This document shows positions 1 through 64,000 of a stretch of DNA of 64,000 nucleotides, in pieces; within the stretch, counting starts at the first letter, position 1; each line of letters starts with the position of its first letter. A program made the position numbers and the translations under genes. Source of the DNA: a virus; the IMG/VR virus record IMGVR_UViG_3300037088_000682, positions 1 to 64,000 of that record, one strand, 5' to 3'. The notes below the pieces were generated by a model, which saw only the letters and a program-made list of their open reading frames with translations, did no database searches and was not told the origin of the DNA.

Positions 1-60
1 GACCCTACCGTCTTCCAATTCGAACTCAGTGGCCGAAACTCGAACCACCTTCATCTTCAT
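1..60 (-). CDS. Partial hypothetical protein, N-terminus only
   Basis: The minus strand reads M-K-M-K-V-V-R-V-S-A-T-E-F-E-L-E-D-G-R-V and runs off the left edge of the window. In-frame ATGs at 66, 60 and 54 are all possible starts. A TTGACA with a weak TAATCC about 16 bases downstream lies upstream on this strand. The family is not recognised; the short charged beta-strand-like start says little. Confidence 0.55.
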   Translation of the reverse strand, partial: MKMKVVRVSATEFELEDGRV

Positions 61-137
61 GTACATCCGATCTGATAGAAGGATTACCCACGGGTTGAGC
101 GGTGTCAAGCAACTTTAATCAAGTTCACGTTGAACTG

Positions 138-281
138 CTACCAACCCTTGTTTGGGATTCTGTTTGATTTGTTATTCCATGACCATAGGTAATTCAGAAT
201 CTGGCATCCGTTCGGCAGTACCGGGGGATCTGGTTCCCGTGGAGGTCTCAGGCCTTCCCAGTAGGTTTCAATGTCTTCCAT
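138..281 (-). CDS. 47-residue N-tag protein
   Basis: This short ORF begins MEDIETYWEGLRPP, the same N-terminal peptide seen in the next three upstream genes on this strand, and has no recognised domain after it. Its ATG overlaps the TGA of the upstream gene (TGATG), so translational coupling is likely. The remainder is proline-rich and then Asn/Trp-rich, ending NKGW. The shared N-terminus and the coupling are the reasons to accept such a short gene. Confidence 0.7.
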   Translation of the reverse strand: MEDIETYWEGLRPPREPDPPVLPNGCQILNYLWSWNNKSNRIPNKGW

Positions 282-505
282 CAGGGTCGACCCCAGTCAA
301 ACATCGGGTAACCATCTTCGTACCTCATGTAGGTAGCTACATACTTTCGCATGTCATGCCGTCCACTAATTGGATACCCATCCTCTCGATCCCATTGGCG
401 AGTCCTCTCCATCATCTCATTTCTGATCCTGGCTTGAGCCCGCTCCACCAAGTGGGGCCTTGCTACATCCCAGTAGGACTCAATGGAATCGTTGTCGTCA
501 GCCAT
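281..505 (-). CDS. N-tag protein, 74 aa, unknown
   Basis: The protein starts with an acidic stretch followed by SIESYWDVARP, a clear copy of the N-tag. The remainder is charged and aromatic with two copies of an E-D-G-Y-P motif (about residues 41-45 and 63-67). Its ATG overlaps the TAA of the upstream ORF, and its TGA overlaps the ATG of the downstream 47-residue gene. No family was recognised. Confidence 0.75.
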   Translation of the reverse strand: MADDNDSIESYWDVARPHLVERAQARIRNEMMERTRQWDREDGYPISGRHDMRKYVATYMRYEDGYPMFDWGRP

Positions 506-747
506 TACGGAATAGCATCATCGGTCACGAAGTTATCGTCAGCCACTCGTGGAGTTGGGCTCCCTGAGCTTATTGGGTTCATTGATGGTGGGTAGGCTCT
601 TCTCTCAGTCGGGTAGAGGGCTGCTGGTCTAGGGAAGGGGCTTTGGGCATCCCTGAACAGGAACTCAACCCTGAAGTCATGCAACGTCCTATTACGCCAA
701 TCAGGTTCTGAACTAAGGCCTTGGTTTAAGAAGTACTCGGCCCCCAT
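505..747 (-). CDS. Hypothetical protein or frameshifted C-terminal part of the upstream N-tag protein
   Basis: This 80-residue ORF overlaps the end of the upstream gene by 35 bases. It contains T-L-H-D-F-R-V-E-F, resembling T-L-R-D-F-G-I-T-Y inside that protein, and its start region continues naturally from the sequence just before the upstream stop. It could be a separate coupled gene or the true C-terminal part of the 410-residue protein after a frameshift. The tail (P-T-P-R-V then D-D-A-I-P) is only faintly like a C-tag. Confidence 0.5.
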   Translation of the reverse strand: MGAEYFLNQGLSSEPDWRNRTLHDFRVEFLFRDAQSPFPRPAALYPTERRAYPPSMNPISSGSPTPRVADDNFVTDDAIP

Positions 748-1945
748 AACCGAATTCCCTGAGGGTGTTGAGTGGCAGCGGGGTGCTCATATGTATTGAA
801 GTTTGAGTCAATGCCTCTACCAATAGAGCAGAACGTCGGAGGTTGATCCGGCTAGCATATGTTCGCTCTTCATTGGAAAGGCTCTCTGGGAGCTGCAAGT
901 CAGCTATGTTGTGATTTGGTGTGTGAAACTCCGTAATGGGTCGTCCAGGATCCCTTGGAGAAACTGGTTGCTCCAACATGAGTTGGGTTAGTCTTCGAGT
1001 GCATTCGTCCCCACTCGGTTGGTTGGAGAAGTACTCCCTTATTATCTGATATCCAGGAAGCTGCCTAGTCATCGACATGTACTGTTCGATGTACGCTATG
1101 ATACGTCGATCGGCCTCATTACCCGCACGGTTGGTACCCCTAGTAGTGTATGTGATTCCAAAGTCCCTAAGAGTATCTCTCCAGAAGGTATTGGGTAAGC
1201 TGGCTTCCCGACTTCTCTCTCCAGCCCACTCCAACAACTCGTTGATACTCCCATCAATCGATTCAGTGTCTCCTCCTATGTTCTCTACCACCACTTGAAG
1301 CTCATGCAGGAGTAGATTAAGCTGTCTGAGGTTGAAGGTGGTCTGATCAAGGGCTGGTGCCTCTGCCTCTCTTGGAGTGGCTGGGGTGAGTCTGATTTCT
1401 AGTCCTCCAACAGTCACGATCAACTCTAAAATCCGCTCTCGAGCCCTTATGTTGGAATGAAAGGCACCCCTCAAAACAGATATCGGAGGGAAGCCGTTGT
1501 CCTGTTCAAACCTGTCGGATATGTACTCCATGATCTCATGATCATGGGTAGCTATAGCGTTGGGTGGGGTATACCGTCTATGTAGATACTCAAGGATCTC
1601 ACCACTACTCAGATCTAGCGGGTGTGCATTCCCGTAGGCAATTCGATCCAGGATAGTCACACAATCATCATCGTTTTCCCCTACAAAGTGAGTTCTTGTT
1701 CTCTCGTAATCCGGAAGTCCCTGGTAAATAGTTCGAGCACTGTAGTACGACCTAATCCTACTACAAGCTGCATTGTCGACAGGAGAGGGGGCCGGAAAAA
1801 CATCCACATAAGTTCTAAGCAAAATGTTGAGTATCTCGCGACCACTTGGGTTAGGAACCCAACCATCAACCGGAAGAGGAGCCACCACCTCTGGTTCCTC
1901 TTCGCGGTGTTCCCAGTAGGACTCAACGTCATTCTTGTTTGGCAC
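713..1945 (-). CDS. N-tag protein of 410 aa with helical repeats
   Basis: The N-terminus NDVESYWEHREEEPE carries the N-tag, followed by a proline linker and a long helical region with repeated patterns such as I-L-D-R-I, L-R-D/E-F-G and Y-I-x-x-Y/R-F/M. The D-C-V-T-I-L-D-R-I segment resembles D-C-S-D-I-L-D-R-I of the adjacent upstream gene, so the two probably share a domain. The start is 8 bases after the upstream stop. A helical-repeat scaffold or adaptor is possible; no enzyme motif is visible. Confidence 0.8.
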   Translation of the reverse strand: MPNKNDVESYWEHREEEPEVVAPLPVDGWVPNPSGREILNILLRTYVDVFPAPSPVDNAACSRIRSYYSARTIYQGLPDYERTRTHFVGENDDDCVTILDRIAYGNAHPLDLSSGEILEYLHRRYTPPNAIATHDHEIMEYISDRFEQDNGFPPISVLRGAFHSNIRARERILELIVTVGGLEIRLTPATPREAEAPALDQTTFNLRQLNLLLHELQVVVENIGGDTESIDGSINELLEWAGERSREASLPNTFWRDTLRDFGITYTTRGTNRAGNEADRRIIAYIEQYMSMTRQLPGYQIIREYFSNQPSGDECTRRLTQLMLEQPVSPRDPGRPITEFHTPNHNIADLQLPESLSNEERTYASRINLRRSALLVEALTQTSIHMSTPLPLNTLREFGYGGRVLLKPRP

Positions 1946-1953
1946 GGTTACCT

Positions 1954-2427
1954 CTAAAGTTCGTCAATTTCTACAAATGTAGTTAACTCGTTCATTAGGT
2001 CTTGCACGTAACTCGCTGGGTGTCCTCGTTCAACTGCCAGAGCAGTAATTCGATCCAGGATATCCGAGCAATCATAATCATAGCTTACCCCAAGAGCTCT
2101 CAATGAATTTCTTAGGCGTACTACCCCCAAAACAACTTCTCGAATATGCTCATCAACCTCTCTTGGTCTCAACCCCACACGGGTTCCCATCGAAACATCG
2201 GGGTTGTGTCCTTGAGCTAGTCTACTCGAGTAGGGGGGATCGACAAGACCCCACTGCTCCACATAGGCGTGTAACTCCGAGAAGTCGGCGATGGTGCCGC
2301 CGACCCCGGTAATACTTAGCTCAAACCGGACAGGCTTGGACTCAGCAGGCTGAACGCTGAGCTCAAGCTGCTGCTCCCGTGGAGGACGAATCCACTCCCA
2401 GAATGATTCTATGTCAGTGTCAGACAT
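1954..2427 (-). CDS. N-tag protein, 157 aa
   Basis: The protein starts MSDTDIESFWEWIRPPRE, the best match to the full N-tag including the trailing R-P. The C-terminal half has S-L-R-A-L-G-V-S-Y then D-C-S-D-I-L-D-R-I, shared with its downstream neighbour. It is the first gene of a minus-strand run of four or five tagged genes, with a GGTGTA element at 2465-2470, leaving a leader of about 30 bases rather than a leaderless start. Confidence 0.8.
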   Translation of the reverse strand: MSDTDIESFWEWIRPPREQQLELSVQPAESKPVRFELSITGVGGTIADFSELHAYVEQWGLVDPPYSSRLAQGHNPDVSMGTRVGLRPREVDEHIREVVLGVVRLRNSLRALGVSYDYDCSDILDRITALAVERGHPASYVQDLMNELTTFVEIDEL

Positions 2428-2464
2428 TCTTTTTGGCCGGTTTGAGTTAGGCCCTAGGGCACTT

Positions 2465-2470
2465 TACACC
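2465..2470 (-). promoter_or_regulatory. GGTGTA promoter-like element
   Basis: The element reads GGTGTAAA on the minus strand, 37 bases before the ATG at 2427. Spacing is longer than in most copies. It would drive the N-tag gene run. Confidence 0.5.
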
Positions 2471-2528
2471 AAATCATTGACAAGTTTCAATCGGCAAACC
2501 ATGCTTACCGGTTCGGCTAGGTGATGCC

Positions 2529-2738
2529 ATGCAGACAACCCTCCCAGCGATTCAGTCCAATATAAAGCGAGCCAAGAAGATCGTCTATTGGAGGTGCCGC
2601 CGAAAGGACAAGAGGCTTGCAAACCGAATCCACCGCAGGGCCCTTGGGCGCATGACCCACAATTTCGAACGTGATCCCGAATCCTTCGAGAGCGAGACCT
2701 TCGAGGCTCCTACCTTCAGCAGCCGTGACATCTGCTAA
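2529..2738 (+). CDS. Small basic protein, 69 aa
   Basis: Residues 10-42 are strongly basic (K-R-A-K-K, R-C-R-R-K-D-K-R, R-I-H-R-R) and the last third is acidic with F-E-R-D-P-E-S. AGGTG lies upstream of the ATG. This looks like a small nucleic-acid-binding protein, but no family is recognised. The minus-strand ORF over the same bases is judged a shadow. Confidence 0.6.
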   Translation: MQTTLPAIQSNIKRAKKIVYWRCRRKDKRLANRIHRRALGRMTHNFERDPESFESETFEAPTFSSRDIC

Positions 2739-2774
2739 TTGACTTGCCAAGCTCTCCTGTGTTATTCAGGTCGC

Positions 2775-3002
2775 ATGCCTGGTGATGAACGCTATGTGGA
2801 CGACTTCAGCCATGATATCGGTTATGGGGGTCATGTACTATTGAGACACCTTCAACAGGCTTTTGCTGATCTAGGTATCGAGTGCACGGTATGCTACGAA
2901 GGTGGCTTAGTTCGAGTTCACTTCCCGGAGGTGCTCAATAGCTATGATGACCCACCTCATGAGCTTGATCTTGAGATAGCCCCGAAGTTTGGAGCTGATT
3001 GA
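2775..3002 (+). CDS. Hypothetical protein, 75 aa
   Basis: The ATG at 2775 is preferred over an in-frame TTG at 2739 because TGTTAT lies just upstream at leaderless spacing. The protein has an alternating pattern (H-V-L-L-R-H-L-Q-Q, then C-T-V-C-Y-E-G-G-L-V-R-V-H-F) suggesting a small alpha/beta fold. It ends just before a possible GTG start for the next gene. Function unknown. Confidence 0.65.
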   Translation: MPGDERYVDDFSHDIGYGGHVLLRHLQQAFADLGIECTVCYEGGLVRVHFPEVLNSYDDPPHELDLEIAPKFGAD

Positions 3003-3004
3003 CC

Positions 3005-3181
3005 GTGGTCTACACAGAAGAGCAGAGAAAAGCTATTAGTGAAGAGTGTAAGGGCAAGATTGTCAAGAGCCTCGAATGGAGTCCCTCCGACAAGAATGAC
3101 ATCGGATACTGGGTAATGACCTTCACCGATGGTTCAGAGGTATGCTTTCGCTTGATGGCCGAGCTTGTGAACCCCCGGTGA
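3005..3181 (+). CDS. Small protein with YTEEQR N-terminus
   Basis: The GTG at 3005 gives M-V-Y-T-E-E-Q-R; a TTG at 2999 overlapping the upstream stop is an alternative. The next gene starts M-P-Y-T-E-E-Q-R, so the two share an N-terminus. Residues 22-50 look like a small beta sheet (G-Y-W-V-M-T-F-T-D-G-S-E-V-C-F). Function unknown. Confidence 0.65.
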   Translation: MVYTEEQRKAISEECKGKIVKSLEWSPSDKNDIGYWVMTFTDGSEVCFRLMAELVNPR

Positions 3182-3187
3182 AGTGTC

Positions 3188-3553
3188 ATGCCGTACACTG
3201 AAGAGCAACGAGCGGCAAATCAGGACAGAGTATTCGTCCTTCTAGGGGTCAGAGTGCCTAGAAGCACCTCCTTCCCTGGGCAATACTGGCACGTATCTCG
3301 CTGTGGGTACAATATGGGTATCTCCCTTGATATCCAAGATATGGAAAATCCCTATAAGTGGGATGTGGGTACCCGCGGGTGTTCCTTCACCGCTTCAGGA
3401 GTAGCGGAGACACCAGACCTTGCAGTACATGAAGCTCATGTTCGGCTAGCTCAGTACATCCTAGAGGTTGAAGAGGTCAGGAATGTACTCCTCAGTTCAT
3501 TATCAGAAGCTCCTAAGGCACTGTCTCGATTCGAACGTGACCAGGTAATCTAA
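3188..3553 (+). CDS. C-tagged protein, 121 aa
   Basis: The N-terminus M-P-Y-T-E-E-Q-R matches the preceding gene. The middle alternates beta strands, followed by an amphipathic helix, and the last nine residues are SRFERDQVI, a canonical C-tag. The stop overlaps the convergent macrodomain gene by four bases. No enzyme motif is visible. Confidence 0.8.
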   Translation: MPYTEEQRAANQDRVFVLLGVRVPRSTSFPGQYWHVSRCGYNMGISLDIQDMENPYKWDVGTRGCSFTASGVAETPDLAVHEAHVRLAQYILEVEEVRNVLLSSLSEAPKALSRFERDQVI

Positions 3554-4158
3554 GCCCCGATCATCCGCTTCATGCACTCCAACATCAGGGGTGAGTTGTA
3601 GGACACGAGGATCACATCCTGAAGGGTAGTGTTGGTCTCGAGGAAGGCCTTGACCTCTCGGACGGCTACCTCACAGGCCTTCTCCACCGGGTAACCGTAG
3701 GCACCAGCAGAGATTGCCGGGAAGGCAATTGAGGTTCCCTTATGGGCGACGGCTAGCCTTAGGCTCTCTTGGTAACAGGAGGCAAGAAGCCTCTCTTCTT
3801 TCGCTCCCCCACCGTGCCAGATAGGCCCGACCGTGTGAATCACATACCGACAAGGAAGGCTGAACGCCTTCGTGATGCGAGCCTGTCCAGTTGGACACCT
3901 GACTCCAGGCCTCACCTCCGGAACTTCGCTACAGGCTTCCAGGAGCCGTGGGCCCGCCGCCGCGTGGATGGCATGGTCTACACCACCCCCACCAAGCATC
4001 ACCTCATTGGCAGCATTGACGATGATGTCTACGTTGAGGGTGGTAATGTCCGCGTCGAGAGCCCTAACCCTATCAGAAAGACGATTTGTGTTCGCTCGAA
4101 TGTTCTCAGCAGCCTTGTCCAGGGTTTCTTTGGAAACAGGTATCATTCTGTGGGGCAT
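3550..4158 (-). CDS. Macrodomain ADP-ribose-binding protein or hydrolase
   Basis: With the ATG at 4158 the protein has 202 residues. It carries the MacroD/YmdB signatures: V-N-A-A-N (47-51), a glycine-rich G-G-G-G-V-D-H-A-I-H loop (56-65), and A-G-A-Y-G-Y-P (151-157). Such enzymes bind ADP-ribose and many remove it from proteins, DNA or O-acetyl-ADP-ribose. The start is set by a sigma-70-like promoter ending nine bases before this ATG; longer starts lie upstream of that promoter. A NADAR gene at 50.6 kb may act in the same chemistry. Confidence 0.93.
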   Translation of the reverse strand: MPHRMIPVSKETLDKAAENIRANTNRLSDRVRALDADITTLNVDIIVNAANEVMLGGGGVDHAIHAAAGPRLLEACSEVPEVRPGVRCPTGQARITKAFSLPCRYVIHTVGPIWHGGGAKEERLLASCYQESLRLAVAHKGTSIAFPAISAGAYGYPVEKACEVAVREVKAFLETNTTLQDVILVSYNSPLMLECMKRMIGA

Positions 4159-4167
4159 ACAGGCCAT

Positions 4168-4196
4168 ATTAAACCAGTAAGTCCCACAAGTGTCAA
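4168..4196 (-). promoter_or_regulatory. Sigma-70-type promoter of the macrodomain gene
   Basis: Minus strand TTGACA (4196-4191), a 17-base spacer and TTTAAT (4173-4168), with nine bases to the ATG at 4158. This is the only clear two-part promoter seen and suggests expression by the host polymerase. Confidence 0.75.
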
Positions 4197-4204
4197 GGAA
4201 AGCG

Positions 4205-5074
4205 TCACTTCCCCCAGAATCGTTGAGAGATTGGTGCAAAGCTAAGCATGGCAGGCTTAACTGAAGCTCCCTCAGCTGGTTCACTTTGGGTACTTTCTGT
4301 CATTTCTTGCAGAAGGTCATCTATTGGGTCTTCCACAGGAGTAGCTTCTGTGGAAGACGACTCCACCGGCTCAACACTCTCAGGCGCGGAGGTCGACTCC
4401 GAGGGATCCTCATCTTGGTACCCGCTTCTCAGATAGTAGTACCCAGATCCCTTGTCGTGCTCGAAGAGATCCTTGTTCTCGCGTAGGATCCTCTTTAATG
4501 ACCCCCTCACGTCGTCTCCATTGGGTAGGCAGTGACGAGCTTTCAATTGATCATAAATGTCTTCAGGACGTAGTATCTGACCTACCAAAATATCCTGAAT
4601 GGCAGCGACGACTTTTTGGTAATGAGTGTTCCTCTTGGGACGGGTAGAGGTTGTTCCGCGTTTTGTAATACGAAGAGGCAAACTCGGATCAGAGTTCTTG
4701 CGCCGACCCCCTGTTGGTACCTTACTCAAATAGTCTAGGATCGCTTCCTCGTGTTCCTTTGAATAAAACAGGGTTTGTTTGTCTAGTTGGCACCTAGGGT
4801 CGATCGCCTTGAGATGCTTGAACTTTGCAACCTGCCTGGTGTTGATCTTCCTGCTTATTAGACCAACTCTGTTTGTTAGGGGTGTTGTTAGGGCGCTGAT
4901 GTTTTGGGTGCGCCGACCCGCTGAGTGGCGTTCAATCTTCCGTCGACCTCCAAGCCACTCGATTACAATCTTATGGAGTAACTTTGGACTGGTGGTTTGG
5001 AGCTCAACAACTTGGTGCTTGAACTCTTTAGATTCTTCATCATTGAGGATTGTGCGTATTGAGTTATTGGCCAT
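4205..5074 (-). CDS. HARE-HTH-like winged-helix protein
   Basis: The 289-residue protein has a basic first half, then (about 147-220) a winged-helix segment with a V-A-A-I-Q-D-I-L-V helix, E-D-I-Y-D-Q-L-K, and a G-x-G-Y-Y-Y-L-R ending, like HARE-HTH domains of RpoE-delta and ASXL. An acidic Ser/Glu tail follows. The upstream neighbour has the same domain (R-P-E-D-I-Y versus L-S-V-V-E-I-Y; F-x-L-R ending), so they are paralogues. A role on nucleic acid or RNA polymerase is inferred. The ATG follows a GGTGTA element by ten bases. Confidence 0.8.
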   Translation of the reverse strand: MANNSIRTILNDEESKEFKHQVVELQTTSPKLLHKIVIEWLGGRRKIERHSAGRRTQNISALTTPLTNRVGLISRKINTRQVAKFKHLKAIDPRCQLDKQTLFYSKEHEEAILDYLSKVPTGGRRKNSDPSLPLRITKRGTTSTRPKRNTHYQKVVAAIQDILVGQILRPEDIYDQLKARHCLPNGDDVRGSLKRILRENKDLFEHDKGSGYYYLRSGYQDEDPSESTSAPESVEPVESSSTEATPVEDPIDDLLQEMTESTQSEPAEGASVKPAMLSFAPISQRFWGK

Positions 5075-5120
5075 AGGATCCTTTTACACCGACGCCTATA
5101 GCTCCGTATAAAAGGATCCT
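5075..5120 (-). promoter_or_regulatory. GGTGTA element bracketed by a 12-bp perfect inverted repeat
   Basis: AGGATCCTTTTA (5075-5086) and its exact reverse complement (5109-5120) flank 22 bases. The minus-strand GGTGTA (5090-5085) overlaps the inner edge of one arm, ten bases before the ATG at 5074. The repeat may be an operator or a 5' hairpin. A second small palindrome, CCTGA-T5-TCAGG, lies at 5118-5132. Confidence 0.7.
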
Positions 5121-5143
5121 GATTTTTTCAGGAGGTGTGGTGC

Positions 5144-6328
5144 TCAGCGATTAATCGCCTTACTCTTGATGATATTCAGGAGGTTGATAGCGGCCTCCAT
5201 TTTCTTTTGAGCTTCTTTGCGTGCGAAGTCACGTCGCTTAGAGGTTCCGGCTAGGAATAAGCCTAACCCAACTACAGTAATCTCGCACACCCACAAGTCA
5301 CCACGCTTTTGCTCAAGGAGCCGTAGGTAGCTACCTGAAAACCGTGACCCGAACGCATTGGTTTGAACCATCGACTCACCGAGCCAGGTTGAGTAATCAG
5401 CTCCTCCCTGCTTGGACTTCGGGGCTACCACACGCTTGACAGTATTCAAGGGAAGATCTTGCTTGACGGAAGCTTTCTTGCTCTTCTTTTTGGAGTTCTT
5501 CTTGCTCTTGGACTTCCTACGCTTGACGGCGCTCTTTTCCTCAACAGGGACTTCTTCTACCTGAACTTCCTCAAGCTCTTGCACGGAGGTCTCTTCGACC
5601 ACTTCAATTTCCTGTTGCTCCAATGGGACACGGAATGGGTTCCCTTCTCGCAGACAAAAGATTCCTCTTTCTGGTCGGTCAAAGATGTCCCTGTTCTTTG
5701 AGAAGATGTAGCGAAGGTATTCGGTTGGCTTATTCGTGAGCGGCATCAAGCCGAGTATCGACAATCGCTTGTAGATCTCGACAACAGAGAGGGTCTCGCC
5801 CCCTAGAACCCTTTGGATGTTGTTGACAATGTCTTGAGGACGAGCAAACTTGGAAGCCGGAGCAACCGTGTCACAGGTATCCGACACCTCAGGCTCACCA
5901 TCCTCACCAACCTCAGACGAGCTCTCGGCCTCCACATCAAGTATAGTGGGCTCGTCAACTACCTCTATGGGTATCGTGTTGTGCGGAGCCGACCGGTCAA
6001 GAATGAAAACAAGGTTGGACTCGGTAGCCCCTTCTCCAATAGAGGTCCCCTCTTCAGGGGTAGGCCGATCTTTATCATCAATCATCTTAGGTCTTGCTTT
6101 CCGTCTATTTTCAGCCTCTTCAACACGAAGTCGCTCGGCTTCAGTCTGTGCAACGTTAGGGTCATCGAAAAGACTATCCTTACTGGCCACGAAAGAATAG
6201 CACCCATCGACCAAAGTCACAACTACTGGATTTTCTGGGATAAACTTAGGCTCAGTCCCGCCCAGGCCCTCTTCTAATATGACGACCTTCTCAACGGATC
6301 CGGGAACTGCGAGATAACAGGCTTGCAT
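5144..6328 (-). CDS. HARE-HTH-like plus dsRNA-binding-like protein
   Basis: The 394-residue protein has an acidic linker, a winged-helix segment (about 165-228, R-P-Q-D-I-V-N-N-I through G-I-F-C-L-R) matching the downstream paralogue, a Lys/Ser-rich basic stretch (about 263-293), and a C-terminal module (about 310-385). In that module W-V-C-E-I-T-V-V-G, then a K-R-R-D-F-A-R-K-E-A-Q-K-K-M-E-A-A helix follow the dsRBD pattern. Binding of structured RNA is inferred. The start lies ten bases after a GCGTAGTAG promoter-like element. Confidence 0.78.
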   Translation of the reverse strand: MQACYLAVPGSVEKVVILEEGLGGTEPKFIPENPVVVTLVDGCYSFVASKDSLFDDPNVAQTEAERLRVEEAENRRKARPKMIDDKDRPTPEEGTSIGEGATESNLVFILDRSAPHNTIPIEVVDEPTILDVEAESSSEVGEDGEPEVSDTCDTVAPASKFARPQDIVNNIQRVLGGETLSVVEIYKRLSILGLMPLTNKPTEYLRYIFSKNRDIFDRPERGIFCLREGNPFRVPLEQQEIEVVEETSVQELEEVQVEEVPVEEKSAVKRRKSKSKKNSKKKSKKASVKQDLPLNTVKRVVAPKSKQGGADYSTWLGESMVQTNAFGSRFSGSYLRLLEQKRGDLWVCEITVVGLGLFLAGTSKRRDFARKEAQKKMEAAINLLNIIKSKAINR

Positions 6329-6337
6329 AGGTTACTA

Positions 6338-6343
6338 CTACGC
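6338..6343 (-). promoter_or_regulatory. CGTAGTAG promoter-like element
   Basis: Minus strand GCGTAGTAGTAACCT then ATG at 6328. It places the start at leaderless spacing and belongs to the CGTA(A/G)TA group. Confidence 0.6.
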
Positions 6344-6430
6344 ATGAGATCAGAAAAACACAACTTATTTGTCAAAATAGTTCGTTGGGCCTAAATCTGT
6401 GCAAAACCTGTGCACAAACCTCACCCTACC

Positions 6431-6449
6431 AAGTAAGAAAATCTTACTT
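6431..6449. terminator. Possible hairpin in the 6.33-6.52 kb gap
   Basis: AAGTAAGA-AAA-TCTTACTT is a perfect eight-base-pair hairpin with a three-base loop in an AT-rich gap that has no other feature. It could end minus-strand transcription from 6831. There is no strong T-run, so it may be only a weak terminator. Confidence 0.4.
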
Positions 6450-6519
6450 CAATTTCTGACCCTCGATTGAAATAAGGTTTCAGACTACCAAGCCATATTG
6501 CAACCGGCTAGAATAAGAT

Positions 6520-6831
6520 CTATCGGCCTGGAGGTCTAAGCCTCTTCGGGCCCAGCGTTCCAAGAAAGTCTCTCAACCCCTCGCTCTGCTCTTCGGTGAC
6601 CTTGACCTGGCCTGAGCTGACCAGGTTGGCCGCACCTGGGTCTAACCCAAACCGCTTGTGAACCCCCTCTGCCCACTCCCTCTGCCGCGTTGTCAACTTC
6701 TGGAACCTTCTGGAATTTATGCTATCTAGCATTTCAGAAAAGGCGGTTTCCTCTTCGTCAGTCAGTTTTTCACTATCCAGTAAGTCATTCAGAAGTTTAG
6801 CATCCGTCAGATTGACCTTGAGTTCAGCCAT
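6520..6831 (-). CDS. Small helical protein ending RPPGR
   Basis: The 103-residue protein has the pattern L-L-N-D-L-L-D through L-T-D-E-E-E-T-A-F-S-E-M-L, then L-T-T-R-Q-R-E-W-A, and ends R-P-P-G-R. A paralogue at 59955-60257 has the same layout and same last five residues. The ATG at 6831 follows minus-strand TATACT by eight bases. Q-R-x-W modules of this kind are common in phages but the role is not known to me. Confidence 0.78.
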   Translation of the reverse strand: MAELKVNLTDAKLLNDLLDSEKLTDEEETAFSEMLDSINSRRFQKLTTRQREWAEGVHKRFGLDPGAANLVSSGQVKVTEEQSEGLRDFLGTLGPKRLRPPGR

Positions 6832-6839
6832 CAATGGAC

Positions 6840-6845
6840 AGTATA
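6840..6845 (-). promoter_or_regulatory. TATACT -10 element, leaderless spacing
   Basis: Minus strand GGGGTATACT, then eight bases and the ATG at 6831. Similar GG-TATACT sites precede the genes at 20658 and 43017, and a TATACT without the GG precedes the gene at 38470. Confidence 0.6.
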
Positions 6846-6908
6846 CCCCAACCAGACGATTAAAAAACCACTCGCCAGTCGATTTGATGGATTCTCAAGT
6901 CCCTAACC

Positions 6909-6914
6909 GGTGTA
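6909..6914 (+). promoter_or_regulatory. GGTGTA promoter-like element
   Basis: ACCGGTGTATTGAACGAC precedes the ATG at 6924, nine bases after GTA. It supports that ATG over the in-frame TTG at 6915. Confidence 0.6.
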
Positions 6915-6923
6915 TTGAACGAC

Positions 6924-7133
6924 ATGTCGAACAAATTCCATAAAAGAAACTACGAACACGTCTTCAATAATGGAACTGTCCTAACACTCAAGGCAACCGC
7001 AACAGGCCTAAGGATTTACTGGCAGGAAAGCGAAGCAGAAGAAAAGCATCCGGCGGTTAAAGTGTCCTGGTCTAGGATCACGCGCATGCACCGGAACCGT
7101 CCGAAGCCGAAGACACCTACGGTCACAGAGTGA
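6924..7133 (+). CDS. Small basic protein, 69 aa
   Basis: The start is set by the GGTGTA element nine bases upstream. The protein has a beta-rich core (H-V-F-N-N-G-T-V-L-T-L-K, then L-R-I-Y-W) and a basic tail (R-I-T-R-M-H-R-N-R-P-K-P-K). It resembles a small nucleic-acid-binding fold, but no family is recognised. It runs just ahead of a C-tagged gene. Confidence 0.65.
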   Translation: MSNKFHKRNYEHVFNNGTVLTLKATATGLRIYWQESEAEEKHPAVKVSWSRITRMHRNRPKPKTPTVTE

Positions 7134-7136
7134 CCA

Positions 7137-7568
7137 GTGCCAGATATTCTGTGGGTTCCAATTGAACACCAGAGGCTCTTGGGAGGGGGTCTTGGTATCG
7201 TTCATGTATTCGATTGGGCCCAAAAGGTATGGGTATTCTTCACAACATTGTTCCCAGCTGAGAACTCGGCGAAACGACACTCAAGATTCATTGGGCAGTT
7301 CTGGTTAGCTGAGGACAGGCCCAACCAATTCTGGTACCAGGTCAAACCAGCCACCGCCAAGTTGATGTCTGACATGGGTGCTCGTGACAAGCACCTTCTC
7401 TCAGCAATCGCTCCGATACCCGATTGGCCTTCCAACGTGGTCATTCTCTACAACAAAAAGGCGGAGATGGCTGCTTGCCTAGTAGGGTACCCGCCACCGG
7501 TAAGTGATCCCCCTTCCTGGTGGCTTCAAGAGATACCCACTCGATTCGAACGAGAGGATGTTATCTGA
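7137..7568 (+). CDS. C-tagged protein, 143 aa
   Basis: The GTG start is three bases after the upstream stop. The protein is rich in Trp and other aromatics with beta-like segments (I-V-H-V-F-D-W-A-Q-K-V-W-V-F-F), and ends I-P-T-R-F-E-R-E-D-V-I, a canonical C-tag. It overlaps the convergent membrane-protein gene by eight bases. No domain recognised. Confidence 0.8.
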   Translation: MPDILWVPIEHQRLLGGGLGIVHVFDWAQKVWVFFTTLFPAENSAKRHSRFIGQFWLAEDRPNQFWYQVKPATAKLMSDMGARDKHLLSAIAPIPDWPSNVVILYNKKAEMAACLVGYPPPVSDPPSWWLQEIPTRFEREDVI

Positions 7569-8151
7569 ATTCATCCTTCCAAAGTTTGACTAGGTTGTTG
7601 CAGTGTTGGAGATCTTCTGGGGTTGGCTTAGCAAAGTAATTGTTTGAGACATTGAAGCTCTCAAACCCATCGAATGCCCCACTCATCCGTCCAAAGATGA
7701 GGTCCCTTCTCCAGAATAACCCACTCTTTGAGACGAAGTAACCATCGCCCTCTCGAATTACCCTCCCGGCATCAAGTCCAAACTCCTCGAACCACAGACG
7801 ACTCAGCTTCCGACAATACTCTTGATCAGCCTTGAGCTCGTTTACATCGTGAAGTCTCTCGTATTCGAATGGGCTTTCATCATCTACTATAGCTATTTCG
7901 AGCCCACCTCGAAATATTACCCCACCCCGATAAACCTTGTAGTTATCGAGAGTAATCGCCTCAGACGGGGTTTCATCAGACGGGTCATCATCTAGATCAA
8001 GAGGGGGTGGGTACAGCTTTTTCGGAGTCGGAGCTTGACCCAACTCTTTAGCTATCTGAATCCCCTCTTTCAAACCCTTCTTGTGACCGATTAGATAGCC
8101 AAGAAGAAGTGCAACTGCAATGAGGAAACCTATAGTGACAGGTGGAAGCAT
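7561..8151 (-). CDS. Single-span membrane protein
   Basis: The ATG at 8151 sits at the upstream stop and gives M-L-P-P-V-T-I-G-F-L-I-A-V-A-L-L-L-G-Y-L, a membrane helix from residue 5 followed by H-K-K-G-L-K, so the remainder is probably cytoplasmic. The C-terminal domain (about 75-190) alternates strands and helices with Y-R-G-G-V-I-F-R-G-G and ends W-K-D-E-F-R. The longer ORF upstream of this start overlaps another gene and is rejected. Function unknown. Confidence 0.75.
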   Translation of the reverse strand: MLPPVTIGFLIAVALLLGYLIGHKKGLKEGIQIAKELGQAPTPKKLYPPPLDLDDDPSDETPSEAITLDNYKVYRGGVIFRGGLEIAIVDDESPFEYERLHDVNELKADQEYCRKLSRLWFEEFGLDAGRVIREGDGYFVSKSGLFWRRDLIFGRMSGAFDGFESFNVSNNYFAKPTPEDLQHCNNLVKLWKDEFR

Positions 8152-8152
8152 A

Positions 8153-8959
8153 TCACTCCGGCAACTCAAGCATCCAGCTCTCCCAACCCGGGAGCGATAG
8201 GAACAGGTGAAGGCCAAGTAGCTCTTCGGCTGCTGGCACATCCCAATCATGCACACAGATTGGGGAATTCTTGTCAAGATCAAACATTGTCCTGTTACCA
8301 GACTTCTCGGATCGGTTCGGCTTGGTGCGTGAGGTCAAGAGGTAGCGATGGCCAGTGTCCTGCCCGACTGTGATGAACTGATTCGTTCGCCTGAAGTCTT
8401 CCAGCTGCTCTGGATTCAAGAAGGTCTCTAGAACCTTGGTGGCCCTAATCTCAGCCTTCACGAACTCAGGAACAGGACATCCCCTGACGGGTACAGCTAC
8501 CGTGGTAGCAGCCACCACCCTCGCTGGTCTAATGTCGTTCCAGTAATCTTCAATCCTCTCTAGTACAGTAGGGGTAGGTGGAGTCACAGCAGTGGGGTTA
8601 GGCTCTGGCTCGATCTTGTACTCTTGAAGTCGACCGTCTGCCAACTTCACAGCTGACACCTGACCCCGATGGGGTTTCAGTCTAGAGGTGATGTGTCTGG
8701 CAACCTTAGTGAGGGGCGCCTGGAGTCTAACAGTCATCCCGTGTTCTGTTCGACAAATCGATGGAAGAATGCTTGGAAAGGATTCTGGGGTAGCCCAAGG
8801 CTTATGAATCATTCCCCCCTTCAGAGCCTTTCGCCTGAAGGCCTCCATAACCGTCAGTTCCTCGTTCGACAGGCTGAACATCCTCAGAGAGGTCTCGGTT
8901 TGGCTCACTGCCTCTAATTGAATATCCCCGTGAAAACTCGGAATGTACCACGTTATCAT
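8153..8959 (-). CDS. Protein with internal N-tag motif and a conserved C-terminal domain
   Basis: AAGGAG lies ten bases before the ATG at 8959. Near residue 135 the protein has R-I-E-D-Y-W-N-D-I-R-P, the N-tag at an internal position after a proline linker. The C-terminal domain (about 177-260) follows T-G-x-R-Y ... N ... C-V-x-D-x-x-x-P-A-x-x-L-L-G ... W-E, a pattern I associate with small uncharacterised phage and bacterial domains. The first 157 bases overlap the upstream gene in another frame. Confidence 0.75.
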   Translation of the reverse strand: MITWYIPSFHGDIQLEAVSQTETSLRMFSLSNEELTVMEAFRRKALKGGMIHKPWATPESFPSILPSICRTEHGMTVRLQAPLTKVARHITSRLKPHRGQVSAVKLADGRLQEYKIEPEPNPTAVTPPTPTVLERIEDYWNDIRPARVVAATTVAVPVRGCPVPEFVKAEIRATKVLETFLNPEQLEDFRRTNQFITVGQDTGHRYLLTSRTKPNRSEKSGNRTMFDLDKNSPICVHDWDVPAAEELLGLHLFLSLPGWESWMLELPE

Positions 8960-9524
8960 TACTGTTTCTCTCCTTGAGGTTTACGATCAACTGTGCAACC
9001 CTATCATTAATGATTCTGCGACTATCTACGTCGGCTTGATTCATAGTATCCAGGACTGTGATCAAGTCCTTCAACTCTTGTACCCCTGCTGCAGCCAATT
9101 GAGCTCGTTGGTTCTCAATGGTGACTTGGGACAGAGTGTCCATTTGAATACTCAGGTCTCTTTTCTGCTGGCGAGGATCTGTGTGGCGAGGATCTGTGTA
9201 TTGGATGGGTACAGCCATCTCTCCTACAGCACCAGCGTAAATAACACCCCCAGTAGTTCCCCCATAGATCCCCTCATCTTCATTATCGCCCTCAAAGAGG
9301 TTGGCATCATACTTACACTCCTTTCTAGGAACCCTCGGCTTAGCTTCCGCCCGCATCAACGACTGAGCAACCTCACACAAGCTCGCTACAGAAGAGAACC
9401 TAGTCCGTTCACTCGAATCAAGCTTGTCGGCTATGAGCGCCTTGATGGCTTCAAGTGCTGTCTTTAAGTGTCCTTCTTCCTCGACTGGCAGGTGATCGAG
9501 CTTACTAGTTTGTTTCATCATCAT
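8802..9524 (-). CDS. Hypothetical protein with coiled coil
   Basis: The run M-M-M-K at 9524 is taken as the start, because GGTGTA sits upstream at 9545-9540 and inside codons 4-5 of the longer ORF. Residues 15-60 are helical, a Gly/Tyr linker follows, and residues 115-200 look like a coiled coil. The last 157 bases overlap the next gene and read as low-quality Ser/Gly/Glu sequence, so a frameshift into the next frame should be considered. Confidence 0.65.
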   Translation of the reverse strand: MMMKQTSKLDHLPVEEEGHLKTALEAIKALIADKLDSSERTRFSSVASLCEVAQSLMRAEAKPRVPRKECKYDANLFEGDNEDEGIYGGTTGGVIYAGAVGEMAVPIQYTDPRHTDPRQQKRDLSIQMDTLSQVTIENQRAQLAAAGVQELKDLITVLDTMNQADVDSRRIINDRVAQLIVNLKERNSNDNVVHSEFSRGYSIRGSEPNRDLSEDVQPVERGTDGYGGLQAKGSEGGNDS

Positions 9525-9539
9525 GGGGCAGGTACCAAT

Positions 9540-9545
9540 TACACC
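9540..9545 (-). promoter_or_regulatory. GGTGTA promoter-like element
   Basis: Minus strand GGTGTAATT, with 15 bases from GTA to the first of three consecutive ATG codons at 9524. Confidence 0.5.
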
Positions 9546-9574
9546 TGAAAACACAAAGTATCAATCAGAAACTT

Positions 9575-9600
9575 CCCAGGTGGTGTACCTAAATCCTGGG
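9575..9600 (+). repeat. Inverted repeat around a GGTGTA element
   Basis: CCCAGG (9575-9580) and CCTGGG (9595-9600) flank GGTGTA at 9582-9587. The next plus-strand gene starts at 9652, so this would leave a leader of about 60 bases. It is a smaller version of the bracketed promoters at 5.1 and 63.4 kb. Confidence 0.45.
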
Positions 9601-9651
9601 AGTGAAGTCCCTTACCTGCAACCACTAGCGGGTCAGCAATCCGGTTAACCT

Positions 9652-10221
9652 GTGGAAGACGACTTCGAAGATTATTGGGCGACTGTAAGGCCTAATCGGG
9701 AATCGCCGAAGAAGCCCGGTATCGATCTGAAGGCGGAGCTCAGAGAGCACGCCAGCAGGATGACTGAGGCCATGGAGGAGATGACTGGGAGACGGTCTCC
9801 TCCTACTTCCGAGATGCTTGACGACTTTACTGATAGCCTTCGGTTTGCAATTACAGCCCTACCGGCCCCTGAAGCGGATGCTGCCCCCAGACTCTATGTT
9901 GATACCCGTGACCCACCCGAACAAGAACCTGGAGAGGTACCCGTTGGTGGGGTACTGAGATTTTCTTCCGGAGGTGTGACGATAAGTTCAGATGGTGGAT
10001 TGTTGAGTGTTTCTCCTGGTGGTAGTAGTGAAGGGTTGGCTGGGATTAGACTACCCCAAATCTCTGGTAACTCAGACTTCAATCTTCAAGATCGATTTGA
10101 GATTATCCTTCGAGAGCAAGCAAACCTGCTAGGTAGGGTTCTTGTACTAGAGCAAGAAAACCGAGAACAAAGGGCCCACATTGCTTCTGTTGAATCAGTT
10201 GTTAGGAACCAAAGAAGATGA
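9652..10221 (+). CDS. N-tag protein with coiled coil, 189 aa
   Basis: The GTG start gives M-E-D-D-F-E-D-Y-W-A-T-V-R-P, an N-tag. A helical part (25-75) is followed by a Gly/Ser-rich beta-like segment (105-135) and a C-terminal coiled coil (145-189) ending R-N-Q-R-R. ATGA overlap couples it to the next gene. The layout (peptide tag, linker, coiled coil) suggests an assembly protein; this is inference. Confidence 0.78.
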   Translation: MEDDFEDYWATVRPNRESPKKPGIDLKAELREHASRMTEAMEEMTGRRSPPTSEMLDDFTDSLRFAITALPAPEADAAPRLYVDTRDPPEQEPGEVPVGGVLRFSSGGVTISSDGGLLSVSPGGSSEGLAGIRLPQISGNSDFNLQDRFEIILREQANLLGRVLVLEQENREQRAHIASVESVVRNQRR

Positions 10222-10433
10222 GTGACAATCGATGGCCTAGGATTTTTGGCCCCGTTGACTGTTTTGGTGGGGTAGCTACTGAATATGTCCCAGGCCCTGA
10301 GGGTCTTAGGCGAGGGGCTACCGCTTGCAAGCATGGTGAAGGTGAGTGTATTATCTGCGGAACTACCAATCACCGAGATACAAAACACACGACAGTCAAT
10401 GGGAAGGGTAAGGTCGGAAACATCCCCCGATAG
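10218..10433 (+). CDS. Small zinc-ribbon-like protein, 71 aa
   Basis: The C-terminal half has C-K-H-G-E-G-E-C-I-I-C-G-T-T-N-H with further His residues, enough ligands for one zinc ion. The start overlaps the upstream stop (ATGA). It precedes the sigma factor gene, separated from it by a hairpin. Function unknown. Confidence 0.75.
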   Translation: MSDNRWPRIFGPVDCFGGVATEYVPGPEGLRRGATACKHGEGECIICGTTNHRDTKHTTVNGKGKVGNIPR

Positions 10434-10484
10434 TTTGCTTATACACTTCACCTGATCTTCTTCTATGAAGTGTAAGTAGCAAAC
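10433..10484 (+). promoter_or_regulatory. Long inverted repeat upstream of the sigma factor gene
   Basis: GTTTGCT-TA-TACACTTCA pairs with TGAAGTGTA-AGT-AGCAAAC across a 15-base loop, giving a stem of about 16 bp. It fills the gap to the ATG at 10490, leaving five bases and no Shine-Dalgarno sequence. The right arm holds AGTGTAAG, a variant promoter motif. It could be a terminator for the upstream gene, an operator, or an RNA structure controlling sigma translation. Confidence 0.65.
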
Positions 10485-10489
10485 CCCTC

Positions 10490-11347
10490 ATGTTCCCAAT
10501 TGACAATAGTATAGCAGCCTACATCACTCGCGTGAGGTCTCTTCCGATACTCTCACGCGAGGAAGAGGTACGTTTATGCAAGGCCTGGAGGGACAACCAG
10601 GATTACTCAGCCAGGGATCAGATCCTTCAGGCTAACTTACGCCATGCTTCAGCGGTCGCCCTTCAGTTCCGTCGGTACCCCATCCCTTTGGAAGATCTGC
10701 TCTCAGAAGCCAACCTGGGGCTCATGAAAGCCATTGATAGCCACTACGACCCCGACAGTGGAAACAGGTTCATCACTTTTGCCGTCTATTGGATTCGAGC
10801 TTACGTATTTCGGTATATCATCAAGTGTCAGAATGAGTCCAATACCGTGGCAGACTTCAGATCCAGGGACTACTTCAAGTTTCAAAAGGAGAAGGTCAAA
10901 GCCTACAATAGGTATCGATCCAGAGAAGAGGTCGAGCAGGCTTTAGTTGAGAGTATGGGTATGCCATTGGACAAGGTTCAAAAGTTAATGATGGCTACGG
11001 AAGGTAGAGATCTGTCCTTGGCGGTGGATATCCACGGGGATCGCGGTGGGGATCCCGTAGAATTAGTGGAGACCCTCGTATCGGATTCCCAGAGTCAAGA
11101 CGAGTACCTCGACGATACCAATCGTCAGAATCGATATAGAGCGGCGGTACAGAAGGCCTTGAAGGATCTGTCCCCTCGGGAACTCATTATTGTGAAAGAT
11201 CGCCTGATGCAGGATCCGGAGTCAGCCAAAACCCTTAAGGAAATCGGAGAGAAATTCGGAGTGTCCAGGGAAAGGACCCGTCAATTGGAGGTTAAAGCTG
11301 TTAAAAAACTCAGACTTAGGCTTGAATCGTTGAGGGGTTCAGTGTAA
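10490..11347 (+). CDS. RNA polymerase sigma factor, RpoH/sigma-70 class
   Basis: The 285-residue protein has region 1.2-2 (I-A-A-Y-I-T-R-V through L-G-L-M-K-A-I-D, F-I-T-F-A-V-Y-W-I-R-A-Y-V), a short linker, and region 4 (L-S-P-R-E-L-I-I-V-K, I-G-E-K-F-G-V-S-R-E-R-T-R-Q-L-E). Lacking region 1.1 and having little of region 3, it is closest in layout to heat-shock-type factors of about 285-300 residues. It would redirect polymerase to phage promoters, plausibly the GGTGTA family. Its stop overlaps the next gene's ATG. Confidence 0.95.
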   Translation: MFPIDNSIAAYITRVRSLPILSREEEVRLCKAWRDNQDYSARDQILQANLRHASAVALQFRRYPIPLEDLLSEANLGLMKAIDSHYDPDSGNRFITFAVYWIRAYVFRYIIKCQNESNTVADFRSRDYFKFQKEKVKAYNRYRSREEVEQALVESMGMPLDKVQKLMMATEGRDLSLAVDIHGDRGGDPVELVETLVSDSQSQDEYLDDTNRQNRYRAAVQKALKDLSPRELIIVKDRLMQDPESAKTLKEIGEKFGVSRERTRQLEVKAVKKLRLRLESLRGSV

Positions 11348-11634
11348 TGTTTCACTCAATGGATCACGCCCCTAAAGAAGCCTGGCTGAATACCACAGAA
11401 GGGAAAGCTTGGTTGGAGTACGCCTTTCGAAGGAATGAGGCCGGTAAGTTCACTAGTCTTACCATCATAATGGTACTTTTCGTTTTTGGTATGCGTATTT
11501 ACGATGTTCCTTTGGGTCAAATTCTACTCACTCTCCTTCTGTGGATCCCCACGATGACCGCCATTAAGAGCATTTCTTATGTCAATGCCAAAGAGCGGCT
11601 GGAGGATATTCGGAAGAAGCTCTCCAAAGGGTAA
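11347..11634 (+). CDS. Two-span membrane protein, 95 aa
   Basis: Two hydrophobic segments (about 37-52 and 56-72) follow a polar, charged N-terminus, and a Lys/Arg-rich tail ends K-K-L-S-K-G, so both ends are probably cytoplasmic. The ATG overlaps the sigma stop (TAATG), suggesting coupled expression; an anti-sigma or membrane-anchoring role is only a guess. Confidence 0.75.
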   Translation: MFHSMDHAPKEAWLNTTEGKAWLEYAFRRNEAGKFTSLTIIMVLFVFGMRIYDVPLGQILLTLLLWIPTMTAIKSISYVNAKERLEDIRKKLSKG

Positions 11635-11662
11635 CTAATATCCTTTACTAATATGGGTTTTT

Positions 11663-11668
11663 GGTGTA
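11663..11668 (+). promoter_or_regulatory. GGTGTA promoter-like element
   Basis: TTGGTGTATCAGGGGTGA precedes the ATG at 11679, ten bases after GTA. Confidence 0.6.
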
Positions 11669-11678
11669 TCAGGGGTGA

Positions 11679-12152
11679 ATGGGCTCTAAAAAAGATGAAC
11701 AGGCGGAAGAACTAGCAGCAACGATCAAGGCCCTACGGGAGATGAAGCCAATAAGCGTCCCTCTCGATGGTTCAAAAAGCATGCACCATATACTGGATAG
11801 TGTGAAGAACTCTTTCTTAGGAGGCCTTCGGTATGTTCTCGATGTGTCTTGGAACAGTTCCATCGAGGCACTTATCATTGCTCAGAACTCTGAGAGACAA
11901 GGTGACTTCGAACGTCACGTAGCTAACAACCTTGAGGAGGTTAAGGAGTGGCTACAGCGGGGAACCAAGGTTGAAGATCTCAGGAACTTCGTGCGAGTCA
12001 AGGCTGAAAACCTGAGTTTGAAAAACGAGATAGAGGAGCTGAGGTCAGAGTTAGGCCAACTTAAGCGGTCTAACGGTGATTCAGAATCTCCCTACTACTG
12101 TGGGCCTCGAATGATAATGATGAATCCCTTCATGGGCGGTCGTCGCTGGTAG
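11679..12152 (+). CDS. Coiled-coil protein, 157 aa
   Basis: Residues 5-25 and 95-135 are heptad-rich helices (L-K-N-E-I-E-E-L-R-S-E-L-G-Q-L-K). The C-terminus is Tyr/Gly/Met-rich and ends M-G-G-R-R-W. The GGTGTA element fixes the ATG. No family recognised; oligomerisation is likely. Confidence 0.75.
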   Translation: MGSKKDEQAEELAATIKALREMKPISVPLDGSKSMHHILDSVKNSFLGGLRYVLDVSWNSSIEALIIAQNSERQGDFERHVANNLEEVKEWLQRGTKVEDLRNFVRVKAENLSLKNEIEELRSELGQLKRSNGDSESPYYCGPRMIMMNPFMGGRRW

Positions 12153-12166
12153 TGTAAACTATTCCA

Positions 12167-12475
12167 GTGCCCGCCCGAGACATCTCCGACCTAGCTCAGG
12201 ACATGATTGACACCCTCGTGGGGGAGGGTGTCGACTTTGAGGCTGCCTGTGATGCTGCCGAGAACTCGTTGTCTGAACTCCTGAACCCAGTGTACTCCAG
12301 GATGTTTAATGAGTACATCGAGATTCAGACCAATTGTGAGAATGCAGCGGCCACGGTCACCGACAGAATACGGGAACAACGGGGGCAGCCGCAGCAAGAT
12401 CCCGAGCCTCCACAAACTTCTGATGAGCAGGAAGTTGTACGACGTTCTAGGTTCGAAAGGGATGAGGTTGTTTGA
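12167..12475 (+). CDS. C-tagged protein, 102 aa
   Basis: TAGTGTAAACTATTCCA leads into a GTG start ten bases after GTA, a leaderless arrangement with a GTG codon. The protein is helical (about 5-65), then proline/glutamine-rich, and ends S-R-F-E-R-D-E-V-V. Its TGA overlaps the next ATG. Confidence 0.8.
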   Translation: MPARDISDLAQDMIDTLVGEGVDFEAACDAAENSLSELLNPVYSRMFNEYIEIQTNCENAAATVTDRIREQRGQPQQDPEPPQTSDEQEVVRRSRFERDEVV

Positions 12476-12678
12476 TGCAAAATGAACCCAAGTACACTTG
12501 CCCTAAGTGCGGCGGTCATGAGTACGGGTCTTCTAAGAATCTTGATGGCACGCAGACTCGCCACTGCCATGGTTGGATACCCAACAGCAAAGATCCCTGT
12601 CTCTTCCATTGGCCTGAAAGTGAAGACCGGCATTACATAGCCGAAGAGCTCACTGAAGTTGAAGAGGTTGTCGAGTGA
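12475..12678 (+). CDS. Small zinc-finger protein, 67 aa
   Basis: C-P-K-C-G-G-H near the start and H-C-H-G-W further on provide zinc ligands, and the tail is acidic. The ATG in TGATG overlaps the upstream stop. The next gene overlaps by GTGA. Probably a small nucleic-acid-associated zinc ribbon; no specific role is evident. Confidence 0.75.
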   Translation: MQNEPKYTCPKCGGHEYGSSKNLDGTQTRHCHGWIPNSKDPCLFHWPESEDRHYIAEELTEVEEVVE

Positions 12679-13037
12679 GAACTCTCAAGGAAATCTTCGA
12701 AAAAGAACAAGACTTCGATGTCGCTATGTACGAGCTCGGGACGATGCTCGGGTTCTGGCCTGAAGTCGATTGGCAGAACCGCGAGAGCTGGCTTCAGTAC
12801 AACGAGAGGAAGTGGATCTTCTGGAGTAATAACCCGGTCGGCAACCACCTCTCGAAGATGCTTGAAGAACTCGTAGGGATGGGAGCACTCATCAAATGTG
12901 GGAAAGATGAGTTGGGGGTCAAGTACAACGAGTTATTCATACCGGATGCAGTAGGCCCCTCTGAGGATTCAGAAGAGGAAACCGGGTTCGTCGACCAGGA
13001 AGCGGGTTCTCACATCATACCCAAGGTGAAGAGCTAG
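12675..13037 (+). CDS. Hypothetical protein, 120 aa
   Basis: GTG start overlapping the upstream stop (GTGA). Residues 5-75 look helical with many Trp residues and an M-L-E-E-L-V-G-M-G-A-L-I helix, like a small winged-helix-type fold; the C-terminal third is acidic. It ends convergently with the next gene, overlapping by four bases. Confidence 0.7.
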   Translation: MRTLKEIFEKEQDFDVAMYELGTMLGFWPEVDWQNRESWLQYNERKWIFWSNNPVGNHLSKMLEELVGMGALIKCGKDELGVKYNELFIPDAVGPSEDSEEETGFVDQEAGSHIIPKVKS

Positions 13038-13307
13038 ATCACCTCATCTCGTTCAAATCTAGAAGGCGTTTCTGGGGGCTTGATCTCTGGAGCCTCGGAG
13101 AACCCATTTCATCTCGAGAATCCATTTCGTTAGCTTGGCCCTAACTTCCGGGCCACTCAAATGCGCTATATGATTGACTGATAGACTACAGTTACCTAAG
13201 TGTAAGGTAACATCAGGGCACCCATCATGGGCTCGAACTAGGGAAGCCCTCACTTGTAGCTTTTGGGTGTGTTCGAACTCCCCAGTGAACGGGTCTATGG
13301 CCACCAA
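13034..13307 (-). CDS. C-tagged protein interrupted by a +1 frameshift
   Basis: The frame starting with TTG at 13307 (V-A-I-D-P-F-T-G-E-F-E-H) reads to I-L-E-M near 13110 and then into a short run ending at 13059. In the +1 frame from about 13108 the sequence continues N-G-F-S-E-A-P-E-I-K and ends P-S-R-F-E-R-D-E-V-I at 13034. A single extra base in ATGAAATGG would explain the split. A hairpin lies just before the start codon. The core reads as a small beta sandwich, function unknown. Confidence 0.65.
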
Positions 13308-13325
13308 GGGATGCTACCGCATCCC
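13308..13325. repeat. Small hairpin before the 13.3 kb gene
   Basis: GGGATGC-TACC-GCATCCC is a perfect seven-base-pair stem immediately upstream of the TTG/GTG start of the minus-strand gene, where it could hide the start region. Confidence 0.45.
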
Positions 13326-13411
13326 GACAGGTTACTCAACCACTTTCTGAACCAATGGCCGCCATTTACCTGGAACTCTTTGGCTACTTGGGGTATTGAT
13401 CTTCACTCGGA

Positions 13412-13929
13412 ATGCCCTTTCGATCCCTCGACGACCTAATCACGGACATCACGGATACCATGCTAGAAGTGGCGGACTCTAGCAACGATCCCATTGTTGC
13501 TTATGAGAACTTACTGGAAAGCCTACCCCGCATCATCCGCTTGTTAATCGATGGGGTACTGGTCAATTCAGGTGATTCAGTAAAGATATCTCTAGTTAAC
13601 GGTCTAGCAACTAGGGTGCGAAGTCAGATAATGACTCGTATCAGGGTTCCTGCAGAAAGACATACTCTGGTTGACCCAGCCACCCTAACGGTTCCACTAC
13701 GAAATCGTCACCACTGGATTCGTAACATGGGACAGACGACTCTTTGCACCTGTGGCTACTGCTCCCTTGAGATTGAAGAAGGGGAGGTAACTAACCTGAG
13801 AGACAATCCCTGTCCGGGAAGACGTATTGATTACGCCCCCGAGATTGAGATAAGTTCCAAGTCAAAAAGAACACGGGTGTGCCAGAACCTGTCCGACCCA
13901 CCCGCTTCGAACGAGAAGAACCGATCTAG
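13412..13929 (+). CDS. C-tagged protein interrupted by a -1 frameshift at an A-run
   Basis: The start frame reads a helical domain (5-75) and a cysteine cluster C-T-C-G-Y-C (about 110-115). At the run of five A (13864-13868) the -1 frame takes over and ends V-R-P-T-R-F-E-R-E-E-P-I at 13929, two bases before the convergent neighbour's stop. The in-frame extension to 14008 would run deep into that neighbour and reads as junk. One missing A or ribosomal slippage explains it. Confidence 0.7.
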
Positions 13930-13931
13930 TC

Positions 13932-14165
13932 TCACTCCTTCTTGTCGGGAGCGCCCTCCAGCCGCCGGATGCTCTCGAGAGCATCCTCCTCATTGTCGAC
14001 GGTCTTAAGGATAGCCCCAGTGACGATCTCCACAGCAACATGAACCTTGTAGTTGGTCTTCCGTTCGAGAAGATCCAGAAGCTTGGCCAAGGTGGGGTCG
14101 GTAATCGCCCCCTTCTCCTCGACGGTTCTCACAATCTCATCTGCACTTGAACGAGTTCCAGCCAT
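13932..14165 (-). CDS. Small helical protein, 77 aa
   Basis: AGGAG precedes the ATG by six bases, a normal Shine-Dalgarno start. The protein has an N-terminal helix, a strand Y-K-V-H-V-A-V-E-I-V, and ends G-A-P-D-K-K-E. No family recognised. It is last in the minus-strand run coming from 14.9 kb. Confidence 0.72.
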   Translation of the reverse strand: MAGTRSSADEIVRTVEEKGAITDPTLAKLLDLLERKTNYKVHVAVEIVTGAILKTVDNEEDALESIRRLEGAPDKKE

Positions 14166-14177
14166 AGTTCTCCTGTG

Positions 14178-14432
14178 TTAGCGGGTTGAAAGAAGTGTCC
14201 AGGTGCTTCCAAGATTGCAAACCCGGTACAGCTTGTAGTGGGGGCCGCCGAAGGGCGGCTGGGTGTGATCGTGGATCTGCATCAACTCACAATCCTGAGT
14301 CTCGAAGCTGTAGTAGGATGGATCTCCCCTGTGAGAGCAGCCAACCTGTTGTAGGAGAACCCCTACTGTGAAAGCCCCGATGAGGGCCAGTGTTTTGAAG
14401 GTCTTGTTAGGCATTTTCATCGGAGCTTTCAC
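14178..14432 (-). CDS. Putative small lipoprotein or exported protein
   Basis: The GTG at 14432 overlaps the upstream stop (GTGA). After K-M-P-N-K-T-F-K comes a hydrophobic stretch ending L-Q-Q-V-G-C-S-H. The Cys could be lipidated, although Gln at -3 is unusual for a lipobox. The mature part has two more Cys and no recognised domain. An inverted repeat covers its start. Confidence 0.65.
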   Translation of the reverse strand: MKAPMKMPNKTFKTLALIGAFTVGVLLQQVGCSHRGDPSYYSFETQDCELMQIHDHTQPPFGGPHYKLYRVCNLGSTWTLLSTR

Positions 14433-14435
14433 AGT
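14365..14435. repeat. 19-bp imperfect inverted repeat across a gene start
   Basis: The arm at 14365-14383 and the arm at 14417-14435 match at 18 of 19 positions. The repeat includes the start of the lipoprotein gene and codons for its hydrophobic segment, so both strands can be read as M-K-A-P-M and G-A-F-T-V. Confidence 0.65.
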
Positions 14436-14536
14436 TTGGGTTCCAGAAAGTCATTCATGTCGGCGGAGGCCCAGAGTCCGCCGGGGCCCGCCCAAACCAC
14501 CGGCGCGAGTCTCTCAAGTTCGGTTGGGGTCGGCAT
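14429..14536 (-). CDS. 35-residue overlapping small protein
   Basis: The ATG overlaps the TAA of the upstream gene (TAATG) and the TGA overlaps the GTG of the next gene (GTGA), so this ORF sits in a tightly coupled run. The peptide starts M-P-T-P-T-E-L-E-R-L and ends L-E-P-K-L, with a Gly/Trp-rich middle. Support is context only. Confidence 0.6.
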   Translation of the reverse strand: MPTPTELERLAPVVWAGPGGLWASADMNDFLEPKL

Positions 14537-14859
14537 TATTTCACTGCCTCGGACTCAAGGCTTGGAGCACTGATTGTAGGTCGTTCTGGGTAGAACACTC
14601 CCATGCTCAGGTCTCCCGAGGCTACATGGTTGCGAAGTTCCCCGTGAAGTTGGCGGAGGGTCAAGAGCTTGGCCTTGGCTTCTTTCAGCCATTCGGCTTC
14701 GCCGGCCTTGCGCTCTTCAACCCAGGAATCCCTGTGTAATGGGTCAATCTCCCAGTCATATCCGCCAAACTTGGCTGAGAAAATCAACCAGAGTTCCCAG
14801 TTCAGGGCAAGCTCTTTGGCTACTTCAGGATTGAGAGGGATCTTTACAGCGGCTGGCAT
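14536..14859 (-). CDS. Hypothetical helical protein, 107 aa
   Basis: The ATG follows CCGTAGTATTAGTT at nine bases. A long amphipathic helix (about 50-85, W-V-E-E-R-K-A-G-E-A-E-W-L-K) dominates, with a Trp-rich front. It leads the coupled run 14859-14178. Function unknown. Confidence 0.72.
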   Translation of the reverse strand: MPAAVKIPLNPEVAKELALNWELWLIFSAKFGGYDWEIDPLHRDSWVEERKAGEAEWLKEAKAKLLTLRQLHGELRNHVASGDLSMGVFYPERPTISAPSLESEAVK

Positions 14860-14868
14860 AACTAATAC

Positions 14869-14873
14869 TACGG
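14869..14873 (-). promoter_or_regulatory. CCGTAGTAT promoter-like element
   Basis: Minus strand CCGTAGTATTAGTT then ATG at 14859, nine bases after CGTA. Confidence 0.6.
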
Positions 14874-14895
14874 ATGAGGGGTGAAGATCTCACCA

Positions 14896-15129
14896 CTAAC
14901 CATGAACAATATCGTGTCCGTTTTGAGCTTCCTCGAGCGCAATCTCCCCTTGATGGTACCCCAGCCGGTAGGTTGGGCTTGCGTCCTCTGGGCACCTTCT
15001 GCCAGAGCGGCCACAGTCCCGGCCTAGTCTCCAGATCTGGATGACCCTGTCGCTCTCTTCCAGGGTGGCTCCGCCGGGGCACCCCAGCGCGTGACTTCCC
15101 CCACCATTACCACAGTAGTGACAACTCAT
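14896..15129 (-). CDS. Small cysteine-rich protein, 77 aa
   Basis: M-S-C-H-Y-C-G-N-G-G-G-S-H-A-L-G-C-P-G-G gives a likely zinc site, with two more Cys later. The pattern (C-x2-C ... H-x3-C-P) resembles small phage zinc proteins. Start overlaps the upstream stop (ATGA). Confidence 0.7.
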   Translation of the reverse strand: MSCHYCGNGGGSHALGCPGGATLEESDRVIQIWRLGRDCGRSGRRCPEDASPTYRLGYHQGEIALEEAQNGHDIVHG

Positions 15130-15434
15130 GTAGCCGGCTCCTGAATGTAGAGAGGTCGGTGTTTGGGGTCAATCTTGATCTCGAAGGACTCCTCCATCAC
15201 AGCCACAAAGGACTCCCAGTCCTCTAAGGTGGGCTCGGCCTTACTGTGTCGAACCATTTGAGGGGTATTCCAGTGTAGGTTGTACTCCCGGGATATTGGA
15301 CAGAATCTAGCAATACACCGGCACAACCGATTGACCCAGACAGTACGCCCGTCTGATTCTACATGGGTATTCTTTACTCGGGTAGTAACTCTTTCTCTGC
15401 GTAGGGTAGTGTTCATCAACCGGTAGTCTTCCAT
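15126..15434 (-). CDS. Hypothetical protein, 102 aa
   Basis: A GGTGTAAG sits directly before the ATG at 15434, partly as the Val-stop of the upstream gene. The in-frame ATG at 15416 is an alternative if this is a promoter. The protein has strands with charged turns, then a helix L-E-D-W-E-S-F-V-A-V-M-E-E. Function unknown. Confidence 0.65.
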   Translation of the reverse strand: MEDYRLMNTTLRRERVTTRVKNTHVESDGRTVWVNRLCRCIARFCPISREYNLHWNTPQMVRHSKAEPTLEDWESFVAVMEESFEIKIDPKHRPLYIQEPAT

Positions 15435-15435
15435 C

Positions 15436-16161
15436 TTACACCAAAACCCCCTTCTTCTGAGCTATGTACTTCTTGAGTCTCAAGGTGAATTCACCATCAG
15501 TCAGATCACACTTGGCCATATTAAGCCAAAGTGGAACCACTCTAATGTTTCCAACCTCATATTGGATCTTCGGGCTTACTCTATCCAGAGAGGCCCTGTC
15601 CGCAATTTTGTCAACCCCTCGGGTACTAGAGAAGTTCATATACGGGAACCTCTCTAATCCTTTTAGAGCTAAGGTGACCAAAGTATCAAGTGGTATTACC
15701 GAGCGGCTCTGGTATCGTCCGCCTTTAGAGGCTCTTTTGAGTACCCTCTTCGCCCAATAGTATACCTGTTTCTCTAATGGCCGCTTACTGAGCGTCTTTC
15801 GGAAGTTTGAACCCCACTCCCTGAGTTTCAGTAGGTGAGCCGCCCTCTCTTGGGGATTGAACCTAGCGCGTCGATTAGACTCCCTCTTTGCATGACAAAC
15901 TTTGCAGGTAAACCCTGTATAACTTCTTTTACACTTTGTGCAAATCCTCACCCTAGCTAACACCTCGGGTAGTGCTCTATAGTGAGTTGCGCATAATCCT
16001 TTAGATTGTATTGGATTATAGCACTTGAGTACACTACACGATTTTCTTTTCCTACCTGGATTAGTGATAGTACTGTAGTAATGTGACCTACAAAAACCCT
16101 TCGCATAATAATTACGACCACAACCCCTAACAGAACACTTTCTACCACCAGGCCAGCCCAT
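15436..16161 (-). CDS. HNH-type endonuclease with zinc fingers
   Basis: The first 95 residues hold Cys/His pairs (C-S-V-R-G-C-G-R, F-C-R-S-H-Y, C-T-K-C, C-K-V-C-H). The C-terminal third has A-S-L-D-R-V-S-P, a Y-E-V-G-N-I-R-V-V-P segment and N-M-A-K, a pattern of phage HNH-like endonucleases. It is probably a free-standing homing endonuclease inserted among small genes. Confidence 0.8.
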   Translation of the reverse strand: MGWPGGRKCSVRGCGRNYYAKGFCRSHYYSTITNPGRKRKSCSVLKCYNPIQSKGLCATHYRALPEVLARVRICTKCKRSYTGFTCKVCHAKRESNRRARFNPQERAAHLLKLREWGSNFRKTLSKRPLEKQVYYWAKRVLKRASKGGRYQSRSVIPLDTLVTLALKGLERFPYMNFSSTRGVDKIADRASLDRVSPKIQYEVGNIRVVPLWLNMAKCDLTDGEFTLRLKKYIAQKKGVLV

Positions 16162-16167
16162 AAAAGT

Positions 16168-16404
16168 TTACTTTCCTGTGATGCCCTTGCGAGTCTCCGC
16201 TTCACTTCGACACGAACAGATCCAAGCCTCGTCCAGCTTCATCAACCTTGAAGGGTAATGACAGGTTCGGGTCGTAACCCCAGAGCCCAAGACGGACTCC
16301 TCACACTTTGTGAGCATTACCCGTAGGTCTCTGTTGGGATTGAGCATTAATGCTAGCAAAGCAATCGAAAATACAACAGCAAGTACTAGGAGTGAAGTCT
16401 TCAT
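16168..16404 (-). CDS. Small exported or membrane-anchored protein, 78 aa
   Basis: An N-terminal hydrophobic helix (3-21, L-L-V-L-A-V-V-F-S-I-A-L-L) follows M-K-T-S. The rest has four Cys, consistent with disulphides outside the cytoplasm. The stop of the 56-residue gene directly abuts its ATG. Function unknown. Confidence 0.7.
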   Translation of the reverse strand: MKTSLLVLAVVFSIALLALMLNPNRDLRVMLTKCEESVLGSGVTTRTCHYPSRLMKLDEAWICSCRSEAETRKGITGK

Positions 16405-16575
16405 TTAGTGTTCATTTTCTCGTTTGTTCTTGGCGTGTTGCTCCACAAGACTCAGCCGGCGCGGGCAGGTGAGGCTAGCCTCTTCCGTGCAGTTCTGTGA
16501 TCTACATGACTCACAATATATCTTGTCCTCGGGGACTTCGGGGACTTCGAACCACTTGAAAAGCCACTTGAACAT
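16405..16575 (-). CDS. 56-residue cysteine-containing protein
   Basis: AAGGGGA lies five bases before the ATG. The peptide starts M-F-K-W-L-F-K-W-F-E and has C-E-S-C ... N-C-T ... T-C-P, a plausible zinc or disulphide module, with a charged tail. It ends exactly at the next ATG and overlaps the upstream ORF's poor-quality tail in another frame, so one of the two readings is probably wrong at this point. Confidence 0.65.
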   Translation of the reverse strand: MFKWLFKWFEVPEVPEDKIYCESCRSQNCTEEASLTCPRRLSLVEQHAKNKRENEH

Positions 16576-17138
16576 GAATTCCCCTTTCGGGTGAGGTAGC
16601 TCTCGATGTCCTCTACCCTACCAGGGTGATTGTCATAAGTTCCGTCTTGACAGCGGCCCTGGTACCTGTCGAACACTTCGCGGCGAGAGTTCAGAACCCC
16701 AATCAACCAACCCGGGACAGGCTCCCACTCTGGCTTGAGGCCAAGGCTGGCATTGACCCGCTTCGTCCTTCTACGAGTCACCTTGAGGAAGCCAAAGGGG
16801 TTTTCCAGGATGGCCAGAGCTTCCTGCTTCGCCCTCGTCCAAGACTCGTTTGTGAGCCTCATCTCCCAAAGCGGGACTAAGTCTATGTTGATGACCCCAG
16901 TCCCACGCCAAGGTCGCCTTGTTCGTAATTCGTAGTCCCGACTCAAATCTCTGTCCGTATGGTGGGGAACCTTCCAGAAGTACCTGTAGTACAGTGTGTT
17001 GGTGGTAAAGTCGACTACCCAACGCTCGGGGCCCTCATCGTGAATGAATGCACCTGAGTGCCGGCGGGTATCAATCCTGCTCTGTCGGTACCACAGACCA
17101 GCGCAGACCAATCCAATGAGGCATCCCATTACTATCAT
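16452..17138 (-). CDS. Membrane-anchored protein, up to 228 aa
   Basis: The ATG at 17138 overlaps the upstream stop (ATGA) and starts M-I-V-M-G-C-L-I-G-L-V-C-A-G-L-W-Y, a membrane anchor. Residues 30-165 form a mixed domain with W-V-V-D-F and W-E-M-R-L. The last 40 residues are Ser/Lys/Arg-rich, overlap the 56-residue gene and are probably overprinted or out of frame. No family recognised. Confidence 0.65.
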   Translation of the reverse strand: MIVMGCLIGLVCAGLWYRQSRIDTRRHSGAFIHDEGPERWVVDFTTNTLYYRYFWKVPHHTDRDLSRDYELRTRRPWRGTGVINIDLVPLWEMRLTNESWTRAKQEALAILENPFGFLKVTRRRTKRVNASLGLKPEWEPVPGWLIGVLNSRREVFDRYQGRCQDGTYDNHPGRVEDIESYLTRKGNSCSSGFSSGSKSPKSPRTRYIVSHVDHRTARKRLASPARAG

Positions 17139-17317
17139 GCGGCGGCTGTCCCTGGATGATCCTTGAGCCATTGGTTGGCTTCACCTTCATCACAGAAGTT
17201 GGCGTAGGCATAGCCACTCTGATCTCCAAACACACAGAAGGCAGCGACACCCTCATCCCACTCGACATAGCGCCCCTCACCGGGGATAGGCTTCAGATCT
17301 TCATACTTTTGATGCAT
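17135..17317 (-). CDS. Small protein, 60 aa
   Basis: The sequence has a compact alternating pattern (V-A-A-F-C-V-F-G-D, G-Y-A-Y-A-N-F-C-D) followed by E-A-N-Q-W-L-K, like a small ferredoxin-like fold. ATGA overlap with the next gene. Function unknown. Confidence 0.68.
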   Translation of the reverse strand: MHQKYEDLKPIPGEGRYVEWDEGVAAFCVFGDQSGYAYANFCDEGEANQWLKDHPGTAAA

Positions 17318-17621
17318 GTCGAACTCGCTTCTTTGATTTTGGTACCAACTCGAGATGGAGTCTAGCCATTACTTTCCCGTTTGAGCAGCTAAACCGATTA
17401 GCCGTACGCCTGGATGCCCTATCAGCGGGGCAGTTATCGGTACCGATCAGGCAATCGCAGTCTGGCCCCCAGGATATTGGAACGTTAAACTTGTCTAGAC
17501 CACTGAAGGCACGGCCTGGCTTACCATCATCGGCAATCCAGCGTCTGCCATCCCAGCGCTCCACCTCTTTGGATCCGGTGGGAGGGCGGCCTAACCAGTG
17601 CTTGATGGGTTTGGTGGGCAT
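17301..17621 (-). CDS. Small cysteine-containing protein, 106 aa
   Basis: R-W-D-G-R-R-W appears early and C-D-C-L-I-G ... N-C-P ... F-S-C in the middle, with a basic tail (V-P-K-S-K-K-R-V-R). It overlaps both neighbours in the same run. No domain is recognised. Confidence 0.65.
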   Translation of the reverse strand: MPTKPIKHWLGRPPTGSKEVERWDGRRWIADDGKPGRAFSGLDKFNVPISWGPDCDCLIGTDNCPADRASRRTANRFSCSNGKVMARLHLELVPKSKKRVRHASKV

Positions 17622-18124
17622 GGGGTTACCCTTTCGAGTGCTAGTCTTTCTAGGTAGGCGGCTGCATCTTCACCTTCGTCGGCCTCATGATTGTCCTTGA
17701 TGATATCCAAGGCCATTTCCAGAGCTTCTTCCTGGCTATCAAGGGTCTCACCAGTCCAGAGTTCATCCCCATCGAGTTCGTCTTCGGTTTGAATGTACCA
17801 GAGGTCATCAGAGCCCTCTCCGATCTTTACCCTGACATCGATAGCGGCAGGGTGCTCGCCCTTCCCCATCTGCTCCTCAGTCAAAACGTAGACATAAGTT
17901 CCCACAAGTGCCCATTCCTTGACACTAGGATTGATCATCAGAGAACTCTCGGGGACATAGATCCCCTTCTGTAACCCCTGGTCGGTTTCAATGGGGTCGT
18001 CCAGCGCTACAACGTAGAACCAGACCGGCACTACGAACTGGACACCGAGTACGGTGCCGGAGAACTTCTGGTTTTCACTGATTACGCTTACGGATTGGTC
18101 GATTGAGTAGCGTGGATTTGACAT
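17591..18124 (-). CDS. Hypothetical beta-rich protein, 177 aa
   Basis: Residues 8-60 look like an SH3/KOW-type barrel (S-V-S-V-I-S, G-T-V-L-G-V-Q, W-F-Y-V-V-A-L-D-D). The second half is acidic with L-D-S-Q-E-E-A-L-E-M-A-L-D-I-I-K. It overlaps the next gene by 31 bases. No enzyme motif. Confidence 0.7.
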   Translation of the reverse strand: MSNPRYSIDQSVSVISENQKFSGTVLGVQFVVPVWFYVVALDDPIETDQGLQKGIYVPESSLMINPSVKEWALVGTYVYVLTEEQMGKGEHPAAIDVRVKIGEGSDDLWYIQTEDELDGDELWTGETLDSQEEALEMALDIIKDNHEADEGEDAAAYLERLALERVTPCPPNPSSTG

Positions 18125-18126
18125 AG

Positions 18127-18375
18127 TTAGATCTTGCTGGTAGGTGTGAGGTTGAACTTCTCCGCCAACTCCGCCGCGACAATCTCATCGGTCGTGTTGA
18201 AGGAACCGGTCAAGAGAGAATGATAGGCAAGGTAGCCCATCCGGAGTGAGTTCTTAGACTGAGATGGGATCCCTTCGATTACATCGAGCGTAGCCACTCG
18301 GGCCATTCCAAACCCACAACGAAACTCATTTTCGTCAATGGGATCTGGTTTTACAGTGTCGATGTTTGATTGCAT
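18127..18375 (-). CDS. Hypothetical protein, 82 aa
   Basis: The ATG at 18375 has GAGGGG just upstream and lies downstream of a CCGTAATA element. The longer ORF starts with a TTG inside that element and is rejected. The protein contains R-M-G-Y-L-A-Y-H-S-L-L and an E-L-A-E-K-F-N helix. Function unknown. Confidence 0.7.
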   Translation of the reverse strand: MQSNIDTVKPDPIDENEFRCGFGMARVATLDVIEGIPSQSKNSLRMGYLAYHSLLTGSFNTTDEIVAAELAEKFNLTPTSKI

Positions 18376-18426
18376 TGGGCACCCCTCTTCGGACGCTATC
18401 CTTATTACGGACAACGCGAGAGGATC

Positions 18427-18624
18427 TCAACTATTATTTCCGGGTTGGCGTTGGTTTCTCCACGGACTGATGTCCTGGAAGGGCCAAAGGGGCACCGCTT
18501 GCTCCTTATTCCCAATGATCTCCGCTAGGATGCAGGCATCCTCTGAGAAGAATTCGTGTACAATCCTGTGAAACTTAGTGTTATCGGGACGTTGGAAGAA
18601 AATCTTGAAGGTTCTGATTCTCAT
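18427..18624 (-). CDS. Small protein, 65 aa
   Basis: R-T-F-K-I-F-F-Q, F-H-R-I-V-H-E-F-F and A-C-I-L-A-E-I-I suggest a small alpha/beta fold of the kind seen in short phage proteins. ATGA overlap with the upstream gene. Function unknown. Confidence 0.68.
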   Translation of the reverse strand: MRIRTFKIFFQRPDNTKFHRIVHEFFSEDACILAEIIGNKEQAVPLWPFQDISPWRNQRQPGNNS

Positions 18625-18860
18625 GTGACTGCTTTCGAGTAGGCCGATATGAATCTGGAGTAGACAAATCCGTCTGAGGATTCGATAAGGAGCAGCCGTT
18701 GACCTACAACCAGCTCAGGGTACTTTTTGACATCCTCTTCAGTGATGGTCAGGGTGAATACCCCGTCCTCAGCGCTATCTGAGAATCCCTTGTTGGCCCG
18801 ACCCCATAAGTAGGGGACATAGTCGGGCTCATCTTGGAACTTTCCTGGTCTGTCAATCAT
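18621..18860 (-). CDS. Hypothetical beta protein, 79 aa
   Basis: GGTAGGAG precedes the ATG at a normal distance and a TTCGTAATAGTT element lies upstream at 18885-18879. The protein has V-F-T-L-T-I-T-E-E, V-V-G-Q-R-L-L-L-I and V-Y-S-R-F, a small beta sheet. It leads a run of minus-strand genes. Confidence 0.7.
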   Translation of the reverse strand: MIDRPGKFQDEPDYVPYLWGRANKGFSDSAEDGVFTLTITEEDVKKYPELVVGQRLLLIESSDGFVYSRFISAYSKAVT

Positions 18861-18925
18861 TTCTGGCTCCTACCTAACTATTACGAATAAGGAACCCTTT
18901 TCTCAACATTTTTCTAATCTTACCG

Positions 18926-19546
18926 GTGTCATTGACTTCTGAGGTCAACGACAATATCATGCCTGAAGAAGAGACACCCTCCGAGCCGCCGGCATCCAAA
19001 GCTTTCAAGTGGGTTACTCAGATCCTATCGGCTAGAGGTTTCATTCTTGGAGTAGCAGCTATTCTAACCGCAGCCGCTTCTTGGTTCAAGGCTCCCGATA
19101 CCACGGCCACCAAGGCCACTTACGAGGTAATTGTAAGTAAAGTCAACGAAGTAGCGAAGGCTACCGAAAGTAACCACGATGACATAGCTGCACTTCGAGC
19201 TTACCTGGACGGATACACTAAGGCTGAATTGATTAATCCGCCGCCCCCTGTCACCCAACCAGGGCCGCAGCTGCCCACGGTACAAACCCCAGGGGTAGTA
19301 GACTTGAAGAAAAAGGATAGTTCAACCCCTGATTACTTCGCTAAAGCCATTAAGGCCTCCCGTGCCCACCACGCGGCCGTTGGGAGCCAACCAGCCGAAA
19401 CCTCATATCAAATGCCACCCGAGCCGAAAGCTATGGAAGATGTTGCTGTAGTTCATGAACTCCCTAGCCTATCACCACGCCCGGCCGCAGCCGAGCTACC
19501 CCCGTTTGACCAAGTCGTTCAAGAATCAAGCAAGAAGAAAAACTAG
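18926..19546 (+). CDS. Single-span membrane protein with proline-rich tail
   Basis: A GTG at 18926 or an ATG at 18960 may be the start; neither has a Shine-Dalgarno sequence. A hydrophobic helix (about 37-56, R-G-F-I-L-G-V-A-A-I-L-T-A-A-A) is followed by a helical part and long Pro-rich linkers ending S-S-K-K-K-N. The shape recalls periplasm-spanning phage proteins such as spanins, but there is no specific evidence. Confidence 0.68.
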   Translation: MSLTSEVNDNIMPEEETPSEPPASKAFKWVTQILSARGFILGVAAILTAAASWFKAPDTTATKATYEVIVSKVNEVAKATESNHDDIAALRAYLDGYTKAELINPPPPVTQPGPQLPTVQTPGVVDLKKKDSSTPDYFAKAIKASRAHHAAVGSQPAETSYQMPPEPKAMEDVAVVHELPSLSPRPAAAELPPFDQVVQESSKKKN

Positions 19547-19557
19547 GAGCAGTGACT

Positions 19558-19791
19558 ATGGCTAGCATAGACGAAGAGGAAGACACCCTCCCTGAGGTTG
19601 GCGATACAGTTACCCTGAATGTCTCTGAGGGCCCGGAGATGGTGGTCTCGAAGATAACAACTGCTGATGGGGTCACCGAATGCACCTGCATTTGGTTCGA
19701 AGACCAGCGGCAAGGTGATACCCCGAGTTCGAGTTGGGTACTCAAGAAGGAAGTGTTCCCGATCGAAGTCTTGAACGTCTCTGAGAACTAA
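19558..19791 (+). CDS. DUF2158/YodC-like small protein
   Basis: AGGAG lies eight bases before this ATG. The protein carries V-G-D-T-V-T-L-N-V-S-E-G-P-E-M-V-V and then C-T-C-I-W-F-E, matching the DUF2158 layout (V-G-D-x-V-x-L-x-S-G-G-P-x-M-T-V ... C-x-W-F). The family is small and of unknown function, common in bacteria and phages. Confidence 0.78.
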   Translation: MASIDEEEDTLPEVGDTVTLNVSEGPEMVVSKITTADGVTECTCIWFEDQRQGDTPSSSWVLKKEVFPIEVLNVSEN

Positions 19792-19809
19792 GGCTTCCAG
19801 CCATTAGCG

Positions 19810-20109
19810 ATGGTCGAGCGCGGTAGACTCAAACGGTCTTGGTACACGCGAGGTCGGGTTCTCAAAGAGAAGGATCTAAAAGAGGGCCTTGTCATCTGGG
19901 CGTACTTACAGCTCTACGAGAATGCCCAACCCACAATCAACAGGCCGGTGGATCTTCGAATGCACCACAAGCCCTCCGGACACTTCTGGATGCTCGGGGA
20001 TGCCGAGTACGACTATGAGCCCATCGGCGATCCCGAAGAGGACTGCTGCATTGAGTTCCCCGAGGGCACCCTCACACTCTACGAGGCAGTGACTAAGCCG
20101 AAGCCCTAG
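19810..20109 (+). CDS. Hypothetical protein, 99 aa
   Basis: A basic N-terminus (R-G-R-L-K-R-S-W-Y-T-R-G-R) is followed by a mixed region with acidic stretches and C-C. It ends convergently with the next gene (four-base overlap). No family recognised. Confidence 0.68.
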   Translation: MVERGRLKRSWYTRGRVLKEKDLKEGLVIWAYLQLYENAQPTINRPVDLRMHHKPSGHFWMLGDAEYDYEPIGDPEEDCCIEFPEGTLTLYEAVTKPKP

Positions 20110-20588
20110 CCAACCTCATTCCTTCTTGGGGAAAGGGAGATTTGGCTGCTCCGGGACGTAGGTGCCCAAAGAGTTAATAGGTTTTCAGTTATATGGTAAT
20201 TGAGCTTTAGTTTTGCCAGCTTCCGTTCGGTCTCCTTGACCCATCCAAGCCTCAATGCCGATTCTCTCTTGAGCTCATCGGTGATGCGCTCAAGCATATT
20301 GTATACGGCTATCGAGTAGATTTGACCGACGCCCACAACAATCTTGGATTCTCCTTCAGTGTGGTTCCAATACTTCAATGTTATCGACCAGGACTCTGGG
20401 TTCCGAATACGTTTGGTTATCAGTTCCGGGTAGTGATCCCCTCGCTCATCGTAATTTGAAAACTCATGAACTTGGCGGGTCAGCACCTCCAGAACCCGAT
20501 AGATGACCTCCACTGTGGATTCAGCGCCTGGCAGAGTATCCTTGAACAAACCCCAGTACTCTTCGATATCCATCTCTTCCGACGCCAT
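20106..20588 (-). CDS. N-tag protein, 160 aa
   Basis: The start M-A-S-E-E-M-D-I-E-E-Y-W-G-L-F carries the N-tag core but not the trailing R-P. The rest is a mixed alpha/beta domain with V-V-G-V-G-Q-I-Y and two long helices. The ATG follows GGTGTAATAG by ten bases. It lies far from the other N-tag genes, so the tag is not just a local duplication. Confidence 0.78.
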   Translation of the reverse strand: MASEEMDIEEYWGLFKDTLPGAESTVEVIYRVLEVLTRQVHEFSNYDERGDHYPELITKRIRNPESWSITLKYWNHTEGESKIVVGVGQIYSIAVYNMLERITDELKRESALRLGWVKETERKLAKLKLNYHITENLLTLWAPTSRSSQISLSPRRNEVG

Positions 20589-20598
20589 GCCCGACTAT

Positions 20599-20604
20599 TA
20601 CACC
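20599..20604 (-). promoter_or_regulatory. GGTGTAATAG promoter-like element
   Basis: Minus strand CGGTGTAATAGTCGGGC then ATG at 20588. This is one of the best copies of the motif. Confidence 0.65.
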
Positions 20605-20642
20605 GCGAACGCGCCCCCTTGAATTGTGGTGGGTAAGGTGGG

Positions 20643-20648
20643 TATACT
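20643..20648 (+). promoter_or_regulatory. TATACT -10 element with weak -35
   Basis: TTGAAT, an 18-base spacer, TATACT and nine bases to the ATG at 20658. Confidence 0.55.
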
Positions 20649-20657
20649 CAGAACCTC

Positions 20658-20861
20658 ATGAAAGTTCCGACTAACCCTGACTCATTGGCTGAACACCTCA
20701 GGTACCGAACGGCTTTGACCCAATACAAGTCGGCCAAGGGGTTATTTAGAGCCGCTAGAAAGGAGCTCCGAGCTTCAAGGATCGCGGTGATGCGCCGGAA
20801 GAGGTCTGAGAGGAACCTCCCTCCTAAGAAAAATGTTGAGATTCAGATTCCTTGTCCGTAA
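20658..20861 (+). CDS. Small basic protein, 67 aa
   Basis: The protein is helical and Arg/Lys-rich (R-A-A-R-K-E-L-R-A-S-R, V-M-R-R-K-R-S-E-R), suggesting nucleic-acid binding. It ends ahead of the next gene's own promoter-like element. No family recognised. Confidence 0.65.
   Translation: MKVPTNPDSLAEHLRYRTALTQYKSAKGLFRAARKELRASRIAVMRRKRSERNLPPKKNVEIQIPCP
20856..20860 (+). promoter_or_regulatory. CCGTAATA promoter-like element
   Basis: TCCGTAATACTCAAT precedes the ATG at 20870, nine bases after CGTA. It rejects the in-frame TTG at 20852. Confidence 0.6.
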
Positions 20862-20869
20862 TACTCAAT

Positions 20870-21064
20870 ATGGCAGGTTCTACGTCTCCGACAATCCCTC
20901 CTGAAACTAGCGGGTACTTTCCACTATGTCAGGAACGGCCTACCGATCCCCCATCATTGACCGAGGGGATCATAGCTCGAATTGAAGCAATCCGAGTTCG
21001 GCAACTCAAGATTGAAGAGTCTTTTTACGAGGAGTTCAATTCGCTACACTTGGAGAATACCTGA
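20870..21064 (+). CDS. Small protein, 64 aa
   Basis: The start is fixed by the CCGTAATA element. A Ser/Thr/Pro-rich front is followed by one amphipathic helix (I-I-A-R-I-E-A-I-R-V-R-Q-L-K-I-E-E). Function unknown. Confidence 0.62.
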   Translation: MAGSTSPTIPPETSGYFPLCQERPTDPPSLTEGIIARIEAIRVRQLKIEESFYEEFNSLHLENT

Positions 21065-21065
21065 C

Positions 21066-21314
21066 ATGGATATGGAGTTGGTACTCTTAGTGTGGGACAA
21101 CCCCAAGCCAATTCGAGCGGCGGCCCGAATTCTAAAAGTCAGACCAGATAGGGTCTCGGTTCATGTTGCCACACTGGATGGATCGATCTTTCGAGCAATT
21201 TTCATTGATGATCACCTTCAGAATAGCAAAGAATCCAAGCGAGCCTTGCAATTGGTTCAATGGTCACCCCTTCAAATCCCCAGACGCTACCACCTTCAGA
21301 AATGTTCTAGGTAA
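21066..21314 (+). CDS. Hypothetical protein, 82 aa
   Basis: The ATG at 21066, one base after the upstream stop, is preferred over a start inside the preceding gene. The protein has M-E-L-V-L-L-V-W-D-N, a helix and V-S-V-H-V-A-T-L-D-G, a compact alpha/beta pattern. No family recognised. Confidence 0.62.
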   Translation: MDMELVLLVWDNPKPIRAAARILKVRPDRVSVHVATLDGSIFRAIFIDDHLQNSKESKRALQLVQWSPLQIPRRYHLQKCSR

Positions 21315-21316
21315 TT

Positions 21317-21631
21317 ATGGACGCTGTTAAGTTACTCATTGAGATGCAGGCCCCTGAAATCCCCTGTGTGATTACAGTGAGGAGAGACCCTAAGAAGTAC
21401 TCGCTCACCAGCCACCATGAGCTGGAAGTCCTCTGGGAAAACCCAGATCTGATGGGTCTCAAGTTCGATTGGATTGAGTGTCCAGAAGAGGATCTTCGAA
21501 AATGGGCAGCCCAATGCTTCGCCGCCGAAGGGATCGAGTCCTTCTTGGTTCCGAGCAAGGACTTGGTCGCACTCCAAATGACTTGCCCCAATCTAACTGC
21601 CATCTGGATTCTATCCACGGTAATGAATTAG
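21317..21631 (+). CDS. Hypothetical protein, 104 aa
   Basis: The sequence alternates strands and helices (C-V-I-T-V-R-R-D, E-E-D-L-R-K-W-A-A-Q-C-F-A-A-E). It directly follows the previous gene in a plus-strand run of four or five genes. Function unknown. Confidence 0.66.
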   Translation: MDAVKLLIEMQAPEIPCVITVRRDPKKYSLTSHHELEVLWENPDLMGLKFDWIECPEEDLRKWAAQCFAAEGIESFLVPSKDLVALQMTCPNLTAIWILSTVMN

Positions 21632-21638
21632 AGGACGC

Positions 21639-22025
21639 GTGGCCGACAGGGTTGATGCCGTAACCGCCGTAGTCAAGGCCATCTTGAAGGGGCTTGTGGT
21701 TCAAACCAAGTTCTTTTCAGTAGATATGGAAAAGGTAGTACATTGGACTGATGTTGGGGGCGAGATCCTTATCCAGGATTACGATACTTTTGACCTGGCC
21801 GTGTTCTTCGTGGATATGGTAGGCTCCAAATACCCTAAAATAGCCCTGAGGGCTGCAAGGAAATCCTTGAGTGGAACAGCCATACACTTCAAACGGCCTG
21901 CAATCCTGCACCATTCAGATCCTCATGAGTTGTTCGAAGATTTGATAGCTCCCGATCTGCCCACGGTAGAGAGATCCTCATCTGAACCCCCAACGTTGAG
22001 ATCAAACCCTAACACTGAATTATGA
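21639..22025 (+). CDS. Hypothetical protein, 128 aa
   Basis: A GTG start with GAGGACGC before it. A-V-V-K-A-I-L-K-G-L-V helix, then beta strands (F-F-S-V, I-L-I-Q-D-Y-D-T-F-D-L-A-V-F-F-V) and a proline/serine-rich tail. The end overlaps the next ATG (ATTATGA). No family recognised. Confidence 0.66.
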   Translation: MADRVDAVTAVVKAILKGLVVQTKFFSVDMEKVVHWTDVGGEILIQDYDTFDLAVFFVDMVGSKYPKIALRAARKSLSGTAIHFKRPAILHHSDPHELFEDLIAPDLPTVERSSSEPPTLRSNPNTEL

Positions 22026-22591
22026 GAACCTACCTCTCAATCGACATTGACTTTTGGAATAACCTGGAAGCGGCCGAACGAGTTCTCACTAAGTTACTGC
22101 TCCGGCGCGGGGACATCCCTACTATTGCTGTGATGAACCATCAGCAGTTGCTGCCGATGGTTAACGAGTCCAACGCGGATGTCCTAGTCAATATCGATGA
22201 ACACTCAGATCTGTGCGATACGAGCGTATCCAGATTTGAGTGTGGTAGTTGGGTCTCTTACGTCAAATGGAGGAAGAACGGTAAGTATGTCTGGTTGCGA
22301 AATAACCATGGGACTGCCAAAGGAAACTGTAACCATGATGCTTCCGGGTGGGATAGTGGTACCGATTGGTTGGTAACCAAGAGCTACTTCAGAGGACAGT
22401 GGACTGACCTGTGTAAGTACCTTCCAGACTGCGTTGGAATCGGCCTATGCATGAGCCCGTCCTTCTCTGTCTGCGGCGCCCCAGAGCTGTTCAGGATGCT
22501 TGTGAAGGCATTTGATCTCCCATACAAGCGCGGACGATCCAAAGAATGGTTCAATTGCACTAGACGCCCCCCGGGCATTCAAGCAGCATAG
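22022..22591 (+). CDS. Putative UPF0489/arginase-like-fold protein
   Basis: The sequence Y-L-S-I-D-I-D-F-W near the start and V-N-I-D-E-H-S-D-L around residue 60, with a conserved W-V-S-Y-V-K-W, fits the UPF0489 layout, in which Asp and His residues in such motifs would bind metal. Length (189) is short for that family. The assignment is by motif only. It is followed by the prepilin-like peptide gene. Confidence 0.55.
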   Translation: MRTYLSIDIDFWNNLEAAERVLTKLLLRRGDIPTIAVMNHQQLLPMVNESNADVLVNIDEHSDLCDTSVSRFECGSWVSYVKWRKNGKYVWLRNNHGTAKGNCNHDASGWDSGTDWLVTKSYFRGQWTDLCKYLPDCVGIGLCMSPSFSVCGAPELFRMLVKAFDLPYKRGRSKEWFNCTRRPPGIQAA

Positions 22592-22601
22592 GAGTACAGT
22601 T

Positions 22602-22721
22602 ATGATAAGAAATTCATTGAAGCGCGGCCTCACCCTTGTGGAGTTGATGGTTATCGTAGCAGCGATATCTCTAGTCGGAGCCGGTATTGTGGCGTTAGGG
22701 ACTCGCTTCGGTTGGTTCTAG
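22602..22721 (+). CDS. 39-residue prepilin-like peptide (type IV pilin signal)
   Basis: TAGGAG lies nine bases before the ATG. The peptide is M-I-R-N-S-L-K-R-G followed by L-T-L-V-E-L-M-V-I-V-A-A-I-S-L-V-G-A-G-I, a textbook class III signal: basic leader, Gly at the cleavage point, Glu at +5 and a hydrophobic helix. It then ends R-F-G-W-F with no globular pilin domain. It would be cut by host prepilin peptidase and sit in the inner membrane, where it could interfere with type IV pilus or type II secretion assembly. The function is inference. Confidence 0.8.
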   Translation: MIRNSLKRGLTLVELMVIVAAISLVGAGIVALGTRFGWF

Positions 22722-23275
22722 TACTCCTGATACCCTGGAGAAGGCGGTGGGGCTTCAATGTTTGGTTGTGGGGTGATCGTCATGAGAACCACGGCCACAG
22801 CCTCTTCCAAGGGTAGGGTCACTTTAGTGCCGTTCTCCAGGTCAACCCAATAGAGACCCTCGGGGTTCTTCCTCAACATGAAGCCGTTCTGTATCATCCC
22901 GACAACCCCAGATCGGTCAATGTGGGAGCCACCGATAATACCATCCCCCCTAAGATCTCTGACGTGGAGACCAGCCTCTCGAAGCTTTTCGATGGCCCGC
23001 TCGTGGGTCATTGGACTTAACTCAACGTTCTTGATGAGGAAGTCCACCGCTTCTTCAAGGGCCATGTGACGCTTCATATCCCTTTGGCAATCGGCAACCA
23101 ACCCCACATCATAGATTTCGTTCCCGAGGGGTATGAGCACGAAAGCGTTCCGAACCATCGTGATGGAGTCGACAACTTCCCGCCACCCGCCGCCAAAGAA
23201 GGATCCGTTTTCCCCTAGATCCTTGACGTACAGGCCGGCCCCTCGAAGTTTTCCCACCGCTTCTTCTGGTGTCAT
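22718..23275 (-). CDS. Protein with two related repeats, 185 aa
   Basis: Two copies of a unit of about 85 residues are visible: M-T-P-E-E-A-V-G-K-L-R-G-A-G-L-Y-V-K-D-L and M-T-H-E-R-A-I-E-K-L-R-E-A-G-L-H-V-R-D-L, each followed by a Gly-rich turn and a helix ending E-E-A-V. The ATG at 23275 follows a minus-strand GGTGTA by nine bases; the longer ORF starts upstream of that element. It is divergent from pyrF. Function unknown. Confidence 0.75.
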   Translation of the reverse strand: MTPEEAVGKLRGAGLYVKDLGENGSFFGGGWREVVDSITMVRNAFVLIPLGNEIYDVGLVADCQRDMKRHMALEEAVDFLIKNVELSPMTHERAIEKLREAGLHVRDLRGDGIIGGSHIDRSGVVGMIQNGFMLRKNPEGLYWVDLENGTKVTLPLEEAVAVVLMTITPQPNIEAPPPSPGYQEY

Positions 23276-23284
23276 CTTGCTTAA

Positions 23285-23302
23285 TACACCAGACTCGGTG
23301 TA
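23285..23302. promoter_or_regulatory. Back-to-back promoter elements TACACC-N6-GGTGTA
   Basis: The minus-strand GGTGTA (23290-23285) is nine bases from the ATG at 23275 and the plus-strand GGTGTA (23297-23302) is ten bases from the pyrF ATG at 23313. The two are separated by six bases. Confidence 0.7.
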
Positions 23303-23312
23303 TAGGTCACCC

Positions 23313-24011
23313 ATGCCTCAACCTCACGAATATATCACTTTCGCCCTTGATGTCCCCGATGCGCAGCAGGCCGAGAAGTTCGTCACAACCCTCGACCCAT
23401 ATGTGGGTGCATTCAAGGTAGGGCTGGAACTTTTCGTGAAGACTGGACGACTCTTCAGCGAGCTCACCAAGAAATCGATCATCCTCGACCTCAAGCTCCA
23501 CGATATCCCGGAGACGGTTGAGCGTGCGGTCAAGACCGGTGGTGACCGGGGCGCCAAGTATATGACGCTTCACGCCCAGCAGAGGCAGACTCTGGAAAAA
23601 GCCGCCATGGCCGCGGAGCCCTTTGGAATGACCCTCCTGATGGTCACTGTTTTGACCTCAATTGGTGAGGGTGATTACCGAGACCTTGATTACAACCCGA
23701 ACATGAACCTCTTGGGTAGAGTCAGTCTGTTAACCAAGCTGGGTTATGACTCTGGGATCCGTGGCTTCGTGTGTTCACCCAGAGAAGTTGGAGCGTTGAA
23801 GAAGATGCGTCCAGACACCTTCTATCTTGTTCCTGGAGTACGCTCTGCAGGAGCTGATGTTGGTGATCAGAAACGCGTGGGCACCCCAGCACAGGCGGTC
23901 ATTGACGGAGCCAACCTTGTGGTGGTGGGTCGACAGATCCGTGATGCTGCTGACCCCATTGAAGCCGCCAAGGCAATAGCTGAAGAGATTCGAGTCGGGG
24001 TTAATTCGTAG
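23313..24011 (+). CDS. pyrF: Orotidine 5'-phosphate decarboxylase
   Basis: The 232-residue protein has the family motifs: A-L-D-V (11-14), K-V-G-L-E-L (35-40), the catalytic D-L-K-L-H-D-I-P (59-66), V-P-G-V-R near residue 170, and V-V-V-G-R-Q-I near the end. It converts OMP to UMP, the last step of de novo pyrimidine synthesis. Length is close to bacterial PyrF. The GGTGTA ten bases upstream sets the start and rejects a 60-codon upstream extension. pyrE lies at 62.8 kb. Confidence 0.95.
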   Translation: MPQPHEYITFALDVPDAQQAEKFVTTLDPYVGAFKVGLELFVKTGRLFSELTKKSIILDLKLHDIPETVERAVKTGGDRGAKYMTLHAQQRQTLEKAAMAAEPFGMTLLMVTVLTSIGEGDYRDLDYNPNMNLLGRVSLLTKLGYDSGIRGFVCSPREVGALKKMRPDTFYLVPGVRSAGADVGDQKRVGTPAQAVIDGANLVVVGRQIRDAADPIEAAKAIAEEIRVGVNS

Positions 24012-24213
24012 TATCGTCCAAGAGCCTCGCCAAGATCTGATGACTCTTCACGAGTAGATCGTTGGTCATCTCAGCTTTTGGTACTTGGCGGTATACTCGG
24101 GAAACTAGGAAACCTAGCGAGGACTTCCCTCGTCGATAGAGGACTACTGCAAACCGATTCTCTTCGTCATTGAGGGTTTGGCGACAGAGCTCCTCTAGCT
24201 CCGAGTCAGTCAC
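24001..24213 (-). CDS. Small protein, 70 aa
   Basis: The GTG at 24213 overlaps the upstream TGA (GTGA) and gives M-T-D-S-E-L-E-E-L-C-R-Q. One helix, F-A-V-V-L-Y-R-R-G strand, then another helix. The 3' end overlaps pyrF by 11 bases. Function unknown. Confidence 0.65.
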   Translation of the reverse strand: MTDSELEELCRQTLNDEENRFAVVLYRRGKSSLGFLVSRVYRQVPKAEMTNDLLVKSHQILARLLDDTTN

Positions 24214-24389
24214 GCAAGAGCCTCTCGCACTTGCTTTCGAATACACTCCTCAACGGTATTACCGTCTTCAGGTATCCTCCAAAAAGATGGGAACCCGGTG
24301 TTGTTCCACAGTAGGTACCCAGCTGAATCATCATCAAGCTGCTTGCCTAACTTGGATGCCTCATCCTTTACAATTTCGAGAGCGGTCAT
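24210..24389 (-). CDS. 59-residue protein
   Basis: A minus-strand ORF starting M-T-A-L-E-I-V-K-D-E, with G-Y-L-L-W-N-N-T-G-F-P in the middle. Its ATG overlaps the upstream stop (ATGA), its TGA overlaps the next GTG, and GGTGTA lies 11 bases before the ATG. These fit a real gene. Confidence 0.68.
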   Translation of the reverse strand: MTALEIVKDEASKLGKQLDDDSAGYLLWNNTGFPSFWRIPEDGNTVEECIRKQVREALA

Positions 24390-25027
24390 ACTCTTTCATC
24401 TACACCGAGAACCCAGGGTACATAACCATCAGTGAACTCAACTGCTGGATTGGGGGTTCTAACATCAGGGGAGCCTTCACATCTGGTAAAAACGTAGTTC
24501 ACGAACTTCCAAAAGTAGAGGTGAAACTGTCTTTCACCCCATTGGACAGTCAACATGCCCGGCTCATGCTTCACAACATCCAGGATGGTTCCAGCTGGAA
24601 TGGTGACCATTTCACGCCTAAACGTCCCAGCTAACCGACGTTCCTCATCCTGATTGATGATAAATTCAGATTCGTTTTTTAGCATCCGAACTTGACGCCC
24701 TACTGACTTGGAGAATGCTTCGTCTAGCTCAATAGTCCTACGCCACTTCGGACACATTGCTTCAACCATGGCGTACACTTGAGCAATAGCATCAGCCCTA
24801 TCCGTAGTGAAGGTTTCCACTAGATTGAAGCAGCTACTCTCGTGTTGAACCAACGGGTAATCCTTGGCCGGAGTCACATCGATTTTGATAGTGATCCTAA
24901 GAGAATCATCGTCCCATTCCTTGAACCCATTACCCAGGTTTTCCTCTAAGTGGTAGGAGTAAAGCTTCCTCTTGAGAGGTGTGACCAGGTCACGAATTCG
25001 TTGCCTGGCCTCACTAATATCAGACAT
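24386..25027 (-). CDS. Hypothetical protein, 213 aa
   Basis: An N-terminal helix, I-T-I-K-I-D-V-T strand and a helical middle are followed by a beta-rich C-terminal part (V-T-I-P-A-G-T-I-L-D-V-V, M-L-T-V-Q-W-G-E-R-Q) like a small barrel. It overlaps the upstream gene by eight bases. No family recognised. Confidence 0.7.
   Translation of the reverse strand: MSDISEARQRIRDLVTPLKRKLYSYHLEENLGNGFKEWDDDSLRITIKIDVTPAKDYPLVQHESSCFNLVETFTTDRADAIAQVYAMVEAMCPKWRRTIELDEAFSKSVGRQVRMLKNESEFIINQDEERRLAGTFRREMVTIPAGTILDVVKHEPGMLTVQWGERQFHLYFWKFVNYVFTRCEGSPDVRTPNPAVEFTDGYVPWVLGVDERV
24401..24406 (-). promoter_or_regulatory. GGTGTA promoter-like element
   Basis: Minus strand GGTGTA followed by 11 bases and the ATG at 24389. 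It lies inside the 3' end of the upstream gene. Confidence 0.5.
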
Positions 25028-25745
25028 TTAGCACCCACAGGCTATGCAGTCGTTTCACTTCGACTAGGACGGGCTTGAAAGCAAGATCTAGCTCTTTCCG
25101 GCGCAAAGTTGTGACTAAGAGGATTCGTTCTTCAGCTGTTATGTTAGGTACCCTACACCCCTTATCGTACCCTGGAATTAGACTAACCTTGCGTTTAATC
25201 ACTTTCTGAGCTTCAGGACGAAGATGGTAGTCCTGTGTACCGCGAGCCTTTACCATAAGCCCTGAATAGAGCTCCCAGCAGAGTACTGGGTTAGCCTTTG
25301 CAGCGGGATGCCGGTACAACCCATACTCATCGAACCACCATTCCAATAAATCTGGGTTCGATGGTTTTTCTAGAAGTATTGGCCATTGATCAAAGTCTGA
25401 ATTGAGGTACGGGACTGGAATCTTGAACTTCAACCTCTCGTTTGATTCCATGTTGTTGCAAACCAAGCGTCTTTTCCCAACTTGGATAGCGGCCCAGCGA
25501 AGGACAGTCTTGTAATATGGACGAGTTACCCTATCCAATATCGCCCAACAAGACCCGTGATCGAAGCCAATCTTGTAAGGCTCACTTGAAACATAACTAA
25601 GATTAGTTGTTACATCACTGACGTAGCGTGCCTTCAGGGGCTTGCCGATAACCACGTCCCAGTGCCGGAAGTTTTCCTTGAGGAAGGCCAGCATCCGCTT
25701 CTTGGCTTCTTTACTCTCACAGGTGACGCTAAATGATCCGCCCAT
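25020..25745 (-). CDS. Hypothetical protein, 241 aa
   Basis: The ATG at 25745 is preferred because the longer start lies upstream of the minus-strand GGTGTA. The protein starts M-G-G-S-F-S-V-T-C-E-S-K, has W-A-A-I-Q-V-G-K-R and a central W-W-F-D-E-Y-G-L-Y, and a basic C-terminal half. No domain recognised. Confidence 0.7.
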   Translation of the reverse strand: MGGSFSVTCESKEAKKRMLAFLKENFRHWDVVIGKPLKARYVSDVTTNLSYVSSEPYKIGFDHGSCWAILDRVTRPYYKTVLRWAAIQVGKRRLVCNNMESNERLKFKIPVPYLNSDFDQWPILLEKPSNPDLLEWWFDEYGLYRHPAAKANPVLCWELYSGLMVKARGTQDYHLRPEAQKVIKRKVSLIPGYDKGCRVPNITAEERILLVTTLRRKELDLAFKPVLVEVKRLHSLWVLNV

Positions 25746-25755
25746 ATTGGCTTCC

Positions 25756-25773
25756 GGTGTACCTGAATACACC
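25756..25773. promoter_or_regulatory. Overlapping opposed promoter elements GGTGTA-N6-TACACC
   Basis: The plus-strand GGTGTA (25756-25761) is 12 bases before the ATG at 25774. The minus-strand GGTGTA (25773-25768) lies 22 bases before the ATG at 25745. The two transcripts would start across each other. Confidence 0.6.
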
Positions 25774-25977
25774 ATGGAAAGTCAAGAACTGGCTAAGATT
25801 GTTGAGAAGGCCAAATCGATTGTCGGAATCCGCGAGATGCTTCGGACTGGCCAAGATGAAGAAGGGAACCGGCCCTCCGCCATGGCCTATGAGGTTTTGA
25901 AGCATACAGAGGCTGAACTTGGAAAGTTGGCCGCGGAATGGATTGCCACGCATAGTCGTCTTGTACTGGATTCTTGA
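25774..25977 (+). CDS. Small helical protein, 67 aa
   Basis: M-E-S-Q-E-L-A-K-I-V-E-K-A-K and H-T-E-A-E-L-G-K-L-A-A-E-W-I form two helices with an acidic turn. The start is set by the GGTGTA element. Function unknown. Confidence 0.66.
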   Translation: MESQELAKIVEKAKSIVGIREMLRTGQDEEGNRPSAMAYEVLKHTEAELGKLAAEWIATHSRLVLDS

Positions 25978-25978
25978 T

Positions 25979-26398
25979 ATGCCTGATCTAGTTGTCACCG
26001 TCCCCAAAGCCATCTGGGCCTTTTGGGTAGGCGAGGGGGATGCCGCTGAGGAGCCCGAGAGCGGCGAGGAGTGGGCCTTCTTCGTGGGTGGGGCTAAGCC
26101 CAATATTGAAGCCGGGGAACGTCTCTACATCGTCTCCTGGGGCAAGCTGAGGGGTTATTCTCCGGTGACCCGGGTCATCCAACGAGAAAAGAAGGGCTGG
26201 GGCATCTGCCGGCGCGGCGGGGCCGTAGCCTGTACCATTGACGAGGCGATCCCTGGATTCCGTGGGTACCGTAAGCGGTGGTGGGCAAAGACGGCAGAGA
26301 CCCCCTTCCCAAAGTGGCGAACTCAGGGGGTAGACCAAAGACAACTTGAGATCTTGTTCAAGGCGGAGAAGGCTACTAATCGAGACTCAAGGTTTTGA
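25979..26398 (+). CDS. ASCH/EVE-like domain protein, candidate
   Basis: The ATG at 25979, just after the upstream stop, gives 139 residues. The core G-E-R-L-Y-I-V-S-W-G-K-L-R-G-Y-S-P-V-T-R, then G-G-A-V-A-C-T-I, I-P-G-F-R-G-Y and W-W, fits the PUA-related ASCH/EVE pattern of modified-nucleotide or RNA-binding proteins. This is motif-level and needs a profile search. Confidence 0.6.
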   Translation: MPDLVVTVPKAIWAFWVGEGDAAEEPESGEEWAFFVGGAKPNIEAGERLYIVSWGKLRGYSPVTRVIQREKKGWGICRRGGAVACTIDEAIPGFRGYRKRWWAKTAETPFPKWRTQGVDQRQLEILFKAEKATNRDSRF

Positions 26399-26588
26399 TT
26401 GGCGGGTAGTTGGTATCGATCTTCACGTACTGGCGTAGCTTTCGGTCATACTTGAGTCGAACGTAGTACATGTCCTTGTAGGCGAGCAAGGCATCCCATA
26501 CCTTGGACACTACCCTTGTGTACCCGGTGACAGTGAATACCGATGGCCCGATCTTCGTAGGACGAGCTTCAATTCGCTCTCTCGCCAT
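26376..26588 (-). CDS. Small basic protein, 70 aa
   Basis: Convergent with the previous gene (23-base overlap). Short strands (V-F-T-V-T-G-Y-T-R-V-V, Y-Y-V-R-L-K-Y-D-R-K) and a net positive charge suggest RNA or DNA contact. No family recognised. Confidence 0.62.
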   Translation of the reverse strand: MARERIEARPTKIGPSVFTVTGYTRVVSKVWDALLAYKDMYYVRLKYDRKLRQYVKIDTNYPPIKTLSLD

Positions 26589-26596
26589 GGTCGACT

Positions 26597-26956
26597 TCAG
26601 AGAGGATAGTCATCTCTGAGGACTCGGGCAAGTCTAGAATCTGGTTTGGGATCTTCAGCTGGTACCCTTTCTTGAATTCGCTCCTCTAACGCACCACTAA
26701 GTTGATGGTCTATAACTGAAGACTCTATTTTCTCTACCTCTTCACGAGCCCTCGCCAGAGTTGCTAACCGTTCAAGACGTACTTCGAGACCCCTCTCAAA
26801 GAGAACCAGTTTGATGGTGATTAGCAACCCAAGGAGTAGAACCAATCCAGCACTTACGAATACCATCCAGGAGAGGGCTCTATGAGCCCTAAAGAGTATC
26901 ATGACTAGACATAAGAGGACTCCCGACATCGGGAAAAGAATCTTGAGGTATCTCAC
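26597..26956 (-). CDS. Two-span membrane protein with degenerate C-tag
   Basis: Two hydrophobic helices (about 4-22 and 29-50) are followed by a charged helical tail with L-A-R-A-R-E-E-V-E-K and the end D-S-R-L-A-R-V-L-R-D-D-Y-P-L. That ending resembles the long C-tag form I-R-F-T-R-I-L-E-D-E-W-Y-P-L at 56.6 kb. The tail should face the cytoplasm. Confidence 0.72.
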   Translation of the reverse strand: MRYLKILFPMSGVLLCLVMILFRAHRALSWMVFVSAGLVLLLGLLITIKLVLFERGLEVRLERLATLARAREEVEKIESSVIDHQLSGALEERIQERVPAEDPKPDSRLARVLRDDYPL

Positions 26957-26971
26957 AGCACTGTCTCCTGT

Positions 26972-27187
26972 CTATTTCTTGTCCTTTTCAGACAAGTAGA
27001 CGTCACCGGCTGGGGTTCTCTTGTAATTGGGGTTGCAAGGCAAGTGCGTGACTTCCTTCACTTCAAAGGCCAATCCGAGGTTTTGTAAAACTTTGATTGG
27101 CTTATACTCAGGGGCTGTCCGCCTAGGGAGCTCTCTGAGAAGTTTTAGTTGAGGGCCCGAGAGCCTAATCTTCTTAGATTCAGCCAT
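26972..27187 (-). CDS. Small winged-helix-like protein, 71 aa
   Basis: I-R-L-S-G-P-Q-L-K-L-L-R-E-L, then K-V-L-Q-N-L-G-L-A-F, then a wing-like R-T-P-A-G-D-V-Y-L, fits a MarR-type winged helix. The ATG is nine bases after GCGTAATAG. A phage transcription regulator is possible. Confidence 0.65.
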   Translation of the reverse strand: MAESKKIRLSGPQLKLLRELPRRTAPEYKPIKVLQNLGLAFEVKEVTHLPCNPNYKRTPAGDVYLSEKDKK

Positions 27188-27193
27188 ACTTTC

Positions 27194-27200
27194 TATTACG
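27194..27200 (-). promoter_or_regulatory. CGTAATAG promoter-like element
   Basis: Minus strand GCGTAATAGAAAGT then ATG at 27187. Confidence 0.6.
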
Positions 27201-27237
27201 CGTGAGGAAGCCAGATCTCAATCAAAAAAGTCTTTTT

Positions 27238-27243
27238 GGTGTA
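27238..27243 (+). promoter_or_regulatory. GGTGTAAT promoter-like element
   Basis: TTGGTGTAATCCTGGT precedes the ATG at 27252, eight bases after GTA. With the previous element it forms a divergent pair. Confidence 0.65.
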
Positions 27244-27251
27244 ATCCTGGT

Positions 27252-27785
27252 ATGAGCTACAACCGAGTTTACCTTGCGGGCCCGGACGTATTTTACCCGG
27301 ATGCCGCCGACCGAGCAGCCAGATTGAAGGAGATGTGCCGTAAGCGCGGTCTGGAAGGCGTATTCCCCTTAGACTCGAGTCTTGTACTCCTTGATCCACT
27401 TGAACAAGAAGAGAACGGGTTCCGAATATACAGTGCCAACTTGAAGCTCATCGAAAGTTGCTGGTCTACACTCGCCAATATGTCCCCCTTCCGAGGCCCT
27501 TCAATGGATGTTGGTACTGGGTTTGAGATGGGGTATAGCCGTGCCCTGAATATGATTGTTGTCGGGTACACCAACTCCAAGACAGAATACAAGACTCGAG
27601 TCCAGGAAGATGGCCTCCTCATTGAGAACTTTGGGATGGTTGACAACTTGATGGTTCATGGGGCTGCCTGTGGAGATATTTTTGAAGATCCTGAAGAAGC
27701 TATCGAATACTTAGCCAGACTATTCAATGATGGTGAGCCCACTCAGCCGATCAAGAAAGAGGGTGAGGAAACTACCGCGGTGTAA
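27252..27785 (+). CDS. Nucleoside 2-deoxyribosyltransferase
   Basis: Y-L-A-G-P-D-V-F (7-14), D-V-G-T-G-F-E-M-G-Y (about 86-95) and N-L-M-V-H (about 132-136) are signatures of the N-deoxyribosyltransferase family, with the Glu of G-F-E-M as the likely nucleophile. It exchanges bases between deoxynucleosides, or hydrolyses deoxynucleoside monophosphates, in salvage. An HD phosphohydrolase gene follows. The Val-stop at the end forms the next GGTGTA. Confidence 0.88.
   Translation: MSYNRVYLAGPDVFYPDAADRAARLKEMCRKRGLEGVFPLDSSLVLLDPLEQEENGFRIYSANLKLIESCWSTLANMSPFRGPSMDVGTGFEMGYSRALNMIVVGYTNSKTEYKTRVQEDGLLIENFGMVDNLMVHGAACGDIFEDPEEAIEYLARLFNDGEPTQPIKKEGEETTAV
27779..27784 (+). promoter_or_regulatory. 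GGTGTA overlapping the upstream stop
   Basis: GGTGTAACCACCGAG precedes the ATG at 27794; the TAA within it is the stop of the upstream gene. Confidence 0.5.
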
Positions 27786-27793
27786 CCACCGAG

Positions 27794-28426
27794 ATGCCTC
27801 GATACGGTGACTGGTCTCAGACCCTAACAGGTCGAAAGTTCTACATGTTCGACCCACATCCCGATGACATTGTCATCGAAGATATCGCTGGGTCAGAAGC
27901 AAAGATCTGTCGGTTTGCAGGTCATTCACTTGTGTTCTACAGTGTAGCCCAACATTCTGTCATTGGAAGCTACATTCTTGAGCAAAGAACTAGGAACTTA
28001 CTGCTGGCATTTGGGTTTCTACTCCACGATTCAGGTGAGCCGTACATCGGCGATATGACTCGTCCCCTAAAGAGAATGCCTGAGATGGCTCCCTATCGAG
28101 CTGTTGACAGCAACCTCAACCAAGTTATCGGTAAGAAATGGGGTGTTGACTTGGAACACCCGCTCATCAAAGACATGGACGATGAGATGTTGGCCACGGA
28201 GAGAAAGCTCTTCATGGTGCCGGTAGAGGGTTGGCACTTGAGGTCGAAGCCACTCGATATCAAGATCAAGCCTTGGACTTGGCAAAAGGCCGAAAGAATG
28301 TATCTTGCTCGTTATCACGAGTTGTGCCTTCGCTTGGATGGAGTTCCCAAGTTGGCCACAACTGTGCTAAAGCATACGAGGTTGCTCAACCTAGCTAGCA
28401 AGGCATTCTCCTCAAGGGCCGAATAA
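27794..28426 (+). CDS. HD-domain phosphohydrolase (YfbR-like)
   Basis: The 210-residue protein has C-R-F-A-G-H-S-L (39-45), A-Q-H-S (52-55), L-L-H-D-S-G-E-P-Y (76-84) and D-M-T-R-P (87-91), the metal-binding and substrate layout of YfbR-type 5'-deoxynucleotidases. It probably dephosphorylates dNMPs in phage nucleotide metabolism. It overlaps the next gene by TAATG. Confidence 0.88.
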   Translation: MPRYGDWSQTLTGRKFYMFDPHPDDIVIEDIAGSEAKICRFAGHSLVFYSVAQHSVIGSYILEQRTRNLLLAFGFLLHDSGEPYIGDMTRPLKRMPEMAPYRAVDSNLNQVIGKKWGVDLEHPLIKDMDDEMLATERKLFMVPVEGWHLRSKPLDIKIKPWTWQKAERMYLARYHELCLRLDGVPKLATTVLKHTRLLNLASKAFSSRAE

Positions 28427-28671
28427 TGTCCAAGAAACCTGTAGAAGAGCGAGCCCACAAGCAAGAGGTTCTGGCGGGTACGCGTGATGCTTACCAAACC
28501 GGCTACCCTCACATCGACCTCCAGATGGGCTTGGACGAGGCTTGGAAGCTTGCCGTGGAGCTCGACCCCTGCCTGCCTTCAGTACACCCTAAGAACCTTC
28601 CTGAGAGCGTCAAGAGAGCCCTAGTCGGCCTGGCCCGCTGTGTGACCGAACTGAGATATGAGTGGTCTTAG
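28426..28671 (+). CDS. Hypothetical protein, 81 aa
   Basis: The ATG overlaps the upstream stop. Two helices (D-E-A-W-K-L-A-V-E-L, S-V-K-R-A-L-V-G-L-A-R-C-V) with a proline turn. Convergent four-base overlap with the receiver gene. Function unknown. Confidence 0.68.
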   Translation: MSKKPVEERAHKQEVLAGTRDAYQTGYPHIDLQMGLDEAWKLAVELDPCLPSVHPKNLPESVKRALVGLARCVTELRYEWS

Positions 28672-29009
28672 TCTCCCAGTACCTGCTTGACCACTTCTTC
28701 GAGCTCTCTCAGGTGAAACGGCTTTTGAAGGATGATTGGAAACCCCTCAAGGTACGGCCAACCAGTTATTAGAATGAATTTGTTGACTAGCTCCGGATGC
28801 TCTACCCCAAGCCAAAAGTAGAGAGATTCAACGTTCCCATCCTCGAGACTGTAGTCGGCAACGATTAGGTCGAAAGATTCGGTTCCGACTAAGGCTTTGG
28901 CAGCAGCTACCGAGGAGGTAGTTTTTACTTCAAAACTCATAAGTTCTAGGAGGTTACTGAGTAGCCTCCGAACAACCGGTTCATCTTCTGCTAGTAGTAC
29001 GCGTCGCAC
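28668..29009 (-). CDS. Stand-alone response-regulator receiver domain
   Basis: The 113-residue protein is a complete CheY-like receiver: E8/D9 acidic pair, phospho-acceptor D52 in V-A-D-Y-S-L-E-D-G, T82 and K96 in Q-K-P-F. No output domain or kinase gene is near. It could tap or sequester phosphoryl flow from a host kinase; this is inference. Confidence 0.92.
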   Translation of the reverse strand: MRRVLLAEDEPVVRRLLSNLLELMSFEVKTTSSVAAAKALVGTESFDLIVADYSLEDGNVESLYFWLGVEHPELVNKFILITGWPYLEGFPIILQKPFHLRELEEVVKQVLGD

Positions 29010-29070
29010 CCTAAGATATTTTAGAAGTACTTTCTGGTCATTAGTGTTATATTAGCCTCTCACCTTAGTC

Positions 29071-29076
29071 GGTGTA
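29071..29076 (+). promoter_or_regulatory. GGTGTA element, distal
   Basis: GGTGTATCTC, 43 bases before the CCA-enzyme GTG. A CCGTAATAG site lies nearer, so the gene may have two promoters. Confidence 0.4.
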
Positions 29077-29101
29077 TCTCATTGAGAAATCGACCTTTCA
29101 T

Positions 29102-29106
29102 CCGTA
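29102..29106 (+). promoter_or_regulatory. CCGTAATAG promoter-like element
   Basis: CCGTAATAGTAGGTAGCC precedes the GTG at 29120, 13 bases after CGTA. Confidence 0.55.
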
Positions 29107-29119
29107 ATAGTAGGTAGCC

Positions 29120-30469
29120 GTGGACGTTCCTGAAAAAGTAGTTGAAGTTTGCAGAAGGCTCACATCAGCCGGCTTTCAATCCTGGTTGGTGGGGGGAGCC
29201 GTGCGAGACTCCATTATGGGGCGGGAAGCTCATGACTGGGATATCGCAACCAGCGCGAGACCGCCTGATGTAGCAAAGTTGTTCAGATCGGTTGAGACCG
29301 GACTGAAACATGGAACCCTGACGGTATTGGTTGAGGACGATCAGTTCGAGGTCACCACCTTTCGGGGTGAGGGTGAGTACTCAGACGGCCGTCGGCCGGA
29401 CGAGATTCAGTTCCTAGACCGAATCGATCAAGACCTGGCCCGCCGGGACTTCACGATGAATGCCATCGCCTATGACCCGATTGGCAATGTCTTCTGTGAT
29501 CCATTCAACGGCCAGGACGATATCAAAGCTCGAATAATCAGGGCCGTTGGTGATCCTCTACAAAGATTCTCCGAGGATGGATTGAGGAGTCTGCGCGCAT
29601 TGAGGTTCATGGTCTCGTTGGAATTCGATATTGACATCCCAACCTACAGGGCTATTCCTCGAACCTTGGACACTTACGCGAAAGTAAGTGCCGAGCGGAT
29701 TCGGGATGAGTGGTTCAAAATCATGGCCGCGCGCCGCCCATCGGAGGCCTTTAGGGCCATGGACTATACAGGTATGCTGAAACTTACGGTACCCGAGATG
29801 GTACCTATGATCGGTTGTGCCCAAAATAGGTACCATGAGTTCGACGTCTGGGAACACAGTTTGTCCACAGTGGACGCCTGCCCAGCTGAAGACGTTGTCC
29901 TGAGGTTGGGAGCACTTTTCCACGATGTTGGGAAACCCGCATCCAAAGGTACCCATCCCGAGCACGGAGATGCTACCTTCTACGACCACGAGACCATCGG
30001 AGCCAACATGGCTACCGAATTTCTACCTCGAATGAAACTATCCAACGAGGATCAGGAGAGGATTGTCCACCTGGTGAGGCACCACTTCATCCGGTACAGT
30101 GCCGATTGGTCGGCAGCTACTATCCGCCGGTGGGTGCGCCGAGTTGGGTTGGACAACGTGGCCAGTCTTTGCACTCTGGCCCGAGCGGACATCTTCGGAA
30201 AAGGCAAAGCAAGAGTCCAGCTGGAAGAGGACACCATCAACGAGTTGGAATCCAAGATTGCCAATATGAAGGTCACCGAGGTTATCCCCACCTCCACCAA
30301 GGTGCTCACCATCAACGGATGCGACGTAATGACCCACCTGGGCATTGGCCCAGGGCCTACCGTCGGGAAGGTTCTGGCAGCCCTCTTAGAGCTCGTAACC
30401 GATAACCCGGAAGTCAATACCCCCGAGAACTTATTGACTCTGGCTGAGACCATAGTAGCATCCCCCTAG
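29120..30469 (+). CDS. cca: CCA tRNA nucleotidyltransferase with HD domain
   Basis: The 449-residue protein has a class II nucleotidyltransferase head (L-V-G-G-A-V-R-D at 23-30, H-D-W-D-I-A-T at 38-44, A-R-R-D-F-T-M-N-A-I), the neck helices, and an HD domain (L-F-H-D-V-G-K-P, with a later H-H). It adds or repairs the 3' CCA of tRNAs. It is full length. A phage copy would keep tRNAs usable if host defences trim them; that role is inferred. Confidence 0.95.
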   Translation: MDVPEKVVEVCRRLTSAGFQSWLVGGAVRDSIMGREAHDWDIATSARPPDVAKLFRSVETGLKHGTLTVLVEDDQFEVTTFRGEGEYSDGRRPDEIQFLDRIDQDLARRDFTMNAIAYDPIGNVFCDPFNGQDDIKARIIRAVGDPLQRFSEDGLRSLRALRFMVSLEFDIDIPTYRAIPRTLDTYAKVSAERIRDEWFKIMAARRPSEAFRAMDYTGMLKLTVPEMVPMIGCAQNRYHEFDVWEHSLSTVDACPAEDVVLRLGALFHDVGKPASKGTHPEHGDATFYDHETIGANMATEFLPRMKLSNEDQERIVHLVRHHFIRYSADWSAATIRRWVRRVGLDNVASLCTLARADIFGKGKARVQLEEDTINELESKIANMKVTEVIPTSTKVLTINGCDVMTHLGIGPGPTVGKVLAALLELVTDNPEVNTPENLLTLAETIVASP

Positions 30470-30475
30470 GTTACT

Positions 30476-31306
30476 ATGCTAATTCTGGCAGTGATAGCGG
30501 CTATACTCGTGGTGATCATCAGTGTAGCCGCTGTCTTCATCATGCTAAGTAAGTATCAGAAGGCGAAGAATGAGGCTGAGAAACATAGGTTAGAAGCGGT
30601 AGTTGCTGCGAATGCTGCTAGGGTAGCCTTGGGTCAACGTCCCATACCAGGTTCTGGGGTGACCTCTGCGGAGATGGCCGAGCGCCTTGGTCTTGATCCT
30701 CATCCCGCTAGAGCTCCAGAGCCTCCGCCTAACCGATCAGAGACGGGTAGGAATCTCACTCAACCACGTCCAAGACCGAGATCTCGTCAAAGTGTTGAAG
30801 GGGCTTTCTCTAATATGTTTGCAGAGATGGGTACTTCGATGGACTCGCTCTTCAATGGCCTCACTCGAAATATGAACAATGTAGTAGAGCAAGCTACGCA
30901 GCTTGCAAACGTAGCCACGAGCATTGCTCGTGATGCTCAAACCCTTATTGAATTAGGGGTAACTCCAAATCAGATTGTTGTAAATCAAACACGTTCGTGG
31001 AACCTCAGAAACCTCAATACACTCCTTGGGAGAGGGACTCGAACCCTACGACTGTTGGAGACTAGACACCCTGAGGAGTACCAGAATTGGGGTGAGTTGG
31101 TTCAACGGTTCATGACTAGTATTCAATCTGGTGAGTTGGTAATTCGAGATAACTTCATTGAGTCCGCTTCGATGAGTTCAGTAGTCACAGGCCCCAGCGG
31201 CCCACGTTGCTCCATAGGAGGGCAACCTACACAACCTGAGACCAAAGCTGTTGTAGAACCCGAGAAGCCTATCCCTACTCGGTTCGAGCGAGATCCGGTG
31301 ATATGA
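30476..31306 (+). CDS. C-tagged single-span membrane protein
   Basis: A membrane helix (2-24) is followed by S-K-Y-Q-K-A-K, so the long soluble part should be cytoplasmic. It is helical with Asn/Gln-rich segments and ends P-I-P-T-R-F-E-R-D-P-V-I. Its stop overlaps the next of three consecutive C-tagged membrane-protein genes. Confidence 0.8.
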   Translation: MLILAVIAAILVVIISVAAVFIMLSKYQKAKNEAEKHRLEAVVAANAARVALGQRPIPGSGVTSAEMAERLGLDPHPARAPEPPPNRSETGRNLTQPRPRPRSRQSVEGAFSNMFAEMGTSMDSLFNGLTRNMNNVVEQATQLANVATSIARDAQTLIELGVTPNQIVVNQTRSWNLRNLNTLLGRGTRTLRLLETRHPEEYQNWGELVQRFMTSIQSGELVIRDNFIESASMSSVVTGPSGPRCSIGGQPTQPETKAVVEPEKPIPTRFERDPVI

Positions 31307-32358
31307 TGCACTTTGACTTGAGCGCTATAGTCCTAACCTTCCTGTTCTGGGCTATCTTCGTTTGGTTGGTGTCTTATCGCAAGTGGTTCTGGGGGGGCTT
31401 GAAAGTTAATCTACTCGTTTGTGGATCACTTGCTGGTCTAGGGATCTTGTCCCTCTACGCAGTAGATTATCCAGGAGTCATTAATTTCCTACACTTGAAC
31501 AAGCTCCTGTCTACTGAGGTTAGTCACCACGCTCTCACTCTTATAGGGTTCATGTTCCTAGTTTTTTCATTATCGTTCAGAGTGGTTTTGCAACCCAACC
31601 CTGAGCCACGCTTTAGGCGCTTCGTCTCTGAACATCACGTGTTCCCTCTTTCTGGAACAAGACACATCATTGATGGTACTCGAGTGCGAGAGGGGGACTT
31701 AGTCCTTCTTACACAACAGAGGAATGCTATAGAGAATGGCCCTTGGGTTGTTCACCGTAAGCGATGGGTTAGAGATCTACGCTGTCCCACTGGGCAGCAT
31801 GCTTTTGGTTCGTGGGTACTCACCACTAGTGGTGAAACTAGGGGGAGAACACTGTGGTTATGTGGGTTAAGCCGAAACGACTTGGTCGGGCAAGGAGAGT
31901 TGGTTTGGAGTCAGATCAACGCGACTACCCAACTCCGTACCTTTATGTCACTTCAGATCCCCAAATCTGTTGGGGAGGCCGCACTATTCCTTCTCGAGTC
32001 AGGAGTGTTCCCACATCAAGTTAGAGGAGGAGATAGAGCTTACACAGTGGGTCACCTCCGAGAACGAGGTATCATCTCGTATACGGCTGAGGGGATCTTG
32101 ATGAACAAGACCGATACCCAGGGGGACTCTCCTGATTGGGGGCCTCGAGTTAGGGCAACCATGCGACTTCTCATTCACTCTGGCGAGTATGACTATGATA
32201 AACATGAATACGAGGGTCTCCTTGCCGCTGGGTTAGAACATCGACTAACAGCTTCAGACTTCGGAGCTGATCTGACGTTTCGGATTAAGAACGAAGTGAG
32301 TGAAGTGGATGAACCTAAGTTGCCACCAACTCGATTTGAAAGGGATGCTGTTGTATGA
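31303..32358 (+). CDS. C-tagged three-span membrane protein with tail-fibre-like segment
   Basis: Three hydrophobic helices (about 7-24, 35-53, 78-95) precede a segment (about 118-150) G-T-R-V-R-E-G-D-L-V-L-L-T-Q-Q ... I-E-N-G-P-W-V-V matching the G-D-R-V-L-L-K-x-Q-T ... E-N-G-I-Y-V-V pattern of many phage tail-fibre proteins. The last residues are P-P-T-R-F-E-R-D-A-V-V. A fibre-type repeat in a membrane protein is odd. It overlaps both neighbours by four bases. Confidence 0.78.
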   Translation: MMHFDLSAIVLTFLFWAIFVWLVSYRKWFWGGLKVNLLVCGSLAGLGILSLYAVDYPGVINFLHLNKLLSTEVSHHALTLIGFMFLVFSLSFRVVLQPNPEPRFRRFVSEHHVFPLSGTRHIIDGTRVREGDLVLLTQQRNAIENGPWVVHRKRWVRDLRCPTGQHAFGSWVLTTSGETRGRTLWLCGLSRNDLVGQGELVWSQINATTQLRTFMSLQIPKSVGEAALFLLESGVFPHQVRGGDRAYTVGHLRERGIISYTAEGILMNKTDTQGDSPDWGPRVRATMRLLIHSGEYDYDKHEYEGLLAAGLEHRLTASDFGADLTFRIKNEVSEVDEPKLPPTRFERDAVV

Positions 32359-32885
32359 CTGACCCTTCCCTGACCAAGCTTCTGTTGAGTATAACGGTGC
32401 CCCTACTCGTTATTACTTTCCATACTTTCTATCAAGCTAATGTAAAGTACAAGAGCCACAATACTGCAGCCATCCTCAAATTCAGGTTGGGTATGCTCGC
32501 TGTGTTCTTGGTTTTACTAATGATGTTCTTGGTAACACTCATCAAGGTACAGCGCATTGATACACACTTAAACATCCATTATTGGGAGAGCCCTCTTATC
32601 ATACTTTTCGCCATTAATGCTGTTGCTTTCGGTCGCTTCGTTTTTAGCATACCAGACGCTACCTTCCTAGAAAGAGCTCGGATAGCTAGTAATGAAGGGG
32701 TGCTAGCCCATAATGAAAGTGTTCTTAGGGAACTCAGAGGTGTCCAAGAAGCGATGGGTCAACGCACCCCGTTCAACCCAGACGCTACCATCAAACGCAC
32801 CCACCCAATTGAAGCCCCTACCCCAAAGAAGCCAGAACCCGAAGTGTATAGACCAACACGGTTTGAACGTGATGAAGTGATTTGA
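32355..32885 (+). CDS. C-tagged three-span membrane protein
   Basis: Three hydrophobic helices (about 8-26, 45-65, 80-98) are followed by a cytoplasmic helical tail ending R-P-T-R-F-E-R-D-E-V-I. It is the third tagged membrane protein in a row and shares no obvious body similarity with the other two. Confidence 0.78.
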   Translation: MTDPSLTKLLLSITVPLLVITFHTFYQANVKYKSHNTAAILKFRLGMLAVFLVLLMMFLVTLIKVQRIDTHLNIHYWESPLIILFAINAVAFGRFVFSIPDATFLERARIASNEGVLAHNESVLRELRGVQEAMGQRTPFNPDATIKRTHPIEAPTPKKPEPEVYRPTRFERDEVI

Positions 32886-32894
32886 GAATCTGAA

Positions 32895-33482
32895 ATGAAG
32901 AAGACATTAGGTTTTGTACCAATCCTAGCAATAGTAGCAGTATTCACGTGTGTCACCCTCGTTGTAGTAACGAGAGGGACTAGTCGCAGAGACCAAGTAC
33001 ATCAGCAAATATTGGCTGCTACGTCCTCAGCAATAGAGAACTCCAAAGAAGCTTCAGCAATTTCGAACCGTACAGCGGCTAGCCTTTCCGCCGCCCCCAG
33101 TGCTTCCGTCGATAAGATTGAACCCCGTTCGATCATGAGGATTCATTTCCCTCGGGATAAGGAACTGGAGTTTGGGGTTAGGAGCCTACGTCTCGGAATC
33201 TACCCCACAGAGGTCGCGGCCAAAGAAGCCCAAACCAAGTTTGGTGCCTATATCACCAAGTGTGTTAACTACTCTTTGACTTCCGATTGGGCCTGGTGGT
33301 GCCATTTGGATTTACTCAAGCGTACCAAGATTGAAAAAGACCACGGTCAGTGGCAGTTGTACCTTGAGAACCTAACCGTTCCGGAGGGGATGAACCTCTG
33401 TGCATTTCTCTGGGTATCCCCTGAGATGCTGGAAGTTCCTTGGGCTCGGTTACCTAACAACACCTGCGTATTCAGGAACTAA
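32895..33482 (+). CDS. Signal-anchored protein, 195 aa
   Basis: M-K-K-T-L-G then a hydrophobic helix (to about residue 26), a helical linker and a C-terminal domain with three or four Cys, Trp-rich segments (W-A-W-W-C) and no tag. The anchor probably leaves the domain in the periplasm. Function unknown. Confidence 0.72.
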   Translation: MKKTLGFVPILAIVAVFTCVTLVVVTRGTSRRDQVHQQILAATSSAIENSKEASAISNRTAASLSAAPSASVDKIEPRSIMRIHFPRDKELEFGVRSLRLGIYPTEVAAKEAQTKFGAYITKCVNYSLTSDWAWWCHLDLLKRTKIEKDHGQWQLYLENLTVPEGMNLCAFLWVSPEMLEVPWARLPNNTCVFRN

Positions 33483-33784
33483 TGAGTCGATACACTGAGT
33501 TGGTTGGGAAGCTTCAGCAAGGCGAGACCATCACTTACCGGGAATTCGGGAACTCGATGTTGCCCAAACTCAAGAGCCGTGTCCTGGTGACCGTCAGTCC
33601 CTGCCAGCTTGAGGACTGTGCAGTGGGGGACATCGTCCTAGCCAAGGTTCGTGGAGCCCACTACCTGCACTACGTGAAGGCTATCTCCAACCAAGGAGTT
33701 CAGATAGGAAATGCCAGCGGCCACATCAATGGCTGGACTCGAAACGTCTACGGGAAACTCGCCTCCTACGAGAACCCTCAATGA
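33482..33784 (+). CDS. S24/S26-like serine peptidase fold, candidate
   Basis: The 100-residue protein has R-E-F-G-N-S-M-L-P-K-L (like G-x-S-M-x-P with the nucleophile Ser), G-D-I-V-L-A-K-V-R-G and H-Y-V-K-A-I with a Lys where LexA and UmuD have the general base. G-H-I-N-G-W-T follows. A small soluble S24-type peptidase or fold relative is likely. TAATG overlap upstream. Confidence 0.7.
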   Translation: MSRYTELVGKLQQGETITYREFGNSMLPKLKSRVLVTVSPCQLEDCAVGDIVLAKVRGAHYLHYVKAISNQGVQIGNASGHINGWTRNVYGKLASYENPQ

Positions 33785-34358
33785 GAGTGCCTTTAACCTA
33801 CCAGAAGATACCAGATACCCACAACTGCCCCCTCAAACAGTGCCTAGTTTTTGAGAAGTACGACGGGACTAACCTCCATTGGGTATTGAATCCTAAGTTT
33901 GGTTGGATAGACTATGGTACCCGCCGTGATCGGTTCCCCTTCAACATCGCTGGAGGTAGGAAGTTCGAACAGGCCCATCCTGAATTATCTGGAGTTCAGC
34001 CAACGAGATTGTGGTATTCACTGAGTACTTCGGGCCTAACTCGTTTGCCGGGATGCATCAACCCGGGGACGAAATGGATCTGATCATCTTTGATGTTCAG
34101 ATCGATGGTAATCTTCTTCCTCCAGAAGAGTTCCTCAGGGTCTTCAAAGACTTCAACATCGCTCGAGTTGTCTTCAAAGGCAAGTACTCGGGTCAGCTCT
34201 TCAATGACGTTCGGGAAGGCAAGTACGGGGTGAAGGAAGGCGTGGTGGTGAAGGGCGTAGCCGATGGTCAGCTCTACATGGCCAAGATTAAGACAAACGC
34301 TTACCTAGAACGCTTGAAGAATACGTTCGGGGATTCCTGGAAAGAGTACTGGGAGTAG
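33781..34358 (+). CDS. RNA ligase, split by a -1 frameshift
   Basis: The first frame contains motif I (E-K-Y-D-G-T-N, adenylated Lys27) and G-T-R-R-D-R-F-P-F, and runs to a stop at 34083. The second frame, entered near 33995-34010, continues N-E-I-V-V-F-T-E-Y-F-G-P-N (motif III), E-G-V-V-V-K-G (motif IV) and Y-M-A-K-I-K-T (motif V). Together they form a complete RNA_ligase-family enzyme of about 190 residues, sealing RNA ends with ATP. No long homopolymer marks the junction. Confidence 0.85.
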
Positions 34359-34359
34359 C

Positions 34360-34365
34360 GGTGTA
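34360..34365 (+). promoter_or_regulatory. GGTGTATTAG element between AGTAGC/GCTACT arms
   Basis: GGTGTATTAGTGGGA precedes the ATG at 34375, nine bases after GTA. AGTAGC (34354-34359) and GCTACT (34377-34382) form a six-bp inverted repeat around it. Confidence 0.6.
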
Positions 34366-34374
34366 TTAGTGGGA

Positions 34375-34806
34375 ATGCTACTAAGACTTGAAGACCTCAC
34401 CTTAGATCCCTCTGATTACCTCCACACATTAGCGGTGAGACTCCCCTTACCTAGTGATTGGGAGATTGAGGCTCATCAAGGTATTGCTAGGTGTGGGGTA
34501 ATGCTACGGGGTCAAAACAGCAGAGAATCCCTTTGGCTCCCTTTCGATGAGAGGGATGACTTTTATGGTACCGTATTGTTTCGGCAACCAGCAGCTCGTG
34601 AAGATCAAGTCCTGTCCTGGACTTACTTGGTCAACATTTGGTACCAATCGAGGGAGGTTATCCCTTGGCATGTTACTCTGACCTCGCACCCTTCAACTTG
34701 GCACTTCAGCTTCGGATTAGCCGGAAGTAATCAGGGTGTCAGGGTCATCCTTCCTGACTACATACCCCTAGCTCATCCTCAGTTAGAATCCGTTGGAACC
34801 GGGTAA
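34375..34806 (+). CDS. Hypothetical protein, 143 aa
   Basis: The ATG is set by the promoter element; a GTG at 34369 is rejected. The protein is beta-rich with many Trp and His (W-Y-Q-S-R-E-V-I-P-W-H-V-T-L). Convergent with a DUF6794-like gene (62-base overlap). Function unknown. Confidence 0.66.
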   Translation: MLLRLEDLTLDPSDYLHTLAVRLPLPSDWEIEAHQGIARCGVMLRGQNSRESLWLPFDERDDFYGTVLFRQPAAREDQVLSWTYLVNIWYQSREVIPWHVTLTSHPSTWHFSFGLAGSNQGVRVILPDYIPLAHPQLESVGTG

Positions 34807-35131
34807 GGATCCCCCGTCGACAATAGGCTGCGATGATGATGCTGGACATATCATCCACGTGTTTAGCTCCGTGTACTTGCTCCATATGCTGGGCAAGTTC
34901 TGACCTTTGCCACAAGCCCCACTTGTTTCTGAGATACCGTCCTAAGGTGCTATGCAGCTCAGTGACAGCTGTTTTCTCGTTGGCTACACTGAGGAAGGCT
35001 CGGACATCGTCATTCAACATCTGATCTAGAGCAATGAGCGCTTCTTCAAGTGTTCTAGGTTGAAGCGCCTCCTCTTTGACTTTAGCGTGCAAAGGTGAGT
35101 CTTTAAGAGCTTTTGGTTTCTCGAGTGGCAT
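34745..35131 (-). CDS. DUF6794-like protein with long-form C-tag
   Basis: T-L-E-E-A-L-I-A-L-D, a central H-S-T-L-G-R-Y-L-R-N-K-W-G-L-W and D-D-M-S-S-I-I-I follow the DUF6794 pattern. The end L-T-R-F-Q-R-I-L-T-E-D-E-L is the long C-tag form followed by seven further residues. A tag on a recognisable domain shows the peptide is an added module. Confidence 0.78.
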   Translation of the reverse strand: MPLEKPKALKDSPLHAKVKEEALQPRTLEEALIALDQMLNDDVRAFLSVANEKTAVTELHSTLGRYLRNKWGLWQRSELAQHMEQVHGAKHVDDMSSIIIAAYCRRGILTRFQRILTEDELGVCSQEG

Positions 35132-35297
35132 CGGACACCTCTAACGGTGGACGGCCTGTTGGGATTGTTTTTAAGGGCTTCTTGATAAGAGGTTCAAACG
35201 CCACTTCGGGCGGATCACAGATGCAAACCTCAAGCCTCTCTTTACAGGTAGCACCGTAACCACTATCACCGATTATTCTGCAAATGAGAAAAGACAT
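35103..35297 (-). CDS. Small cysteine-containing protein, 64 aa
   Basis: The ATG at 35297 gives M-S-F-L-I-C-R-I-I-G; further upstream the ORF runs into the divergent gene and is rejected. TATAGT lies 13 bases upstream of the ATG on this strand. C-K-E-R and C-I-C-D are near the middle. It overlaps the DUF6794-like gene by 29 bases. Weakly supported. Confidence 0.5.
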   Translation of the reverse strand: MSFLICRIIGDSGYGATCKERLEVCICDPPEVAFEPLIKKPLKTIPTGRPPLEVSDATRETKSS

Positions 35298-35301
35298 AGC
35301 C

Positions 35302-35307
35302 GGTGTA
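35302..35307 (+). promoter_or_regulatory. GGTGTA promoter-like element
   Basis: CCGGTGTACTAACTATATC precedes the ATG at 35319, 11 bases after GTA. Confidence 0.58.
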
Positions 35308-35318
35308 CTAACTATATC

Positions 35319-35786
35319 ATGGTTGCTAAAAGCAATACAGGTTCCCAGCTTAGTTGGGAGAAAAAGTGGTTCGTTATGGAGGCAAACGGGCAGCCCTTCA
35401 AGAAGGAACTCGATTGTTATCGAATAACAGAGCCGGAAAGCGGGTACATAGTCAAGATGGGGTGCATCAGGCACTTTGTCCCCGCAGGTAAGTGTTATCA
35501 AACCGAACAAGAAGCCGGTGTCAAAGTTGCTGAGCTACAGAGCCTTGTTGGTGTCCGCGAGCAATTGGCCGCCTATGCCCATGAAGCCTGGTCATGCTGG
35601 ATGAAGTACCTGTTCAGCAAGTGCACCCCTTTGACTGGGGGTGGGCTAGCTATCGATAGGAGTCTCGTTGAGCGGTGGGAGCGGCAAATGAACACACCCT
35701 ACGCGGAGCTATCGGAAGATGAAAAGGCTTCCGATAGAGACGAAGCTCACAAGATGTTGGACATCATGGCGAAGGCCAAAAGTTAG
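35319..35786 (+). CDS. Conserved phage protein with W/Y-rich C-terminal domain
   Basis: The second half (about 75-150) has E-A-W-S-C-W-M-K-Y-L, L-V-E-R-W-E-R-Q-M-N-T-P-Y-A-E-L-S, S-D-R-D-E-A-H-K-M-L, a pattern I know from many uncharacterised phage proteins. The N-terminal half is beta-rich with two Cys. Function unknown. Confidence 0.75.
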   Translation: MVAKSNTGSQLSWEKKWFVMEANGQPFKKELDCYRITEPESGYIVKMGCIRHFVPAGKCYQTEQEAGVKVAELQSLVGVREQLAAYAHEAWSCWMKYLFSKCTPLTGGGLAIDRSLVERWERQMNTPYAELSEDEKASDRDEAHKMLDIMAKAKS

Positions 35787-36109
35787 CCCGGGTGCCGACC
35801 TAGAAGCGCAAACACATCAGTAACCCTTGCCCCTGTATTGCGCATAGCTTGAACCAAGCACCTAGCACTATAAGCTCCCTTGAATGCATTCAAAACATTC
35901 TGTAGCTTTCGAGCATCCTTTTCCTTGAGAGCATCCTGCACCTCAATGAGAACATCAGTGTCATCCATTGCAGTTTTCGGTGACACACTAGCTGCTAGCT
36001 TCACCAAAGACTGAGCTAGCCTCTCTCGACTTGGATTAGGTGTTTTGGCGTAATCCAGTATTCCCTGAAGGGAAGCTGCTAGTTCTCTTGAATCAGCGAT
36101 CTTATCCAT
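35783..36109 (-). CDS. Helical protein, 108 aa
   Basis: Almost all helical (S-L-Q-G-I-L-D-Y-A, V-L-I-E-V-Q-D-A-L-K-E-K, V-L-N-A-F-K-G). AAAAGGTAA lies close to the ATG inside one arm of a hairpin. No family recognised. Confidence 0.68.
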   Translation of the reverse strand: MDKIADSRELAASLQGILDYAKTPNPSRERLAQSLVKLAASVSPKTAMDDTDVLIEVQDALKEKDARKLQNVLNAFKGAYSARCLVQAMRNTGARVTDVFALLGRHPG

Positions 36110-36114
36110 GGGGT

Positions 36115-36157
36115 TACCTTTTGAGATCCAAGTCCGCTACCTGAATCTCAAAAGGTA
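36115..36157 (-). repeat. 13-bp perfect inverted repeat upstream of the 36.1 kb gene
   Basis: TACCTTTTGAGAT (36115-36127) and ATCTCAAAAGGTA (36145-36157) are exact complements around a 17-base loop, five bases from the ATG at 36109. The ribosome-binding AAAAGG lies in the stem, so it may act as a terminator for the preceding gene or block translation. Confidence 0.65.
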
Positions 36158-36177
36158 TAGAAGGACTATTCAGTAGA

Positions 36178-36549
36178 TCAACGCGGGCAGGGGATCCCAC
36201 TAGCAGCTCGGCTCTTCTCGAACTCGATCTGAGCCTCGGCTTCTTCCTCTGGGGAGAGCTTTCCTCCGAAGCAACCCCCGTCCATGAGATCCTTCACCGT
36301 AAGGCCTTCTGGTAGCATGTCTTCAACCAAGAACATGCCCTTGACCTTGGTGCCACCCTCTTCCTCGATTGTGGACTCAACGTAGAGGTGTGGGTACCCT
36401 TCCTTGTCGATGACCAACTGCCATCGACCATCCTCAGGCTTGATTACACCCTGAGCTTCGGGATCACTATCGTATCTGCCTATGCAAATATTCTGCATTT
36501 TGAATGACTCTTTCAGCGGGAGGTTATGAACCAACCGGAAGTCATCCAC
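36178..36549 (-). CDS. Hypothetical protein, 123 aa
   Basis: Beta-rich first half (N-I-C-I-G-R-Y, W-Q-L-V-I-D, H-L-Y-V-E-S) and an acidic helix E-E-E-A-E-A-Q-I-E-F. A TTGACA about 35 bases upstream of the ATG may be a -35 site. Function unknown. Confidence 0.68.
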   Translation of the reverse strand: MDDFRLVHNLPLKESFKMQNICIGRYDSDPEAQGVIKPEDGRWQLVIDKEGYPHLYVESTIEEEGGTKVKGMFLVEDMLPEGLTVKDLMDGGCFGGKLSPEEEAEAQIEFEKSRAASGIPCPR

Positions 36550-36604
36550 TTCACGGTAATGGGTACCCTAATCCGTCGATTCGAAACTGTCAAGAACCAA
36601 TTTC

Positions 36605-36610
36605 GGTGTA
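36605..36610 (+). promoter_or_regulatory. GGTGTA promoter-like element
   Basis: TTCGGTGTAGTTGGGTCA precedes the ATG at 36620, nine bases after GTA. Confidence 0.62.
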
Positions 36611-36619
36611 GTTGGGTCA

Positions 36620-36997
36620 ATGAAGCCAGGTGATGTTCTCCCCGATGGGCTCATTGCCTATCATGCTTGCGCAGTACTCAACGATTTAGACATCCTGGTA
36701 GCGCTCCCCTCCTTCGTACTCGACGATGTAAGGAGGAACTCCGGGATCACTCCCGAGTGGCCTCTGGGCATCTACGTCGTGTTCACTGAAGAGGGCATCC
36801 TCCTCGGTGTTCACGGGAAGAATAGCGAGGGTGACTTCGAGGACAAGGTGAGCTTCCTCGAGCTCACCGATGATAAAGTACCCGACATAGGCGAGGAGAT
36901 CTGGACTATGTGGAAGATTCATCGAAGCGCCTCCGATGAATCTGTCGAAGCCAACTACAAGATCCTGTTGGATCGAACCTTGGGGAAATCCAACTAA
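36620..36997 (+). CDS. Hypothetical protein, 125 aa
   Basis: An alpha/beta protein (I-Y-V-V-F-T-E-E-G-I-L-L-G-V, V-S-F-L-E-L-T) with an acidic surface. TAATG overlap with the next gene. No family recognised. Confidence 0.7.
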   Translation: MKPGDVLPDGLIAYHACAVLNDLDILVALPSFVLDDVRRNSGITPEWPLGIYVVFTEEGILLGVHGKNSEGDFEDKVSFLELTDDKVPDIGEEIWTMWKIHRSASDESVEANYKILLDRTLGKSN

Positions 36998-37494
36998 TGC
37001 CCTTAAACCAAAATGAAGTGTTCCCGGTGATGCAGAAAGATCAGTGGTGGGCTCAAAAGGGAACCCTTGCTCTCCTGCACGTATTGTCCGTAGATTACTA
37101 CTATACTTGTGCCGATAGTTATTTTGAATTAGAGGTCTGGGCACCCAATGAACCACCTGGAAATAAGTGGAATTGGGCTCAGGGACTGGGGCCACCAAAG
37201 CAATCTCTCCTTTGGTTCAGATCCAGATTAGACGTAAAACACCCCGTTGAGAGCTACAAGACCGGAACTGTCTACATTTCAGCAAGGAACCACCAACTCT
37301 TCTTTGTCGCAAACATCGAGGGTGGGGTCTGGATTCTCGCAGATTGGGAGGTCACCCTTGAAGACCTCCGACAATCGTATGTGTTTCAACCAGCCCCTGT
37401 TGATCCCAATCAGATCCTCGAAACTAGGTTGGAAAGGGTTTTAGGTGAAGACCATGCTCCGACTGAAAGTCACTCCAATCTTCCGTTGGTATGA
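36997..37494 (+). CDS. Protein with internal long-form C-tag
   Basis: A Trp-rich beta protein (W-W-A-Q-K-G-T-L-A-L-L, V-W-I-L-A-D-W-E-V) whose end has L-E-T-R-L-E-R-V-L-G-E-D, a long-form tag, followed by 13 more residues. The tail overlaps the next small gene, which may explain the extension. Confidence 0.68.
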   Translation: MPLNQNEVFPVMQKDQWWAQKGTLALLHVLSVDYYYTCADSYFELEVWAPNEPPGNKWNWAQGLGPPKQSLLWFRSRLDVKHPVESYKTGTVYISARNHQLFFVANIEGGVWILADWEVTLEDLRQSYVFQPAPVDPNQILETRLERVLGEDHAPTESHSNLPLV

Positions 37495-37582
37495 CTTCTG
37501 GGTTGGCGTCTTCGTTGACACCAAAAAGCGCTCGGTCTACCTATTTTACCTTCCAATGTGTGGGGTGAGGTTTGACTACTAG
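37454..37582 (+). CDS. Conserved 42-residue phage protein
   Basis: M-L-R-L-K-V-T-P then W-Y-D-F-W-V-G-V-F, K-K-R-S-V-Y-L-F-Y-L-P-M matches a short protein (consensus around Y-D-L/F-W-V/I-G-x-Y/F ... R-x-L-Y-V-x-P-L-P) that I have seen in many phage genomes. It overlaps the upstream gene end and the downstream start. Confidence 0.75.
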   Translation: MLRLKVTPIFRWYDFWVGVFVDTKKRSVYLFYLPMCGVRFDY

Positions 37583-37952
37583 TGAGATCAACGTCAACAT
37601 CGCACTATTTGTAGTCTTTGGGATTGGGTGTGTCCTACCCTTAACTATGCTGTTCGTCGCCCGTTGGTGGCATGCAAGGAAGCTTAAAAAAGAATCGTCG
37701 GCCAACTTGACAAGTGTAGGCGACGAGAGTACACTCACCTACATGGACTACAACCAAAAAGAAGTTCACGGCCTGTTCCACACGCTATGGTCAAAGGCCG
37801 TTGGTACTGAAAACTACAATAAATCCGAATGGAAGCAGCTGGGGAACTACCTCTATGCTCTGATGGAAGCCCCTGGTGCCTCTCAAAAGATCGCGGGTAC
37901 CGAGAAGGAAGTCAAACCCCCGACCCGATTCCAGCGCGACGAAGTGGTTTAG
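37572..37952 (+). CDS. C-tagged single-span membrane protein
   Basis: A TTG start with GTGAGG before it; the helix (8-31) is followed by R-W-W-H-A-R-K-L-K-K, placing the C-terminal part in the cytoplasm. The soluble part has two helices and ends P-P-T-R-F-Q-R-D-E-V-V, a canonical C-tag with Gln for Glu. Confidence 0.77.
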   Translation: MTTSEINVNIALFVVFGIGCVLPLTMLFVARWWHARKLKKESSANLTSVGDESTLTYMDYNQKEVHGLFHTLWSKAVGTENYNKSEWKQLGNYLYALMEAPGASQKIAGTEKEVKPPTRFQRDEVV

Positions 37953-38470
37953 GACTCCAGAAATTGAAGGTACGGTACTCCCAAAGAGGCTGTGATTGCA
38001 GCGGTCTCTTCTGGTAGCGGTACTCTCGACTCCTGCAAGAAGTCCGTGTAACAGATGAGTGTGTTCTTTCGATGAGGGAGACCCTCAGCCTTTCGCTTCA
38101 GGAGATACCGAAATAGTTCCGGGGTTCCACACGCAGTGCCATCAGTATTCTTACCCAAGTAAATGACCACCTGAGACCGTCTCAGAAGTGGCAGGAGACC
38201 GTTGTCATAGTTGGAGGGCCAACTGACGAAGGCGACCTCAATGGGGTCATCCTGGACGTCCCTGAATAGCATCTTACGATACTCAATCTCATCCGGAACC
38301 CCGTTGAAGTGAAGGTCCTCTTTTTCAATAGCAATGACCTTCGTGGCCCCGAGCCGAAGTAATTCACAGGTTAAGTACAAGTCACCGGCTCCGAGATCAT
38401 AGACAACCTGACCTCGAACAAGTCCTTCAACTAAACTGGCTTGCTGGTCAGTTAGGGTACCGTAAGGCAT
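37949..38470 (-). CDS. SAM-dependent methyltransferase, small
   Basis: V-V-Y-D-L-G-A-G-D-L (22-31) with V-I-A-I-E-K-E (45-51) is Rossmann methyltransferase motif I and its acidic partner. The 173-residue size and lack of a visible N/D-P-P-Y motif leave the substrate open. The ATG is six bases from a minus-strand TATACT with a TTGATC 18 bases upstream. Confidence 0.8.
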   Translation of the reverse strand: MPYGTLTDQQASLVEGLVRGQVVYDLGAGDLYLTCELLRLGATKVIAIEKEDLHFNGVPDEIEYRKMLFRDVQDDPIEVAFVSWPSNYDNGLLPLLRRSQVVIYLGKNTDGTACGTPELFRYLLKRKAEGLPHRKNTLICYTDFLQESRVPLPEETAAITASLGVPYLQFLES

Positions 38471-38476
38471 ACCCCT

Positions 38477-38482
38477 AGTATA
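38477..38482 (-). promoter_or_regulatory. TATACT -10 element
   Basis: Minus strand TTGATC, 18-base spacer, TATACT, six bases, ATG at 38470. Confidence 0.6.
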
Positions 38483-38532
38483 AACCGCAAGGTTATTCTA
38501 GATCAAGAAGATTCCGGTTCAAAAACTGAGCT

Positions 38533-38868
38533 CTAGCCCAACTTCTCGTCTTCAACGCCCATTGGAAGTGCATCTTCCAACTCGTCAGTCACTTCACAAC
38601 CTGCTTCCCCATTGGCTACACAGCGTAGAGCTAGAAAGCGACGCTCTAATCTCAGTACTCTTAGACTTTGATGACCAAGAGTGGTGATTATTTGAACCTG
38701 ACTCTCAAATACCTTAGCGACTAGCGTTCGCATATCCCCCAGTGCGGATAGATCTTCTCGAATTCCTCTAATCTCTTCTAAGATCGTCCCAAGGATTAAG
38801 GGAGGATCTTGATTACTAAGTGGATTCAGTCCGGAAGGGTCTGTTTTGTGTTCGTCATGCTCTGACAT
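38533..38868 (-). CDS. Coiled-coil protein, 111 aa
   Basis: The ATG at 38868 gives M-S-E-H-D-E-H-K-T-D. A long helix (about 28-75, I-L-E-E-I-R-G-I-R-E-D-L) is followed by L-R-V-L-R-L-E-R-R-F and an acidic end. No tag. Function unknown. Confidence 0.66.
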   Translation of the reverse strand: MSEHDEHKTDPSGLNPLSNQDPPLILGTILEEIRGIREDLSALGDMRTLVAKVFESQVQIITTLGHQSLRVLRLERRFLALRCVANGEAGCEVTDELEDALPMGVEDEKLG

Positions 38869-39096
38869 ACTACATCGGCGAATACCAAGGCCCAAAGGGG
38901 GGCGGTTAGAAGCCGTCTCCTATCTTACTGGAACCAATCGGAAAATTATCGGGGGTGTTAGGCGACACCTAGTTCCCTAAGTTGTTAGATCAGACCTATA
39001 TTCGTAGACTCACCAAAGAGATTTGCCTACGCAGTAATGATGTAATATACTTACTGGTTGGAGCCTAAACAGAATCTAATTTTCGAGGTGACTCCC

Positions 39097-39735
39097 ATGC
39101 CCGACCACGTAACACTTGCAGAGATGGTAGCTACACGCACAGCCGAGCGCATGAGGGAAAACTTCAAAGAAGAGTTAGGGTCCTTCCGTGATCAATGGTT
39201 GCAAGACATGTCTAAGCTGAGAGACGACTTGACCGTCAGAGGTCTACTCAACTCTGAAGCATGTGGGCTAGACTGCCCATTGAAGGAGACCCTAGTTGCT
39301 ATTGCAAAGGGTGCGAAGGTACTGGTTGTTGATGATTACCCTCAAGTACGCAAGGTATTGGCCCGCTTGCTCACTGAGGCTGGCGTAATTGCAATTGAAG
39401 CAGATAGCGGTAATACAGCAATAGAGTTATTGAAGAGTACCCCTGATATCGATGTTGTAATTGCCGATGTAACGATGCCCAGCAACGGATATACATTGCT
39501 TGAACATGTTCGTAGCCACTACCCAACCATCGAAGTTGTGATGGTGAGTGGGTATGACGCTGAGGCGGAGCGCGCCCGTGATCTTGGAGCCTTTGGTTTC
39601 TTATCAAAGCCCTTCACGGCTGCGCAAGCTGTGCTTATTATTGAACGTGCAGTAGAAAATCGACGTTTGAAGGCTACAGCTTCTGTTGTAGTTGCATCCG
39701 CCCCTGCACGACCAGATGGTCAAGTAAATAAGTGA
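39097..39735 (+). CDS. Receiver-domain protein with N-terminal helix region
   Basis: GAGGTG precedes the ATG at 39097, so the upstream TTG start is rejected. Residues 1-70 are helical. Residues 72-190 form a receiver with D79/D80, phospho-acceptor D124 in I-A-D-V-T-M-P-S, S151 and K171 in S-K-P-F. There is no output domain. It is the second CheY-like protein in the window. Confidence 0.92.
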   Translation: MPDHVTLAEMVATRTAERMRENFKEELGSFRDQWLQDMSKLRDDLTVRGLLNSEACGLDCPLKETLVAIAKGAKVLVVDDYPQVRKVLARLLTEAGVIAIEADSGNTAIELLKSTPDIDVVIADVTMPSNGYTLLEHVRSHYPTIEVVMVSGYDAEAERARDLGAFGFLSKPFTAAQAVLIIERAVENRRLKATASVVVASAPARPDGQVNK

Positions 39736-39884
39736 CCAATACAAACACGTGTATCTTGTATGCGTTTGTAAATGAGAGAGCTTTTGAGTCAAGAGCTAAG
39801 GTTTGACAATCACAAGGTAGTGCTAGCACATTTAACTTAATGAATTTACGGTAATAAATTTCTAATATCTCAGTTTGTCTCCTC

Positions 39885-39890
39885 GGTGTA
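39885..39890 (+). promoter_or_regulatory. GGTGTA in a long leader
   Basis: GGTGTA lies about 110 bases before the gene at 39998. The 39.74-39.93 kb gap also has a TACAAAC/GTTTGTA hairpin and a small CCGA/TCGG stem near 39950. Confidence 0.4.
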
Positions 39891-39930
39891 GAACCCATTT
39901 GAACTGCCTACTGCCCATCCGCTGGTGGAC

Positions 39931-40005
39931 ATGGAACGGTTCAGCCTTCCGACGCTCGGAGGGTTCGCTTCGAAACGCTACGCTAAAGGAGATTGTTATG
40001 ACTAA
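39931..40005 (+). CDS. Possible 24-residue leader peptide
   Basis: ATG-GAA-CGG opens M-E-R-F-S-L-P-T-L-G-G-F-A and stops with a TAA overlapping the next gene's ATG (TTATGACTAA). It could couple translation. Support is only position. Confidence 0.35.
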   Translation: MERFSLPTLGGFASKRYAKGDCYD

Positions 40006-40981
40006 AGATCCGTCAATGGGGAGTGAAGCTGCGAGGGCTGCTGCGAACTTCTTTGCCCAACGAACAACTCTGGAACTTTGCAAGAGCTTCATCGAGTTCA
40101 TGTATCAAAAAGGGGAGGCTGCTGCGAAGGAAAATAGGAGTGCTGCAGCTGGGGGCCGAGTTCGTAACAACTACATCCTATGGGGGGATTGGATGGCTCA
40201 ATCATTGAGTACCCTCGGGCTACTTATCGAGGAACCTGTCCAGGTTAAACCAGGTGACGTTCTCATACCTCTCGACCCCATTGAGGCGATGATTCACCTG
40301 GAGAAGCTATCTAGTGCCCCTCCTAAGATCAAGGTACCCACACCCATTATCGAGCCCCCTGCTAATACCCAACCTGAGCCTGAGGTGGATCTTACCGCCT
40401 TACTAGGTGATGAAGTCGACAAGGCCAATCAAGCACTAGCCGCTGAAAAGGGTTTCTTGATTGCTATGTGCGAGACCGCCGAGAACCTAAGCGGTAAGTT
40501 GATTGAGCGAGGGGCTACCCTTGGTATCTCAGAGTTACGACAAGATCCCTGTGTGATCTGTAGCCACGGAAAGTATGGGGTTCTGGTTCAATCTTTCACG
40601 GTTATGCGGCATGGGACCCACTATAAGTGTGACTTCAAGGCCAATAACCACCCGGTTACTCGATACAACTCCGACATGTTCGTTCAGGGGGATAGTGAAA
40701 AGCTCATTCGATCCAACAGGAATAACTCGAACTACCGAAAGGGCAAGAACGAGTTCTTCGTCAAAGGGATGAACTACAAGGAGGGATCCATCTACAGCAG
40801 TTACGTGATGGTGGACGGTAATGAACGGCCCGATTTGGCTATCTACTACCAGCTCCAAGAGGGACAGGCTGTCAGGGTGGACGAGAAGCGCAGCCGCGAA
40901 GTTGAAACCTTGCTGGCATCCGGAAGAGACCCTGCCTTGTCAATTAAAAGGGACAATTTGCAGCCAAGTAGTGTATTGTAG
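39998..40981 (+). CDS. Hypothetical protein, 327 aa
   Basis: AAGGAG lies six bases before this ATG. A helical N-terminal part is followed by a Pro-rich linker, a helical segment, and a C-terminal domain with C-V-I-C-S-H-G-K-Y-G-V-L and several K/R/N-rich turns. It ends within reach of the next gene's promoter-like AGTGTA. No family recognised. Confidence 0.7.
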   Translation: MTKDPSMGSEAARAAANFFAQRTTLELCKSFIEFMYQKGEAAAKENRSAAAGGRVRNNYILWGDWMAQSLSTLGLLIEEPVQVKPGDVLIPLDPIEAMIHLEKLSSAPPKIKVPTPIIEPPANTQPEPEVDLTALLGDEVDKANQALAAEKGFLIAMCETAENLSGKLIERGATLGISELRQDPCVICSHGKYGVLVQSFTVMRHGTHYKCDFKANNHPVTRYNSDMFVQGDSEKLIRSNRNNSNYRKGKNEFFVKGMNYKEGSIYSSYVMVDGNERPDLAIYYQLQEGQAVRVDEKRSREVETLLASGRDPALSIKRDNLQPSSVL

Positions 40982-40985
40982 CTGG

Positions 40986-41270
40986 ATGGGTATCCCTAAA
41001 AAGAAAAGCAGAAAGCTCGAAGTCGATGGGGCTGGGTTCCGGTTCATGATCAAAGATGGGCCCGCAACACAAGACCCACTCGACCGAGAGATAGTCCTAA
41101 CCGTCCAAGAGGATTCTGAGACCCCTGGACGGGTTCTCCACGTGGCTTTGCCCTATGGGTACGCTGTTGGCCCCGAGGCAATCCGGAAGCTCGTACGCCA
41201 AGGCCTGAGCGCGGGCTGGGCCCCCACCGAACGAGGAGGGCCCTTCAACCTGGAAAGCTTCGTACTTTGA
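40986..41270 (+). CDS. Conserved small protein of a known uncharacterised family
   Basis: K-L-E-V-D-G-A-G-F-R-F-M-I-K, V-L-T-V-Q-E, and A-I-R-K-L-V-R-Q-G-L-S-A-G-W-A-P-T fit a family (V-D-G-x-x-Y-R-W ... L-T-V-Q ... A-x-x-x-G-W-x-P) common in bacteria. The ATG is ten bases after AGTGTA. Function unknown. Confidence 0.72.
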   Translation: MGIPKKKSRKLEVDGAGFRFMIKDGPATQDPLDREIVLTVQEDSETPGRVLHVALPYGYAVGPEAIRKLVRQGLSAGWAPTERGGPFNLESFVL

Positions 41271-41926
41271 GTACTAAGTTGTACACAGCCTACAGGGTAC
41301 GTAAAAGTGCCAATATGTGGGATATTATCCATGACATTCGATTACAGGCTACCGAGAATGTCAAGAAGGCGCTCCACAAGTTCTACAACGCCCACATGCC
41401 GGCGGTTCAGACTGATACTGATTTGTTCAAGGAACACTTTAGGATCTGTGAGAATTACGGCCGATCGCAGAGGGTAACTGAGTTACTAGCTTCAGTTCGA
41501 GCGGGATCGGAAGCCATCAAACGTTCCTACGAGATCAACTCAACCAGCTCTCTTAGAAGTGAGTACGACTTTGATGTTTCAGTTGGATTCCGCCAATATA
41601 ACGGGAGAATCTACCTAATACCCTATTGTGATCTGACTATGAATGGGGTCTTGGATTTCCTGAAGAAGGATTCAAGGCTCACTGACTTCCATTACCAAAA
41701 CTCGACGGACAAGCCGAAGAGCATCTCAGAAAAGGCCTGGGATAAGCGCCGGGACGTTTGGTACGGGATGAGCAAGGAAGGCCGGTTCAAAGACGTTCTT
41801 CTCCTGTACATCTGCAGGTTCGATATGTATTGGGATCTCGAGCCCTCCCACGAGCTGATCAAAGAAATATTGGAACGGGAACCGGCTAAAGGTGTAGATA
41901 CAGAGCCTACCGGGAGCGAGAAATGA
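41267..41926 (+). CDS. Hypothetical protein, 219 aa
   Basis: The TTG start overlaps the upstream stop (TTTGAG). K-L-Y-T-A-Y-R-V, a long helix and a C-terminal part with W-Y-G-M-S-K-E-G-R-F follow. This resembles phage proteins of unknown role. It overlaps the tdk gene by ATGA. Confidence 0.7.
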   Translation: MSTKLYTAYRVRKSANMWDIIHDIRLQATENVKKALHKFYNAHMPAVQTDTDLFKEHFRICENYGRSQRVTELLASVRAGSEAIKRSYEINSTSSLRSEYDFDVSVGFRQYNGRIYLIPYCDLTMNGVLDFLKKDSRLTDFHYQNSTDKPKSISEKAWDKRRDVWYGMSKEGRFKDVLLLYICRFDMYWDLEPSHELIKEILEREPAKGVDTEPTGSEK

Positions 41927-42456
41927 AAGTCGGACGTCTGCGAGTGCTAACTGGGCCTATGTTTTCAGATAAAACCGAGAACTTGATAGCCATGGCCAGG
42001 GCCTTCTCTAACGAGGAGCGAGGCATCTACAAACCAGTCACAGATACTCGTCACAAGGACGGTTTCATCGAGTCTCATAAGGGTACCACAATCCCAGCTT
42101 TGTGGGTAGACTTGAACTTATTAGAGGTAAAGACTGAAGGTGTTCTGCATATATTCGTTGATGAAGCCCAGTTTCTCAATGAGAGCGCTGTCACGCAGAT
42201 TCAGAAGTTCTTGCGACAGGGGGTTGACGTAACACTCTCTGGGTTAGACTTGGACTATCGAGGACTCCCCTTTGGAGTGATGCCGATCCTCTTAGCCTAT
42301 TCCGATGTGGTTCTGAAGTTGACAGCGAAGTGTGCTGTCTGTGGTGGGAACTCTAATAGAACCCACAGGAAAATTGACTCAGAAGAACTAATATTGATTG
42401 GCGGCGAAGAGTCTTACGATACAAGATGCATACTCTGCTACTCAGTTGATTCTTGA
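41923..42456 (+). CDS. tdk: Thymidine kinase with unusual Walker A
   Basis: The 177-residue protein has G-P-M-F-S-D-K-T (11-18), F-V-D-E-A-Q-F, G-L-D-L-D-Y-R-G-L-P-F, C-A-V-C-G-G and C-I-L-C, the full type II thymidine kinase layout. It phosphorylates thymidine or deoxyuridine with ATP. The Walker A normally reads G-x-x-x-x-G-K-T/S; here Asp replaces the Gly before the Lys. Confidence 0.9.
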   Translation: MKVGRLRVLTGPMFSDKTENLIAMARAFSNEERGIYKPVTDTRHKDGFIESHKGTTIPALWVDLNLLEVKTEGVLHIFVDEAQFLNESAVTQIQKFLRQGVDVTLSGLDLDYRGLPFGVMPILLAYSDVVLKLTAKCAVCGGNSNRTHRKIDSEELILIGGEESYDTRCILCYSVDS

Positions 42457-42677
42457 GTTGGCGGCGGGAACCGAGTAGTCAGTGGGCCAGGGGTAATACT
42501 GTCGCTGGTGATGCGTTCTATTCGAACTTTTAGCTTGCTATCACTCGTCTGTTCTGGCATTTCACGACTGACTACCTCGAGATGAGGGTTGCACAGCACC
42601 ACCTCGATGCGACGCCACTTCATTTCGTAGATCAGAAAGTAGTCCGCTGATTGGCCGCAGAGTATACACGTTAGCAT
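42438..42677 (-). CDS. Small zinc-site protein, 79 aa
   Basis: M-L-T-C-I-L-C-G-Q opens the protein, with a later C-N-P-H, suggesting one zinc site. Ends T-T-R-F-P-P-P-T-Q-E-S-T-E. It overlaps tdk by 19 bases. Function unknown. Confidence 0.63.
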   Translation of the reverse strand: MLTCILCGQSADYFLIYEMKWRRIEVVLCNPHLEVVSREMPEQTSDSKLKVRIERITSDSITPGPLTTRFPPPTQESTE

Positions 42678-42702
42678 CTAGTAACGAAGAACAAGTAGTA
42701 GT

Positions 42703-43017
42703 TTAGGAGTTGTTGATTCGGTCAAACCTAGTGGGAGGCTTCCTACCTTCTACTGGTGCTGGGACTGGTGGAGCTTCTACAACTGGCGCCTCGTCTTCAT
42801 CCTCGTCTTCATCTTCATCCTCGTCTTCGGTAGAAACAGCCTGAGCTTCATTGATAATAGTAGGAGACCTAACGAATATCGCACAGAAACTTTTCCAGCA
42901 GACAGTCAGGTGACTTGAAATCGCAATGATGGTTTGGAATATGCAAATAATGAGAACAATGACAATTACTGTAGTGCAAATAGGGCTTGCAAAGATCCAT
43001 TTCCAAACTTGACCCAT
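42703..43017 (-). CDS. C-tagged membrane protein with acidic repeat
   Basis: The ATG at 43017 is nine bases after a minus-strand TATACT. A hydrophobic segment (about 12-33), an E-D-E-D repeat encoded by a TCTTCATCC-type DNA repeat, a Pro/Val stretch and a terminus P-P-T-R-F-D-R-I-N-N-S follow. The terminus is a variant C-tag. Confidence 0.73.
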   Translation of the reverse strand: MGQVWKWIFASPICTTVIVIVLIICIFQTIIAISSHLTVCWKSFCAIFVRSPTIINEAQAVSTEDEDEDEDEDEDEAPVVEAPPVPAPVEGRKPPTRFDRINNS

Positions 43018-43026
43018 CACGGGGAT

Positions 43027-43032
43027 AGTATA
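43027..43032 (-). promoter_or_regulatory. TATACT -10 element
   Basis: Minus strand CTTACA, 18-base spacer, TATACT, nine bases, ATG at 43017. Confidence 0.58.
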
Positions 43033-43048
43033 CCCCAACTAGAGTACT

Positions 43049-43054
43049 GGTGTA
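43049..43054 (+). promoter_or_regulatory. GGTGTA with a 28-base leader
   Basis: GGTGTAAG lies 28 bases before the ATG at 43083, forming a divergent pair with the TATACT site above. Confidence 0.45.
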
Positions 43055-43082
43055 AGTAGATTTTTGAGTAAGTGGGAACCTG

Positions 43083-45222
43083 ATGAGTATGTATAAACTA
43101 GAACAAAGAAAAGTCGGTGACCTGATACCGCACCCTCACAACATAACATACTTCGGATACCCTGATCAGGATCCGAGCTTCCCTACCATCAGCGAGTCTA
43201 TCCATAAGAACGGTGTTCGGGAACCACCCATCATCAAGGAAGACGGAACCATCCTCTCGGGCCATATCCGTATCGCCGGATTCATGCTGTCATTGGCTAA
43301 GAATGGCGTAAAGAAGGCCAATATCACAAAGGAACTCATTCAAGTTCAAGTGCACCCAGGATTTGAGAATGAAAAAGAGGAAGTCAAGTATCTCATTGAT
43401 GCTAACATCGAGAGAAGGCAGCTTACACTTCAAAAAATAGCTAGTATCTGGGACCTGTTCACTAAGGAGTATGTAAAGCCAAGGTTTGGTCGCCCAACAA
43501 AAGATGAGGTAAGACCTACAACTCCAAAAGAGATGGCTTCTGAATTAGGGATATCTGTCAAGTCAGCAGAGTCTCTACTAATCGTCAAGAACAGCTTGTT
43601 GGTCCCTGACATCGTAAAAGAGAAGGTATTCAGCAAGAAGCTATCCCCACAATTCGTGGCCAAAGCTGTTATCTTTGCAGAGGAAGAGGCTAAGCGGGAG
43701 CAGAGGGAACCAACCCAAGACGACATCCTTCGATACCTTCAGAACCCTCCACCTAAGACGACTTTGGATATCATTCAAGAGGTGTCCACAAAGCCTGTTA
43801 CTAAGAAGCCTGTTGAAAAACCCGCTGCGGTCAAAGAACCTGAACCACCCCCGGTGGTTGTTGAAGCACAACCAGAGCCAAGCTTCGAAGATGTACTCGT
43901 ACAACTGGACGAGCCCCCAGATCCACCCGAGGTTGTTGAAGTCAAGGCCGCCGAAACCGAAGTTGTTGAACGACACCAAGGCAGAAGAGCCCCCTGTTGT
44001 TAAACAGGGAGTAATTGATCTCCACACTGAATACCCAATAAGTGCTATCAAAATAGAGCCTAAAAACAAGGATCTATTGGAAAAGCACCTTAAAATAGTC
44101 CAACCTGTTGCACCCGAAGAGCCTCAAACGTTTGCTGATGTCGCCGATACCTATACGGACACAGCCGGAACCTTTGCTGACACTTCCAACACTTTTGAAG
44201 TCGAAACCGAAGAGCACTTGGCTGAGGTAGTCAAGATAACTGATGCAAAGGATCGGATCCTCGCCGAGTACATAATGACTGATGCAGGTAAGGTCAAGTT
44301 AGCTACCGCAATAAAGATCGGATTTGATGAGGCTTTAGATATACTACTCGAGAAGTCTATCGAGTACAAACTTGATCACGCCCGCAAAACCATCGAGAAC
44401 CTGCTGGGAGACATCACTCTCAACGATACGATCACTAGGCACCTCCTTGGCCTCCATACACGCTTGGATGCCTTCCTGAAGGCCATTGAAGCCATCCCCT
44501 CTGCGGAGACCATCACCTTACCAGAACCGGCTCCACAAGCCCCTGCACCCTATTACATACCGGAGGATATCACTAGCAAGATTGCTCTCTGCCAATCCAT
44601 CTTGAGCGATATCACTGAAGTGGATGACCCGGTACAAGTCCGAGATCTCCTGCTGGATACCATTCAAGAAGCCAAGGGGGCGGTTGACCGCCTAACTCAA
44701 ACTAAACGAACACTCGAGCTGAATGGTCTGTATTGTGTCGATTGTCTCGAGCCCCAGTTCAATACCGTTCATGGTGCTGTCTGCGAGAATGGCCACGGAG
44801 GTTCCTTAGGAATCACCGAGGCTCTTGCCAAAATTGAAGAGTCCAAGAGGGCTTCTGCTCTAAAACCAGATCCAGAACCCGTTGAGGTAATCAACCCAGA
44901 CGAAATTGACATGGGGCCAGAATCGGAAACCGTTCCAGCGACCACTTCCACAACGGAGCTGGATAACGATGAAATAAGCCGACTTCTCAACGATATTAGC
45001 CCAACTACACCTCCGGTAGCCAAGGCTGAACCAGCCCCAAAGCCCAAAAAAGATCCCAAAGCCAAGCCAGTCCCAGTAGTCAAACTAGAACCTGCTCCCG
45101 CACCAGTAGTCAAGGCTGAACCTGAGTCCCCCAAGCCAACTCCAGTGGCAGCGAGTACCGGAACCGGTGATCCAGTCGAGGAACTCCTCTACGAGTTCAT
45201 GGACGTACTCAGCGGTGTATAG
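43083..45222 (+). CDS. ParB-like protein, split by a +1 frameshift
   Basis: The first frame (43083-44003) has a ParB/Srx-type N-terminus (V-G-D-L-I-P-H-P-H-N, I-L-S-G-H-I-R-I-A-G), a helix-turn-helix (M-A-S-E-L-G-I-S-V-K-S-A-E) and an acidic Pro-rich linker. At about 43971 the +1 frame continues D-T-K-A-E-E-P-P-V-V-K, then a helical domain, a Cys pair site (C-V-D-C ... V-C-E-N-G-H) and a Pro/Ala/Lys tail to 45222. Together they give about 713 residues. A DNA-partitioning or nuclease-related ParB fold is likely. Confidence 0.75.
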
Positions 45223-45245
45223 CTACTAGCTCACAATCAGAGAGA

Positions 45246-46463
45246 ATGGCCGCTATCACACGAAACAAGTTCGGGTGGAGGAAGGTTTTGTCCTTCGCTT
45301 CGGACATTCTCCAGAAGATCCCAAGGCGTGGTGATGGCTTATTCACTACAATTATCAAGATTTTAGCGATAGTTGACTCGTACAACGTTCAAATGAGTAA
45401 GGGAAAGTCGACGGCCCTCTTCGACTTCTTCGGAAGCCTTGACCTGGAAGAAGTCACCAATGCTCAGTTTGTCAGCCTATTCTACTCGACCGGCTTGAGG
45501 AATAACTTCAAGGTTCGGAAGTTTGAGATGGGGGACTACATGGAGATTGTGAAGGCCGAGCATGCCGGGATCGGCACACTCTACTTCGTTGAGTGGCATT
45601 GGGGGAGCCGTCCAGAACCCTCCGCCGATTTCTGGCATACCAAGGGGTTCAACTTTGAAAAGACCCTAGTTGTTCTGTGGAATAGGTTTCACGGGAGGAT
45701 CCACCTCGGCCTCACTCAAGACAACAAGAACGGTGAGCTCAAGTCCACCTATTCGGAGATACCAGAACCCACTGACCCATTACTAGGGAAGACTGCTGTT
45801 ATCCTTGAATCTTTCAAAGAACAGCACCTCCTATATGTGAAGGACAAGGTACCCAGAACTTACCTGTTCTGTGGGAAACAAGGGATCGGAAAAACTTGCT
45901 TTTGCCTCCGGTTATCCAAGCTCACCGGTGGAAGAACTCTGCGCATTGATGCCTGCGGTATCACCGCGGTTGGAGTCAAGGACTTGGACTTTATCATCAA
46001 TGGGTTGAACCCAAACTTTCTCATCGTTGATGACATAGACCGCGCCCCCGACCTAGAGAAGTCCCTTCCAACCCTGTTTGCCATCCTCTCAGACTTCAAG
46101 TGCAAGCACCCCAACGTCACAGTAGCTCTGACCATCAATGATATTACCAAGCTCGACCCAGCCCTCCTGAGGCCAGGTCGTATTGATGAGATTATTGAGC
46201 TCGAGCCCCCAGATGAGGAAGATCGGGGAGCCATCCTCCAAGGATACTTGACTGAATTCAAGGTTACCCATGAAGTTGACTTGAAGAAGATTTCTGGGGC
46301 TACAGAGGGGCTGACTGCTGCCTATCTTCGAGAGATTGCTCTTCAACTCAGGTATCAGCCGCAGGATATGGTTCTGAAAGTAGTCACTCGGATGAATGAG
46401 TTGGCAAGTGCAAAAGAAGAGAAAAAGGAAGAGACCAAACCCTGTCGCGCTACCCCGGTGTAA
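45246..46463 (+). CDS. AAA+ ATPase, BCS1/proteasome-like
   Basis: The 405-residue protein has an unrecognised N-terminal half and an AAA+ core: Walker A G-K-Q-G-I-G-K-T (210-217), Walker B F-L-I-V-D-D-I-D (258-265), and L-L-R-P-G-R-I-D (307-314). A small lid domain and charged tail follow. It is likely a hexameric motor or unfoldase. A second AAA+ protein lies at 58.7 kb. The stop overlaps the next GGTGTA. Confidence 0.88.
   Translation: MAAITRNKFGWRKVLSFASDILQKIPRRGDGLFTTIIKILAIVDSYNVQMSKGKSTALFDFFGSLDLEEVTNAQFVSLFYSTGLRNNFKVRKFEMGDYMEIVKAEHAGIGTLYFVEWHWGSRPEPSADFWHTKGFNFEKTLVVLWNRFHGRIHLGLTQDNKNGELKSTYSEIPEPTDPLLGKTAVILESFKEQHLLYVKDKVPRTYLFCGKQGIGKTCFCLRLSKLTGGRTLRIDACGITAVGVKDLDFIINGLNPNFLIVDDIDRAPDLEKSLPTLFAILSDFKCKHPNVTVALTINDITKLDPALLRPGRIDEIIELEPPDEEDRGAILQGYLTEFKVTHEVDLKKISGATEGLTAAYLREIALQLRYQPQDMVLKVVTRMNELASAKEEKKEETKPCRATPV
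46457..46462 (+). promoter_or_regulatory. GGTGTA overlapping the AAA+ stop
   Basis: GGTGTAATTATGGTC precedes the ATG at 46472, nine bases after GTA; an ATG three bases after GTA is skipped. Confidence 0.5.
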
Positions 46464-46471
46464 TTATGGTC

Positions 46472-46747
46472 ATGACCCCTGAACAGATTCGGATTTCTTG
46501 CGTGAAGTACGAGCGAATGGTCTCCAACGCCAAGATCACCCCGGAACAGTACCCAACGAATACCAAGCAAAAAGTAGATGTCGTGGATTCACTAGCGCAC
46601 GCTAGGTGGATGTGTGGAGAGATCCTCTCCTTACTCATTCAGGGGAAAGTTGAAAAAGCTGAACGATGGTTGTGCTTTGTCCAAGGGGTTCTATGGGTGA
46701 ACGGCATCTGTAGTATCGACGAGATGCGAGACGACAATCGGGGTTAA
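46472..46747 (+). CDS. Conserved phage protein (RWLxFxQG)
   Basis: E-K-A-E-R-W-L-C-F-V-Q-G-V-L-W and S-I-D-E-M-R match a short helical family (E-K-A-x-R-W-L-G-F-I-Q-G-x-L-W) common in phages. The ATG at 46472 is chosen by the GGTGTA. Convergent with the HNH gene (four bases). Confidence 0.75.
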   Translation: MTPEQIRISCVKYERMVSNAKITPEQYPTNTKQKVDVVDSLAHARWMCGEILSLLIQGKVEKAERWLCFVQGVLWVNGICSIDEMRDDNRG

Positions 46748-47874
46748 GTAGCAGACACTGTAAATAACTTTCTGCTCTTACCTCTACGAATTAGGGAAAT
46801 GTTAGAATGATGCACGTGATATATCTTTGCAAGATGGGTTCCAGGTAAGGGGCTGACTAGTATCTCCTGAACCTCTTGATCTGTAAGTTTGGTAGCATAG
46901 TGGGTTTCACCACGAGGTCTACTTTCAGGGTGCAAACGAGAACCAGAGCGATCCCCACGTGGAACTCGCTCGGGGTGAGTGACAGAACTATGTCTACCTT
47001 TTCTAGACATGTCCCTCATATTGTCCAACTGAGTCCCCTCAAATAAGTGGTCTGGGTTGGCACAGCTCCTATTATCACACTTGTGGAGAGCAAACATTCC
47101 TGGAAGTAAACACCGTCCTAACTTGGCCTCTAGGACAAGGTTGGTGACATGGCGTACTCTTCTACTAACCCCAATCAACCCATAGCCACCATTATTGGAA
47201 CCGAGACACGTCCAACAAGGGCCTAAGTCAGCGCGTACAATAGGCCCATTGGTGTTCAGGTGCTGAATCAGAACTTCAGTGATTCGCAACCCGTGAAACT
47301 TAACTGACTGTTCTTTCAATACTTGAAGACCCGGTGCTATCACTAATTGGGGCTCCAGAAGGTGTTTCCAAGTTAGGCCGTTACGGATCTTTTGGATGCA
47401 ACTCTTATTCACCCCAAACTTAGTTGCTAGCCATTGGTAGCTCTCAGAACTAGTACGAATTTCCTGAACCCTATCTACAGTGAGTTTAGAGTTCGAGTTA
47501 CCAGATCCACTTCTACTTCGAATCATCTCTTTACAGCATCTACCCTTGGTAACCTTATCTGTCATATTATCACTTGTTGTACCCTCGAACAAGTGATTTG
47601 GTTCAAGACATGAGGGGTTATCACAACTGTGACATGAGAGCATACCGATCGTAAGCGGCCGTTTCAACTTAGCTTCCAGGATCAGACGACTAACTTGATA
47701 TTGCTTTCTACCGATCATCACCCGATAGCGCTCACCAATATGACTACCGAACTTCTCCAAGCAAGCGCCTAACTCTTGTCGTACAATTACATCAATCAAG
47801 TTGTGAGTGATCCGATCCGCCAAAGCGCGACCGTGATAAGTCACAATCATATTGTAGGTGTCTTGGATACTCAT
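46744..47874 (-). CDS. Tandem HNH homing-type endonuclease
   Basis: The 376-residue protein has two HNH units: C-H-S-C-D-N-P-S-C-L-E-P-N-H-L-F-E-G (about 80-97) and H-K-C-D-N-R-S-C-A-N-P-D-H-L-F-E-G (about 275-291), each followed by a DNA-binding helix region (K-L-T-V-D-R-V-Q-E-I; K-L-T-D-Q-E-V-Q-E-I). The duplication suggests an unusual homing enzyme with two sites. It is flanked by a hairpin at 47.9 kb. Confidence 0.88.
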   Translation of the reverse strand: MSIQDTYNMIVTYHGRALADRITHNLIDVIVRQELGACLEKFGSHIGERYRVMIGRKQYQVSRLILEAKLKRPLTIGMLSCHSCDNPSCLEPNHLFEGTTSDNMTDKVTKGRCCKEMIRSRSGSGNSNSKLTVDRVQEIRTSSESYQWLATKFGVNKSCIQKIRNGLTWKHLLEPQLVIAPGLQVLKEQSVKFHGLRITEVLIQHLNTNGPIVRADLGPCWTCLGSNNGGYGLIGVSRRVRHVTNLVLEAKLGRCLLPGMFALHKCDNRSCANPDHLFEGTQLDNMRDMSRKGRHSSVTHPERVPRGDRSGSRLHPESRPRGETHYATKLTDQEVQEILVSPLPGTHLAKIYHVHHSNISLIRRGKSRKLFTVSAT

Positions 47875-47880
47875 TGACTC

Positions 47881-47913
47881 TATAGGGGCTTAGAAAGTAC
47901 CTAAACCCCTATA
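47881..47913 (-). terminator. Strong hairpin between the protease and HNH genes
   Basis: TATAGGGG-C-TTAG and CTAA-A-CCCCTATA (loop AAAGTAC) give a 12-bp stem with one mismatch. It lies after the protease gene on this strand and before the HNH start, fitting a terminator. Confidence 0.55.
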
Positions 47914-47930
47914 CCACACTGCTGAATTGA

Positions 47931-48947
47931 CTACAATGCTTCGGTAACAATCACCCAAAAGTCTGAACACAGATTTGTGTTCTTTATGTAGTCATATGAA
48001 GCCCAATAATACCCAGAAAGGGCCCAATCAAAACCCCAGGAGTTTCGCACTAAAAATGCGCCCTTGGAATTCGCCCTGAACGGGTTGACCATATTATCAT
48101 TGTAGCCAACAAGGCACTGCGCATGTCCGCCTTGGAGCTGCTCAGACGAACCAGGAAGGTCTAAGAAGCCCTTGGTGGCCATGTCCTGAGACATGAAGTA
48201 GTCGTAGACCTGGAAGCCGTAGCCAACGAGCAAGCCCGAGGCAATAGAGGCTTTCATTGTCGCTAGGTCACCATCCGTAATCGAGTGATAGCTACTAATT
48301 TTCTTGGTCGCGGCCGCTGTCCAAAGTGCTGCGGGGGGCTTAACCGTAAACTTGGTGATATCGTATGGCCAGGATGCTTCGTCTGCACAACCATACTGAG
48401 CCCCAGCTTTGATAGTGTCACGAATAGTTGCCCCACTATCCTCATTGACCGTATTTTCTATTAGTCTAGTAGCGTAATACTCAAACAGCCTGCTGACTTG
48501 GATCAGCTTCGTGGGGGTTGGCGTTGGAGTAGGCGTCGGTGGGGGGGTCGGTGGTGTAGGAGTAGGCGTTGGAGTCGGGGCTGGTGGGGGTGTAACCGTG
48601 GTTAGGTACGAAATAACTCCAGCTGCAGATACTGTAATACCCGATACTGTAACCGTTGCTCCTGCGGCCATCGCCGAGCCAACAATGGACTTCTTGGCAC
48701 CCTTGCTGATCTCATCTGCTTCAACCATCCCGGCGAACATATTAGCTGTGCAAGATCCAAGTTGTCCTTGATCTTCAATCGCACTACAGCCTGATCTGAG
48801 ATCAACAGAGGTAGGAGCTGCTGTTAGAAGTCCTTGAGGTAGTTTCACTCGGAATGCTTCATCCCGAGCGTCAAAGGTTTGTTTTCTCCATCCACCAAGG
48901 TGAACTTGGCGAACAGAACCGTCATGGGTATGGTGTGTTCTGAGCAT
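47931..48947 (-). CDS. Papain-like cysteine peptidase with Pro-Thr insert
   Basis: The 338-residue protein has D-Q-G-Q-L-G-S-C (59-66; Cys66 nucleophile, Gln60 oxyanion), G-G-H-A (273-276; His275) and R-N-S-W-G (301-305; Asn302), the C1A triad. A 60-residue insert with a Pro-Thr run (about 121-146) follows the active-site helix. No signal peptide is evident. It could process virion or host proteins. Confidence 0.87.
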   Translation of the reverse strand: MLRTHHTHDGSVRQVHLGGWRKQTFDARDEAFRVKLPQGLLTAAPTSVDLRSGCSAIEDQGQLGSCTANMFAGMVEADEISKGAKKSIVGSAMAAGATVTVSGITVSAAGVISYLTTVTPPPAPTPTPTPTPPTPPPTPTPTPTPTKLIQVSRLFEYYATRLIENTVNEDSGATIRDTIKAGAQYGCADEASWPYDITKFTVKPPAALWTAAATKKISSYHSITDGDLATMKASIASGLLVGYGFQVYDYFMSQDMATKGFLDLPGSSEQLQGGHAQCLVGYNDNMVNPFRANSKGAFLVRNSWGFDWALSGYYWASYDYIKNTNLCSDFWVIVTEAL

Positions 48948-48967
48948 ACCCTTTAGGGGTCACAAGT

Positions 48968-48988
48968 GGATTAGTACCTGACTAATCC
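48968..48988. repeat. 8-bp inverted repeat upstream of the protease gene
   Basis: GGATTAGT and ACTAATCC with a five-base loop, 21 bases from the minus-strand ATG at 48947. Confidence 0.5.
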
Positions 48989-49046
48989 TTCATAAAGCTC
49001 TAAGGTTAAACTTGCTATTCGATTCAAACTCGAGGATGATGCCCCA

Positions 49047-49292
49047 GTGAATCGCTTTGACCGTATCCTCAGTGAGAGTCACATGCCACTTCACTTGAGG
49101 TTGGATTGGCAAGCTTGGGGGGACACTAAGTGTGTTGTAGGGGAGCCCGGAGTCAGAGATACACTGCACCCGTGCGAGTTCTTCCAGTATGGCCCTGCTA
49201 CTGGAGATTGTGAATCCGACGGTCACTACATGTGCAAGGAGTGCAAGTGCCTGACACCACTCAAAGCATCTAGTGATCTGGAGTATCTTTGA
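49047..49292 (+). CDS. Protein starting with a tag-like peptide, cysteine-rich
   Basis: The GTG start gives M-N-R-F-D-R-I-L-S-E-S-H, close to the long C-tag form but at the N-terminus; the frame opens about 14 codons upstream without a good start. The rest has H-P-C-E and C-K-E-C-K-C, a zinc-like site. An ATG at 49083 is an alternative start. Confidence 0.6.
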   Translation: MNRFDRILSESHMPLHLRLDWQAWGDTKCVVGEPGVRDTLHPCEFFQYGPATGDCESDGHYMCKECKCLTPLKASSDLEYL

Positions 49293-49644
49293 AGCTAACC
49301 CAACTATATTTTACCCCACGACTATCCAAGAATGCCATCATATCCCGAGCCCCATCCTCATTTGATGAGTGGATGTGAATCATTTCTGGAGCCTTGTGAA
49401 GGAACTTTATCAAGTATCCGCAGGCATCTCGGCCTGTCCCATCACTATCCCCGATGTAGCTACGATGGAGATCAGTGAAGTCATTCAGGTCATGATCAAG
49501 GCTAATCATGTCGAAGCTAACATACTTCGCTAACGCCTCTCTATACTCATCGAGAGTGTAGACATGTATGATTTCGTCTGATGGGTATCGATTATCCATC
49601 AGCTTGTGACGATTTGTGTCGTCATCTAGAAAAAGAATCCTCAT
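49270..49644 (-). CDS. Cyclic-phosphate-type receiver-like protein
   Basis: The ATG at 49644 gives M-R-I-L-F-L-D-D-D-T-N-R (1-12), F-D-M-I-S-L-D-H-D-L (44-53) and G-T-G-R-D-A-C-G-Y (69-77). This is the pattern of the cREC cyclic-phosphate receiver-like domain linked to RNA repair systems. TATACA lies nine bases upstream. It may act with the RNA ligase and 2H phosphoesterase in this genome; that link is inferred. Confidence 0.75.
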   Translation of the reverse strand: MRILFLDDDTNRHKLMDNRYPSDEIIHVYTLDEYREALAKYVSFDMISLDHDLNDFTDLHRSYIGDSDGTGRDACGYLIKFLHKAPEMIHIHSSNEDGARDMMAFLDSRGVKYSWVSFKDTPDH

Positions 49645-49653
49645 GAGCCCCAC

Positions 49654-49659
49654 TGTATA
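49654..49659 (-). promoter_or_regulatory. TATACA -10 element
   Basis: Minus strand TATACAGTGGGGCTC then ATG at 49644. Confidence 0.55.
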
Positions 49660-49668
49660 AGCAACTGA

Positions 49669-49701
49669 CCCAAAGGGGAACACCAACAAAACCCCTCTGG
49701 G
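49669..49701 (-). terminator. Imperfect hairpin upstream of the cREC gene
   Basis: CCCAAAGGGG (49669-49678) and CCCCTCTGGG (49692-49701) pair with one mismatch, in the gap after the 49722 stop. It may end the previous minus-strand transcript. Confidence 0.45.
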
Positions 49702-49721
49702 CCAGTTGACAGACTTTTGAA

Positions 49722-50069
49722 TTACCGCTTGCGAGACCGGGAGGGCTTCTTAGCCGGCGAGGCCACTCTGGGGGCCACCGGAGTTCGAACTTCCTTCTTC
49801 CTATGAGAACGCTTGGGGGCAGGAGGAGCGGCCTCACGACTCGGGGCGAACGGAACTTTGGGGTGCTTCCTGGCCTCACTGACCGATTCAATACCACTGA
49901 GTCTAGAAGAACTGGTCTTGCTCCCCCTCCGCTCTTCCCCTATTAGAGCAGCTATCTGAATGGTCAACCCTATAGGATCCGGAGCTCCTGAGATACCTCG
50001 TTGCCTGTAAATATCAGCGGCTTCTTGGATATCAGTGGCAACTTGTTGCGCTTCTCTACTCAATGGCAT
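49722..50069 (-). CDS. Small protein with basic tail, 115 aa
   Basis: AGGAGG lies just upstream of the ATG. The N-terminal half is helical (V-A-T-D-I-Q-E-A-A-D-I-Y); the C-terminal half is Lys/Arg/Pro/Ala-rich, ending S-R-S-R-K-R. A DNA-binding or scaffold role is possible. Confidence 0.68.
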   Translation of the reverse strand: MPLSREAQQVATDIQEAADIYRQRGISGAPDPIGLTIQIAALIGEERRGSKTSSSRLSGIESVSEARKHPKVPFAPSREAAPPAPKRSHRKKEVRTPVAPRVASPAKKPSRSRKR

Positions 50070-50124
50070 ACTTCCTCCTACTCACTATCTGAATAAACGT
50101 GAAGCTACACCAGATTAACAGAAT

Positions 50125-50598
50125 TTGCATCAAGTTTTTGCAGAAGTGGCCGAAAGGTGTAATACTTTCCCCGTGGCTTCCCCTCTTTTTGACCCGAAGA
50201 ATCGACCAAAGCCAGCTAATACGTTGGCCGAAACCGAATTACTTCGGTTGGAGAAAATCAGGCAGCAAAGCGGGAACGTCGTCATTTCAGTGGACACCTG
50301 CCCGGGATTGTTCCTTTTGGCCTTCAATCTGCTTCTGACTCAAAACAATGGTAATGGAGGCACTTTCGTCAGCTATAAGTTCCCAATACCCAAGTACTGG
50401 AAGCGCCACGTTTCTAAGATCCACTTACTAATCCCGGCAAAGGGGACTCTTGAACTCAAAAACGGTTCACAAATCGAAAGAGTCCCATCTGCAAAGGTTT
50501 CAGAGATCTTAGGTAGAATCCAATATGGGTTTGAGCAGGATGGTTTCCAGATAGTCCTAGGAGCTCCCAGTCGTTTCGAAAGAGCTGACGTCATCTAG
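50125..50598 (+). CDS. C-tagged protein, 157 aa
   Basis: A TTG start. The protein has a beta/helix mix (V-V-I-S-V-D-T-C-P, I-H-L-L-I-P-A-K-G) and ends P-S-R-F-E-R-A-D-V-I. It is convergent with the NADAR gene (42-base overlap). No domain recognised. Confidence 0.74.
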   Translation: MHQVFAEVAERCNTFPVASPLFDPKNRPKPANTLAETELLRLEKIRQQSGNVVISVDTCPGLFLLAFNLLLTQNNGNGGTFVSYKFPIPKYWKRHVSKIHLLIPAKGTLELKNGSQIERVPSAKVSEILGRIQYGFEQDGFQIVLGAPSRFERADVI

Positions 50599-51114
50599 GC
50601 GGAGTTGAGCTCGAACAGCCATTAGAATCTTCCCTAAACGATTGACGCCCGTTCTTGAACAACCCCAACCCCAGTAGGGATCGAAGTCAGTGTTCTCGAT
50701 AATGGGTCGCTCACCACTATTGAGCAGGATGGTTTTAATATCCTGATTTTGAGCAAACTTGGAGTGCACCACACAGAACATGACCCAATCCTTGAAGTAG
50801 TCGATAACATTGGCTTGTCCGCGACCATCATCCACTATAGTGAGAGCCAGCTTGGTAGGTGGTTTGAATGGTCTGTCCCAATCTTCTCGAAGTGGTTTGG
50901 TTTTGTCCCGGCCAAGGGTTGCAGCATCCATGGGGCTCTTTGCCTTATGGATCTGATCGACGAGATCCATCCGATGCGGGAAGAACTTCCAAGCCTGAAA
51001 CGGGGCTTCTGAGAACTCCCAGATCCTAGAGCCAAATGTAAGACTGTGTCGTGAAAAGTTGGAAAAACACCCGTAGGGGGTTTCCTTAGGCCGGTAAAAT
51101 AGGATGGGTTCCAT
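50557..51114 (-). CDS. NADAR (YbiA-like) domain protein
   Basis: The 185-residue protein has I-L-F-Y-R-P-K-E-T-P-Y-G-C-F-S-N-F, A-P-F-Q-A-W-K-F-F, L-R-E-D-W, K-F-A-Q-N, I-I-E-N-T-D-F-D-P-Y-W-G-W-G and N-R-L-G-K-I-L-M, the conserved NADAR layout. Such proteins process ADP-ribose-linked compounds, including ADP-ribosyl-guanine in DNA. The ATG at 51114 is nine bases from GGTGTA. It pairs in theme with the macrodomain gene. Confidence 0.9.
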   Translation of the reverse strand: MEPILFYRPKETPYGCFSNFSRHSLTFGSRIWEFSEAPFQAWKFFPHRMDLVDQIHKAKSPMDAATLGRDKTKPLREDWDRPFKPPTKLALTIVDDGRGQANVIDYFKDWVMFCVVHSKFAQNQDIKTILLNSGERPIIENTDFDPYWGWGCSRTGVNRLGKILMAVRAQLRLDDVSSFETTGSS

Positions 51115-51123
51115 CTTTCTCAC

Positions 51124-51129
51124 TACACC
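51124..51129 (-). promoter_or_regulatory. GGTGTA promoter-like element
   Basis: Minus strand TCGGTGTAGTGAGAAAG then ATG at 51114. It rejects the upstream GTG start. Confidence 0.62.
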
Positions 51130-51299
51130 GAAAGAAAGTTGTTCACTTCTTTGGGTACTTGGGGTATACCACTAACTGTCGGCTCTAGAGTGGATCTTCG
51201 TGTTCCGCCCCCCCCTCAAAGACACGAGGGTCTCCTAGGGCCGTCAATTAATTTTGTCTTCTCAGTGGTCGCATGAACTTTTGATGCGATTGACACTGC

Positions 51300-51941
51300 A
51301 TGAAGACTTTACTGTTCGCCCTTCTGGTGGCCGGCACCCTCTTTGGCTGCCGAAATGCCTACGAGCCAACCAAACCAGTACCAAGTACCCTCTTATCCAC
51401 AGAGGTTCCGTTGGTTCCGGCAATGTCTTCTGCAGCCCCGGATCTGCTCGCGGCCCCCGCTCTCGAGGTTCACTTCTCCCCAAAGGGTGGTTGCACAGAT
51501 TCAGTGGTAGGTTTTATTACTTCAGCCAAAACTGAGGTGCTTGTCCTGGCCTACTCCTTCACATCAAAGCCAATCATAGCGGCTTTGATTGCTCAGGCCA
51601 GTAAGACCAAACCAATCTTCGATCGGATGGACTTAGGTTCCCCACAGACCCAGCAACTGATTGCTGCGGGTATCCCGGTTCTCATCGATAGTAAGCACGC
51701 TATTGCCCACAACAAGGTCATCATCGTTGATAGGAAATACCTAGAGACGGGCTCCTTCAACTTCACCCAGCAAGCCGAAACTAGCAATGCCGAAAATTGT
51801 GTCATCATCCGAAACAGGGTAATGGCTCAAGAGTTTGCGGCGAATTGGCTGTTGCATCAGTCCCATTCCGTTCCACCCTCGGTAGCCGATGCCGGGGTGT
51901 TCGATGCTGGATTGAAGTCGGCCGAGCATCTAGAACAGTAA
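51300..51941 (+). CDS. Phospholipase D-family lipoprotein (single HKD)
   Basis: The signal ends L-V-A-G-T-L-F-G-C (Cys17 lipobox). One HKD motif, H-N-K-V-I-I-V-D (137-144) followed by G-S-F-N-F-T (151-156), fits the Nuc/BfiI type that works as a dimer on DNA or phosphodiesters. It would sit on the periplasmic side of a membrane, which suits attack on incoming DNA; this is inference. The 170-base gap upstream has a TCGCAT/ATGCGA hairpin. Confidence 0.87.
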   Translation: MKTLLFALLVAGTLFGCRNAYEPTKPVPSTLLSTEVPLVPAMSSAAPDLLAAPALEVHFSPKGGCTDSVVGFITSAKTEVLVLAYSFTSKPIIAALIAQASKTKPIFDRMDLGSPQTQQLIAAGIPVLIDSKHAIAHNKVIIVDRKYLETGSFNFTQQAETSNAENCVIIRNRVMAQEFAANWLLHQSHSVPPSVADAGVFDAGLKSAEHLEQ

Positions 51942-51967
51942 AAAGTTCTGATTCTTTCCACTGGGTT

Positions 51968-51973
51968 GGTGTA
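51968..51973 (+). promoter_or_regulatory. GGTGTA promoter-like element
   Basis: TTGGTGTATCATCCGAAG precedes the ATG at 51984, ten bases after GTA. Confidence 0.62.
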
Positions 51974-51983
51974 TCATCCGAAG

Positions 51984-52469
51984 ATGCTTTGTGTAGGACT
52001 CTTCGGAACCTGTGACCAGAATCGATGGAGGGATCCATTCATGGCCCGGTACGATGAGTTGGGGATCCCTTACTTCAACCCAATGGTTGACAACTGGCAC
52101 GCGGGACTAGTTCCTCTCGAAGCTCAACACCTAGCCGAGGACGAGATCATCATGTTCCCGATTCTTGGCTGGTCATACGCTGAAGGAAGCCTCTCTGAGA
52201 TGGGCTTCGGCCCCCTCAAAGCAATGCGTCAGAACATCAACCGTAGCTTCGTCTACCTAATAGAAACAGTCCTCCACGAGAGGCTGACAGATCCCGAACG
52301 GGGTAAGGCATCCATTCGATCTCGTAAGCTACTACTAGGACACCTCAAAGAACTTGACGCTCCCAACATCTATGTAGTTCAAAATCTAGAACAAGCTCTT
52401 GAAACTACAACCACCCTCTACGACTTACATAAGAAGATGGGTGAGTTGAGGAACACCTCTGCTGGGTAA
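51984..52469 (+). CDS. Nucleoside 2-deoxyribosyltransferase-like protein
   Basis: The 161-residue protein has V-G-L-F-G-T-C (4-10), W-R-D-P-F, Y-F-N-P-M-V-D-N-W, and E-G-S-L-S-E-M-G-F-G, the pattern of the Nuc_deoxyri_tr2 group. The Glu in S-E-M-G is the likely nucleophile. It is a second, diverged relative of the enzyme at 27.3 kb. Confidence 0.8.
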   Translation: MLCVGLFGTCDQNRWRDPFMARYDELGIPYFNPMVDNWHAGLVPLEAQHLAEDEIIMFPILGWSYAEGSLSEMGFGPLKAMRQNINRSFVYLIETVLHERLTDPERGKASIRSRKLLLGHLKELDAPNIYVVQNLEQALETTTTLYDLHKKMGELRNTSAG

Positions 52470-52471
52470 CT

Positions 52472-52837
52472 ATGGCCAAAGCTTCAATCTGGTTAGTCTT
52501 GTTGACAGAGGGCTCTGGGGACGCCACGGTATCCGATCTGATAAAGAAGGGCTACAGTGTTGGACAGATTGAACCTGGCTCATCTATCATCAACAGGGTA
52601 AAGGGCAGTGACTCTGCTGTCACCTTGGCTATCTCCGTCAGTTGTCTTGACAAGGATGCAAACCAAGTCGATGAGGATCTCAGAGCTCTTCTATCCACCA
52701 GGAAGACCAATTACCTATTTTACCTAATCAAAATGGGGTCTCAGACTAGGTGGAGCACTGGTAATATAGATGGCAAGGCCAATCAAGTTCTAACTCGCTC
52801 TGAAAGAATCCTCAGCGATGATGACCCAACCGCTTGA
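52472..52837 (+). CDS. Protein with long-form C-tag, 121 aa
   Basis: A mixed alpha/beta protein (W-L-V-L-L-T-E, V-T-L-A-I-S-V-S-C, Y-L-F-Y-L-I-K) ending L-T-R-S-E-R-I-L-S-D-D-D-P-T-A. Only the Phe of the tag core is lost. It overlaps the HNH gene by 20 bases. Confidence 0.72.
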   Translation: MAKASIWLVLLTEGSGDATVSDLIKKGYSVGQIEPGSSIINRVKGSDSAVTLAISVSCLDKDANQVDEDLRALLSTRKTNYLFYLIKMGSQTRWSTGNIDGKANQVLTRSERILSDDDPTA

Positions 52838-53132
52838 AACAGAAGAGCGGTGCCCTACTTGTACGAGGCCGATGGTTCACAAGAGTGAACATCACTTCGT
52901 CCCTAGGTGTAGAGGCGGCAAAGAGACCAAGTTCATTTGCTGTGACTGCCACAGAACTATCCATTCTTTATTCTCGAATAAAGAATTGGAAAGGACTTAC
53001 AGTACAGTTGAGGCTCTTCTTGGGAACGAGAGATTCAGGAAAGCTATAGAATTTCTCAAGAAGCAAGATCCTAGTCGTAGGTACAAGGCAATTAGGGCTA
53101 GAGATCAGAAGAAGCGTGGTCGTAACGGGTAA
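52818..53132 (+). CDS. HNH endonuclease-like small protein
   Basis: C-P-T-C near the start, then E-H-H-F-V-P-R-C-R-G-G-K-E-T, C-C-D-C-H-R-T-I-H, N-K-E-L-E-R-T-Y-S-T. This is a compact HNH pattern with both zinc pairs, about 104 residues. A phage or mobile endonuclease is likely. Confidence 0.85.
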   Translation: MMTQPLETEERCPTCTRPMVHKSEHHFVPRCRGGKETKFICCDCHRTIHSLFSNKELERTYSTVEALLGNERFRKAIEFLKKQDPSRRYKAIRARDQKKRGRNG

Positions 53133-53137
53133 GCTTC

Positions 53138-53143
53138 GGTGTA
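53138..53143 (+). promoter_or_regulatory. GGTGTAAG promoter-like element
   Basis: CGGTGTAAGTGGGGTGG precedes the ATG at 53154, ten bases after GTA. It rejects a GTG at 53145. Confidence 0.62.
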
Positions 53144-53153
53144 AGTGGGGTGG

Positions 53154-53624
53154 ATGTCTACCCCTATCATCAATAACCCTTATCGAGTACTAGCTTCTTA
53201 CGCTCTCCGTAAACCACCAGAGGTTCTACCTGACTCTGTTATCTTCGAGGCCAGAGCTCGGGCCAAACAAGTCTGTGGATCAGATCCCCCACTGTTAGGT
53301 AAGTTTCTTAGCTTCTACACAGACATTGAGCCTCACATAAAGGTTACAGCTGAAGATGCCGAGCGGGCTGAGAAGCTTCTTCGCTGTATTTGGAGAGGTG
53401 ACCTTGATGAAGCATATGACCCTATCCCAGGTATCTATCAACATTTCAAAGGTGGTACTTACAGAGTACAAGCACTAGCCAAGCTTTTACAAGGGCCGAA
53501 AGAAGAAATAGCTGTTGTGTATGGGAACGATGAAGAAACCTTTGTTCGTCCTCTAAAGGAATGGGTTGAACTAATCTTGTGGCCCGATGGTGAATACCAC
53601 CCGCGATTCATGAGGGTGAAATGA
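53154..53624 (+). CDS. Protein with C-terminal DUF1653-like domain
   Basis: The last half has G-I-Y-Q-H-F-K-G-G-T-Y-R-V, I-A-V-V-Y-G-N, F-V-R-P-L-K-E-W and H-P-R-F-M-R, matching the DUF1653 layout. The N-terminal half is helical. It overlaps the next gene by ATGA. Confidence 0.82.
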   Translation: MSTPIINNPYRVLASYALRKPPEVLPDSVIFEARARAKQVCGSDPPLLGKFLSFYTDIEPHIKVTAEDAERAEKLLRCIWRGDLDEAYDPIPGIYQHFKGGTYRVQALAKLLQGPKEEIAVVYGNDEETFVRPLKEWVELILWPDGEYHPRFMRVK

Positions 53625-53833
53625 AGTGGTTCGGAGAGAGTTGGGGATCTGTTGTTTGCAGGTCACTACCGGCATCACCTACTCCCGTTGGTGAGTTGTG
53701 TGCTCTATGTGAAGTATCTATCGTTGAGGGTGATCAAGGAATCCTACTCCCGTACTCAAGTGAGGGTGAAAAAGAGACTGAAGAGCCTTGGCACTTAAAG
53801 TGTCTGTCGAAAGCAACTGTTGGGATCCCGTAA
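53621..53833 (+). CDS. Conserved phage zinc-site protein, 70 aa
   Basis: T-P-V-G-E-L-C-A-L-C, D-Q-G-I-L-L-P-Y and P-W-H-L-K-C-L are a pattern I know from small phage proteins (C-x2-C ... D-x-G ... H-x2-C). One zinc site is expected. Function unknown. Confidence 0.76.
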   Translation: MKWFGESWGSVVCRSLPASPTPVGELCALCEVSIVEGDQGILLPYSSEGEKETEEPWHLKCLSKATVGIP

Positions 53834-53836
53834 ACC

Positions 53837-54589
53837 ATGCCTGCTGGCGCCCTGTGGCTACTTCACTATGCGGATGACATAGATCATCGAATCCAAGCTC
53901 GCTCGGATCGGCAGAGGTTTGCTCAGGACAGGAATGTTCTTACCGCTACAATAACTAGACGTGATGGGCAAGTTCTGTTGGAAGTTCAGCTCATAGATGA
54001 CACCAACATCACTTTCGATGAGAGTCTGCGCAGAATCTTTGCTCAGAATTCCTACCCGATGTTTGAGTTTAGAGAAGAGGGGAGAAGGCGGGACTTTCAA
54101 ACCGAGTACATGGGGCGATTCGCCTTACCGGAGCCCAATCCTGATCCAACCCCTCGAGTACCCCCAGACGTACGGGATAGGATTATCAGCGAGTACATCA
54201 GTACAGCGGAAGGGAGGCGGACTCTGGCCGCTTCAATGGTAGCCCCTCTGCGAAGACCATTGGACTACTCTTCAATAGCCCGGAGAACCTTCATGGTCGA
54301 GCAATTACCAGATGGGGCCCTCCCAATCTACGACAAGGATCCTCAAGTCAAGTTTGACCCGCCAGCCTGGGTTCAAGCGGGCACTTGGGTCAAAGAGGGC
54401 GATGACTACGCAACTATTCTTGCTTTAGAGTCACCAGAGGGTTTTCCTGTGGTAGAGTATCGATTGTGGCGGGATTACGGGCCTACTCTGAAATGTGTTG
54501 CCAAGTCCTTCTGCGACCGGTGGCTCCCCTCAGAACCACCCGCCGAACCGAGGACTCGATTCCAGAGAATCCTGGACGATGATGACTGA
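53837..54589 (+). CDS. Long-form C-tagged protein with WxG/WxP domain
   Basis: The N-terminal domain is mixed. Residues 133-160 include R-I-I-S-E-Y-I-S-T-A-E-G-R-R-T-L, similar to R-I-L-A-E-Y-I-M-T in the ParB-like protein. A domain near 186-237 begins A-W-V-Q-A-G-T-W-V and ends D-R-W-L-P-S, like the repeats at 57.5 kb. The end is R-T-R-F-Q-R-I-L-D-D-D-D. Confidence 0.75.
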   Translation: MPAGALWLLHYADDIDHRIQARSDRQRFAQDRNVLTATITRRDGQVLLEVQLIDDTNITFDESLRRIFAQNSYPMFEFREEGRRRDFQTEYMGRFALPEPNPDPTPRVPPDVRDRIISEYISTAEGRRTLAASMVAPLRRPLDYSSIARRTFMVEQLPDGALPIYDKDPQVKFDPPAWVQAGTWVKEGDDYATILALESPEGFPVVEYRLWRDYGPTLKCVAKSFCDRWLPSEPPAEPRTRFQRILDDDD

Positions 54590-54926
54590 AACTGAAGCGA
54601 AGAAAGTAGCAGTCAAAGAGGCCCGTCCTGGTGAGGCCACCCTCAAGGTCATACTCGCACTTGCCAAAGCCACTCAAAACCTAACTGAGATTGGAGTCAA
54701 CGCCCTTGATTACGAGGAAGTGCTCTTACTACTCAGTTACGCAAAGGACACCCCGAGCTTCATACTTCATGGAGCTGAGATCACGATTGACTTAGTCAAT
54801 CGTGGAGAGCTCAATGTTGTGGTTGGTAAGTCTCAATCACTGGTAATCGTCAAGGACGTTTGGGCGATACTCCATCCAGAAACAGCAACAAGGTTCCATA
54901 GAATACTGTGGGATGAGGTGATCTGA
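54579..54926 (+). CDS. C-tagged protein, 115 aa, intermediate tag form
   Basis: Starting at the ATG in ATGATGACTGAA, the protein is helical with A-E-I-T-I-D-L-V and ends A-T-R-F-H-R-I-L-W-D-E-V-I. This tag has the I-L insertion of the long form and the D-E-V-I end of the short form, joining the two types. Confidence 0.74.
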   Translation: MMTETEAKKVAVKEARPGEATLKVILALAKATQNLTEIGVNALDYEEVLLLLSYAKDTPSFILHGAEITIDLVNRGELNVVVGKSQSLVIVKDVWAILHPETATRFHRILWDEVI

Positions 54927-55286
54927 ATGACCCTCCGTGTATTGATCATTGATGATGTGGCCAGAGCGGGAGCCGCTAGAGTAGTCGAGTATGCAAGCCG
55001 TCCCGAGAACCTCTACGTACCTGGGCCCGGAGCCAAGGTACCAGGATATGACCCTGGTCACGTTCTGCGACTCGGTGAGTACAGGATGGTCTTCTCGCTA
55101 ACGAAAGTCCCTAATGGGGAGATTTACCGTCACTTCTCAATGTCTGTCCCTGCTCAAGGCAAGTTCCCACACCCTGCAGCGGTTGAAGAAGTACTAGGCC
55201 TCTTTGGCTTCGTTGGTGGATTGAAGAAATCTCAAGCTGATCTCAACGAAGAAGAAGGTTGTGTTGTAGCCGCCCAACTACTTTAG
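54927..55286 (+). CDS. Hypothetical protein, 119 aa
   Basis: L-R-V-L-I-I-D-D-V-A-R-A looks receiver-like at the start, but the rest (G-E-Y-R-M-V-F-S-L-T, A-V-E-E-V-L-G-L-F-G-F-V-G-G) does not continue the fold. No tag. Convergent with a C-tagged gene. Confidence 0.66.
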   Translation: MTLRVLIIDDVARAGAARVVEYASRPENLYVPGPGAKVPGYDPGHVLRLGEYRMVFSLTKVPNGEIYRHFSMSVPAQGKFPHPAAVEEVLGLFGFVGGLKKSQADLNEEEGCVVAAQLL

Positions 55287-55651
55287 ATCACGTCCTCACG
55301 TTCAAATCTAGTTGGAGGGATCTGATCAGGCTTTTCCCTCTTCCGACGTTCAACCTTTGGTTTCGGAGCAGGGCGCCACTTGTCCCGTATATCTCCAGAC
55401 CACCTAGAGGCTTCGACCTTGATGTCCGTCTCTAAGTGGAGATCAACATACTTTACCCCATTAGCTGTCACTCGTATCCTGTGGATAACGAACACTGGCA
55501 TATCATAGGGTGTTGGATTCTCTGGTAATTCTCTACTTATCCAATCAGAACCCCCAAAAACCTTCCCAGAAGGGATTGGGATTATCTTCTTATCTACAGC
55601 GATCCAACTCTCGTCCTTGGGGGCCTTCCAGGGGTCTTTTGTCCTAGGCAT
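55283..55651 (-). CDS. C-tagged protein, 122 aa
   Basis: A Lys/Pro-rich basic protein with beta strands (I-I-P-I-P-S-G-K-V, V-F-V-I-H-R-I-R-V) ending P-P-T-R-F-E-R-E-D-V-I. Its ATG is at one edge of the divergent palindrome with the next gene. Confidence 0.76.
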   Translation of the reverse strand: MPRTKDPWKAPKDESWIAVDKKIIPIPSGKVFGGSDWISRELPENPTPYDMPVFVIHRIRVTANGVKYVDLHLETDIKVEASRWSGDIRDKWRPAPKPKVERRKREKPDQIPPTRFEREDVI

Positions 55652-55689
55652 GAATCACCTCTACACCGGTGTAAGAGGTGATTCATGCC
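55647..55689. promoter_or_regulatory. Mirror-image divergent promoter palindrome
   Basis: The two halves are complements except for one inserted base, centred on TACACC|GGTGTA (55662-55673). Each half carries GGTGTA and GAGGTGATTC before its own ATG (minus ATG at 55651, plus ATG at 55685). Confidence 0.75.
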
Positions 55690-56590
55690 AACGTGGCAGA
55701 TTGAATATCCATCTCACAGACAAGGGATTCGTTCTCGGTATAGCGAGGACGTTAGTCTCATTCGCAATGACCAGTCTTTTGCAAATATGGTGGTTACTGA
55801 ACTAACAGATCGACCAATCATTGTAATCAAGGTCTCATTCCTTGGGGTTGGCCCTAGTGATCCAAGAGTTAGAGAGATAGTTCGATGTGGGTCTTTTCAG
55901 ATCCCTCCTAACATATGGTTCCCTCTACAGGTGAGTAGGATAACCCCGGATGAGAATGGTAGGTATCGGGTACGTGGTCGCACCCAGCATGCAGCTATAA
56001 TCGATGATGCAGCTCACTTCATACCTGGAACACCCGTCGGTATCGATCCTGCCACCGGCTTGATAGTACCCAACTCGAACAATCCAATTGGATTGATTAG
56101 TGAGGAAACCTCACTACTGGAGGATCCCCCTCCTAGGATTCTTCTAGGAATTGATCCAGGCAGCGGATCAGATAGAACAGCGGTAACAGTCTCCCGCTAC
56201 CCAGTTCGAACCGAGATGACTGTCATACCCGGCGATGAACCCTCCTCACTCAGTCTTGGGTTTACCATACGCGAAGAGATTGGGATCGGAGTTTTCAACC
56301 CTGAAGCTGTGCGAAGAGTTTCGATGCCCACCTTCGAGCTCCAAGAAAACCCATCCATAAACATTGGAGACATTAGGAGTAGACGGTTCGATCTAGTTGA
56401 TCGTGCTCGACAATCCATTCAAGAATCTGAAGATCAGCGTATATTTGATGCTCTAGATGCAGCTGTTGATCAGCCCTTCATTGATCGACCCATCAGAGGT
56501 TTCCAACAGCCCACTCCAGAACCTGTATATGACGGGCCACGACCCATTAGATTCACACGGATCTTAGAGGACGAGTGGTACCCCCTATGA
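55685..56590 (+). CDS. Long-form C-tagged protein with mosaic structural-like segments
   Basis: The 301-residue protein has G-I-D-P-G-S-G-S-D-R-T-A (about 155-166) and a segment (about 210-252) E-N-P-S-I-N-I-G-D-I-R-S-R-R-F, D-R-A-R-Q-S-I-Q and E-D-Q-R-I-F-D-A-L-D-A-A, resembling an N-terminal piece seen in some phage capsid-like proteins. The end is P-I-R-F-T-R-I-L-E-D-E-W-Y-P-L. Any structural role is tentative. Confidence 0.68.
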   Translation: MPTWQIEYPSHRQGIRSRYSEDVSLIRNDQSFANMVVTELTDRPIIVIKVSFLGVGPSDPRVREIVRCGSFQIPPNIWFPLQVSRITPDENGRYRVRGRTQHAAIIDDAAHFIPGTPVGIDPATGLIVPNSNNPIGLISEETSLLEDPPPRILLGIDPGSGSDRTAVTVSRYPVRTEMTVIPGDEPSSLSLGFTIREEIGIGVFNPEAVRRVSMPTFELQENPSINIGDIRSRRFDLVDRARQSIQESEDQRIFDALDAAVDQPFIDRPIRGFQQPTPEPVYDGPRPIRFTRILEDEWYPL

Positions 56591-57121
56591 GTTGAAGATA
56601 GTCCCCTCAGAAACCTTTTCTTCCATTGTCAAGGCTTCTCTGGCCACCCCAAGGACTCTAACCGCAACAACAGAGGTGGCTGTACGGGTACCCGTTCGAT
56701 GAACCCGATGAGTCTTCCCCTTGTGATCGAACGTTCTTTCTGGTAATGAACGTCTCCAAACAGCTATAAGCCTCTGCCCTAGCCCCATGACGGTCAAGGA
56801 GGAACCTTTGAGTAGCTCCTGGTCAACAGGTTCAATCCCGGGAGCCTCCCCTTCTACGTCCTCTAGAGGGGAACCATCAAGGAACTCCCCGAGCGAGATC
56901 AAACCTATCTCGAGCGAAGGATACTTCCCAGATGGGCCGTTCGGTTTTAGGGATACGTTGATTCTTCCGTTCTCCGCCAAGGCTTCCAGTGTAAATCCTT
57001 GCATGATCTTATGGTCAACAAGCTCCACCTCCCGGTCGAGTCGTTCGAATCTTGAAACTATGGGGCCTTCCGCAGGCTCAATGATGTCGATGTTGTGGTC
57101 AAAGCGAGTTAATTCAGCCAT
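56585..57121 (-). CDS. Protein with tag-like peptides at its N-terminus
   Basis: M-A-E-L-T-R-F-D-H-N-I-D-I-I and, 20 residues later, I-V-S-R-F-E-R-L-D-R-E-V-E repeat the C-tag core at the N-terminus. The remainder is a beta/helix domain with a basic H-K-G-K-T-H-R-V-H-R-T. TATAGA lies six bases before the ATG on the minus strand. Confidence 0.7.
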   Translation of the reverse strand: MAELTRFDHNIDIIEPAEGPIVSRFERLDREVELVDHKIMQGFTLEALAENGRINVSLKPNGPSGKYPSLEIGLISLGEFLDGSPLEDVEGEAPGIEPVDQELLKGSSLTVMGLGQRLIAVWRRSLPERTFDHKGKTHRVHRTGTRTATSVVAVRVLGVAREALTMEEKVSEGTIFNS

Positions 57122-57133
57122 TGGAGCTCTATA

Positions 57134-57541
57134 ATGTCCGGTCTGTACCTACCGGGAGTTCAAGAAACACTGTCGTGGATCCTTAATCTGAACGATATGA
57201 GATCTGCACACGTTGAGGAATTGAGTTTCGTTTGCTGGGCTAATACTCTAGAGGAATTACAAGATTTCGTCAATCGAGAACAAGTCGAGTGTTATATGGA
57301 TGGTAAGTGGGGGAAAACCTTCAGGAAATTCGGCCCACTTGAGTGGTACAACAAACCCTGGGACGTAGGTAACCACTATCTTCAGGCCCCACCAACCGTA
57401 ATTATTCATGGGATCCTGGAGTATCGAGCCCCTATCATAGTGAATCTTCCGAGTATCGAAGATCTTGAGCAGCGAGCTAAGTACGAACACCCAGAGAACC
57501 CTACTAGGTTTGAACGCATTGCCTTTAATATGGTCAAGTAG
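57134..57541 (+). CDS. C-tagged protein, 135 aa
   Basis: An alpha/beta protein (E-E-L-S-F-V-C-W-A, P-T-V-I-I-H-G-I-L-E) ending N-P-T-R-F-E-R-I-A-F-N-M-V-K, a variant C-tag with a changed end. It starts 13 bases from the divergent gene. No domain recognised. Confidence 0.74.
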   Translation: MSGLYLPGVQETLSWILNLNDMRSAHVEELSFVCWANTLEELQDFVNREQVECYMDGKWGKTFRKFGPLEWYNKPWDVGNHYLQAPPTVIIHGILEYRAPIIVNLPSIEDLEQRAKYEHPENPTRFERIAFNMVK

Positions 57542-58702
57542 ATGCCACCACCAATTTGGGCAACACTAGGGCAGGCTATCTACCCGAGGCCCGCCGAAGG
57601 GAACATAATCAGCAGGGATTCTGTTGCGATCATCGTTTACATCAGGGATGAAGAAGTGCATCTTAACTCTAGTGGGGTTGTATTTACCGTAGATACCAGC
57701 ATATTAGCTCGAGATTGGATGCCAAGTTCAGAAGCAGAGCCCTTTTTACAGTGGGGTATTCCTTCAGGGGTTACTCATATTCTTGGGGGTCAACCTGAGT
57801 TCGTTGGGGTACTTCCTGTTACCCCAGAGTTAGTTCCAATCCAACCTACTGATCCGGTAAGCAATCGTTGGCTTCAAACCGGGGTCAGGCTCCAACCGTT
57901 GGGAGAAGGCCCAGGAGGAGTCATTACTGGGGTGACTGATCGCGGGATTCATATTAGAGACGTTGAGCGTTGGGACACAACTCCCATGCAACTTGGAACT
58001 ACCGTACGAGTCTTCACTCCTCTGGAAGTCTTAGAGTTATACCGGCCAGCTCCGCCACCCATGCCATCTTGGTTCGCCGTTGGCTCTAGGATTGTTCAAA
58101 ACCACGATCAACGGACTTACATTATTCTCTCATTCAGCCCAGAAACCTACTCCATGAGGGCTACCCTCGAAGACGAGGTAAGCCCAGTCACTTTCTCTGT
58201 CAATGACTTCGCTCGCCACTGGAGACCCGCTAGCTCCATCGTCGAACATCGACCCAATAGCAATAACACCCCGCTTGTTCCAACAAGAGTTCAGGTTGCT
58301 CCGCCTTGGTTAATCCCAGGTACTTTTCTTAGAAAACGAGCTAAACCACCCTACTTGGTGACCGTCACAAGCCTAGATTCAGAGCATTTTACTGTACGGC
58401 TGACTCAAGTGGCAAGCTTGAATCCAATGAAATTGGGTCCTACTTGGGAGGAAACCGAGTACTGTAAAGTAGAAGAGCAGTTTAATCCAGTTGATTTGGA
58501 TGGGGTCGCAAGGGCTGAGTACAAGTGCCCGAAGTGCGGGGAACTTGGCGCCAGAGACAAGGCAGCGGAAGAGCGAAGATTGATTGAAAAGGTACGGGCT
58601 TATACCTGCAAGCAAGAGCACACGTGGTACTTCATTGACGGTACCGACTACGACGGCCAGGTAGCGATACCCACTAGATTTGAAAGGGATATCGGCATTT
58701 AG
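57542..58702 (+). CDS. C-tagged protein with tandem W-x-G repeats and zinc site
   Basis: The 386-residue protein has about four barrel-like repeats starting I-W-A-T-L-G-Q-A-I, N-R-W-L-Q-T-G-V-R-L, S-W-F-A-V-G-S-R-I and P-W-L-I-P-G-T-F-L, some ending R-D/H-W-x-P. A C-terminal zinc ribbon (C-P-K-C-G ... C-K-Q-E-H) and the end I-P-T-R-F-E-R-D-I-G-I follow. Confidence 0.77.
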   Translation: MPPPIWATLGQAIYPRPAEGNIISRDSVAIIVYIRDEEVHLNSSGVVFTVDTSILARDWMPSSEAEPFLQWGIPSGVTHILGGQPEFVGVLPVTPELVPIQPTDPVSNRWLQTGVRLQPLGEGPGGVITGVTDRGIHIRDVERWDTTPMQLGTTVRVFTPLEVLELYRPAPPPMPSWFAVGSRIVQNHDQRTYIILSFSPETYSMRATLEDEVSPVTFSVNDFARHWRPASSIVEHRPNSNNTPLVPTRVQVAPPWLIPGTFLRKRAKPPYLVTVTSLDSEHFTVRLTQVASLNPMKLGPTWEETEYCKVEEQFNPVDLDGVARAEYKCPKCGELGARDKAAEERRLIEKVRAYTCKQEHTWYFIDGTDYDGQVAIPTRFERDIGI

Positions 58703-58723
58703 CAGTGTCTTTTTTTGCGATCT

Positions 58724-58729
58724 GGTGTA
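58724..58729 (+). promoter_or_regulatory. GGTGTAG promoter-like element
   Basis: GGTGTAG lies 16 bases before the ATG at 58746, after a TCTTTTTTT tract that may mark termination of the upstream gene. Confidence 0.55.
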
Positions 58730-58745
58730 GTGTCCCCGTGAAGTT

Positions 58746-59954
58746 ATGAATAAACCGACCAAACTCAAGACTCCTCGGCCCGTACCTTTCAAGAAACCAG
58801 AATGGTGGAATGCATTCAACCTCGAATCTCTCGAAAGGTACAGCGATACTGCCAGGATGCTCCTGGATTATGCAATCACCTCTGGCCAGACGGTCTACTC
58901 GGGAAGCTGCAAGGGTGTTCTGGAGGATGCCGGAGAAGAACACGCTTTTGAGGAGTTCGTCAAAGCTCTGGTTGATGGGGTTGGGGGCTCCACAAACTTC
59001 GCCCACTGCCCGATATTTGGACGCGGTGAAACTGAAACCTGGGTCCTATGGGCCAACGGGTCTATTACGATTCGGGTTGGGCTCGACAAGAAGATAACGG
59101 TTAGCATCTGCACTCTCAGTCTAGAGTCCTATCAGATTGTTGGGGGTATTCTGGGAGAATACTTGTTGCCGGAGAACGTGAGACAGCCGGTTTATGCTCT
59201 TGCTGAGGGCCCGACTGGTACTGAAATCATGGAGGTTGGGCTCGCCGGTGAGGCTCTCGAGCGTGATAACTACGAGGATGAGGTTCTCAAAGGCTTTGAC
59301 TTCATAGTGTCGGAGTTCCAACGGGAAGCCCCCATCGGGCGCCTAGCCATCATATACGGAGACCCGGGCAGCGGCAAGACCTACATGATTCGTGGATTCC
59401 TCGAAGAAGTGCCAGATGCCATCTTCGTTCTGATACCTAGCCACCTTGTTGAGTCACTAGCGGGACCAAAATTGGTACCTATGTTGATTCGAGCTCGAAG
59501 TTTGGCTGGAACAGACAGTCCCATCATCCTAGTTATCGAGGATGCGGATAAGGCTCTTGTCATTCGGGAGGAGGGATCTCTGGCAGCCATCTCTTCTCTG
59601 CTCAATGTGTCTGATGGTATCCTTGGACACACGCTGAACTTGAGGGTCATTTGCACCACCAATGCCAAGATTGAACACATTGATCCAGCTCTTTTAAGGG
59701 CTGGTCGACTCTCACTTCAGATCAATATTGGGAAGTTGTCCACCGCGAAGTGTACTGCTATCTACGAGCGAATCATGAACGGGGAAACTGTCATCTTCAA
59801 CGAGGAACAACCCCTCGCCGAGGTCTATCGGTTCGCCAATACCGAATCTTATGCTGATTCAGATGAGGACACCGATGAGAGTGAAGACGAAGACGAGGAT
59901 GATGACGAAACTCTCGATGGTGATGACGATGAGGACGAGGACGAAGAGGAATGA
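58746..59954 (+). CDS. AAA+ ATPase with acidic tail
   Basis: The 402-residue protein has an N-terminal domain, Walker A G-D-P-G-S-G-K-T (205-212), Walker B I-I-L-V-I-E-D-A-D (260-268) and L-L-R-A-G-R-L (317-322), then an acidic tail (E-D-E-D-E-D-D-D-E). It is a relative in layout of the AAA+ at 45.2 kb. Sensor residues suggest a hexameric motor; its partner is unknown. Confidence 0.88.
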   Translation: MNKPTKLKTPRPVPFKKPEWWNAFNLESLERYSDTARMLLDYAITSGQTVYSGSCKGVLEDAGEEHAFEEFVKALVDGVGGSTNFAHCPIFGRGETETWVLWANGSITIRVGLDKKITVSICTLSLESYQIVGGILGEYLLPENVRQPVYALAEGPTGTEIMEVGLAGEALERDNYEDEVLKGFDFIVSEFQREAPIGRLAIIYGDPGSGKTYMIRGFLEEVPDAIFVLIPSHLVESLAGPKLVPMLIRARSLAGTDSPIILVIEDADKALVIREEGSLAAISSLLNVSDGILGHTLNLRVICTTNAKIEHIDPALLRAGRLSLQINIGKLSTAKCTAIYERIMNGETVIFNEEQPLAEVYRFANTESYADSDEDTDESEDEDEDDDETLDGDDDEDEDEEE

Positions 59955-60257
59955 GTGGCCGCTAGAAAAAGAATCACAGATCTAACACTACTTAATGCGC
60001 TTCTCGATGCTGGGAAGTCAAGGCTTTCAATTAGTGAAGCTAAATCCTTCAATTCTATGTTGGACGGCCTTGACGCGGGACAGTTCATTAACCTTACTCA
60101 AGGTCAACGTGAGTGGGTTGAAAAGAAGTACTACGAATTAGGGATGGATCGTGCTTACATTAACAAGGCCCCTCCTATTCGAAAGCCTTCCATTAAAGGG
60201 AAACTGGGCACCCCCATTTGGGAACAACCAAGACCAGCAAGACCACCTGGTAGGTGA
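59955..60257 (+). CDS. Small helical protein ending RPPGR, paralogue
   Basis: GTG start one base after the ATPase stop. D-L-T-L-L-N-A-L-L-D, F-N-S-M-L-D, L-T-Q-G-Q-R-E-W-V, ending A-R-P-P-G-R, mirrors the 6.5 kb gene. The C-terminal third has Lys/Pro-rich K-A-P-P-I-R-K-P. Function unknown. Confidence 0.78.
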   Translation: MAARKRITDLTLLNALLDAGKSRLSISEAKSFNSMLDGLDAGQFINLTQGQREWVEKKYYELGMDRAYINKAPPIRKPSIKGKLGTPIWEQPRPARPPGR

Positions 60258-60260
60258 TTC

Positions 60261-60691
60261 GTGGGATTTCTTATACGTTTCAATGACTCAGTAATCACTG
60301 TTATGCATCGAGGTGATACTCGCTGCACCTTACGGGTAGAGAACGGGCCCGTTACGATTCAACGATATGATCCTGGGTCGGATCAGTCTGAACACACAAC
60401 TAATCTTAGGGCATACAGGAGTCAACTTCTACCTAACCTGCACTTCTATGTGTCAGAACACAAAAAACCCCACCAGAGGTTGTTAGACCCACCCGCTTTG
60501 AGAGACTTCTTCGAGAGTCCGAGGTTTGGGAAGAATATCGACCCCCACCTAAACCTATCCAAAAGAGCAAAGAAATCACAGAGGCTGAGTTGGCAGAAAT
60601 CTTCAACAAGCCTAAGAAGATGATTGCTGAGGCTCCAGATCCAATGGGGATCGACATTACGAAACTTATGGAAGAGGTTTTGAAGTCCTAG
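60261..60691 (+). CDS. C-tagged protein interrupted by a -1 frameshift at an A-run
   Basis: The GTG frame reads to H-K-K at the A6 run (60462-60467), then into an unlikely stretch ending at 60623. The -1 frame continues T-P-P-E-V-V-R-P-T-R-F-E-R-L-L-R-E-S-E and then about 50 residues to the stop at 60691. The tag is thus near the middle of a longer tail. One missing A or slippage explains it. Confidence 0.65.
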
Positions 60692-60696
60692 GTGTA
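60691..60696 (+). promoter_or_regulatory. GGTGTAGTAG promoter-like element
   Basis: GGTGTAGTAGGGAGTGTC precedes the ATG at 60709, 12 bases after GTA, and overlaps the upstream stop by one base. Confidence 0.58.
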
Positions 60697-60708
60697 GTAG
60701 GGAGTGTC

Positions 60709-61638
60709 ATGCTGTTCCGACTAGACAACCCACGCTTCATCATGAACTCGCAGGAATTCCCTGCGAATGTAGTTTTCTACTGTCTGGCCTATCAGGACTG
60801 CACGGGGGATCTCATTGTCAATTACACAGATCCCGGGTCATCGAGACGTGTAACCGAACCCATTACTCCAACCAGAAGTTTACCCATATTTGCCGGGATG
60901 ACTCTTCATGAGTATGTAGTTCCGTTTTTAGAGTTACATGACAATCTTGGACGGCGCGGGGCCACCGTTGGGTTCAACTTCGTAGCTCGAAGTTCCTTCA
61001 GGGTTGCCGGAGCCAACTATGGTACTCGAACCTTAGATACGACCATGATATTCCCAGTCATTGGCGGTGGAATCATTAGGATCCAAGCCGGTGGGCAGGA
61101 ATGGGACATTGCCAACCCAACCTTTGACCCCAATGCCCAAATTCCAGGAATGAATACCACTTATGGAACGGGAGGTAGCGCAGATTACATAAGCGGCCCT
61201 CAAGGGATTGAAAACCGACGAGTACCTGATGATATCATGATCAATGCTTACCAAAGGACACATCGTGGTTACGTCGGTGATACTAGTGAAATTGAACGTA
61301 GGCGAGCCGCTCGTCTAGCCAACTTTGATCTGAGAGAGGTGTCCGCTCTCGAACAGCAACAGGAAGCCCAGACCCCACCCCCACAAGCTGAGAGTAGAAT
61401 CACTTTGTCGGCAGCCGAATTACGTCGACAAGAACGGGAAGTTCAGATTCAGGAAGCCGAAACTAGCCGAGTAGGCAGCCTATCCCCAACCCCGGCTATC
61501 GGCGGGCACAGCCGTATTATCGGAGCGAGACTCACAGAAGAGCGGGAGGTTAGTTTGATCATGCCGGCAACCAAAGCCCCCAAAGCTCCACCGAAAACCC
61601 GCCTCGAACGCATATCCGAAGATACAGAAGAAGATTGA
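60709..61638 (+). CDS. Long-form C-tagged protein, 309 aa
   Basis: A beta-rich N-terminal domain (1-130) is followed by an Arg/Gln-rich helical part (S-A-A-E-L-R-R-Q-E-R-E-V-Q-I-Q-E) and a Pro/Lys linker ending P-K-T-R-L-E-R-I-S-E-D-T-E-E-D. It could be a structural or assembly protein; no domain is named. Confidence 0.75.
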   Translation: MLFRLDNPRFIMNSQEFPANVVFYCLAYQDCTGDLIVNYTDPGSSRRVTEPITPTRSLPIFAGMTLHEYVVPFLELHDNLGRRGATVGFNFVARSSFRVAGANYGTRTLDTTMIFPVIGGGIIRIQAGGQEWDIANPTFDPNAQIPGMNTTYGTGGSADYISGPQGIENRRVPDDIMINAYQRTHRGYVGDTSEIERRRAARLANFDLREVSALEQQQEAQTPPPQAESRITLSAAELRRQEREVQIQEAETSRVGSLSPTPAIGGHSRIIGARLTEEREVSLIMPATKAPKAPPKTRLERISEDTEED

Positions 61639-61680
61639 TTGAACTTCAGAACCATGCTATTCGATTCCCCTGGTGAGTAG

Positions 61681-62178
61681 ATGAAATTCCTCAAGGATCT
61701 GATTCCAATAGTAGATGAACTTAGGATTACCATCCGACACATTGTTGGGGTAGGACTGCGTAAGATCGCTGATTACCTATTGTGGGATTACAACGAGGCA
61801 TCACCCGTTGAGGTCAAGCCATCGGTAGAAGTCGATCCTCCAGTCAAGGTGCGGGATCGAAGCAACTACGATCCTATGAAGCACGGGTCAGTCCCATCAG
61901 CCTTGTATGGGGCTCTCACAGTGCTCTTGGCAAAGATGCCGCCTGGGTATCCGATGACCATCAATCAACTCTTGGAGGAGTTTGAGGCCACCGATTCAAC
62001 GCTACGCAAAGGGCTCAAGATCATGATCGAGCGCGGAGTTATCGGTCAGGGTGGGTCTCCAGCAGAGTTCTTCATTCTCGACAGGGATGGAGCTACCAAA
62101 CAGGTCAAGGAATTTGAGGAGAGGGGGGTAGCCTTGTACCTAAAGCAACGCGGGGAAGCGGACGCGAGCCTGCACTAA
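61681..62178 (+). CDS. Hypothetical protein with winged-helix-like part, 165 aa
   Basis: A helical N-terminus, a Val/Pro linker and a region T-I-N-Q-L-L-E-E-F, S-T-L-R-K-G-L-K-I-M, G-V-I-G-Q-G-G-S-P-A-E-F-F fitting a small winged helix. GGTGAG precedes the ATG. Convergent with the 2H phosphoesterase gene (39-base overlap). Confidence 0.68.
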   Translation: MKFLKDLIPIVDELRITIRHIVGVGLRKIADYLLWDYNEASPVEVKPSVEVDPPVKVRDRSNYDPMKHGSVPSALYGALTVLLAKMPPGYPMTINQLLEEFEATDSTLRKGLKIMIERGVIGQGGSPAEFFILDRDGATKQVKEFEERGVALYLKQRGEADASLH

Positions 62179-62700
62179 CTTTCTGAAAAGGGCTTCTTTC
62201 CCAGGCATTGAGAACGGAAGTGTGATAAAGATCTTGTCGTCTCCCGAGTCACCACCCCACAACACCATCTCATAAGCAGCCCACTCGAACGGCCCCACGG
62301 GAAATGGCTGAATAGGTTCCTCTGCGTAGGCCAAACATACATGGGGTTTGTACTCAGGGTGCTTCTTCGAATACTTGACGTTGGCCTCATCGAATGAGGT
62401 GCAGAGATCCTTTTGAAACTGAACTAACTCAGGGCTCTTCACAATTCCAATGATGGGTACTCCGTCATCACCCTTAGGGAAGCAACCCACCTCTTCTACG
62501 AGTAATGGGATGGGTCGAGTACGACTAGCTACCTCATAGGCCACTATGATTGCTTTGGAGATCTCGTCGATAGGGACGTTACTTCCAAAATAAATGGCAG
62601 TAATATGCAAGTCCGCCCTGCTCTCAGCCTCACCAGGTACATCAATCTGGCTTAGTAGGCGCGCTACCTCATGAGGTACAGCTAATCCGAGAAATGCCAT
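62140..62700 (-). CDS. 2H phosphoesterase (2'-5' RNA ligase-like)
   Basis: The 186-residue protein has L-H-I-T-A-I-Y-F-G (31-39) and P-H-V-C-L-A-Y-A-E (119-127), the two H-x-T/S motifs of the 2H fold; the second is H-V-C with Cys at the Thr/Ser position. It may act on 2',3'-cyclic or 2'-5' phosphates. It lies divergent from pyrE. Confidence 0.83.
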   Translation of the reverse strand: MAFLGLAVPHEVARLLSQIDVPGEAESRADLHITAIYFGSNVPIDEISKAIIVAYEVASRTRPIPLLVEEVGCFPKGDDGVPIIGIVKSPELVQFQKDLCTSFDEANVKYSKKHPEYKPHVCLAYAEEPIQPFPVGPFEWAAYEMVLWGGDSGDDKIFITLPFSMPGKEALFRKLVQARVRFPALL

Positions 62701-62745
62701 TCTCTAGTCACTCTTGATAAGAAGAAGTTCTAGTCCCTCACAACA

Positions 62746-62751
62746 GGTGTA
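62746..62751 (+). promoter_or_regulatory. GGTGTAATAG promoter of pyrE
   Basis: CAGGTGTAATAGCTGTC precedes the ATG at 62761, nine bases after GTA. One of the best copies of the motif. Confidence 0.65.
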
Positions 62752-62760
62752 ATAGCTGTC

Positions 62761-63312
62761 ATGTCCGAGACCCAAGTAATTCAAATCCTACAAAAACATT
62801 CAGTTCTACGAACCACTCCGGATAAGCCATTCATACTGAAATCCGGTAAGCAATCGCTGGTCTATGTAGATGTCCGTAACACCGCTCTTAGCCACGAAGG
62901 TATCTGGGTTCTTGCTCCTTTTCTATACGAGAAGGTGCTTGGCTACCCGAATGTCAACCTAGTGGCCGGAGTTGCCCTCGGTGGTTGCCCTCTGGCATCG
63001 GGGGTTTCAATGTACTCCTCGACCCGGGAGCGCCACCTGGACACCCTCTATGTAAGACCGGTGGCCAAAGATCATGGCACTGGAAAGCTCGTGGAGGGGG
63101 TCTTCAAAGCCGGTGCTGAAGTGGTCTTGCTCGAGGACGTAGTGACCTCCGGAGGTTCCTCCGTGACGGCAATCAAGACCCTACAAGAGGCTGGACTCAA
63201 GGTCACAGCGGTCATCGCCGTTCTGGACAGGGAAGAAGGCGGCCGATCCCTCATCGAGCCCCACTGTAGCTTCCACGCGCTTAGTGTACTCAAAGATCTG
63301 TTGGCCAATTGA
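62761..63312 (+). CDS. pyrE: Orotate phosphoribosyltransferase
   Basis: The 183-residue protein has V-A-G-V-A-L-G-G (68-75), Y-V-R-P-V-A-K-D-H-G-T-G (97-108) and the PRPP loop V-V-L-L-E-D-V-V-T-S-G-G-S (121-133), with the catalytic Lys and flexible loop of PyrE. It makes OMP from orotate and PRPP, the substrate of the PyrF encoded 39 kb away. Slightly shorter than the usual 200-215 residues. Confidence 0.93.
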   Translation: MSETQVIQILQKHSVLRTTPDKPFILKSGKQSLVYVDVRNTALSHEGIWVLAPFLYEKVLGYPNVNLVAGVALGGCPLASGVSMYSSTRERHLDTLYVRPVAKDHGTGKLVEGVFKAGAEVVLLEDVVTSGGSSVTAIKTLQEAGLKVTAVIAVLDREEGGRSLIEPHCSFHALSVLKDLLAN

Positions 63313-63369
63313 CCTGAACCTTGGGGCCAACATAAAAGTTACGGTACTGTCACCAAATTAGTTGAGATT

Positions 63370-63403
63370 TATGCCTCATATCCGTAATAGTTTATGAGGC
63401 ATA
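63370..63403 (+). promoter_or_regulatory. CCGTAATAG element bracketed by an 11-bp inverted repeat
   Basis: TATGCCTCATA (63370-63380) and TATGAGGCATA (63393-63403) are exact complements flanking TCCGTAATAGTT. The ATG at 63394 lies inside the right arm, seven bases after CGTA. This suggests an operator or a start-blocking hairpin. Confidence 0.7.
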
Positions 63404-63612
63404 TGGAATACGAAGTCCTAAATTTACGAACGAGAAGGCGAATAGCGAAGCTTTGGGGTGTTCCACCTTTCAGGGTCGATGTTCAAGTTGACCCTGAAAG
63501 GAAGCTACTGAAGGCGACTATTGACGGACATGATCCCGATGAGACTCTACAAGCTATCTTGGAGAAGGACATTCGAGATTTCACTCAAGCCGCTGTACGT
63601 GGGATGAACTAG
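63394..63612 (+). CDS. Small protein, 72 aa
   Basis: ATG at 63394 or 63403. L-R-T-R-R-R-I-A-K-L-W, beta strands V-D-V-Q-V, and a helix. It may bind nucleic acid, but there is no family match. Confidence 0.66.
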   Translation: MRHMEYEVLNLRTRRRIAKLWGVPPFRVDVQVDPERKLLKATIDGHDPDETLQAILEKDIRDFTQAAVRGMN

Positions 63613-63867
63613 ATGTCCCAGATAACTGCTGCACGAACGGTGACTCGAGTTGATCTGTTTGACGCTGCCTATCGAGGGTTCCGAGTGTACAAGGGGATCC
63701 GAGAAGCGGCTACAGAGGCTCTTCAAGATGTCATTGGGCCAACCAAGGTCACGCCAATCCTGGGTGGCTACTCCATCGTCTGCGGTGAGAAGGGTGTGAT
63801 GGCAGGGGATAACGAAAACGAATTTCTAGAGTCAGCCAGAAGATTAGCCTCTCAGTTCAGAAAGTAA
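63613..63867 (+). CDS. Small protein, 84 aa
   Basis: Helical N-terminal part with [10 protein letters not shown], a Gly-rich turn [13 protein letters not shown] and a basic tail. It runs into the coaD gene. Function unknown. Confidence 0.68.
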
Positions 63868-63877
63868 CAAAACTCAT

Positions 63878-64000
63878 ATGTCGAATGAAGTGACGGCTGT
63901 TTACGCAGGCAGCTTCGACCCAATTACCCATGGCCACGAAGACCTTGTCAAGAGAGCCAGTCTTCGATTCAAGGAGGTCATAGTTGGAATCGGAACCAAC
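63878..64000 (+). CDS. coaD: Pantetheine-phosphate adenylyltransferase, partial
   Basis: The window ends 41 codons in. [18 protein letters not shown] is the nucleotidyltransferase motif of CoaD (substrate loop plus the H-x-G-H-like site). It makes dephospho-CoA from phosphopantetheine and ATP. The C-terminal part is outside the window. Confidence 0.9.

Follow-up and report, generated by a model that had tools for sequence, protein, structure and literature searches.

A helix-only prepilin-like gene of 39 codons in a jumbo phage sequence, and short prepilin-like genes on other viral contigs

The window, the whole 64,000 nt stretch of viral DNA that was analysed, contains a 39-codon gene whose product likely carries, judging from its sequence, a prepilin-type signal followed by one membrane helix. 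The peptide is an extreme example of a type of phage gene product that has drawn little notice, not a one-off. It may imitate the N-terminal helix of a type IV pilin or T2SS pseudopilin and interfere with assembly or regulation, as the product of a functional accessory (moron-type) gene; this reading is put forward tentatively, at rather less than even likelihood.

The ORF begins with an ATG at 22602 and ends with a TAG at 22719-22721. Its full translation is MIRNSLKRGLTLVELMVIVAAISLVGAGIVALGTRFGWF, and with the predicted cleavage point marked as ^ the product reads MIRNSLKRG^LTLVELMVIVAAISLVGAGIVALGTRFGWF. All the sequence features that an earlier note on this DNA had described are present: K7-R8-G9, then L-T-L-V-E, which places Glu at +5, then a hydrophobic helix that ends in a short tail, RFGWF. 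AlphaFold2 models a single helix over residues 12-36 (core pLDDT about 93-94), which a sequence of this kind would lead one to expect and which adds nothing further. The ORF occupies the gap separating two flanking genes, and its stop codon overlaps that of a convergent 198-aa ORF. Its codon use is typical of the genes of this phage, falling at the 31st percentile of coding windows, with 5% of non-coding windows scoring above it. Scans for promoters and terminators yielded nothing informative. The real window holds the strict combination of motif and helix once, none of 250 dinucleotide-Markov copies (16 Mb) has it, and a relaxed version of the motif has 0.012 occurrences per 64 kb in this comparison, which gives no clean p-value since the motif was chosen after the fact. 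It is very likely that 22602-22721 is a real gene.

Table 1. Features at and around the 39-codon gene
Feature	Position	Strand	Basis or remark
Helix-only prepilin-like gene, 39 aa	22602..22721	+	PF07963 22.6 bits, codon use, helix model
Leader MIRNSLKRG, predicted prepilin peptidase cut after Gly9	22602..22628	+	Sequence; PF07963 alignment from residue 7
Mature peptide as predicted (30 aa), with Leu+1, Glu+5, a single membrane helix and a tail that ends in GWF	22629..22718	+	Sequence; AlphaFold2
Shine-Dalgarno AGGAG	22590..22594	+	7 nt 5' of ATG, overlaps upstream gene's stop; read in sequence
Upstream 189-aa gene	22022..22591	+	63% identical in G001
Convergent 198-aa ORF	22718..23314	-	Stop overlaps peptide gene's stop; two internal repeats
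Orotidine 5'-phosphate decarboxylase (pyrF)	23313..24011	+	72% identical in G001

The Pfam profile N_methyl (PF07963) matches the peptide narrowly, its score standing against a cut-off of 21.2 bits (E 7e-5). In the genome scan the match has 21.4 bits and is the sole one in the whole 71,488-bp record. The prepilin signal that the earlier note had read from K-R-G followed by L-T-L-V-E is upheld. The anatomy of a class III signal is present: the basic leader is short and has Gly as its last residue, Glu stands at +5, and about 20 hydrophobic residues come after it. At +1 there is Leu in place of the usual Phe. Phe at this position of prepilins is usual, not obligatory, and Leu is found there in 2 of the 67 short viral-contig examples among the matches listed, from scans that admitted F or L only. 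The NCBIfam model TIGR02532 (IV_pilin_GFxxxE) did not match the 39-aa peptide at E 0.1, while it does match two of the phage peptides described below, PhiW-14 gp120 and that of contig L123. The PHROG prepilin-like families 10597, 13280, 11263, 27437 and 3433 give weak matches (E 0.0019 to 0.2) through the shared N-terminus alone.

The globular C-terminal domain of a type IV pilin or T2SS pseudopilin is absent, as the ORF stops 30 residues past the cleavage site. A pilus or secretion gene setting was not seen either, going by collinearity and N_methyl: the neighbours are phage genes collinear with a related contig, and the record has the single N_methyl match. Three other pilin types were considered and rejected. 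A Flp (Tad) pilin (PF04964) was set aside as Pfam at E 0.1 returned N_methyl alone, a two-part pilin of the PilA-N/PilA-C style as a second pilin-like gene was not seen nearby, and a frameshifted longer pilin as the + frames have no pilin-like continuation.

The ORFs of the window find their best matches, in order, in one stretch (about 172-232 kb) of the 512,571-bp viral contig IMGVR_UViG_3300028654_000001 (G001), with protein identities mostly of 40-90%. This collinearity of the whole window indicates that it is a piece of a jumbo phage, and on such comparison the phage setting of the gene is secure. In G001 pyrF comes 39 bp after the 189-aa gene, where in the window the peptide gene and the 198-aa ORF stand between them. 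G001 has neither of the two, which suggests a lineage-specific insertion or a loss in G001. Of the two, insertion in the lineage of the window is simpler; a loss from G001 is possible. No PF07963 match was found in G001 or in a second, distant relative (G002, 436 kb), and the peptide is therefore dispensable. The 198-aa ORF contains an internal repeat of ~84 residues in two copies, which share 37% identity over 84 residues, and its start codon overlaps the pyrF start on the opposite strand. Homologue searches found no relative of it, and it therefore offers no clue to the peptide.

Elsewhere in the window, the region 10490-14900 encodes a sigma-70-like factor (10490-11347) alongside several ORFs; the corresponding position of G001 (182,966-184,181) lacks an equivalent of this region. 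Pairs of window ORFs at 505-1945, 33781-34358 and 43083-45222 each match one longer G001 ORF and are apparent frameshifts or split genes, whether through assembly error or real. Among the window proteins compared, conservation is highest in a papain-family cysteine protease (PF00112; 47931-48947, - strand), which is 91% identical in G001. One jumbo-phage stretch carries, in coordinate order, pyrF, a nucleoside 2-deoxyribosyltransferase (27252-27785) and a tRNA nucleotidyltransferase (29120-30469).

In phages, tblastn with the 39-aa peptide returned weak matches at best. One such match, in Aeromonas phage Aes508, turned out to lie in a prepilin-like gene of the phage. The window's own sequence had zero occurrences in viral contigs and genome contigs when these were scanned for the exact motif, and the sole matches of canonical prepilin queries to the phage collection were records resembling bacterial DNA, tblastn being insensitive for so short a query. 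As no homologue of the exact peptide was found, selection on it is not measurable.

Short prepilin-like genes were sought more broadly by degenerate-codon scans of viral contigs with the pattern G-[FL]-T-[LF]-x-E followed by classification, those with a mature length of up to 100 aa being counted as short. At least 67 distinct short ORFs were found, that of the window included (at least 66 others); since the pattern itself demanded the motif, similarity among these matches is by construction and is not evidence of conservation. Among the matches listed, 45 of 67 are preceded by a Shine-Dalgarno-like site. Helix-only forms, with 24-41 mature aa, number at least 11 with the window's own, i.e. 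at least 10 others. One of 29 aa, on a 210-kb contig (L201), lies immediately 5' of the genes for terminase and portal, one of 32 aa lies within a compact array of small genes on a 205-kb contig (L123), and one of 44 aa has an AGGAGG site on a 152 kb contig (L137). On a 222 kb contig (L233), NrdD and SbcC-like genes adjoin the peptide. A larger recurring family, of about 75-95 aa and on viral contigs of up to 374 kb, has the C-terminal sequence 'GINGMTESRCIEGYKF...RQI.DEFGKGV.C' (L012, L013, L020, L031, L035, L040, L046, L060, L082, L088, L098, L100, L106, L111, L118, L173 and L247); protein UTS52068.1 of the cultured Synechococcus phage BUCT-ZZ01 belongs to this 'GINGMTESRCIEGYKF...DEFGKGV.C' family.

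Of the carrier contigs examined for PF07963, nearly all give a single match, which sets them apart from a bacterial pilus locus. At the thresholds used, no neighbouring genes were detected that are common to the window and the carriers, or among the carriers. The lack of other detectable genes in common with the window suggests that such genes arose or were acquired more than once. The earlier note had called a peptide of this kind unusual on a phage. This stands in so far as these genes are rare, yet they recur across unrelated phages, cultured ones among them, and do so in helix-only forms too.

Among cultured phages, contig L182 is Delftia phage PhiW-14, whose gp120 (YP_003358973.1) is a helix-only prepilin of 44 aa annotated as hypothetical, as are most short prepilin-like phage genes. 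The PHROGs contain several short prepilin-like families, one of them named pilin, and Aes508 gp085 is already annotated as similar to pilin/GspH. Contig L256 is Aeromonas phage 25, for whose prepilin-like gene tblastn gave relatives in 36 phage records; T4-like Aeromonas phages account for more than 30 records with such a gene. GFTLIELM is identical in all nine Aeromonas sequences fetched, while 5 of its 8 codons show synonymous changes and the leader and helix differ between sequences. The invariance of the motif despite varying codons points to the peptidase motif being under purifying selection in Aeromonas phages, and this set is the sole independent evidence of motif constraint. In UP87, GomatiRiver_11 and AhFM11 a ~75-residue domain is fused ahead of the cleavage Gly, so that cleavage would release the domain. 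In Aeromonas phage 25 and its relatives (L282-L290) an SPFH-type lipoprotein gene precedes the prepilin-like gene; the latter lies shortly 5' of the rI lysis-inhibition gene in Aes508 and GomatiRiver_11.

The Glu5-bearing helix is the part of a pilin that is handled by the peptidase, the assembly platform and pilin-sensing kinases. The peptide would enter the inner membrane of the host, keeping its basic leader inside the cell, and a host prepilin peptidase of the PilD/GspO type would cut after Gly9. The freed helix with its Glu5 could then compete with real pilins or pseudopilins wherever the helix is recognised, candidate points being the peptidase, the platform protein PilC/GspF, the base of the growing filament and a pilin-sensing kinase such as PilS. 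Having no globular domain, the peptide could not build a normal filament and so would stall or down-regulate pili or secretion during infection. The simplest benefit would be that competing pilus-dependent phages are kept out, and such interference probably serves superinfection exclusion. Cleavage, joining of the pilus base, capping and superinfection exclusion by the peptide, the course that the earlier note had envisaged, are each plausible, with the phage membrane peptide PfsE as a precedent. We infer expression of the peptide, and likewise its cleavage, target and benefit. In P. aeruginosa, PilS-mediated feedback from inner-membrane pilins is documented (PMC13170266) and slowed pilin processing leads to phage resistance (PMC8088505). 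A truncated pilin can also provoke envelope stress via its C-terminus (PMC3684759).

Support for imitation of a pilin helix comes from the PF07963 match, the absence of an equivalent in the shuffled copies, the start signal, the tight packing and the codon use. The recurrence of helix-only ORFs, the motif constraint in Aeromonas phages and the precedent of the phage peptide PfsE also speak for it. Counted against it, on sequence comparison, are the missing homologue, the absence from G001 and G002, the Leu at +1, the TIGR02532 miss and the weak PHROG matches. The same Leu and the same miss would suit a small membrane protein with one span and a different role, such as a holin or antiholin accessory or a lysis or membrane effector, with the prepilin motif as a membrane signal or incidental. 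Short proteins of this sort are numerous in phages, and the Aes508 prepilin-like gene is near rI. This is nevertheless unlikely: motif and helix together are missing from shuffles, the full K-R-G-x-T-L-V-E-L fits the peptidase substrate rule and not a generic span, and the motif is invariant in Aeromonas phages. It is distinctly unlikely that the gene is a functionless remnant, left when a longer prepilin-like gene of phage or host lost its globular part and kept just the N-terminus. The + frames hold no C-terminal pilin-like sequence, the space being filled by the intact convergent ORF with its overlapping stop; the start site is ideal, codon use is gene-like, and helix-only forms recur within phage gene arrays. 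On the other side, some longer phage prepilins carry a small C-terminal domain, from which helix-only forms could have arisen by decay, and the gene is missing from the nearest relative, G001.

The processed peptide might instead be a helper subunit, built into a host filament or T2SS pseudopilus (for example in priming or at the tip) and promoting an activity useful to the phage. Short pilins can be true filament subunits, and the weak PDB matches include a Geobacter geopilin domain 1 protein, but the mature 30 aa are far below the matched geopilin chain and a partner C-terminal pilin gene was not seen nearby, making this quite improbable. A very improbable alternative is that the C-terminus, ...RFGWF, extends into the periplasm and there sets off an envelope stress protease of the DegS/AlgW type. 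The tail is aromatic and there is precedent in truncated PilA (PilA108), ending in FTF, and in MucE, ending in WVF (PMC3684759), but the tails of other helix-only phage prepilins differ, which would leave the class unexplained. Lastly, it is highly improbable that the ORF is no gene but a reading frame left open by chance in a gap of 120 bp, given the motif, the null comparison, the codon use, the start site and flanking genes that leave exactly the gap that it fills. In favour of chance are the failure to find a homologue, a Pfam match barely over the cut-off, and a motif that is one reader-chosen motif among many possible.

If the pilin imitation is seen more widely, large phages may repeatedly gain or evolve helix-only pilin mimics that are matured by the host prepilin peptidase and jam pilus or secretion assembly, as a distinct, unrecognised anti-pilus class. 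This is possible but doubtful; if true, the 39-aa peptide would be one of its smallest members. In the open-access literature searched no paper was found on the function of short prepilin-like phage proteins, which stand in databases as hypotheticals or 'pilin'. Their recurrence down to the bare helix, with motif constraint in cultured Aeromonas phages, makes them a testable class. A pilin cut down to the part recognised by the machinery would suit phage control of pili, competence and secretion, and a bare-helix pilin would be a minimal probe of pilin recognition.

Of the named proteins, PhiW-14 gp120 resembles the window peptide in being encoded by a large phage and in having a short basic leader, G^FTLIE and one helix without a globular domain. 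It sits in an array of small hypothetical genes and differs in the Phe at +1, in a longer polar tail past the helix and in having no neighbours in common. PHROG 11263, with ORF086c of Aeromonas phage 25, is likewise a lone phage prepilin-like gene, with its own invariant GFTLIELM, but has an extra conserved tail of ~45 residues with two Cys. The Geobacter geopilin domain 1 protein (PilA-N; PDB 9egp, 7tgg), also short and mostly N-terminal helix, is among the nearest PDB sequence matches, weakly (E 0.09). It is a cellular pilin, however, and about twice as long (matched chain of 69 residues against the mature 30 aa). PfsE (PA0721) of Pf4 has, to our knowledge, no known prepilin cleavage site, and it has a YXWGW motif that the window peptide, with its RFGWF tail, does not. 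Like the window peptide in its predicted mature form, it is a phage inner-membrane peptide on the scale of 30 aa (PfsE being 30 aa), with the N-terminus inside and an aromatic cluster, and it binds PilC, blocks pili and excludes phages (PMC8764522).
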